Below, piece after piece: positions 1 to 33,765 of a DNA stretch of 33,765 nucleotides. The position numbers and the translations under genes are program-made. Position 1 is the first letter of the stretch, and each line of letters begins with the position of its first letter. The DNA comes from Fragilaria crotonensis. Its lineage: Eukaryota > Bacillariophyta > Fragilariophyceae > Fragilariales > Fragilariaceae. Below the pieces are notes generated by a model. The model made no database searches, was not told the origin of the DNA, and was given only the letters and a program-made list of their open reading frames with translations. The stretch is from NCBI GenBank assembly GCA_022925895.1, contig JAKSYS010000671.1:1-33765 (forward strand). The letters are read 5' to 3'.

Positions 1-24
1 ACCAGTTGTGAAAGCACACAAGAA

Positions 25-813
25 ATGGAACATCTTGATACTGTGGACGAAGGAACGAGTACATCCAGCACGAGCACCGCCAGCATGACGAACAGCACCA
101 ACACCACCTCCGCGACGACTGACAATGACAAAACTACACATACAACCAACAGCAGCAACAAAAGCAAAATCAATGCTGAAGTTGAAAAACGATTGGAACA
201 TTTGGTTCCAGTGACGGACTTGGTTCCTGTGGGGACAGCTGCCATATTGGACAGTCCACACGTTTCGGAAGGTCCTGGTCGGATTGCCAATTCACCCGTC
301 CCATCCATTTACAGTGATGATCGTGGAGAGATTCATCGACTCCGTGTGGGACATCGACGTCTCAATCTCTTGTCGTCCAAACAGGGTGTCATGAGGTCTG
401 GATATTTGCACCCGCACATTATGAGTCACTTTGTCGTGTCGGGCAAGGTGGAAGTGTGGACTTTGGGAACGGATGCGACGACCAAAACGTTGTACGGTGC
501 TGGAGACTTTTTCACTCTGGCATCGTACGTTCCACACATTTTGCATTTTTTGGAGGATACCATTAGTTTGGAATTTTGGGAAGGACAATTCATTTGTTAC
601 TATTACCATCCCTATCGCAGAGTTGTGCAACTTCAAAATTCGTTGGTGGAGGATAGCAACTCCCGTAACACATCCTTGCATCAGCATTTGGTACCACAAG
701 ACAGGCACGAGAATACCTCGTCCACGTCGGCCGTCTTTTGGTGCACGACTGGCATTGTCGTTGGCTTTGTCCTGGGGACCTTCCTCAGTGCCGGACGTAC
801 GCATAGAAAATAG
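25..813 (+). CDS. WxcM/QdtA-like cupin protein with C-terminal membrane anchor
   Basis: A 262-residue protein. Residues 1-50 are a Ser/Thr/Asn-rich low-complexity tail. Residues about 97-200 look like an RmlC-type cupin close to the WxcM/FdtA/QdtA sugar-ketoisomerase family: the stretch GEIHRLRVGHRRLNLLSSK is followed by GVMRSG, an HPHIMSH segment (129-135) and KVEVWTL, then PHILHFLEDT (170-179). Residues about 236-256 form one hydrophobic segment, so the protein is probably tail-anchored. In bacteria this fold isomerises dTDP-4-keto sugars; here only the fold is supported, and the sugar substrate is unknown. The reading frame is open from base 1 to the ATG at 25, so the true start could lie upstream of the window. 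The stop is 64 bases from the convergent TatD-like gene. I am confident of the cupin call and unsure of the reaction. Confidence 0.75.
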   Translation: MEHLDTVDEGTSTSSTSTASMTNSTNTTSATTDNDKTTHTTNSSNKSKINAEVEKRLEHLVPVTDLVPVGTAAILDSPHVSEGPGRIANSPVPSIYSDDRGEIHRLRVGHRRLNLLSSKQGVMRSGYLHPHIMSHFVVSGKVEVWTLGTDATTKTLYGAGDFFTLASYVPHILHFLEDTISLEFWEGQFICYYYHPYRRVVQLQNSLVEDSNSRNTSLHQHLVPQDRHENTSSTSAVFWCTTGIVVGFVLGTFLSAGRTHRK

Positions 814-877
814 TTGTGGAAGTTACTAGTAATACTCGCAATGCAGTTTGACGTTATTCGTGTTCCGGAGGTACTTT

Positions 878-2334
878 CTATTTTTGACCAGTGCTACAAG
901 TAGTATGCTTGATCATGTCGGTGTGTTTCATCAACTGATACAATTCATTGGCATTGTGTGACGCGGCACGGGCAATGTGTCGTGCTGATACATTCCGTTT
1001 GTACTTTGCGACGGCAGCTGCAACATGTGGGATCAATCCACTGTGTGGAAATGCCTGTCGACCAAGAGCAATTGCCACAGGAGTCGGAATGTTACTTCCC
1101 GTTTCCAACAAGAGACGGTCGAGTGGGATATCAAATGCACATTCGTGGGCCGCAACTGCCTTGGCGAACGTGACTGACCCGTCCAGGCCAAACCAAAGTC
1201 TATTTGGGAATTGCCGAAGGAGTGCCATCATGTCATCTGACAGACCTGTCCAGGAACAGAGGTGGACTTTAACAGTGGGATACGTTTCGAGAATCGTGCA
1301 CAAATCCTCCAATATTTGTGAATATGGGGAAACTACATCCTCTTGATTTTCTGCACGGAGCACAGGTCCAGGGATCAATTTGAGCTGCAGAGGAATGTCG
1401 GCCTCCATGGCAATCTCACACGTGCAGCGAACTCTTGCGAATTGTGCAACTCGAGAATTTGATTCGCCTGTGGAATAATCAAGTGTCGCACATAATCCAA
1501 CCACACGACGTTTATCAGCACAGGCCGTTTGCAAAACGGTACGTGCCAGCTCCCGATGCTCATCGAGACAGTCGAATCCAGGGTTAATACCAATCACTAG
1601 CAGGACCGGAAATGGTTCGACTTCTGACCACGGCAGGGGCAGACTCGAGTCTGCAGTCCATGTCTGATTTGTCTTTAAATAAATTTGAGCGATACTTCCT
1701 CCCAAGTTCGAGGTAATGATAGACTTTGATAGAATTCGACAATACTCCTGAAGGGCTTCTTCCTTGGTCTTTTGAAAGATGGCACCTGTTCGACCATTCT
1801 GAAGGAATTGCAGCGTTGCACTCCCGTTGCACATTGTGTCATAATAATAGAAAGATGAGTTTGCGTCGTTCTCATCAGTGTTGTTCTCTCTTGTTTCTGT
1901 TTCATCGATAGGCCCAAAGCCGTCTGGTAAATCTAATCCAGCAATCATGGTGGGCGACGGTTTTGACGTAGTAGTAGTAGCAGTCTTTCCTCGACTGCTC
2001 GTTTTGAGATTAACACCAGCAACGTGATCACCCTTGGCTTTTGTAAATTTAGATTCTCCTCGTCCATCATCCTCAAATCCTGGGCATTCCGTCGTACATG
2101 ACCCGTCTTGCCACACAAGTGACACCGTTGTTTGGCACGACGTTTCTGAGCAGCGTCTTTGCGCTGATTTTCACGACGTTCTTTAAAATCTAGTGTCGTG
2201 CTTGTTACTTTTCCATGATGATGATGATGAGATGGACGTGAATCTTCTACATCACCATCCTGTGATGAAGTTGAGGAACTGTCGTCGTCGCCGGAACGAG
2301 AACTTCGAGGACCATGTCGTTTTCCGTTTGCCAT
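878..2334 (-). CDS. TatD-type metal-dependent hydrolase with N-terminal CCHC zinc knuckle (apparent 1-base frameshift)
   Basis: The ATG at 2334 opens a polar N-terminus with a His run (2213-2231) and the start of a zinc knuckle, CHLCGKTGHVRR. The frame then breaks near 2087-2091. One base upstream in phase, the missing knuckle cysteine appears as ECPGFEDDG and the frame stays open to the stop at 878. Adding one base there (for example a third G in the CGG-AA context on the minus strand) restores C-x2-C-x4-H-x4-C. The long C-terminal part resembles TatD-related DNases, with a (beta/alpha)8-type ending: DIPLDRLLLETGSNIP followed by SGLIPHVAAAVAKYK. Family members are metal-dependent nucleases; the zinc knuckle suggests nucleic-acid contact. 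An apparent GTG start at 2125 is not credible in a diatom. The gene shares a 278-bp head-to-head promoter with H2A.X. It is probably functional if the frameshift is an assembly error. Confidence 0.72.
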
Positions 2335-2612
2335 GGGAATCAATGTGTTGAGATGTCGTGATCTGACATGTGTTGAAGGTTGAAGTCATTACTGTACCGG
2401 CACGAATTCTACTGTCACAGCGTGATCCAAAATGCCGAGATTCCAACAATCATTTTGTCCGACTTTTCATATTTGGGTGTGCGCCAAAAGGGACGATCCG
2501 TACGATGCAAGACGTCAAACGTAGCTTGACTTCCACGTTCCGAGGTTGACAGAACGTGTCTTGCAGCCGTCTTGCCATTTTTTCCTTGACATCGATCAAA
2601 ACCACAATCAAC
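2335..2612. promoter_or_regulatory. Shared divergent promoter region of the TatD-like gene and H2A.X
   Basis: Only 278 bases separate the two ATGs, which face away from each other, so promoters and 5' UTRs of both genes must lie here. I see no clear TATA box; the H2A.X side (2540-2612) is a plausible 5' UTR. This is inferred from the layout only. Confidence 0.45.
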
Positions 2613-3280
2613 ATGTCTGGCAAAGGTATGTCGATCGTGTATGCCATGAGCTTATCTATAGAGTTGAAGATCAGCTGTTGTGACAACGTTGGATGCAGTT
2701 TGCCTTGTCATGGAAAGGTGTTTGGGACGTTGCGACGGATTACTCAGTTTCAACCAGCCCAGCACGACAGTGTGATGTGTGTACGTTACGTTGACTCTGC
2801 AAAGAATACAATCCCTAATACTTTGCTTTCTCTCCGTACCTACTATTCTGCTCTACCAACCTACGTCAATTTCCAGGAAAAGGAAAGGGCGGTCGTGGCG
2901 AAAAGAAGGGATCCACCTCCTCTTCCAGCAAGGCTGGTCTACAATTCCCCGTGGGTCGTATTGGCCGTTACTTGCGCCAGGGCAAGTACGCGACCCGCAT
3001 GGGTGCCGGTGCCCCCGTCTACCTGGCAGCCGTCTTGGAATACTTGTGTGCCGAAATTTTGGAATTGGCCGGCAATGCCGCCCGAGACAATAAGAAGAGC
3101 CGCATCGTGCCTCGTCACTTGACTCTGGCAATCAAGAATGATGAAGAATTGAACAAATTGTTGGGCGGTGTAACTATTGCATCAGGTGGTGTCCTTCCGA
3201 ATATTCATGCCGTCCTTCTTCCCAAGAAGGTGGCGACTTCAGGGTCTGGCAAGAGCAAGTCTGCATCTCAAGACTATTAA
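2613..3280 (+). CDS. Histone H2A.X with SQDY tail, one intron
   Basis: Exon 1 is 2613-2625 (ATG TCT GGC AAA G). The intron is 2626-2876 (GTATGT...TTCCAG, 251 bases). Exon 2 runs 2877-3280. The spliced product has 138 residues, normal for H2A. It shows the basic [11 protein letters not shown] tail, the histone fold with [15 protein letters not shown] (26-40), [12 protein letters not shown] (50-61) and [13 protein letters not shown] (67-79), then [13 protein letters not shown] and [15 protein letters not shown]. The last four residues, SQDY (135-138), match the SQ-(E/D)-aromatic motif that ATM/ATR-type kinases phosphorylate after double-strand breaks, so this is an H2A.X-type histone. The intron after codon 4 argues for a replication-independent, polyadenylated gene; I see no metazoan-type 3' histone stem-loop. 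The 3' end is convergent with the GT7 gene, 144 bases away. Confidence 0.95.
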
Positions 3281-3424
3281 GGAGAGAGCGATTAGAACGA
3301 TGTGGAATAGGGGCTTTCTGTTGGTGCATCCTCGAAGAGAGGCTTCAGGGTGCGAAGGCTACCATTCCATTGTCATGACAATTAGTAGAAGTGGGTTATA
3401 TCTTCTCTAGTGTTAGCAGTCGTA

Positions 3425-4732
3425 TCAATGCTGACCAGGAGGTGGCATGTAGTCCACACCACACTTGGCATCCGCCCAGTGATTATTGAGTAGTACATCC
3501 ACAGTGATCTTGGTAGCCTTCTTTGTAGCATCCAATTCCGTCGTCTGGAGCACCTTGTATTTAAGATCTGCCAATCCATTCGTCTTCCAATTCTTTTCGT
3601 GTTCTTCCAACGCCTCCCATTTGACCATGCACTTCCATTCCTTGTTGTCGCGCAAGAAATTCAACTTTTCATGCAACGTCATGTCCTCCAAATCTACCAA
3701 ACTCCCACTCGGAGGCCATCGCCACTTGATGCGAAGCTTTTCCAATCGATTTTGCATTTCATCATCTTCACCTCCCCAACCCCTATATATATATAATATG
3801 TTGTGTGAGTGTGCGTTTGAAACAACAAATCCACACACACACAACAGTAGCATACCGAGTACGTACCAAAATGTATTGGGATATCCATTGATGCGCTTGT
3901 AATCCGATTCACTAAAGCTAACAACACCACCAAAGTACTTTGGATTGTTGCTGTATCGATCCCAAACTCGTGCAATGTGAATCGGTACTTGAGGAAATTG
4001 TGCATACCAGGGACCCAAATCATCACTGGGGAGCAAATCAACATCGTGAAAGATGAATACATCATGTTTTTGGAGTAGTGATGATGCTGTTGTCGATGCT
4101 GTTCTGTGTTTATTCTTTCGGGCACAATCAAATCCAATATTGAGCAATTTCCCGCGATTGAATTTGCGACCATCATCGGATTGTTCCACAATGTAAATGT
4201 GATAATCGGAAACCAAATGTTTGGCTTTCAGGGCATTGAAAAATTGATGCATGTGCGGTAGAAATTTCTGTAAATGAGCGGCACGTTTCTGTGCGACATG
4301 AATGTCACGATACGGAACAATAATGGCCACCGATGTGGAATCTGCCAATGCCAAGATATCGTCATTGTCATCTTTTCTGGCTCTCTTGTTATTATTGTTA
4401 TAGTTGTTGTTCGAAGCAACAGCTGCACTGGTAGCCGGTGACGGAGAGTGTGATATGATTTGTACCTTGTCCACGATTGTACCAAGTCCTGAGCCACTAC
4501 TTGTTGAAGCAGCAGTGGTTGTGGGATCATGTGATTTCCGTTTTTCTTGTGCCTTGTTCAATTCGGCTCGTTTCTTGGCCTTGTTGGGATCAGCAACCTC
4601 TGACGCTGTGGGGAAATGCCATTGTGTGTGTTTCGTTTCCGCATGAAAGTAATACGTGCGTTTCTGAGAATTTGAATACCCACGGCTCCAACCAGCAGGT
4701 AAGGGATTGTTACTGTCACTTTTATCAGACAT
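3425..4732 (-). CDS. WW domain - GT7 (beta-1,4-galactosyltransferase-like) fusion, one intron
   Basis: Translation starts at 4732. An 84-base intron (3866-3783, GTACGT...TATAG) is removed between TG and G of a Trp codon, giving 407 residues. A WW domain occupies about 10-42 (W15, W38, P41). A Lys-rich and Asn-rich linker follows to about 125. The glycosyltransferase part has the family-7 landmarks in order: IIVPYRD (137-143), FNRGKLLNIGF (191-201), FHDVDLLP (228-235, metal-binding DVD), YFGGVVSF (266-273) and NGYPNTFWGWGGEDDE across the splice site. In animals these enzymes transfer UDP-Gal or UDP-GalNAc to GlcNAc or xylose in the Golgi. No signal anchor or other membrane segment is visible here, so the protein may be cytosolic or nuclear, which is unusual. 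Donor and acceptor are unknown. Confidence 0.85.
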   Translation of the reverse strand: MSDKSDSNNPLPAGWSRGYSNSQKRTYYFHAETKHTQWHFPTASEVADPNKAKKRAELNKAQEKRKSHDPTTTAASTSSGSGLGTIVDKVQIISHSPSPATSAAVASNNNYNNNNKRARKDDNDDILALADSTSVAIIVPYRDIHVAQKRAAHLQKFLPHMHQFFNALKAKHLVSDYHIYIVEQSDDGRKFNRGKLLNIGFDCARKNKHRTASTTASSLLQKHDVFIFHDVDLLPSDDLGPWYAQFPQVPIHIARVWDRYSNNPKYFGGVVSFSESDYKRINGYPNTFWYVLGMLLLCVCGFVVSNAHSHNILYIYRGWGGEDDEMQNRLEKLRIKWRWPPSGSLVDLEDMTLHEKLNFLRDNKEWKCMVKWEALEEHEKNWKTNGLADLKYKVLQTTELDATKKATKITVDVLLNNHWADAKCGVDYMPPPGQH

Positions 4733-5395
4733 GGAATGGTACGGATTGCTTGCTTGTCGACGTTGGTTTGTGTGGGTTTGATGACTCTACCGGGTATCAA
4801 TTGTTGCTGTTAACGGTTGGCTGTTTGCAGATTCTTGGTGTGTAAATTAGAGTCAAACTGCCACCTGTCTCCTTTTTCCTGCTACCGTAATAACTCTGGC
4901 TGATGAGCGTGAAGTGCAACGAATAACAAATACGGAAGTACTCTGTGTACTACGCAATGAACACAATGAATCGGATCAAGGGTTTATATGCAAGCACCGT
5001 CGTGTTTGGGGCGAGTCGTCCCAGGCGTCATGGAACACGGAACACCGAACGTGTCGCACAGTATCATACAGAGATTCGATTGATCCTCATTCTCGATCAC
5101 TATCGTAATGGATACGAGTAGACTACTCCAGTAACGCTGCGAATTCAGTAACTCTACTGGTAGTACTGGAGTATTCGTAACTGTCCAGGACCAGGTACAG
5201 TAAGTACGCTGGCGTACTTGTACCGGAGTATCAGCACCATATATACAAACGAGTGAGATTCGTGGTGCATGACGTAGTCCAACATACCTGTACAATTGTA
5301 TCTGGAATCTTTGCGACGAAGCCAGTGCACAGTGCATAGTCAGATCCTGTGACAGCTTCGGTCTCCCTTCGAACTCCAAAATCTAAAAACAGACG
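4733..5395. other. Divergent intergenic region between GT7 and glyoxalase genes
   Basis: 663 bases that must hold both promoters. No gene is supportable. The part 5110-5240 is dense in GTAC-centred words (CCAGTAC, GGTACAG, GTACTGGAG), as in other gaps of this window. No credible TATA box was identified. Confidence 0.5.
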
Positions 5396-6802
5396 ATGCG
5401 CATCCGATCTCGTCGCATCTTTCCGGCTGTCCTCTCACTCTCTCCACTACTTTTCTCGTCATTATCGTTTGGATTCGTTCCAAGAACTGCAACGGTAACC
5501 AGAGTCAATCGTTTCGTTTCGTCTTCAGCAACTCAAACATTACGTCAAACTCATCCACGGCATAGACTAGTAGCCCTACAAATGTCGACTACGTCGTCTA
5601 CATCCATTGTTCCTGGTCGTCCGACATGGCAACAGACCATGATACGCGTCAAGGATCCCTCCAAATCTCTTGCCTTTTACACAGATTTGTTGGGATTCAC
5701 GCTCATTGACAAGTTAGATTTTCCACAATACAGTTTCACAGTCTACTTCTTGACGACACTACCCCAGGACGGGGAACCTTACACGTTGACACCCGGAACA
5801 CGTCAAGCCCACGAATATCTATGGTCTTCGGATGCGGTCATGTTGGAATTGACGCACAATCATGGGACGGAGAAGGATGAGTCGCAACAATATCATGTCG
5901 GCAATCAAGAGAAGGATGGATTTGGTCATATTGCTGTCAAGTGAGTACGAACATACGTATATGGGTTGTTGCTTTCTTATGCATGCAAACACACAGGATA
6001 CTTTGCAGATCCATGCAGTCATTTCAGTGCAATCACACTAACCGCCATTGTCCTACTTGTTTCTTTCAATTCGATTCAATTAACCACACACATCTCCACA
6101 TAACATAGCGTCGATGATGTGTACGCCGTCTCGGAAAAACTCGAACAGGCCGGATGCAGTTTTAAAAAGAAACCGGACGAGGGTCGCATGAAGGGACTAG
6201 CCTTTGTGTATGATCCGGATGGATATTGGGTGGAAATTGTCAAACGTGGTGACAGTTCTGGTATACCAAATGAAATGAACTTTTCACAAACCATGCTCCG
6301 TGTCAAGGATCCCCAACACAGTATTGCATTTTATCAAGCCATGGGAATGAAACTATTGGAAGAACGACATTTTGATGATTTTTCATTGTATTTCATGGGA
6401 TCGTCGTGTGTTCCGGACGATTCCGATCGTAAAACAATGTTCTCGCCAGTGTTGGAACTGACACACAATCACGGTACTGAAACCAAGGATGACTTTCGAC
6501 ATTACAATGGCAATGAGGATGGTCGTCAGGGATTTGGTCATCTTGGTTTCTTGGTCGATGATGTTTATGCCGCATGTGACAAGATTCGAGAATTCGGATA
6601 TGGCTTCCGCAAGGAGCCAGATGGTGGGTCCATGAAGGGATTGGCATTCTGCTACGACCCAGATGGATATTCGGTGGAAATCATCAAACGTCATTTGGGA
6701 CCCGATTCCCCTGTATCGACTTTGGTGATGTCCCAGTCGAATCAACATAGAGCCCTATTGACGTCGCTCAGGTCATGTGGTCGTGCATTGAGTCAGTACT
6801 AG
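5396..6802 (+). CDS. GLO1: Two-domain glyoxalase I (lactoylglutathione lyase), probably plastid-targeted, one intron
   Basis: Exon 1 is 5396-5940, the intron 5941-6108 (GTGAGT...CATAG, 168 bases), exon 2 6109-6802, giving 412 residues. Residues 1-25 are a signal peptide ending SLSFG before FVPR, which fits the diatom ASAFAP-type site with Phe at +1; a Ser/Thr/Arg-rich transit-like stretch follows to about 75. Two glyoxalase domains follow: about 77-228 and 239-376. Each keeps the four expected metal ligands: Gln80, Glu151, His178, Glu224 in the first and Gln242, Glu298, His326, Glu372 in the second (motifs QQTM/SQTM, LELTHNHGTE, GFGH, VEI). The enzyme converts the methylglyoxal-glutathione hemithioacetal to S-lactoylglutathione. 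The fused double form is also known in yeast. Plastid location is inferred from the presequence; it would detoxify methylglyoxal made by triose phosphates. Confidence 0.92.
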
Positions 6803-7788
6803 CACGGAGCAGTGGAAGACTCCAGTGCGGGAATAGTAGGCACATTAGTTGATTAGCATGCAGTCAATAACAGGATGCCACGATGAACTTGTGAAAAAGT
6901 CGTGACCAGCAAGATATGTTGGTGCCTCCTCCTTTCAGGATTTTCAAGAAGTTTGTCGTCTTTTGTTGGTTGGTTGGGCATAAGTGTTGACGTTAAAGTG
7001 CCAAGGCACTACATGTACTAGAGGTCATCATAGAAAGGGAACACAATAATGCAACGTGGAGTCTTGGAGTTCATAGGGTGCAATCAGACCACAATTGCCT
7101 TTCTCTAGTATAGAACCATAATGTGACTTCTAATTGGTAAAAACTACTACATTACAACGACTCGGAGTCTCGCCCAATACTACAGTATTCTGAAGGACCT
7201 TCTACTATCTTCCAGTTCCGACAATGAAGAATCACACAAGGAATAGCTTCACACATTTATTAGTAGGAGAACTTCACACTTCACATTCACACACACATTT
7301 CCGTCCTCTGTGCCAATCGTTTACAGATCCAAACACGAATGTGGATATTAGCGCCCAATCTGGGATTTATTCAACGACAATTACAACCACTGACATCAAA
7401 TATGCCTACGATGTTCATTTGGTCTCGGGACTCCGGAGCTCTGGAGGGAAGGAACGCAGACTCAGTATACATGCAACGAACTTGCCACTTGGAATACGTC
7501 ATTCCGGTACAGATGGAAGTTCCAGTCGGAAGCGTCGAGAAGAATTCCGTTTGCTTCCTTTTGACCATGTATGGTATCCGATCCTAAGCCCTACAGCAGG
7601 TTGAGCACGTGTCAACTAGATGTTCAAAATATCTCTCCATTCTTCTGTGGACATAAATTATTTATAAATATCACATTTCTGGTTCACGCATGGACACTTG
7701 AAATGTCGTTATCTTGGTTGTATTCCTAACCATCATTTTATCCATAAAAAATGTATGATTTTGATTGGATGATCCTGTCATGGGTACG

Positions 7789-8154
7789 TCATTCCCTCTT
7801 GAATGAAATTTTGCAGGGAGTGGACTGTTTAACCGTATACACGTACATCACATTTATCGAAGAACATGTCTGTATATATGACCACAGCAGCTCCTGTTTT
7901 CTCCGTAAGCTACTTGGAGTACTTGTACTACTTGTACTACTACTGCTTCTATTCGGTGCACTGCTGTGAGGTTTTTCTCGGTCATCGTCATCTGCCACCA
8001 TCAGTATTGGTAGTCCAGCAGCAACAGACCAAGGGTTGCGCTTTGCCTTAAAGATTCTCAGTGTTCCAATTAATTCCTTGGTGCCGATACTTTGGTTCAG
8101 GTTTTGCAAGTCTTGGAGACTCCAACATTCTGTGGTTGAATCCCCAATCTGCAT
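7789..8154 (-). CDS. Hypothetical 121-residue protein (weak candidate)
   Basis: An ATG at 8154 opens 121 codons. The N-terminal half has a mixed, protein-like composition (LIGTLRIFKAKRNPWSVAAG), the middle is a Ser-rich run, and the C-terminus is undistinguished. I recognise no domain. It could be one exon of a longer gene or chance. Nothing nearby supports it except the otherwise empty 1.9-kb gap. Confidence 0.25.
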   Translation of the reverse strand: MQIGDSTTECWSLQDLQNLNQSIGTKELIGTLRIFKAKRNPWSVAAGLPILMVADDDDREKPHSSAPNRSSSSTSSTSTPSSLRRKQELLWSYIQTCSSINVMYVYTVKQSTPCKISFKRE

Positions 8155-8428
8155 TGCTCACAGCCAGTGAAGAAAACGCTCGGGAAAAGACCAAAGTGTC
8201 AAAAGCGTGCCGTGTGGGTGCAGGTGGAGAGACGGAGCCATCGTGACGAGAGAAAAAAGACTCTCACGTGTACTGTATAATCCTACGTGATTCCAGTACT
8301 GTATCCAAATCCCCTTGACTCTCGAGCATCTCCTTCCTATTCGAGAGCGAGTCCCTCTCTTGGCACTGGTACTTAATTTCCAAGACAACGATCGTGTGTG
8401 ACAAGCTGTGCAACAACAAGAACATCAA

Positions 8429-8447
8429 GTTGTTGTTGTTGTTGTTG
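8429..8447. repeat. GTT trinucleotide microsatellite
   Basis: About six uninterrupted GTT units in a non-coding stretch upstream of the kinase gene. Confidence 0.8.
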
Positions 8448-8693
8448 CTACTACCGAGTTGATTTTTAGTTATTCTAGACACGAACTCGCAATCGCAGTT
8501 GGCTTCGAACCAGAACCATACTCGAGTACTGGAGAATCAGACCATCACAAGTTTGACTTTTTTCATTTTAAATTAAGACATTCATAGATTGTAAAAGACA
8601 GGAACGGAACGCTTCAAAGCTGCAAAAGGAAAAAAGCAAAGAAAATCACTACAAGATCAAGATCACCAACACTGATCCAACACAATCTATACT

Positions 8694-10766
8694 ATGCAAC
8701 GACGAGACGATGGAGGACTCGGTACACAACTTATCGGCGACAAAATAGCCGTCAATCATAGGAACGTTCAAGTTATGAGGCTTCTTGGAGAAGGTGAGTT
8801 TATGCGCCATGTTATTGTGCGGGATGGATGACTGCAATGGACTGGACTCGACTGGGTTTGGCATGTTTCCTTCTGATCGTTACCAATTTCTCAGCGTCTC
8901 ACACTTGATCAAAACTCCTAATTCTCCTGTGTGTCTCTGTTTATGTTTGTGACCGATCCCCGATTCATTTCGACTCAATCCTTTTAAAAGGTGGTTTCTC
9001 GTACGTTTACCTAGTAAAGGACTTGTCAGACCCTAATAAATCAGATAATTCGACGCAACAATCGAATCAACCCGATCATAATAGTGCCAACGGATTAGGG
9101 AAAGACAGGAATCCAGTCATGGTCTTGAAGGTCACATCGATTCATTCGAGAGCTCAGCGTGATATTGCCGAGAAGGAAGCCAAGCTGTTATCACGTCTCA
9201 GCCACCCATCCATAATAAAAATGTACGACTGGTGTTATCGAACCACACCCCAAAATGTCGGCGTCGTGGGCAGCATCATTGGTGGTGGCGGCGGTGGTGG
9301 TGGTAATAAAGATTTGGCAGCCGCCGCATCCAAAGACGGAAGGCCGCAACACATTATCTTGATGGAGTACTGCGAAGGTGGACATGCTCTGGATGTGTGC
9401 AACAAGCTGGCGAGTGCCGGACAACGATTCGATTTGGCGGCTCTCATTATTGCATTTGGACAAATTTGTAATGCCGTCTCCTACCTGCACGCGCAGCGAC
9501 CGCCAATCGTTCATCGGGATCTAAAACCAGTCAACTTTTTGGTCAAGAATGGGGCCTACAAACTTTGTGATTTCGGGTCAGCAGTCTTTGGGCACGTCGA
9601 GCTCAAAAGCAAACAAGCAAGGCAGGAAGCAGACGAAGTCATTCAGAAAACGACGACGCAAATGTTCAGAGCTCCAGAGATGGTGGATCTGTTCATGTCG
9701 AACAAGCTGACACAAAGGTTAGTACTGACAAGCAAAGTTTGCTTGCGATTATTGTTGACCAGGTTTCTAATGTCATGACTTGCAGTACCGACGTGTGGGC
9801 GTTGGGTTGTTGCCTATACTCTCTTGCATTCCTGCAGAACTGCTTTGAAGAGGGGTCAAATCTTGCCATTATATCACGAAACTACAAGATTCCGGATGAC
9901 AATCCTTACGGAGATGGGCTTGTGGAGTTGATCGACAGAATGCTCACAGTTGATGACAGAGCACGAGGTGATATGACCGAGGTAATTCTCTGTTTATCAG
10001 CAATTTACTCTGGCCGTCCACTTCCTCCTCGGAGAAAGGTACCGAAAGCAAAGAAGAAAGAGGAAGAAACACAAGATGGAGAAGAAGATGAGGATGGCGA
10101 ACGCGTCGGTGCTTACCGCACGGATGGCCAAGGTATTCTAGAGAAGAAGAAAAAGAAGAAGAAGAAACGCCTAGTACGGTAAGTCTGAATCTCCATGTTT
10201 CCTCACCTCTCGTTTATGTCGGTCTCACAATGTGTACAGGGTAAGAAGTTAGCAACCGATTCTGCCGCAGCGCGTCGATTGAGGGGACGGCAAGTGGGAG
10301 ATCCAATAGATCACCGGGTCCATCTCCTGGTAACTATCCGTCACCAGGTGGTGGCACCGATATGTTTGAAGCATCATTCTCAGCATTCGCTATTGGCCAT
10401 GCTGTTCCTGCTGAACAAGAGCTTACATTCACAACCGACACGAGTAATTTTGCGGATGCTGGAGGTGCAGGAGATGGCGCTGCGTTCGGCAGTTTCGACG
10501 GAGAAGGCCGTGAAGACAATGCACGGGGATTCGATGCTTTTGGAAGCGCGAGAGCTTGGGGTAGCGGACAAGCGGCGCAACTGCAAAAAAGCGGCACCGT
10601 TACGGCGGACGGCTTCCCAACTGCTTTTGCCGGTCGAGAAGATGGTGCGCCATCTGACACCAGTGACGCCCTAGCGGTCCTACTCCAGAGAGAAGCCGAC
10701 ATGGCAGCTCGGTTGGAGAATCTGAAGCATGCTGAAGCCCTGCGCCGAGCACAGGACCAACCCTAA
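8694..10766 (+). CDS. AAK1/GAK/Ark1-family (NAK) Ser/Thr kinase, four exons
   Basis: Exons: 8694-8793, 8991-9717, 9786-10178 and, less surely, 10271-10766 (an acceptor at 10252 also keeps frame); about 571 residues. Visible kinase motifs: glycine loop LGEGGFSYVY (31-40), VLK Lys80, HRDLKPVNFLV (208-218), CDFGSA (226-231), MFRAPEMVDL (258-267), DVWALGCCLY (278-287). The APE segment, the 'EGGFSYVYLVKD' loop and the HRD context fit the NAK family. In animals and yeast these kinases phosphorylate clathrin adaptor subunits or regulate actin patches during endocytosis. A poly-Gly insert (131-138) lies between beta strands, and a Lys/Glu-rich, then Gly/Pro/Phe-rich tail follows the domain. The tail contains FDAF, similar to endocytic adaptor-binding FxxF/DxF peptides. 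The first two introns carry clean GT-AG sites (197 and 68 bases); exon 4's start is the weak point. Substrates are inferred. Confidence 0.87.
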
Positions 10767-10872
10767 GTCGAATCGGTATATTATCATGTACACGGATTGG
10801 ACGAAAAGTAAATTATTAGTGGTCTTGTTGATCTCTGTGTTGATAGCTCTTACTGCATTTGACTAGGTGCTC

Positions 10873-12051
10873 TTATTTTTTGACGTATTCGCCTCTCCAG
10901 CCTGGGGATATCCAATCAATGACTCCGCCCTCTCCGATCACAAGGTTAATCCAGTCTGTCGTTGACGTCCCAGTCCCAGCATCCGAATCATTCAACGCTT
11001 CGCCAACTGGACACGTGTTGTCAATGCGGGTAAATTTGTCAAAGTCGAGTCCAACCTTGGCCGCTGCTTCTCGGACAGCAGGCAAGGCTTCCTTCGGTAG
11101 CTGCGGTTCCTTGGCGTAGACGAACGACCCTTCATAGTTTCCTTGAAGGGTGTGACCCTTGTACGCCACAAGTTTGAATGGCGGGATGCCGTTGCTGCCG
11201 TCACTTTCCCCGACAATGTACCAATTCTCGTAAAACGACAAGCCATACATTTTTCCAGATGTATGCATGGTCCTCTTGGTTGGATTCGGCACGTTTTTCT
11301 GCGCAGCATCTACCAACATGTGTTCCTTGAGCTGATTGTTCCAAAAGCCACCTCCTGATTCTTTGGGTTGAAGGATGCGCAGGTAGATATCCATGTCAAG
11401 CTCAGATGCATCGTCGTTCGTAGCAGTAAACACGTTGGCTTGACAAGGAAACAGATCGTAATTTGGGTTCAAGCCATCAGTTTTGTACCACTTTCCAATC
11501 AATGATTTGGGATCAAAGTTCTTGACGGTATTGTCATAGCCTACATTTTCTGCCGAGTTATCAATGTTTTTGGGCACCTTGACACATTCGTTTTCTTCAA
11601 TGGTGCAGGATAGCCAATTGTTTAAATCTTCGGATCCATATTCGGCAAAGCATCTTGTCGCACACGATTGCTCCCCCTTGCACCTGCCCAAACAAGACAC
11701 GCCCTTGATGCCTCGTGGGTTGGAAAACAAATTTTTGGTTTGTTCGCCGCATTTATTGATAAAGCACCCCACGTCGCTCTGTTCCATCTTGTTCTCCTTG
11801 GCGTATTCGGCAAAGCCATCGTAGTTGGCAGTTGCTTGCGCCGGTGTGTCGGCGAAGGCTACTGGAGTGATGAGCGTTGATAGTCCAAATGCGACAGTCG
11901 CTAGTGCTTGGCCAGTCGTTTTCCAGACCTTGTCAAAATCATGTTTGGTGGATGCCGAGAGGTGCCGTGGTGAGAGTCCACTTTGAGGCTGTGGAATAAA
12001 CCCATAACAGGTTGCCACCAAAAGGACTGGCATTAGCAGGCATCGATTCAT
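10873..12051 (-). CDS. VDL: Violaxanthin de-epoxidase-like (VDE family, probably VDL) protein
   Basis: 392 residues, no intron. A signal peptide ends TCYG before FIPQ (Phe18 at +1, diatom plastid-type). A second hydrophobic segment (about 49-67) ending VAFA before DTP looks like a thylakoid-lumen transfer signal. Residues about 94-156 are a Cys-rich domain with eight cysteines. The lipocalin domain follows: LIGKWYKTDGLNPNYDLFPCQ (about 184-204), ENWYIVGES and GSFVYAKEP, ending with FTRIDNTC. VDE de-epoxidises xanthophylls in the acidified lumen. Compared from memory with plant VDE, Asp114 and Gln119 appear kept, whereas His121 reads Asn, Asp177 reads Glu, Tyr175 reads Phe, and Asp206 is not evident. 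That suggests one of the diatom VDE-like paralogues involved in making neoxanthin- or fucoxanthin-branch pigments, not VDE itself. It is convergent with the kinase gene, 106 bases away. Confidence 0.87.
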   Translation of the reverse strand: MNRCLLMPVLLVATCYGFIPQPQSGLSPRHLSASTKHDFDKVWKTTGQALATVAFGLSTLITPVAFADTPAQATANYDGFAEYAKENKMEQSDVGCFINKCGEQTKNLFSNPRGIKGVSCLGRCKGEQSCATRCFAEYGSEDLNNWLSCTIEENECVKVPKNIDNSAENVGYDNTVKNFDPKSLIGKWYKTDGLNPNYDLFPCQANVFTATNDDASELDMDIYLRILQPKESGGGFWNNQLKEHMLVDAAQKNVPNPTKRTMHTSGKMYGLSFYENWYIVGESDGSNGIPPFKLVAYKGHTLQGNYEGSFVYAKEPQLPKEALPAVREAAAKVGLDFDKFTRIDNTCPVGEALNDSDAGTGTSTTDWINLVIGEGGVIDWISPGWRGEYVKK

Positions 12052-12897
12052 CTTGGCGGGTGTTGTGCGGTTCGGAGATCGGATCGATCCCGATGGATGA
12101 AGTGTCAGCTATAATGAGGATGATAAAGTGATGATGTTGGTCGAAAGTTGAACTTCGTGACACGTACTTCCTTTTGTACAGTAAGCTACGTCGATTATCG
12201 TAGCACCGGGTACTCCGGTACCAATACTGTACCTGCACAAGATGTAGCGCATATTTGAAGATTTGATTTGGTACTGGTACCCTGACTGCGTCCAACCCGT
12301 CATGATGGGTTGGCATCGGCATTTCAAGAGCCGGACGGTCGGATGACCTTCCAGGTGCCAAACGAGCAGGCCGTGTTCATCGATCTTGCGTTGGTCTGTC
12401 CACGATTCCGCATTCCTTCAACCGGTAGCAATGATTGAGTTTGTATATATATATGAATACCAGCATGCTCCGATTTCCTGAACTACCGGTGTACGCAAGT
12501 ACCTGATACTCCAGTACCTGGTACTAGTACCTGGTACTGTGCTCTGTGCTCCCCGATTGATAGTGCTGTGTGTTGTCGTTCCGTATGATAGTAAGCATAC
12601 ACGCAGAATACTACCGGTAGTGCTCGTCTCGAGTACCGGGTGCCTGGTACTACCGGTAGTAGATACTGTAGTAGACGTATGCATTGTCAATTTAGAAAAA
12701 CGCGAGAATTACAGCTTCTTCTGCTGGACGTTGTAATGGGCGATTGAGGTCCATCACAAGGCCCGACAACTGACTCCTGAACACAGACAACAATCAAAAA
12801 CACTCAACAAGCATTAGGTTCTATATGACTTTCACGTGTCATTGAAATTTAGGTTGAGTTGTAATGTTGTGATCGTGAATTTGGATCAGTTGAGCAA
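12052..12897. other. Divergent intergenic region between VDE-like and AAE14-like genes
   Basis: 846 bases with the two promoters and no supportable gene. 12484-12545 and 12609-12668 are packed with short palindromes (CTGGTACTAG, CTACCGGTAGTAG, GGTACTACCGG). A short TATATATAT run lies at about 12443. Confidence 0.5.
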
Positions 12898-14712
12898 ATG
12901 GTGAATCTTTCGGATGTCTTTTCACAACGAAGGTTCGACCAATCTCCTTGTGTTGCTCTCATACCTGTAAATGCATCCATTGGAGTAGATCCCTCTACGT
13001 ATGAAAACACGCCAGAAACCAAGTTCTTGGCGTATTGCGATGCATGGCTTGCTCTCAAGGAACACCGATCATGGATTCATAACTTGATAAAGAACATTTC
13101 AATTTCTTTGCAAACTGAAGATGAACAAGAATATCCTGCTGCTCCTATGCACACTGATATTGATATCGTGTTCGCCTACATTGCATCGAATTCAACAGAT
13201 GCCATGATATCGATACTCGCAGCTGCTGACAATAGCGTACGGGCCCAGGTTGCACTTCTCAATACTCGCTGGACACCGTCAGAAATGGCCGCTGTGTTGC
13301 AGACCACCGGCGAAACTACGAGTAGGAGTTGCACAGTTATTTTATATACCAATGAGCATGAATTACAGGATAAGGCGATCCAGACGAAAGTCATGTTAAA
13401 CCACAAAGTGATGCTGGTTCAAATACCATTGTTGGCACAAAAGTACTTTGTGACCAACGGGAAAATCGAGCTCAAGGAAGTTCAACAATCGCTATCGAAT
13501 GAAGAGATTGAGAACCAAATACAAAGCGTTTCTGCTTGTACTGCGGTCGATGCACTCCTGGTCTTTACATCTGGTACAACCTCTGGTTCAAAGGGTGTAC
13601 GGTTAAGTCACCGAGCATTGTGGATTCAAGCACTGTCCAAATTACGACACCCGTGTCGATACAACCGAACCACGCGGATGTTGTCCACGACCGTTCCAAT
13701 TTTTCATGTTGGGGGTTTGAATAGTACATTGGCTCTTTGGCTCTCGGGAGGAACATGGATGATCCCCCATGACAACACCACACAAAGGCAAAAAAGTGGA
13801 TTCGATGCCAATACATTACTTCAAATGATTTCACACCCAATCATGCCAACCACAACACTTGTGGTTGTACCAGCCATGCTTCATGCTGTGCTGGAACAGC
13901 AGCGCCATCGGCAAGATCACATTGTGTATCCCCGCGTTGATCTCCTACTGATTGGTGGACAGTCTGCCTCCCGGAATATGCTGGACAAACTTGCATCCAT
14001 CTTTCCGAAGGCACGAATTGTCCAAACCTATGCGTGTACTGAAGCCGCATCGTCTCTTACCTTCCACGAACCAACACAGGATACAGTTGCACAACCTCCC
14101 ATCTTGGGTGATTGTGTCGGTCGTCCACCGCCTCATGTGCAGCTCCAATTGGTGGAGCAGCAGCCACCGCAACAACTGGTAAATGACACAGCAACAATCA
14201 TTACAGAGCCATACAAGGTTGGTGTCTTTGTCACCAGTGGTCCTCACGTGATGAGTGGTTATTGGAACCGCAATGACGCCCCACCAGTACAGCAGCAGGA
14301 TTTTTCCATCAACAGTCATGTCACCAACGATTTGGGATTTCGAGATGATCATGGACGATACTATTTTTGTGGACGCTGCAATGACGTTATCCGCTCGGGA
14401 GGTGAAACTGTCCTTGCTTTGGAGGTGGAACGCATACTTTTGCAACACCCACGTATCAATGAATGTGCTGTCTTTGGACTGCCGGATGAACGATTGGGTG
14501 AAACAGTATGCGCCGCTATTGTGATGTCGTCGTCGGAAGAAAATTTGCTATCTCGAGACGAGATTCGTCGACATTGTCTAGAATGCAACTTGGCAGGATA
14601 CAAGCACCCTCGGCGCATCTTTTCAATGACAGAGCTGCCTCGCAACGCTTCGGGGAAGGTGCTCAAATTCGAACTCGTTAAAATGTTCCAGAACCAACGG
14701 AGTAGACTGTAA
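12898..14712 (+). CDS. AAE14: AAE14/MenE-like acyl-activating enzyme (o-succinylbenzoate-CoA ligase) with PTS1 tail
   Basis: 604 residues, intronless, ATG at 12898. ANL-superfamily motifs in order: TSGTTSGSKG (224-233, ATP loop), PIFHVGGLNS, LLIGGQSA, YACTEAASSLTF (Thr-Glu of motif A5), VGRPPPHVQL, GVFVTSGPHVMSGYW, NDLGFRDDHGRYYFCGR (motif A7/A8; the usual TGD reads ND-LG), IRSGGETV and NASGKVLK with the catalytic Lys587. The spacing and wording of the TEAASSLTF...VGRPPPH...SGPHVM part resemble plant AAE14, which makes succinylbenzoyl-CoA in phylloquinone synthesis. The protein ends in SRL, a canonical peroxisomal PTS1, and I see no plastid presequence. This fits plants, where AAE14 and the next enzyme are found in peroxisomes. 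Another acid substrate remains possible. Confidence 0.78.
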   Translation: MVNLSDVFSQRRFDQSPCVALIPVNASIGVDPSTYENTPETKFLAYCDAWLALKEHRSWIHNLIKNISISLQTEDEQEYPAAPMHTDIDIVFAYIASNSTDAMISILAAADNSVRAQVALLNTRWTPSEMAAVLQTTGETTSRSCTVILYTNEHELQDKAIQTKVMLNHKVMLVQIPLLAQKYFVTNGKIELKEVQQSLSNEEIENQIQSVSACTAVDALLVFTSGTTSGSKGVRLSHRALWIQALSKLRHPCRYNRTTRMLSTTVPIFHVGGLNSTLALWLSGGTWMIPHDNTTQRQKSGFDANTLLQMISHPIMPTTTLVVVPAMLHAVLEQQRHRQDHIVYPRVDLLLIGGQSASRNMLDKLASIFPKARIVQTYACTEAASSLTFHEPTQDTVAQPPILGDCVGRPPPHVQLQLVEQQPPQQLVNDTATIITEPYKVGVFVTSGPHVMSGYWNRNDAPPVQQQDFSINSHVTNDLGFRDDHGRYYFCGRCNDVIRSGGETVLALEVERILLQHPRINECAVFGLPDERLGETVCAAIVMSSSEENLLSRDEIRRHCLECNLAGYKHPRRIFSMTELPRNASGKVLKFELVKMFQNQRSRL

Positions 14713-14765
14713 ATTCTGGAGGAAATGGTTTTACGCACGACAATGCTACTACTCGAAATAGAGTA

Positions 14766-15997
14766 CTAGAATCCCTTTTTCGTTTTTCCCATACCCTTGG
14801 CAGCACGTTTTTGCAATTTCTTGTGGCGCTTCTCCAATTTGGCTTCCGACGCTTGGCGTCGACTGAGACCATTGGGATTGGCCACTGTTTTCTTCGGTCC
14901 GGCCGATGCCAACGTATCTCCTCGCTTCCTCTTGTTGGAACCACCCACAATATCCTTGGTCAAGATTCGTTTAAGAGCACCAGCCGCATCTACTGGCTTT
15001 GCCTTCTTTTCCTTTTCCGATGGATCACCCTTGCGACCCTTGAAGCGCTTACCACAGACTGTCACTCGCAAACTCCGTTTCTTATAGGTGGATTCATGCA
15101 TTCGTTGGAGTGCCGTGGTCGCCATCGTCTTGGTGGCAAACAAGACGTATCCAAAGCCCTTGCACTGCTGTGTAACTTTATCACGAACGATGCGAACATT
15201 TTCAATATCTTGATTGGAGAGGGCGCACCCTTGAACAAAATGCTGACGCAAGGAAACTTCGTCGGCTTGGTATGGCAAGTTTCCAACAAAGACAGATCGA
15301 GTTGCATCAATGGTAGGATTGACTCGATCGACACGTATCAAGTGTGATCCTACCATGGAATTGTTCAGGTCCATGGCTTTCTCGACCGAGGCCTTGTCGA
15401 CAAAAACAACGTACCCCTGAGCTGTCGTGCGGGCATCTGTATCTAAATGTTTGGTATTGACTGATACTTTCTTGACCAAGGCTTGATTGCCTTTCTGATC
15501 CGGTGCGACCTTGACACCCGTCGTGGCAATACTTCGCAGACGTGTGGATTCGACCTTGCCACATTTGGTAAAAATCGATTTCAATGAATTGCGAGTCGTA
15601 TCGAGTGGCAGATTACCGACAAATACCGTGCGATCGTCTGCAGAGGGAGATTCACCAGAGGATCATCGTCAAGAGTAGTGGAAGTTGTCGTAATTTCTGT
15701 GTAGTTGGTGGTGGATGGCTGGTCAACGTCCACAGCTGCGTCATCTTTGACAGCACCTTGACCATCCTCCTCTGCATCCGCAGTTTCTCCATTGCGCTTT
15801 CGTTTCTTCTTCTCTGGCTCAGTCACAATAGTTTCTGCTGTCTTCTTTCGCTGCTTTGTCTTTTTGCGAGGCAGTGGTTTGTGTTGTGGCCTCTCAGGAA
15901 GCGTCGATGATGCCTCAAAGACATTCAACAAACCAGAAGACGATTCGACGTTGCCAAAGATGGATCCCACTAACGATGATGGTGCTGTTGAAGTCAT
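14766..15997 (-). CDS. NOP12: Nop12/RBM34-type nucleolar RNA-binding protein, two RRMs (apparent 1-base frameshift)
   Basis: The ATG at 15997 opens a Lys-rich/acidic N-terminus (residues about 1-110, with KKKRKRN-type nuclear signals). The frame then breaks between 15640 and 15664, immediately before RRM1. In the next phase the missing start of RRM1 appears as DDRTVFVGNLPLDTT and joins smoothly to SLKSIFTKCGKVEST. RRM2 has RNP2 SVFVGNLP and RNP1 KGFGYVLF. A basic tail rich in Lys/Arg ends GMGKTKKGF. With one base restored (a C in a short C run on the minus strand) the protein is about 410 residues, close to Nop12 (yeast) and RBM34 (animals), which bind pre-rRNA during 60S ribosome assembly. 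An 18-nt GT...AG stretch at the site cannot be an intron because it would not fix the frame. The gene is convergent with the AAE14-like gene, 53 bases away. Confidence 0.85.
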
Positions 15998-18801
15998 GCT
16001 TTGATTGTTGTCGGATAGGTAGAGTGTCAGTTATCGTTTGATGTGTTCAAGTGGACGACGGTTCTGAACAACTCGTTGTCCCTCCTCTACGGCCCACTGT
16101 TTTATTTTTATTTTCAGGCAGTTGGAGTGAGCATCCGTTTCGATACCACGATGTGGTGGATTGATTTCTTGATTGGCCACGAAGATTCGGCACGACCGTC
16201 GTCGGAATCCTGTAACCAACCGCAGCCGGCCCACTCTAGTAGCCAGCCATACGCTCTGCACGACACCGGCCAAATTCCGACATCGTACACTGTACAGCTG
16301 GTACTGTACATAGTTCTGAAACGCTCGGCTTGTGACAATGGCGTAACAATCGCCAAGTTGTTTTCCTCGTTGGGTCCTATCTTAGGAATTTAAGCCCCGA
16401 TTGTAACTGTTTAGGGGCTAGACCTTGCCTCTTGCCTATGAACGGGTGTGTGTATGGTGGTTTGCATGTCCGAAGCCTGTAGTAGGATGGTGTTTGAAAC
16501 CGGTTGGTTATCAAGTGTTGCAATTGAGGATGCTAGGTCATAGCCAGTACATGTGTTCATCAGTGTGACGGTCTTGCATTGGGATCAATGAAAGCAAATG
16601 CACGATTGACAGCACACCAGCACCACAACTTGAAAACGATGCGAATCCTGACGTCGTCGATATACGAGGTATCACATTTGTTTCCTCCATCAAGCAGCCA
16701 CAATGGAGAAAGCCCAGGAGGGACTCCTTCAGAATTGCTGAAGGCCGAGCGTTTCCTTCATATCTTGCATTAGCTACCCTATGTACTAGATGCTTGCCGG
16801 AGGGATAGTAGCTACCGGTAGTCCACTGGGCTGGCAGCCATTTTGATGCATGAGTTAAATTGCATTTTTGATGAAACCGTAGCATTTCCCTCCAAAAAAA
16901 ATGGAGTACTGCATACAAGATTTTACACTGGGTCTTTTTGGAGGCTTATTTTGGGGGAAATTCCTCATCCTATCGAAGAAAACCAGTGTACGCGTGGGAA
17001 AAAACCTTTGTATTGTTGTCTGGCAATCGCCGTCGAGTGTGTGTATCATGTCCTGATGATCATCGTGCATTGTAACCGTCGTCTGCGAGTTGAAAAAGAT
17101 CCTGGGACAAGATAGTCGTTTTACTCCGAGTACTGTACCAGGTACAGTAGGAGTTGCGGTCGCAGATGGTGTCGGTCGTTGAAGCGAAGACGATGAGTTT
17201 GTTGATTGATATCTCGTAGTAGAACCGAACTTTGATGTTGTTCTGTGGTGCGGGGGCTGTCACGATTGTGCTTTGGCATCGCTTTCCGTGTGTAGGACGG
17301 AGAGTGAGTGAGCGAGCACGCCATTGTTTTTCTTGGGCGTGTAAATGTGTGGATAGCAACAAGAGGCATTTCCAGAGTCTGTTCGTTTGCTCCTTTGCTC
17401 GCAGGATGTGATTTTCGTGCAGTGTCTTGGAGATGCGGAGGGTGTGTGTGTTTTTTGTCGGGTTGGTAGGGACATTTGGGGTGGTCGATACAGTTTTTGA
17501 TGGCATTGGCGTCGGGATTTTTAGAGCACGTACATAAATGGCGTTGGTTCTCTGTTGGATGTTTGCAGAATGGGCATTTTCTCGTTGTTTCCCCCAGTGG
17601 CTGTTGATCGCGAATGTGTTTCATGTGAGATATTTGCTGCTGAGGCATTTGCAGTTTTTCCCATAAAACATGCTCAAAAAAAGGCGAAACAAACGATCGT
17701 CATCATGTTCCCAGCCATGACGAACTTGTAGTCAAGAAAGTCAAAAACGCAATGGTAAGTCCTGAATTGTTGATCAGCAGTTTGTGCACTCCTGTCACCA
17801 CGAAACACTAAAACCATGCATTCTTGGTGCAATTGATTGTTGTCATGATTGACAGAATACGCGATGGAAGGTTCGAACTACTCCTACTAGCTAGAAATGC
17901 TAGCATAGTAGCAACTTTACCAGTACCTCTACTGAACCTACAGTAAGAGCATTATTTCATCCTCGGTGCACCCAACACCAAGCACCCCAGCCACAACGCC
18001 ACAACACATTATATGTACTACAAGGTACCTGGTACCACATCTTCCCTATGTACACACAATACATACTTACGCCATACGACATACAACTGGTACTACCGGT
18101 AGAGTACTATGAGCTGTGCATCAACCTTTAAACTCTGAATTCTGAATGCAGAGAGTCTGTGGTCTGTGGTACATCCCACGACCTTTTCGTCGACGTAAGC
18201 GGCCCTAAGTTCTCCAGAATACGATACACACTATCTATGTTAAAGCGGAAGTCGTATGTACTAAAAGGTATGATACGTACACGTACAAGTAGACCGTTCA
18301 AGGTTTAATCCCAGGAAAGTCCAGTAGCGAAGAAATTTAGCTATTTCGGTGCTCGTCTCAACCGTCATTTACCTGAATCAACACATTCAAGGTAGCCACG
18401 CACACCTTTAGGAAGGATCCAGTCCCACAAACCGTGCGCGTCGATTAACAAATTCGTACAGTATCTATGGTAGCAACGATTCAATCCCAGTAAACGATTC
18501 ACACATGCTAACAACGTCGAACTACATGGTGGCAAGTCACGTGATTTTTTTATGATGGAGTATGCATTCATGTATTTCTTCTGTCCTCGGTCACATGAAA
18601 CGCCAAATAGACTGTTTTCTTCGCCGTCGCTCATGAATGAGGGTTGAACTACTTTATTATGTACCTCTGGTACAATTACTTGTAGCTGAGAGCGTACAAT
18701 AGCATATCCAACTACCCAATGCTGTCACAACGAGACTAATTTTTCATCTCACAATTTTGCCCTTGTATCTTCTCTTGCCAGAGCAGAGCCAACTAACCAA
18801 A
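15998..18801. other. 2.8-kb gap upstream of the silicon transporter
   Basis: Apart from a decayed minus-strand coding relic (17121-17648), I find no gene. Several GTAC/ACCGGT palindrome clusters occur (16800-16820, 17126-17150, 18020-18110). The last few hundred bases are the probable SIT promoter and 5' UTR. Confidence 0.5.
17121..17648 (-). pseudogene. Relic of a mobile-element-like protein tail with CX2CX8HX3C motif
   Basis: The frame is open upstream of the ATG at 17648 and reads into HMKHIRDQQPLGE, then CPFCKHPTENQRHLCTC, a C-x2-C-x8-H-x3-C pattern. That pattern with a Glu in the middle is typical of C-terminal zinc-binding tails of reverse-transcriptase-type and similar repetitive proteins in eukaryotes. 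Downstream the likely coding continues in another frame (reading LRISKTLHENHI...KEQTNRLWK near 17440-17370), so the copy is frameshifted. No catalytic domain remains. The family assignment is a guess; decay is seen directly. Confidence 0.4.
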
Positions 18802-20381
18802 ATGGCAATCGAAACTCCCCTTCCGGACTTGTCCGACAACGTTACGTTGTTCAAGAGTATTTACTCTGTTGGACTCCTTCTCTTCTCCATTGCTATGATC
18901 ATGGGCCTGATCTTCACCGGCCAGACGAAGATCGCTCAGGATGTCAGTCCTATCCTAGCCTTCGTCGTCATTTGGTTTGCTATCATTTGGCTCACCGTGG
19001 TCGAGGGAGGTCAAGCATCGCTCGTTGGTCTAGCTCCGGTCAACCCAGAACTCTACAAGGTCTCGCACAAGAAAGCTCACTCCATCTGCAAGATCTGCTT
19101 CACTGGTGACAACTTTCACCGTTACCTTCTTGGTCGTCAATTCCTCGTTGTCTTGACTGTCTTTGCTGTCAACATGTCCGGCGGTCCCATCGATGGTGCT
19201 ACTCTCTGGGGTCTACCAGATTGGATCGTCAACATCTTTTTGGGTAGTGGTCTGGCCATGATTCTCTTCACCGTCATGTGTGGACAGCTCAACTCTGAAG
19301 TCAACGCTTCTCTCTGTATGCTTGACTACATGAACAACTGGATGATGTCCGTTACCTTCTGGGTTTCCATGGCGATCGAGTTCACAGGGTTGCTCCATGC
19401 CTCCTACGTTTGTCAGATGTTCGTTTGCCGTTTGGCCAAGCAGCCTGTGGAATGGCACGAGCCTCCACGAACAGGGTTGGTGGCCATTTTCTTCTGGTTG
19501 CGATGCGTGTTCTCATTCGTTGTTCTTGGTTTCGCGTTGGCAGTAACCTTTACAGCCTTGTTCGAGGGCAAGACAACTGTTTGGGATGGCATCCCTCCGG
19601 CCGCAGCCATGGTTATCTTCCTCTTTCTCTTGTGTGTTGTCGGTATGCTTGAAGCCATTCAAATTGCCTTCTTTGCGGTTACCAAGATTTGCAAGGCCGA
19701 CCGCGGTACCAACATTTTTGCCAAGAAAACCTGTCACTACCTCTTCCTTGGTACCGGCGAGAACTTGCCCAAGTTCATGGTTGGACGACAGCTCATGGTT
19801 GTGTCATGCATGTTCTTTGTGGCTCGAGTTACGAGTGTTCACATTGGCCCAGGCGAGACGAATATTTTTGGGTAGCTGACGGCGTCCAGAAGTTCTTCGA
19901 TACCGGTCTTCTTGGCGCATTGATCACCACAATCATCGGCTCCATCGCTTGGCGTCTTGTGGCCTCCTGCTTCCCAATCGCGTTCATAAGCTCCCCAATC
20001 ACGTACGTCTTTCTTCGCATTTGCCTCTTGTTGGAAGCCAGTGGTCTCTGCCAAGGAGCATGGGTTATTGCTGATATTCACAAGGCGATTGCTGGCTTCA
20101 AACGCGATGAAGAGTACATTGGAACTGCTGAAGAACGTGCTGGTTTGAGCATGAAAGACAACGACACCGTCCTTGACAGGGGTCCTGGAAAAATTGTCAT
20201 GCTCCCACATTTTATTGACCATGCTCCGGAGAGCTTGAAGGAGTTGTTGGAGTCCGACCCCAGCGTTGCGAAGTTTGTCAGTTCGTTGACTGTTGCGAAT
20301 GGAAATGGTCGAGATGACCGTGGATTTGGGACTGAAAGTTCCGATGAGCCTACTGGTGAGGGCAAAGAGGTTCTTGCTTGA
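18802..20381 (+). CDS. SIT: Diatom silicon transporter SIT (apparent 1-base frameshift)
   Basis: ATG at 18802 (an in-frame TTG at 18757 is not a start). The frame runs to a TAG at 19873 in GAGACGAATATTTTTGGGTAG; one base later in phase it continues as VADGVQKFFDTGLLGALITT to the stop at 20381. Adding one T or G to the T5/G3 run at 19865-19872 gives about 526 residues, normal for SITs. About ten hydrophobic segments are visible. The SIT signature pairs are present: EGGQ (68-71) with GRQF (111-114), and EAIQ (284-287, the second EGxQ with Gly changed to Ala) with GRQL (328-331). Other family landmarks include GLAPVNPELYK, CMLDYMNNW and MVVSCMFFVARVT. SITs carry silicic acid across the plasma membrane, coupled to Na+, for frustule building. 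The C-terminal 70 residues are a soluble tail. This gene fixes the host as a diatom. Confidence 0.95.
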
Positions 20382-20631
20382 TTTCTCTTGGTGAACCGAG
20401 TTCTCGAACCAAACTGGCCAACTTCATGTTTTGGTATCATGTGATACCACTGCACTGCTACTTATAGTAAGTGCAACTAGTAAGTGCAAGTATTAATGAA
20501 CAAGTCTATCATTTTATCATGTCAAATTTGACCTATCATGGGGCTGTAGCACCTGATACACCTAGCTAAGGCAGGTGAATATGGGAATTCTTCAGTGATT
20601 TCTCCTTTCTCCCTATAAATGCGACTCGCAG

Positions 20632-20769
20632 GTTCCGAAGAAGGACACCAGTTATGGCAGCATGGACGACGACGAACCCAACGTAGGCATTAGCCATCGA
20701 GTATCGTATATATCACAAAAGCTATCGAAGAACCTGGTCATGCACACGTTTGGATATGCAGTCGCTTAA
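20632..20769 (+). other. Orphan 3'-exon-like open segment
   Basis: A pyrimidine-rich tract (TTTCTCCTTTCTCCC) and CGCAG acceptor precede 45 open codons reading VPKKDTSYGSMDDDEPNVG and on to GYAVA-stop. The composition is that of a cytosolic protein tail. It could be a distal alternative exon of SIT or the remnant of a lost gene. There is no start codon at its head, so it cannot be a gene alone. Confidence 0.35.
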
Positions 20770-20842
20770 TTTCTACCGCGAGGTATGTGCGATTGGGTGC
20801 AGCATGAAAAAAATTTAGGTATGCATAGCCTCAGTAGAGTTG

Positions 20843-21444
20843 CTACCACCTAAAAAGTGCCTGGAGCCGTTTCGACCGCTGGAGCCGTTAAACGGGGTTT
20901 TTTCGACTCCTCCTACAAATAAGTCACTCAATTTCAAGAAATTGATGGCCCTTGCTATGGCTGTTTTGATCTCTGATATGCAATACAACAAAGTCTTCTG
21001 GAGTGGTGAACAAACCGATTAGAAACTGTTGTTGTAAACATCACTGGAAGTTGAGGGCTTGCAATTTTTCACCCCTTCGGATTTTCACCCCATTGATCAC
21101 GTACCACCAATAGGGAAAAACTCTGTAGTGGTAGAAAACAAGTACAAAAAAGCATAGTTGAATGGGGTGAAAAATCTCAACCGATGCCTAAAAAATGTCT
21201 TAAGGTATGTATACATTTAAATGAAGTGCCTGGATCTGATAACTGCTAAAATGAGCGTCACAAGCTCAGTGACAACTTCATCAATTCTTGCTCTGGTAAA
21301 AGAAATGATTAATGTTCTGGATAGCCAAGAACATCACACAGCATTTGTAAACAAACAAAATTGAAATCAAAGCATTTTTGAGCAAGATATCTTTAGTCCA
21401 CATTGGGGTGAAAGTAACGGCTCCAGGCACTTTTTATGTGGTAG
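20843..21444. mobile_element. 602-bp non-autonomous element with 29-bp terminal inverted repeats (MITE-like)
   Basis: The left end (20843-20871) begins CTACCACCTAAAAAG and continues TGCCTGGAGCCGTT. The right end (21416-21444) is its reverse complement with one mismatch (C to A at the ninth base). The interior has no coding capacity and repeats the words GGAGCCGTT (20864, 20881) and TTTTCACCCC/GGGGTGAAA on both strands (21067-21420), giving sub-terminal inverted repeats. No exact target-site duplication is visible (flanks AGAGTTG and TAGTGTAGTTTG). The structure is that of a cut-and-paste transposon derivative; the superfamily cannot be told. Confidence 0.72.
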
Positions 21445-23319
21445 TAGTGTAGTTTGCTATTTATTTTTTACTGTCCACCTGTGCTTCCGTCACGTCGAAG
21501 CAACGTTGTTCTTCATTAACTGTGACCTGCACCATCAATTATCTTCTGATTGAAGAAATCGGATTATCTTGTGATTGAAGAAACACCCGTGTGCAGCATT
21601 GATAGCTCTAATTAATGAGCATGAGCACAAGGAGTGATTGCACTCTCAACGCACGCGGGAAACCAAATCCTTCGACTTTAATCGTTTTTATGTAGCGTGC
21701 GCCGCACGGTTTTCGCAATGCACAACTTTCTTGGAGAAAATGAAGCTTCTGAAAAATGCATCCTGCTTTCATTGGCGTGATTCTTGGCTTAGCTGTTGCC
21801 TCCATTGCGATCCTTGATGGTGTGAGGTATGCCTGTATTTACTACTAGTACTACACAAACATGACGAAGATCGTCACCGATGTCCGAGATAGCTCCTGCG
21901 TTCTTTGGCACTCTTAGTGGGATCCTCCTCACTTTTGAAAATTCACTACAACATGAATTGAGGTCCTCTGAAACAGATGCTCTGCCTCGTAGAGACATCC
22001 ATGAATGGAAAGCAAGGCACCAAAGCTTCCTTCTTTGTCAACAGACAAGATTTCTCCGACTCTGGTTCCAGACCAACCTATCAAAATGACATCCCTTCAC
22101 ATGACACTTTCCTTGTTTGCATCTGGATCAGAGATGCAATCTTTTCCCCCAAGTTTCGCCATTTTGATCACCATCTAGGACGTTTCCCACCATTTCCCAA
22201 TATTCCGAATCATCAAAGTGTTAGGGCTTCTGTCTTGGCACTGTCGATAGTTGACTATGTTCCCTTCAATGTGAACGACCACAACACACCAGAATTGCTA
22301 ATCAATTGCGCGACATGATGACCGACTGATCAAAGAAAGCACCTCCTTGCTTTGTGAATATCCGTCCCAAGTGATAGACTCGAACGACAACGTCACCCCG
22401 GTACTTGTAGCTTTTGAAAGGACCTTAATGCTTAATGGCGTACTAGCTATAATCATGACAAAAATCAGTTGCAGAATTTTTCTTCTGGGTTCAGTGGTGA
22501 CGTGGTGACTGGTGGCAGGAACGCACAAACTGTCAACGATTCAGAACTCACCGTTGTTGAGAATTCCAAGTTCCAAATTCCGACGAGGTCATTGGTCATC
22601 GGATTCAAATACTGTATCGTAGTAATGTATTCAGTAGTGTTTGATACAGTACCAAATCGTAGTACTATTGTATGAATTGTGAGCTTATTGATTTGCTGAC
22701 TCCAAACAATCAATTCAAAGGTGAGTTCTCATTGAGACCTCCAACCAAATAATTCTCTGTAGCCTTTACACAATTTAAATCCCATTCAACACAAATGCAA
22801 TCCCACTAAATATAGGAACTTCAGCAATTCAATCCCACTGGTTGACACCTTCAACAAAAGTGACTTCAATATATCTTTATGTTTGGTTGGAACTGTAGTC
22901 CAACCAACATCATTGGCATCCTGTATTTCATGATCAACATAACAGGTAGCTCTGGCATTAGTACTGTCGTGCGTAGCTTACCGTGCTTCAGGTACAGTAG
23001 CACTCGACACCGTGTCAGTGCTGGCACAGTAGAGCTTGACAACTGTTGTTGATTTGAACTTCGACTGCAGTTTAGTCATGGTTGAGAGTTGAGAACTAGA
23101 TGTGTGCCGGCGATGTCTGAATGTACTCATCGTATAACTTACAAAAGTGGCTGTACTCCAGCATATTCAACATTGTAGTTTTTATATACAACAACAGCCA
23201 CCGTTTCAATATAGGCCGGACCTCCTGTTTTCGACAGGATCTATGACTTCGCGGCCGCCAAGGTATATATGTAGCGTGAAGTGTGTCGTGGTGTGTGCTA
23301 GTTGAGTGTTGTAGAGTGT

Positions 23320-23491
23320 GGATTCCATGGGAGAATGCAGTGAAATGACATCAGTCCTCATGACGTCACTCTACTGAGCCCTTAAGGTTCTCCCTACGGT
23401 CATACAGTACTCCAGTAAGACAGTAGTGGAAAGAGATCATGGTGATTGGTACTACAGCTTGACGTCATTTCACTGCATTCTAATCGGATCC
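23320..23491. repeat. 172-bp inverted-repeat structure with TGACGTCA sites
   Basis: The arm 23332-23353 (AGAATGCAGTGAAATGACATC...) is repeated inverted at 23460-23481 with one mismatch in 22 bases. The outer flanks GGATTCC and GGATCC extend the symmetry. Two perfect TGACGTCA octamers lie at 23361 and 23460. It may be a small MITE or a regulatory hairpin. There is no clear target duplication. Confidence 0.65.
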
Positions 23492-23967
23492 GTGAAGTAG
23501 TGTGTAGTGTGTACGGTAGTGTGTGGTCTGTAGTTACGTAGTTCTCCGATAGTGTGTAGTAACGTTGTGATCGGTGTTGGCGGTACTGTATGCATAGTGG
23601 CGCTGTACAATGCTGCCGCGCACGCCAACCTCTGGGGTGAGGTGCCCACCGTTGCTCGTGTACCGGGGTGACGCCTTAGAGCATGCCCACTCGTGGCACT
23701 ATTTTTTTGTGACCCTTTTCCGTATAGCGCCTTTAAAAGCTTATTCTGGATATTTCCGATGTGTCCAAGTGCCCTCCGATCCCCACCGGTGGCGCTATTT
23801 CACTTCGGTTTGGGATGAAAACGGGCGCGCGCCATACAATATTTGACTCGAGCAGTACAGTTCATGTACCATATGCAAATCATATACTCGCAGTTCATTC
23901 ATTCTTTCGTCTCTCGTCGTCATCTCCATTCTGGCTCCCTCGTCGCCAGCTTCGCCCCTTGGTCAAA

Positions 23968-24502
23968 ATGGATATCATACCTCCAACTGCTGCTGTTGCT
24001 GCTGGGCGTGCAAGAGGCCAGCCAAACTTCAAGGTTGCAGAAGACGTGATGCTTGTTAAGGCGTATGTTGTCGTCACGACAAACGCCGCAATCGCCACCG
24101 ATCAGAATGGATCGATGTTTTGGGATAAGGTCCAACTCGGCTTCATCCAGCACGGTGGTGGTGCTGGACGCACTTCCGGCTCCCTCCCAGAACCGCTATA
24201 ACAAGACCATCCAAATGGAAGTCAACAAATTCATCGGTATGCTGACGAATACTCTCCGTGAAGATCATAGTGGATGGGCTCTTGAAGACTACACCCACGA
24301 TGCCAAGAGGAGGTTCCTTGCAAAGTTCCAGAAGCCGTTTAAGCATGAAATGTGCTACGGCGTCCTCAAGGCGGCACTTACGAAGTTTGCGATTGACAAG
24401 AACGGCCGCTGTTCATCCGCGTGTCCGGCGTGCAATTTTCTTTTGCGACGACGACAACGCACCGGCGCCTGATGCCAATGTCGATGTCAACATCAGAAGG
24501 TG
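23968..24502 (+). pseudogene. Myb/SANT-like DNA-binding protein, frameshifted
   Basis: From the ATG at 23968 the frame reads PNFKVAEDVMLVKAYVVVT then NGSMFWDKVQLGF, the pattern of the trihelix/Myb-SANT-like proteins that accompany PIF/Harbinger transposases and are abundant in stramenopile genomes. It stops at 24201, but one base on in phase the homologous continuation appears: QNRYNKTIQMEVNKFIGML, then HSGWALEDY and KHEMCYGVLKA. The shift fits one extra C in the CCC run near 24190. A second shift near 24400-24430 moves to a frame with CDDDNAPAPDANVDVN. No transposase lies next to it. It may be a real DNA-binding gene with sequencing errors, but two shifts favour decay. Confidence 0.6.
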
Positions 24503-24923
24503 GGATATGTTAACTATTTTTTTAAGCTTTGAATTGTTACCGGATAATGACATCCCTATCGCAAGTTCTTCACATGAATGTTAAGTGGCTAACACATATG
24601 TTGTCTCAAACATATATTGTATCTTTTCACAATATAGATGCAATATTATATTCACTATGTGACACATATTGTTACATATCAAATAGTGTATCAACATATT
24701 TGTTTAAATTAAGTACTTATAAAGAATCACATATGGCGATATCATGCTATATCTTGAACATATATTTTGTCGAGTTACCATATATATTTGTTCTTTACGC
24801 ATTGCGGTGTTCTCATTTCAGCATACATTGTATCAACCTAGCCATTTGTTTTCATACAATTCACCATTTTAATGCGTTTAATGAACTATGGCTGCCAGCA
24901 GCAGCTGTCGCAATCACAAGCAA
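24503..24923. other. AT-rich spacer between convergent Myb-like and A1 pseudogenes
   Basis: Contains many ACATAT/ATATTGT-type words and no gene. Its last 110 bases resemble the 3' flank of A2 (shared word order CATTGC...AGCCATTTGTTTT against CATTGC...AGCCATTTATTTTT), so part is a duplicated 3' UTR. Confidence 0.55.
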
Positions 24924-26672
24924 CTACGACTCATTTTCGTCATCCGAGTCCCATGCTGCCTCCACAGGTACCTTTGCTACCGCTGTTTCCAATGCATTGT
25001 TGTCAGCACCAGTACCGTCGTGCTGTTCTTGCCGCTCATCGCCACGGGCATTCTTCAATCCTGCCCGTGTCCTGCAGAATGCCAGCAGCTCACGTTCCAT
25101 GTCTTTTGACTGCGGGCATGCCCTGTTCTCTTTAACCATTATGCGCAGTGCATTGAACTGTCTTATTCCGTCATTGCTCCACCCACCATACTTGCAGGTT
25201 CCTTTTTTCTTTTCAGTGTACTTTCCCTTGTCTCTTTGTTTTCTTCGTCGTCATATTCTGCCCATCATCTGCTTCCGTTGGGTTGTCTTTGTCAACCAAC
25301 TCCGTGCCGTTTTCCATTTTCCAAATAGTTGTCAATCAGCAACAATGCAAGCGCTTCGTCACTTGTTGTCACCATTTTCGAATTGTCGCTGTGCCGCGCC
25401 TCCGATACAAGCATTGTTTTCTTCGCGATTCTCCACGCATTTGCACCACATACACTCCAAGAAGTTATTGAAGAAGAAGAAGGCCCTTTTCTCCCTGTCT
25501 GATGTTGCTGTCCTAAGCACAGAATTCTTCAAACGTGAAGAAGTCTTCGCCGCGTGTTTTGAAATCCTTATTGATTGCGCCCCGAACAATTCTGAGACCA
25601 GCTTGTTCACACGTACTCCTTTTCTGGTTCAACGCTGTATTGAAACATTTCGTATGTCAACTGAAAAAGGAAATGATTTTTGGCTTTTGATTTCAAGCAC
25701 CTTTGAAACGCCCTTGAACATAACTGGACTGTTAACAAACTTACATCGACGGAACAACTCGTTTTTGACATATATCACAATTCGATTTCTCACGTGCTTC
25801 TCTTCTCGTGGCGGCGCATTGGACTCATCGTCATTGCATACATCGTGCTGAACATGCGTAGACGACACCTTCTTCTTCGCCGTTGGAGTATCATTGTCAT
25901 CTGGAGGATCCTCCGCGCCTTCCTGGGCACAGTGGTTCAACTCCTGACCAAGACGTCGTCTTGCATCCATTGCTGTTTTCCCGACATCCCTAACAAGAAA
26001 CTGATCCATTCTGCGAACAGAGTCGTCATCATCTGACATGTCATGTGTCACCACGTTGTTGTCATCACCCGCATTACTTTTCCCCTCATCCTCCCTGTCA
26101 TCATCTGATTCGGACTCTTCATCGTCAACCTCTTCAAACTCTTCATCGTCAACCTCTTCAACTGAGTAAGAGGAGTCATCTATTTCCTCAGGAGCGTTCC
26201 TTCTGCTCACCACCACCACCTTTTTTGGTGCCACTTTCCTCCTCTTCTTCTTACCACGAGGAGGGACAACACGTCGTTTGCGTCCCTTTGCAGTGATCTG
26301 CACTGGGTCTGGGTTAACTGCTGTCGCGATCTGCACTGGTGGGTCCGGGTTAACTGCAGTCGTCGATGCTTTAACAGATTTAGCTGCAGATTTAGCCGCA
26401 GATTTAGCCGCAGATTTAGCCGCAGATTTAGCCGCAGATTTAGCGGCAGATTTAGCCGCAGATTTAGCCGCAGATTTAGCCGCAGATTTAGCAGCTGCTT
26501 TAGCAGCTTTAACAGCTTCAGCCTTTTGCTGTTCCGCCATCTCATTCCTCTTGGCTCTTGTTGTCGGTGTTTCAAGTTCGGCGTTCTTTGTATTGTTCTT
26601 GGTCGCGCGTGGAGGCGTGGTCCGAGTAGCCACTGAAGGTTGCTTCGTTGGAGGTATAGTTTTCTTCGGCAT
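24924..26672 (-). pseudogene. Module copy 1, gene A1: Lys/Ala-repeat protein, frameshifted homologue of A2
   Basis: The likely ATG is at 26672 (MPKKTIPPTK), because the following ATRTTPPR matches ATRTSPR at the head of A2. Next come a (AAKS)-repeat tail, basic runs GRKRR and RGKKKRRK, and an acidic Glu/Asp segment. The conserved domain starts as VKNELFRRCKFVNSPVMF (A2: VKTEVFRRIKFINSDAMF), but the frame ends at 25629. Homology goes on in other frames: FNTALNQKRSTCEQAG, then SDREKRAFFFFNNFLEC, and finally GKYTEKKKGTCKYGGWS to VEAAWDSDD, stopping at 24924. At least two frameshifts make this a pseudogene. Function is unknown; the N-terminus looks like a DNA-binding, histone-H1-like tail. Transcripts from A1 and B1 would start only 105 bp apart. 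Confidence 0.7.
26377..26496. repeat. 12-bp tandem repeat encoding (KSAA)n inside A1
   Basis: Ten consecutive units of GATTTAGCCGCA (first and last slightly changed). Read on the minus strand it gives repeated Ala-Ala-Lys-Ser, like the tail of linker histone H1. The unit is in frame, so copy number can vary without breaking the gene. A2 lacks it. Confidence 0.92.
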
Positions 26673-26777
26673 GAGGAATGAATCAAAATGTAAGAAGAAG
26701 CAAGCAAGGGTTAGAATAGCGGTCTCAGTGGTTGTATCAATTTGCAGCAAGTATGAGACGACTTGTAATTTTGGGTG

Positions 26778-27913
26778 ATGAATTCGTTGTTGTCCATGGC
26801 CGTTGTTCCGGAGGCGAGGAGTGCGTTCCGGCAAAGGTTCAGGACGGCGAGCGGGGTTGGGTGCAATGAATTCTTGTGTCGGACTCCGATCAGTGTCGTT
26901 GCCGAAGCTTTCGGATGTAAGCCGTTTCGACTGCGTTCGGCTGCCGACATGTTCCCGGACGAGTCTGGACTCCAGTCGGAGTTCCTCAACGAGTTTTACG
27001 TGATGGACGTGGTCCTCAACCGGGCTCCTTCGCCGGCCGCAGTATCAAACGGTTGTGGGAAGGCGGGGGAGTGTGGCGGTGTCCACTCTTCTGACGTCAA
27101 TTTTGATGAAGTTCGTCACGTCCTGTCCCGCAAACCAGAAGATGCTGGCCCTGCCATGGATTATTTCTACAGGACGGCGTAAGACCAGATGGAAGAACCA
27201 AGTTCCACGGTATGGCAGTGAAGCTTGGCCATGGTGTGGCCATCAGCTGGGATGGCAGAGTTGTCCGACACTGCACGTCTGTTTCCTGTCCGGATGGGAA
27301 GGAATTTGGGTTTGTGACCAGGGGGAGGGACTCTTCCTTCCGGAACCATCTTTACGGAACGTTCACGGCTGCAAAGGAGAAAATTGTGAAGGCTGGGCGG
27401 GCCTTGTGTGCTGCCGGTTACTGTCCCCCCGGGGCGCCCTCTCCGGCTGGCTCGAAGAGAGCTAGCAGGAAGCGACAAAAGAAGAGGGGGAGGAGACCCC
27501 GCCGGAGGGGCAGCCCTCGGGTTGAAGCCGGGGGTGCCGCGGCCACGGAGCCTGGTTGGCAAGCCGGCGGGTTGGCGTCTGCTGAGGCGGCTGTCGAGCT
27601 CCTGGACATCGGGCTGCCGCTGTGTTCGGAAGGTTCCGATGCCGTGCGGCGATTCCGTTCTGGCAAACGGGAACGTGATGTTGGTGATTCGCCGTCCCGT
27701 GCGGACGGGCGGGAGGACGGAGCCATTGGTGGCGGTGGTGGTGAGCTGCATTTTGGTTCTCGAAAACCAAACGTGGCGGTGAGTGCCGGAACACCCTGCG
27801 TGGGTGGACGGAAGGGAGATGGACGTTCAGCCGGTGACAGCATCAGAAGGTGCGAAATGTTTAGTCTTGTTTCACATGGTGAGACATACGTATATATGAC
27901 AACCGTTGGATAA
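26778..27913 (+). pseudogene. Module copy 1, gene B1: internally deleted homologue of B2
   Basis: ATG at 26778. The first part, LLSMAVVPEARSAFRQRF, CRTPISVVAEAFGCKPFRLR and NEFYVMDVVLNR, follows B2 closely up to DYFYRTA (27179). The next bases, in another frame, read RPDGRTKFHGMAVK and GHGVAISWDGRVVRHCTS, which match B2 about 390 residues further on. Some 1.16 kb equivalent to B2 31998-33155, including the HxD motif, is missing at a junction near 27180. NHLYGTFTAAKEKIV and a Lys/Arg-rich tail follow. The distal part (27420-27780) is markedly GC-rich beside AT-rich neighbours. If translated, it would be a short protein of the first 135 residues. It cannot be a full B enzyme. Confidence 0.75.
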
Positions 27914-28235
27914 CTAATAAACAAATATTTTGATATCAACAAAAAATGTTTGATTGTCACACGTATGTATTTTTATATGACAATATGTACAACATATACT
28001 GTTGTAAACCACTGTCTTTGATTACTCATCACACTTTCAATAAACAAATTTGTTTAGTTTCACCACATATGTATGGTCGCTTCTCAAACTAATTGTTCAA
28101 CTAAGTATTCAGTACCCACCAAGTATATTCTTGTTTGAAAATTGAATTGTCATTCGCATTGCTACTTCTAACAACATGTATTGTTTCCGATAAGCCATTT
28201 ATTTTTACGAACGCCGCATGTTTTGACACCAGTTC
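27914..28235. other. AT-rich spacer between convergent B1 and A2
   Basis: No gene. It has ACATAT/TATATGACA words and (A/T) runs similar in kind to 24503-24923. The stretch 28168-28224 resembles the 3' flank of A1. Confidence 0.5.
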
Positions 28236-30095
28236 TCAGTCGTCTAAGTCCCATGCTGCTTCAACAGGTAATGCCTCTGTTGCATCCAATGCATTTCCAG
28301 CACCCTGTTCATGTTGCGTGTCACCATCATTGACAAATCCCGCCTGAGCCATGCAAAAAGCCAGTAATTCACTTTCCATAACTTGTGCATGTTCGCTTGC
28401 TCTGTCCTCATGTACAAGATGGTAGAATTCATTGAAGCGCCTGGTTCCTTCACGGCTCCACCCACCATACTTGCAATGTCCACTTTTATTTGCCGTGTAC
28501 TTTCCCATGAGTCTTTCTTGTCCCTTCTTCTTCCTCCTCTTCCTTGACCTTTCGTTTTCCGCTCCCGTATTGTTATCTTCGCCGTCATTATCTGCAAGTG
28601 ACTCGGCATCCGCATCCCTTTCCATTGTTGTTTCTGTATCCGCAGCCCTCGTCAGTGAAGTCGACCACTTATCAATATAATTATCAATCAACAACAAACC
28701 AAAGGCTTCATCGCTTTTGGTGACAAGTTTGCGACCATCATCAGCTGCATCTGATACCAACATCAAGACCTTTGCCTTTCTCCAGTACCGTGCTCCACAC
28801 ACGCATTCCAAGAACGAGTCAAAGAACCAGAAGAATGCCCTTCGCTCCCTATCTGTTGTGGCTCTCCTGAGCTTACAGATTTCATCAATCGTAAAAAACT
28901 GTTCACCACGTTCTCTGAACTCAGTAAGGGTCCTCCTGACAATTTTTTTACCCGCTTGCTCACATGAACTCCTCTTTGTGTTCAAAGCATCATTGAAAGC
29001 ACTTTCATACAGCATCTGAAACCTTAAATGCTGGTGTCGTGGTACATTTTCGAAATCAATAACCAATTGAAATGCCTTTTGGAACATAGCATCACTGTTT
29101 ATGAATTTAATGCGGCGAAAGACCTCTGTTTTGACAAACTGTGTAATTCGAGTTGCAACATGTTTCTGTCGTTTTTTCACCGATTCCGTCTTCGACATGC
29201 CTCGAACCGAAATGTCACCGCCAATCTTCAGAAGCGACGCCTGGGTATATTTGTTTGGTGAATTTGACGTACCTTTCTGCTGTGAACTACTGTTCAACAC
29301 CTCACGTTCATCTGCAGCAGGTACATGTGTGGCCGCCCTGGCATTGCCCCGTGTGAATATCTCCATGCTGCTGTCATCTGATCCAGCAGATGACAAGTCT
29401 GAAGCATGTTTGTCGTTACCACCAGCATCGTTGTTGGGCGCCCCCTTGTCACCATCCTCGTCAGTGATGGATTCCTGTGCAGCATCCTCATTGTTGTCCT
29501 GCTCCTCATCATTGTCATCATTGTCCTCCTCATCATTGTCGTCATCCTTCTCCTCATCATCGTCATCAGCATCCTCATCGTCATCCTCGTCATTGTCCAT
29601 ATTTTTGTCATCCTCATACTCGGAATCATCATCATCGTCTACTTTCCTTGGTAAAGTTACAATAGTAACATTCGTTTCCGATGGTTTCGTCTTCCTCCTG
29701 ACAACACCAACACGTTTCCTCGTCTTATTCACCTCGACTGGGGGGGCGACAACCTCAGGCGTTTTCACCGGTTCCTCACTTGATTCTGGTGGTGCTTTTC
29801 TCTTGCCACCACCTGTACGTCGTGTCTTCTTTTGCGCAACGGTGTTGTCGACGCCAACGTCGACATCCCTGACATTTGGCTGCCCTCCGTTTTCAGCAGC
29901 TTGTGGTGGGGCGACCTCTGGCGTCTTCACAGGTTTGAGGGCGACTTTATCTTTTACAGCAGTTGTTGCACGAACCTGTTTTTCCTTGTTTCCCTTCCCA
30001 TTCTTCACGTTTGTTTTCAGAAGCTGCGGTGTCCTTTCCACTCTCTTGGGTGGTGGTTTGCGAGGTGAAGTCCGAGTTGCTGTGGCACCGCTCAT
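28236..30095 (-). CDS. Module copy 2, gene A2: uncharacterised protein with basic/acidic N-terminus and CKYGGWS domain
   Basis: 619 residues, ATG at 30095, no intron needed. Residues 1-150 are basic and Pro/Lys/Arg-rich (TSPRKPPPKR, KKTRRTGGGKRK). Residues about 155-250 are strongly acidic (long Asp/Glu runs). From about 300 the protein is globular-looking: FVKTEVFRRIKFINSDAMF, NTKRSSCEQAGKKIVRR, ATTDRERRAFFWFFDSFLEC, then DEAFGLLLIDNYIDKW. A further basic linker with RSRKRRKKK leads to GKYTANKSGHCKYGGWS and the C-terminal VEAAWDLDD. A1 preserves these same blocks, so they are the conserved core. I recognise no named domain. The composition suggests a chromatin- or DNA-associated protein. It is divergent from B2, 1.27 kb away. 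Confidence 0.7.
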   Translation of the reverse strand: MSGATATRTSPRKPPPKRVERTPQLLKTNVKNGKGNKEKQVRATTAVKDKVALKPVKTPEVAPPQAAENGGQPNVRDVDVGVDNTVAQKKTRRTGGGKRKAPPESSEEPVKTPEVVAPPVEVNKTRKRVGVVRRKTKPSETNVTIVTLPRKVDDDDDSEYEDDKNMDNDEDDDEDADDDDEEKDDDNDEEDNDDNDEEQDNNEDAAQESITDEDGDKGAPNNDAGGNDKHASDLSSAGSDDSSMEIFTRGNARAATHVPAADEREVLNSSSQQKGTSNSPNKYTQASLLKIGGDISVRGMSKTESVKKRQKHVATRITQFVKTEVFRRIKFINSDAMFQKAFQLVIDFENVPRHQHLRFQMLYESAFNDALNTKRSSCEQAGKKIVRRTLTEFRERGEQFFTIDEICKLRRATTDRERRAFFWFFDSFLECVCGARYWRKAKVLMLVSDAADDGRKLVTKSDEAFGLLLIDNYIDKWSTSLTRAADTETTMERDADAESLADNDGEDNNTGAENERSRKRRKKKGQERLMGKYTANKSGHCKYGGWSREGTRRFNEFYHLVHEDRASEHAQVMESELLAFCMAQAGFVNDGDTQHEQGAGNALDATEALPVEAAWDLDD

Positions 30096-31363
30096 ACTAT
30101 GGAATGCAACAATGTTGTGATGGATGATAACACAAGAAGTGGTAGTCTTGTTTGAAGATTGTGTTTCGTGAATTTATTGTACTCGCATTGTGGTGGTGTT
30201 TCTACGCAAATTTGTTGACAACTCAGTGTTATTGAATGCGGGTGTACTTTTTGAATGGCATGAAGCAACGTTTGTATTCCATCATGTATACTTACATTTG
30301 ACGTCATACCAACATGTGTTGCGTTTGAATGTACATTTTTTGTCTCTTCTGAACACCTGCAGGCAAATGTTTGATGCCCTTCTATGTATATGTACATTGA
30401 GAAACAGTCAAACGTTGAGTACAGGTTTTGCTGCCCTGACCGACTCTCAGTCGTGTTGCAGTACTACTACCTTCCATTGCATGTACTTGTACTAGTGGGA
30501 TCAACGCAGCTTTGCTTGGTAGTAAATGTACGTACAACCTACTGGTAGAGGTCTAATTTTGCAAGAATTCGCGGGGATGTCAGTATATATATTAAAATTC
30601 ATCAAAATATACATAACTGGAATGGTCGTATGTGGTGAATGAAATTTGATGTACATAGGTAGTGCACGCAATCGACAAAAGATTAATTATGCCATCCTAC
30701 TACGTACAAGGTAGTACAATTGATGTGTCCCACTTTCATTGCAAATCATACTCATATACATGGATTGTTAGTACAACATAAAGGGTAAATATACTATCCA
30801 AGAATTGTGATTATGTACACACATGATGTCTATGTTGCCCGATACGGTTCGTATGCAAACTCAACTTAAGATTTCCCTTAAGTAATTGGGTCCCAATTTT
30901 AGTACATATTATACGCTAGATGCAGCGTAGAAATAATTCCGTCTAGACTACTTCTGTGCATTCTGCAAACCAAAATATTGCAACTTGCTTCTTTCATGTC
31001 TTCGCAAGTCCTTATCGTCATTGCCGTCGGATCGTTCTCGCAGAATCGATAGCCAAAGGTCGCTCCCCAGCCAGAAAGCGGGTTGAGTGATCGTTGTGTT
31101 GTCAACTTTGTGCTCGCATCGCCCTTCGTGGTGGTTGTGAGGTTCTGAAAAGGCATTTTGCAACCTTCAGCTGTCCAACAGTAATCATCGTCGCCGTCAG
31201 ATTATCCTCGCGGAATCAATAGCCAAAGGTCGTTCCCCAGCCAGAAAGCGGGTTGAGTGATCGTTGTGTTGTCGATTTTGTGCTCGCATTGCCCTTCGTG
31301 GTTGTTGTGAGGTTCTGGAAGAGACGTCGCGCGGCCTGTTTCCTGTCAGACGTTGATGGTAGT
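30096..31363. promoter_or_regulatory. Divergent spacer between A2 and B2, with duplicated 139-bp block
   Basis: The left 900 bases are AT-rich with no gene. The right end carries two direct repeats (listed separately), the second ending 41 bases before the B2 ATG. Promoters for both genes must lie here; no TATA box is certain. Confidence 0.45.
31014..31322. repeat. Two imperfect 139-bp direct repeats upstream of B2
   Basis: 31014-31152 and 31184-31322 match at an offset of 170 bases; over 31041-31152 I count about 10 differences in 112. The shared core includes CCAGCCAGAAAGCGGGTTGA and CGTTGTGTTGTC. Read on the minus strand, both keep an open frame around TTQRSLNPLSGWG, except for a TGA at the 3' edge of the second. 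Confidence 0.88.
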
Positions 31364-33676
31364 ATGAAGCCTAATCGACGTGGTGACTACGGGGTGCTGG
31401 CTGGGACTGGGAGCATCATAACATCTCCCTGCACAACGTCGGTTGCAAATCTGGGGAGAACGGCGAGAGTTTCTGAGTCCTTTATTGTTGACAAGGAGGA
31501 AGATGCTAAGAAACAACTTCCCTCCAATCGGGATGAACGCAATAGTTACCCAACGCACCGGCGATTGGTGGCATTGTTGTCGATGGCGGTTATTCCTGAG
31601 GAGAGGGCTTCTTTTTGTGAACGCTTTTGGGAGGCGAAGGGGGAGTACCAGATGGGAGGGCGCCGTAGGACCGCTGCAAAGCTATGGAGGGGACATCGGA
31701 CCGTTCCAAACCTTTGCAACACTCCAATCAGTTGGATTGCGAAGGCGTTCGAATGCGAGCCGTTCCGGCTGCGCTCGGCGTGTGACATGTTTCCATGCGC
31801 TGGGACGGAGTCCGCATACATGAACGAATTCTACGTAATGGATGTAATTTTAAACCGGTCTTGTTTGCCACCTGCTTCTGAGGTTAAGAAGGATGGCGGG
31901 CCTACCCCCATTGACCCTGATGTTGTTCGTCCGTTCAGATGTTATGAACCGGATGATTTAAATCCCGAGAAGGATTACTTATTCAGGTCTGCGATCCTGT
32001 TCCTACCTCAGTGTGGCGTCTTCTACTGCCACAGGGAGCGTCGCAGGGGAGACGTCGGTGTGCCGGGTACATTCATTGCCCACGACATGAGCTGGCTCCG
32101 TCTGCAGAGAAATATAGAGAGGAGGGTTGATGGTGTTGTTGAGGTGTCTTATGACTTCGGCAGTGATAGCTTCGTTAAGTGTTTCTTTGCCGAAAGGAAG
32201 GGGCCTCGTTTCCATGTTGAGGACCACTACATATCTGCCTGGAGAATCTCTACTGGGAAGTTGTCCCGCACGAACCTCCAGAATCGTGTGATGTACAGGG
32301 CCATTCAGTGCCGTGACACTGACGGTCCCATGTTGGCACCGGATATCCTGGATGGGGTGGAGTTTCCGGGCTGCCCTCGGGATTATCTTGCAGCAGACTA
32401 CACACGTCGTCTTGCCGTGGCCAACAGCGCCAGGAAAGATGGGCGCCACTATGTCCCTGGATGTCTCCATTATCAGCTGCCTTTATCCTGTTGGATAATC
32501 GATCCGACGGTGACTCATTGTGTTGACATCATGGTCGATGTTGACAGGGTTGGTGGAACACTGAACCGTCAGTCCGTTGTCATGATTCGTAACGTTCGGG
32601 AGATTGAAGCTGACGATGACCTTATCGGCTCACTGCGCAGTGTTACTGCCCACAACGTCGTGCTTCGGACGCACGCAAGAAAGGGGACTGCGAGGGCCAG
32701 GGGTGGCGACGTTGGAACAATGCACGCAATCGGCACGCACGTCGAACTCGATAGGACCACCACGAACCCATACATGGCGAACGGAAGGGTTCCCGAGGGT
32801 CTCCTCCGGCAACTGGTTGTTAACCTCGCTATCATTGGGAGTAACTGCTTTCCGCAGGTGTATGCTGTGCTAAGGGATACGGAGGGGGATTCTGGTCTCC
32901 TTCCAATTGAGCCAATGAATGGCGAAACGGAGGTAAATCCTGTCGGACTTCCTGGTGTTGACAGGAAAATGAATGGGGAGAAGGAGAAGAAGGTGGGTCG
33001 CCGAGTTGGATACACCATCGACATGAGCGTCGACCTTGCAAATTCTTCGCATTTGGATGTGCACGATGCCTCTCAGGGCTTCAGTGTGTGGTCCGAAGAG
33101 TTCCCTGGCCGTGCCACAAACTGGTTCTTCGTCCTCCCAAACCTTCATGGGCAGAGACCTGACAGGACAACCTTCCGCGGCGTGGCTGTGAAGCTTTCCC
33201 ATGGCATTGCCATCAGTTGGGATGGGCGTGTTGTACGACACTGCACTTCAGTTTCCCATCCAGATGGGGTGGATGGTGGGAGGCTTGGTGGAGTGGGTGC
33301 CGCACAGTTGGAAAACCATCTGTATGGAACATTCACCGCTGCTAAGGAGCGAATTGTGCAGGCGGGACGAGCAGTGTCTGCTGCAAACTATGTCCCTTCC
33401 GATGTGCTGCCTTCTGATGATGACTCTGATGCAGGGCAGAAAGTTAAGAGGAAGAGGTGCCGAAAAAAGAGAAGGAGGGGTAAACGAGTGCACACAGGGG
33501 TTGTTTGCGGTGATGCCACGGCTTCGGATGATACGGGTGCTGGAGGTGATCCACTGGGAATTGATTGTGAGGAATCAATTCTATCACGAGTGATGCCGGT
33601 GGCTGCTGCAAATGATCACACCCCAGGGGTGACTGGTGTTCCTGCTACCCTACGGATGGATTCTTTGAATCCGTGA
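31364..33676 (+). CDS. Module copy 2, gene B2: large protein with candidate Fe(II)/2OG-dioxygenase-like C-terminal domain
   Basis: 770 residues from the ATG at 31364; an upstream in-frame TTG at 31253 lies inside a repeat and is not used. The N-terminal half (LLSMAVIPEERASFCERF, CNTPISWIAKAFECEPFRLR, NEFYVMDVILNR) is shared with B1. The C-terminal third reads SSHLDVHDASQGFSVW, WFFVLPN, then LSHGIAISWDGRVVRHCTS and NHLYGTFTAAKERIV. His563-x-Asp565, His613 and Arg622 (or Arg625) have the order and spacing (50 and 9-12) of the HxD...H...R iron/2-oxoglutarate site. A basic Lys/Arg tail (about 695-715) follows. The apparent stop at 33674-33676 may be premature: in the next phase the frame stays open to 33762 and ends RIPRKRRW. 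Dioxygenase activity is inferred from motif spacing only. Confidence 0.65.
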   Translation: MKPNRRGDYGVLAGTGSIITSPCTTSVANLGRTARVSESFIVDKEEDAKKQLPSNRDERNSYPTHRRLVALLSMAVIPEERASFCERFWEAKGEYQMGGRRRTAAKLWRGHRTVPNLCNTPISWIAKAFECEPFRLRSACDMFPCAGTESAYMNEFYVMDVILNRSCLPPASEVKKDGGPTPIDPDVVRPFRCYEPDDLNPEKDYLFRSAILFLPQCGVFYCHRERRRGDVGVPGTFIAHDMSWLRLQRNIERRVDGVVEVSYDFGSDSFVKCFFAERKGPRFHVEDHYISAWRISTGKLSRTNLQNRVMYRAIQCRDTDGPMLAPDILDGVEFPGCPRDYLAADYTRRLAVANSARKDGRHYVPGCLHYQLPLSCWIIDPTVTHCVDIMVDVDRVGGTLNRQSVVMIRNVREIEADDDLIGSLRSVTAHNVVLRTHARKGTARARGGDVGTMHAIGTHVELDRTTTNPYMANGRVPEGLLRQLVVNLAIIGSNCFPQVYAVLRDTEGDSGLLPIEPMNGETEVNPVGLPGVDRKMNGEKEKKVGRRVGYTIDMSVDLANSSHLDVHDASQGFSVWSEEFPGRATNWFFVLPNLHGQRPDRTTFRGVAVKLSHGIAISWDGRVVRHCTSVSHPDGVDGGRLGGVGAAQLENHLYGTFTAAKERIVQAGRAVSAANYVPSDVLPSDDDSDAGQKVKRKRCRKKRRRGKRVHTGVVCGDATASDDTGAGGDPLGIDCEESILSRVMPVAAANDHTPGVTGVPATLRMDSLNP

Positions 33677-33765
33677 GGCCAATGGCAGCTGCAGTGTTTA
33701 CTGATTGCAGTCGGACCATGGATCCGATGGACTACAGGATACCGAGGAAGCGGAGGTGGTGAGTG

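Follow-up and report, generated by a model that had tools for sequence, protein, structure and literature searches.

A Plavaka-type DNA transposon with two conserved extra genes in the diatom Fragilaria crotonensis

The two divergent gene pairs near one end of a contig of the diatom Fragilaria crotonensis belong to a Plavaka-type DNA transposon, as revealed by its ends, its target duplications, near-identical copies elsewhere in the genome, an empty site for one of the two elements and the Plavaka homology of a third gene, C. The explanation that we consider probable is that this cut-and-paste transposon, related to CACTA/EnSpm, carries the paired genes A and B as accessory genes, with A acting as a helper protein and B as an oxygenase. 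Plavaka-type transposons are best known from mushrooms. The kind of transposon is therefore known, and what is new here is the diatom host together with two conserved extra genes of no recognised family. Among the papers listed in the literature searched, which did not extend to Repbase or subscription papers, none was seen to describe a Plavaka transposon from a diatom, and nothing relevant was seen on diatom transposons carrying a dioxygenase.

Layout of the window and structure of the complete element

The DNA analysed, called the window below, is the forward strand of contig JAKSYS010000671.1 from position 1 to 33,765 (33,765 nucleotides; assembly GCA_022925895.1). The list of open reading frames, repeats and tblastn bear out the arrangement described in an earlier, sequence-only reading: the gene order is A1(-) B1(+) A2(-) B2(+), each A is divergent from its B, the copies are homologous at the protein level, and copy 1 is broken while copy 2 is open. 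The features are as follows.

24491..27840, no strand: left part of element 1, an older, internally deleted Plavaka-type element, up to the insertion point of element 2
24491..24502, plus: left terminal inverted repeat of element 1, CATCAGAAGGTG
24924..26672, minus: A1, decayed gene A with Ala/Lys/Ser repeats in its N-terminal part (tblastn; start codon placed by eye)
26784..27840, plus: B1, a broken gene B that carries two internal deletions and is truncated at its tail by element 2 (tblastn; comparison with C251 and C393)
27841..33765, no strand: element 2, a younger Plavaka-type element in the tail of B1, running past the contig end (empty site and left end)
27841..27852, plus: left terminal inverted repeat of element 2, CATCAGAAGGTG
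28236..30092, minus: A2, open gene A (open reading frame; start codon placed by eye)
31014..31320, plus: tandem repeat (137 bp, period 170) in the interval from A2 to B2, adjoining the open B2 frame on its upstream side and extending into it (repeat search)
31364..33676, plus: B2, open gene B (open reading frame; start codon placed by eye)

The open frame of A2 covers 28239-30173 (-; 645 codons, stop to stop) and that of B2 covers 31223-33673 (+; 817 codons). By tblastn, A1 is 32% identical to residues 334-645 of A2 at 24939-25808 (-), and its open reading frame at 25629-27044 stops short of the conserved part; B1 resembles B2 at 26784-27179 (+; 42%) and 27176-27427 (+; 67%). Gene C is missing from the window because the contig ends 89 bp past B2, and the right-hand end is likewise not contained in it.

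Complete copies elsewhere in the genome have the order TIR-A(-)-B(+)-C(-)-TIR, measure 9.2-11.0 kb (six A+B-bearing end pairs), start with CATCAGAAGGTG and end with CACCTTCTGATG. The mobility suspected in the sequence-only reading, which had suggested aligning flanks in search of ends and target duplications, is confirmed by sharp repeat boundaries and by 2-bp duplications in all four copies read at both ends (GA, GA, TG and AT). An element without inverted repeats was rejected. All 26 left ends examined, which were picked where copy-to-copy homology stopped, open with CATCAGAAGG (24) or CATCACAAGG (2), and the 25 that have flanking sequence represent 23 distinct flanks. The 12-mer CATCAGAAGGTG is found 99+94 times in the genome, against 4+3 for the reversed pattern. 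Copies C30 and C85, which sit at different sites, share 99.3% identity along 8945 bp.

Gene C matches the Plavaka family PF18759 with 33.1 and 30.2 bits in copies C251 and C30 (cut-off 26.3), so that what had looked like an unnamed two-gene element belongs to a Plavaka-type transposon that brings a transposase gene of its own. All three genes are under purifying selection, with dN/dS values of 0.16-0.35 for A (5 pairs; A2 vs the C30 copy 0.22), 0.13-0.27 for B (5 pairs; B2 vs the C30 copy 0.13) and 0.22 for C (1 pair).

CACTA/EnSpm elements, with their TnpA and TnpD, combine a transposase and a helper protein in one element and have CA..TG ends and short target duplications. The diatom element likewise unites a transposase and a proposed helper between CA..TG ends with short target duplications, whereas searches linked its A to no Pfam family and B is an additional gene. 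The C protein would bind the CATCA ends, excise the element and insert it with a 2-bp stagger, while A, which combines a charged tail with a C-terminal domain that is conserved, may be a helper that binds DNA or chromatin, much like TnpA in CACTA elements.

PlavakaB of Agaricomycotina fungi is reported to have termini CATCA..TGATG and 2-3-bp duplications (PMC12730594). Judged by its 5'-CATCA..TGATG-3' termini, its 2-bp duplications and its Plavaka transposase domain, the diatom element appears to match this published type. It differs from fungal PlavakaB in its diatom host and in its accessory genes, A and B, the latter having no detectable TET/JBP similarity.

Genes A and B across the genome and a second carrier of B

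In the same 62.1-Mb assembly, gene A has at least 85 matches (at least 68 loci) and gene B at least 69 matches (at least 55 loci), lower bounds given that scoring covered 68 of the 302 first-look candidates for A and 55 of the 535 for B; copy counts may also be inflated because alleles may be uncollapsed in the assembly. The homology of both genes is far above chance. Copies C474, C487 and C674 have one flank in common, and the assembly may contain uncollapsed alleles.

The divergent pairing recurs beyond the window, as the sequence-only reading had anticipated: at 29 of the 55 B loci an A gene lies 1.05-3.5 kb away in divergent orientation. A convergent Plavaka match is present within 8 kb at 20/55 loci, both neighbours occur together at 17/55, and at 23/55 the vicinity lacks A as well as any Plavaka match. 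Copies C471, C137 and C76 have a weak Plavaka-like neighbour (E 1e-7, custom profile), and the two of these neighbours that were tested gave no Pfam match.

The linkage of A and B holds only in part, since this genome also has homologues of B on a MULE-type transposon that lacks A, so B is not tied to A. This second carrier has the TIR GGGGAAATTAC, a Ulp1 protease and a SWIM finger. Nine of the 55 B loci lie within inward pairs of the ends of this family with no A inside, in a comparison of B loci with end pairs that covered all 68 A loci; the idea that B loci without A are missed detections was rejected for these nine, which are set in another element. Three further A-less B loci (C592, C873:62757 and C108:111361) are among those placed in neither element family.

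Copy C532 of the MULE-type element is flanked on both sides by the 9-bp duplication TTTACATTA, its TIRs are identical across the 60 bp compared, and in copy C87 the flanking bases are alike at 8 of 9 positions. Inverted repeats and a duplication of this length are as found in MULEs, for which a length of 8-11 bp is reported (PMC6446971). The SWIM match in C532 reaches 24.6 bits (cut-off 19.6), and in its broken frame the scores for MULE (25.2 against a cut-off of 27.6) and DBD_Tnp_Mut (18.0 against 25) stay under threshold. That B occurs on a Plavaka element as well as on a MULE-type one in a single genome points to a helper for unrelated transposons and not to the machinery of one transposase.

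A2 consists of a basic/acidic N-terminal part and a conserved C-terminal domain of ~310 aa. Sequence searches with gene A gave no Pfam or PDB match, and its weak matches all have E ≥0.03 and fall nearly all in the low-complexity part.

The possible role of gene B

The B product is ~770 aa long, and its C-terminal part contains an HxD...H pattern (H610, D612 and H673 in the 817-codon frame) that is invariant in 18/18 aligned copies. A conserved HxD...H metal triad is a feature of 2OG-Fe(II) oxygenases, and the motif by itself weakly suggests that B may be one of them. Three invariant residues prove little alone, because 66 columns of the B alignment are invariant.

Searches with B gave no match to Pfam (18 copies), and a profile search of the PDB was empty. 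In the genome, the Tet_JBP profile (PF12851) found nothing at E≤10, the same profile having matched one control genome below cut-off; 2OG-FeII_Oxy_6 also found nothing, a blank that is not evidence of absence because all control genomes were equally silent. An hhalign comparison of B with the Naegleria TET-like dioxygenase (NgTET) scored 15.1, inside the range of 100 shuffles (median 13.9, maximum 23.6), and by detectable similarity B would not be placed in TET/JBP. An AlphaFold2 prediction for the core of B, built from 2 window sequences, has pLDDT 31 and pTM 0.20 and is too poor to be used. A scan of viral contigs with the B alignment returned 29 pattern matches, with no relative among them. 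The earlier guess of an oxygenase was a sensible one, but Pfam, the PDB, the TET comparison and the fold model gave no support, so the enzyme reading is an inference.

The same Plavaka transposon could instead carry B as a structural or DNA-binding subunit of transposition, in which HxD...H binds metal or arose by chance, a reading that falls not far short of an even chance. The lack of oxygenase-family similarity in Pfam, the PDB and hhalign agrees with it, as do the many invariant columns and the length of a protein whose conserved blocks extend far beyond the HxD region. Against it, B is carried by two types of transposon whose transposases are unrelated, a distribution that a subunit dedicated to a single transposase would be less likely to show, and H610 and H673 are the only invariant histidines of the alignment.

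As an oxygenase, B would act on nucleic acid or chromatin and counter host silencing. We put forward tentatively, as on balance somewhat unlikely, that B is the founding member of a 2OG-Fe(II) oxygenase family, so far unrecognised, that is borne by transposons and acts on DNA or chromatin. It would be what the TET/JBP cargo is in fungi, a shared anti-silencing tool that Plavaka and MULE elements of this diatom genome have passed to one another. In fungi, some PlavakaB families carry an extra TET/JBP dioxygenase gene and others do not; such genes are common to transposon superfamilies, and a role in counter-silencing or DNA demethylation has been proposed (PMC12730594). The diatom case is similar in that a single accessory family occurs across unrelated superfamilies of one genome. 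It differs in that the fungal family is TET/JBP, with MULE absent from the superfamilies named in the abstract (PMC12730594), whereas here the family is B and its carriers are Plavaka and MULE-type. VANDAL MULEs encode VANC proteins, reported as sequence-specific anti-silencing factors shown to act in Arabidopsis (PMC10398659, PMC5735166). Like VANC, B is an extra protein on a transposon that is proposed to counter silencing, and its second carrier is MULE-type; unlike VANC, to which it was unrelated in all searches made, its anti-silencing role is only proposed.

The occurrence of B on both carriers resembles the fungal pattern behind the proposal of transposon-carried DNA demethylation enzymes, and the diatom genome has matches to DNA C5-methyltransferases at 13 places. 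Should B prove to be an oxygenase, that idea could be tested independently in diatoms; if not, a ~770-aa protein common to CACTA-like and Mutator-like elements still needs explaining.

Nested insertion in the window

Two readings that dispense with the transposon were considered. It is very improbable that A and B form a mobile or selfish module of their own, independent of a transposase: the divergent pair does recur, and A and B alone are visible in the window, but homology between copies runs past B and through gene C to the right-hand inverted repeat, and the six end pairs span more than A and B, so an autonomous module was rejected. That two neighbouring host genes were simply duplicated, in tandem or as a segment, is suggested by the head-to-tail order A1-B1-A2-B2 but can be dismissed as practically negligible, since element 1 shares 92-98% DNA identity with copies on other contigs and A1/B1 only 32-67% protein identity with A2/B2, the two pairs are not most closely related to one another and do not have their flanks in common, and the insertions lie at different sites, one of which is found empty.

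The tandem look of the two A/B units, which the sequence-only reading took for tandem copies of a mobile or segmentally duplicated module, is instead a nested insertion of element 2 of the Plavaka-type transposon in the tail of element 1. The left boundary of element 1 (24490/24491) is common to copies on C538, C393, C829, C85 and C251, and relative to C251 two inner pieces of ~1.3 kb each are missing from it. The empty site for element 2 is present in the uninterrupted relatives C251 and C393. Element 2 would thus have jumped into the tail of an older element that had suffered internal deletions. In self-matches, the complete copies C30 and C85 have an array similar to the tandem repeat between A2 and B2, with a period of ~176.

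A nested pair of elements in the window

The window, which makes up all of contig C637 in an assembly of 62.1 Mb in 881 contigs, carries the following genes.

10873-12105: gene for a VDE lipocalin-domain protein
18703-19872: silicon transporter gene (PF03842, E 1.9e-138), by which the host is recognised as a diatom
24.5-33.7 kb: A1 (minus), B1 (plus), A2 (minus) and B2 (plus)

The alternating order of A and B and the decay of the first copy agree with the sequence-only reading, as A1 and B1 are both broken and the frames of A2 (645 codons from stop to stop) and B2 (817 codons) are open. The tandem duplication which it proposed is contradicted by the insertion point. Element 1, the older insertion, has its first base at 24491 and its last at 27840, and element 2 starts directly thereafter with CATCAGAAGGTG, whereas in the uninterrupted relatives on contigs C251 and C393 the sequence runs on as GCCGGTGACAG and then CTTGACTTTCGG; thus, element 2 was inserted in the tail of B1. 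Relative to the C251 copy, element 1 is without two inner pieces of ~1.3 kb each. No transposase is visible in the window because the contig ends 89 bp past B2, within element 2, which, judging from complete copies, would also have the transposase gene C.

A protein fragment at 23968-24472, with 33 genome matches and none in Pfam, ends directly left of element 1; it resembles another gene carried by a repeat, which element 1 may have cut when it inserted. A 29-nt inverted repeat (20843-20871 and 21416-21444; 97% complementary, arms 544 nt apart) is possibly a small non-autonomous transposon.

Copies, ends and target duplications

The same genome holds at least 69 matches to B (at least 55 loci) and at least 85 to A (at least 68 loci). 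The divergent arrangement recurs elsewhere, with an opposite-strand A 1.05-3.5 kb 5' of B at 29 of the 55 B loci. Two other A-B neighbours within 8 kb are arranged differently: at C22, where B belongs to a second, MULE-type family, and near the C85 element, which has an additional A copy in its vicinity. Many copies are near-identical, those on C30 and C85 sharing 99.3% identity over 8945 bp.

We inspected 26 A-side ends, chosen where alignments between copies stopped. Homology breaks off sharply there, with CATCAGAAGG at 24 of the 26 ends and CATCACAAGG at two. Flanking sequence is present for 25 and includes 23 distinct flanks; the flank common to C474, C487 and C674 marks these as alleles, duplicated contigs or copies within another repeat. 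The far end on the B side is CACCTTCTGATG in the four copies read past B, and a 2-bp flank duplication (GA, GA, TG and AT) is found in 4/4 copies read at both ends. The lengths of the four copies read end to end are 9885, 9183, 10036 and 10093 bp. The mobile module suggested from the sequence is borne out by shared termini, target duplications and distinct flanks.

The 12-base terminus occurs at 99+94 genome sites, against 4+3 for the reversed pattern used as control, and among 100 of these 193 sites there are at least 25 inward pairs less than 15 kb apart. Among the matches listed, six of 25 pairs (9.2-11.0 kb) enclose both A and B, three enclose A alone and 16 enclose neither. Among these 16, eleven span 1.9-3.8 kb and are taken for non-autonomous derivatives, one spans 6.7 kb and four span ~11.7 kb. 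On C124, C153, C183 and C265, inward CATCAGAAGGTG pairs at a spacing of 11.66-11.73 kb enclose no match to A or B and may represent a sister family that carries different accessory genes.

A Plavaka transposase and two accessory proteins

The sequence-only reading knew of no named element with this gene pair, and a two-gene element is contradicted by complete copies, which also bear gene C and the right end. Gene C (minus strand, at least 900 codons) lies between B and that end, contains the longest DNA stretch conserved between two compared subfamilies (76% over 2 kb), and, in each of the two copies tested, exceeds the curated Pfam cut-off for a Plavaka transposase. Plavaka matches occur at 80 places genome-wide (E<=0.001). 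A convergent one lies 3' of B within 8 kb at 20 of 55 B loci, 17 of them also with A; 18 of the 20 begin at profile positions 39-44, and one, 7.8 kb from B, may be unrelated.

According to Kojima 2025 (PMC12730594), fungal PlavakaB has CATCA..TGATG termini and duplications of 2 or 3 bp, and every TET+ Plavaka of fungi falls in PlavakaB. The diatom element agrees with it in termini, duplication and transposase domain, the three features on which the class is assigned. A paper on Ectocarpus mentions KDZ and EnSpm elements in this brown alga and known giant EnSpm elements bearing accessory genes in red algae. The literature searched, with Repbase outside the search, gave no description of a diatom Plavaka. 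The element is a real, mobile, multicopy member of a known superfamily; we saw no earlier report of Plavaka from such a host, and of its two conserved accessory genes, which match no family searched, one is also carried by a MULE-type element. An ORF that adjoins the C30 element at its A-side terminus (L033:3213-4343, minus strand) is weakly like gene C (25.7% identity) and has no Pfam match; this element appears to sit next to, or within, another, more distant Plavaka-like element.

Purifying selection seems to act on all three proteins: pairwise dN/dS (Nei-Gojobori, own script) is 0.13-0.27 in five pairs of B, 0.16-0.35 in five pairs of A and 0.22 in one pair of C, with one further B pair and two further C pairs saturated. 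These values are rough because several pairs have a dS above 1. A consists of a charged N-terminal part and a conserved C-terminal domain without a match in our searches; it may be comparable to TnpA of CACTA elements. The B alignment has 66 invariant columns across 18 copies, part of them near-duplicates. Its only invariant histidines, H610 and H673, form with D612 the HxD...H of 2OG-Fe(II) oxygenases, and the stretch G-x-x-I-x-W-x-G-x-x-x-x-H is, by eye, spaced like GDVLFFKGNEYKH of a Naegleria TET-like dioxygenase. For the suggestion that B is an oxygenase, neither the libraries searched nor a fold model lends support, hhalign against the Naegleria protein gave nothing above shuffles, and TET/JBP membership was not borne out. 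We therefore put the chance that B is an oxygenase at about even. DNA C5-methyltransferase matches at 13 places in the genome make it possible that the elements may be silenced by methylation.

B on a second, MULE-type family

Homologues ~40% identical to B2 occur without A on C87, C131, C532, C22 and others. Their common terminus is GGGGAAATTACAATAT (57+42 sites when at most one mismatch is allowed; control 1+2). Among the 27 inward GGGGAAATTACAATAT pairs less than 15 kb apart, 9 enclose a B locus, spanning 7.0-8.3 kb in seven cases, 4.2 kb in another and 12.8 kb in the last; A lies inside none of the 27. The C532 copy (7532 bp) has a 9-bp duplication and terminal inverted repeats identical across the 60 bp compared, and the C87 copy is flanked by bases alike at 8 of 9 positions; MULE duplications are 8-11 bp according to PMC6446971. 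The copies on C87, C131 and C22 encode a divergent Ulp1-type protease that exceeds the cut-off of PF02902; in the C532 transposase the SWIM finger is above cut-off and the MULE and Mutator DNA-binding domains are below it, in a broken frame. Thus, one accessory gene family appears to be carried by elements of two unrelated superfamilies.

In a tree of B (22 rows, rooted at midpoint only), a single clade comprises the four MULE-type copies (100/100) and groups with those on C137, C76 and C526 (100/100). Three Plavaka copies that bear A join three copies without an assigned element type (100/98). The tree fits at least one exchange of B between superfamilies and gives no number of exchanges. Further B homologues without an assigned element type lie at L014 (C592), L013 (C108:111361) and L018 (C873:62757), the last with an Ulp1-type ORF 3' of B, unlike the MULE-type family.
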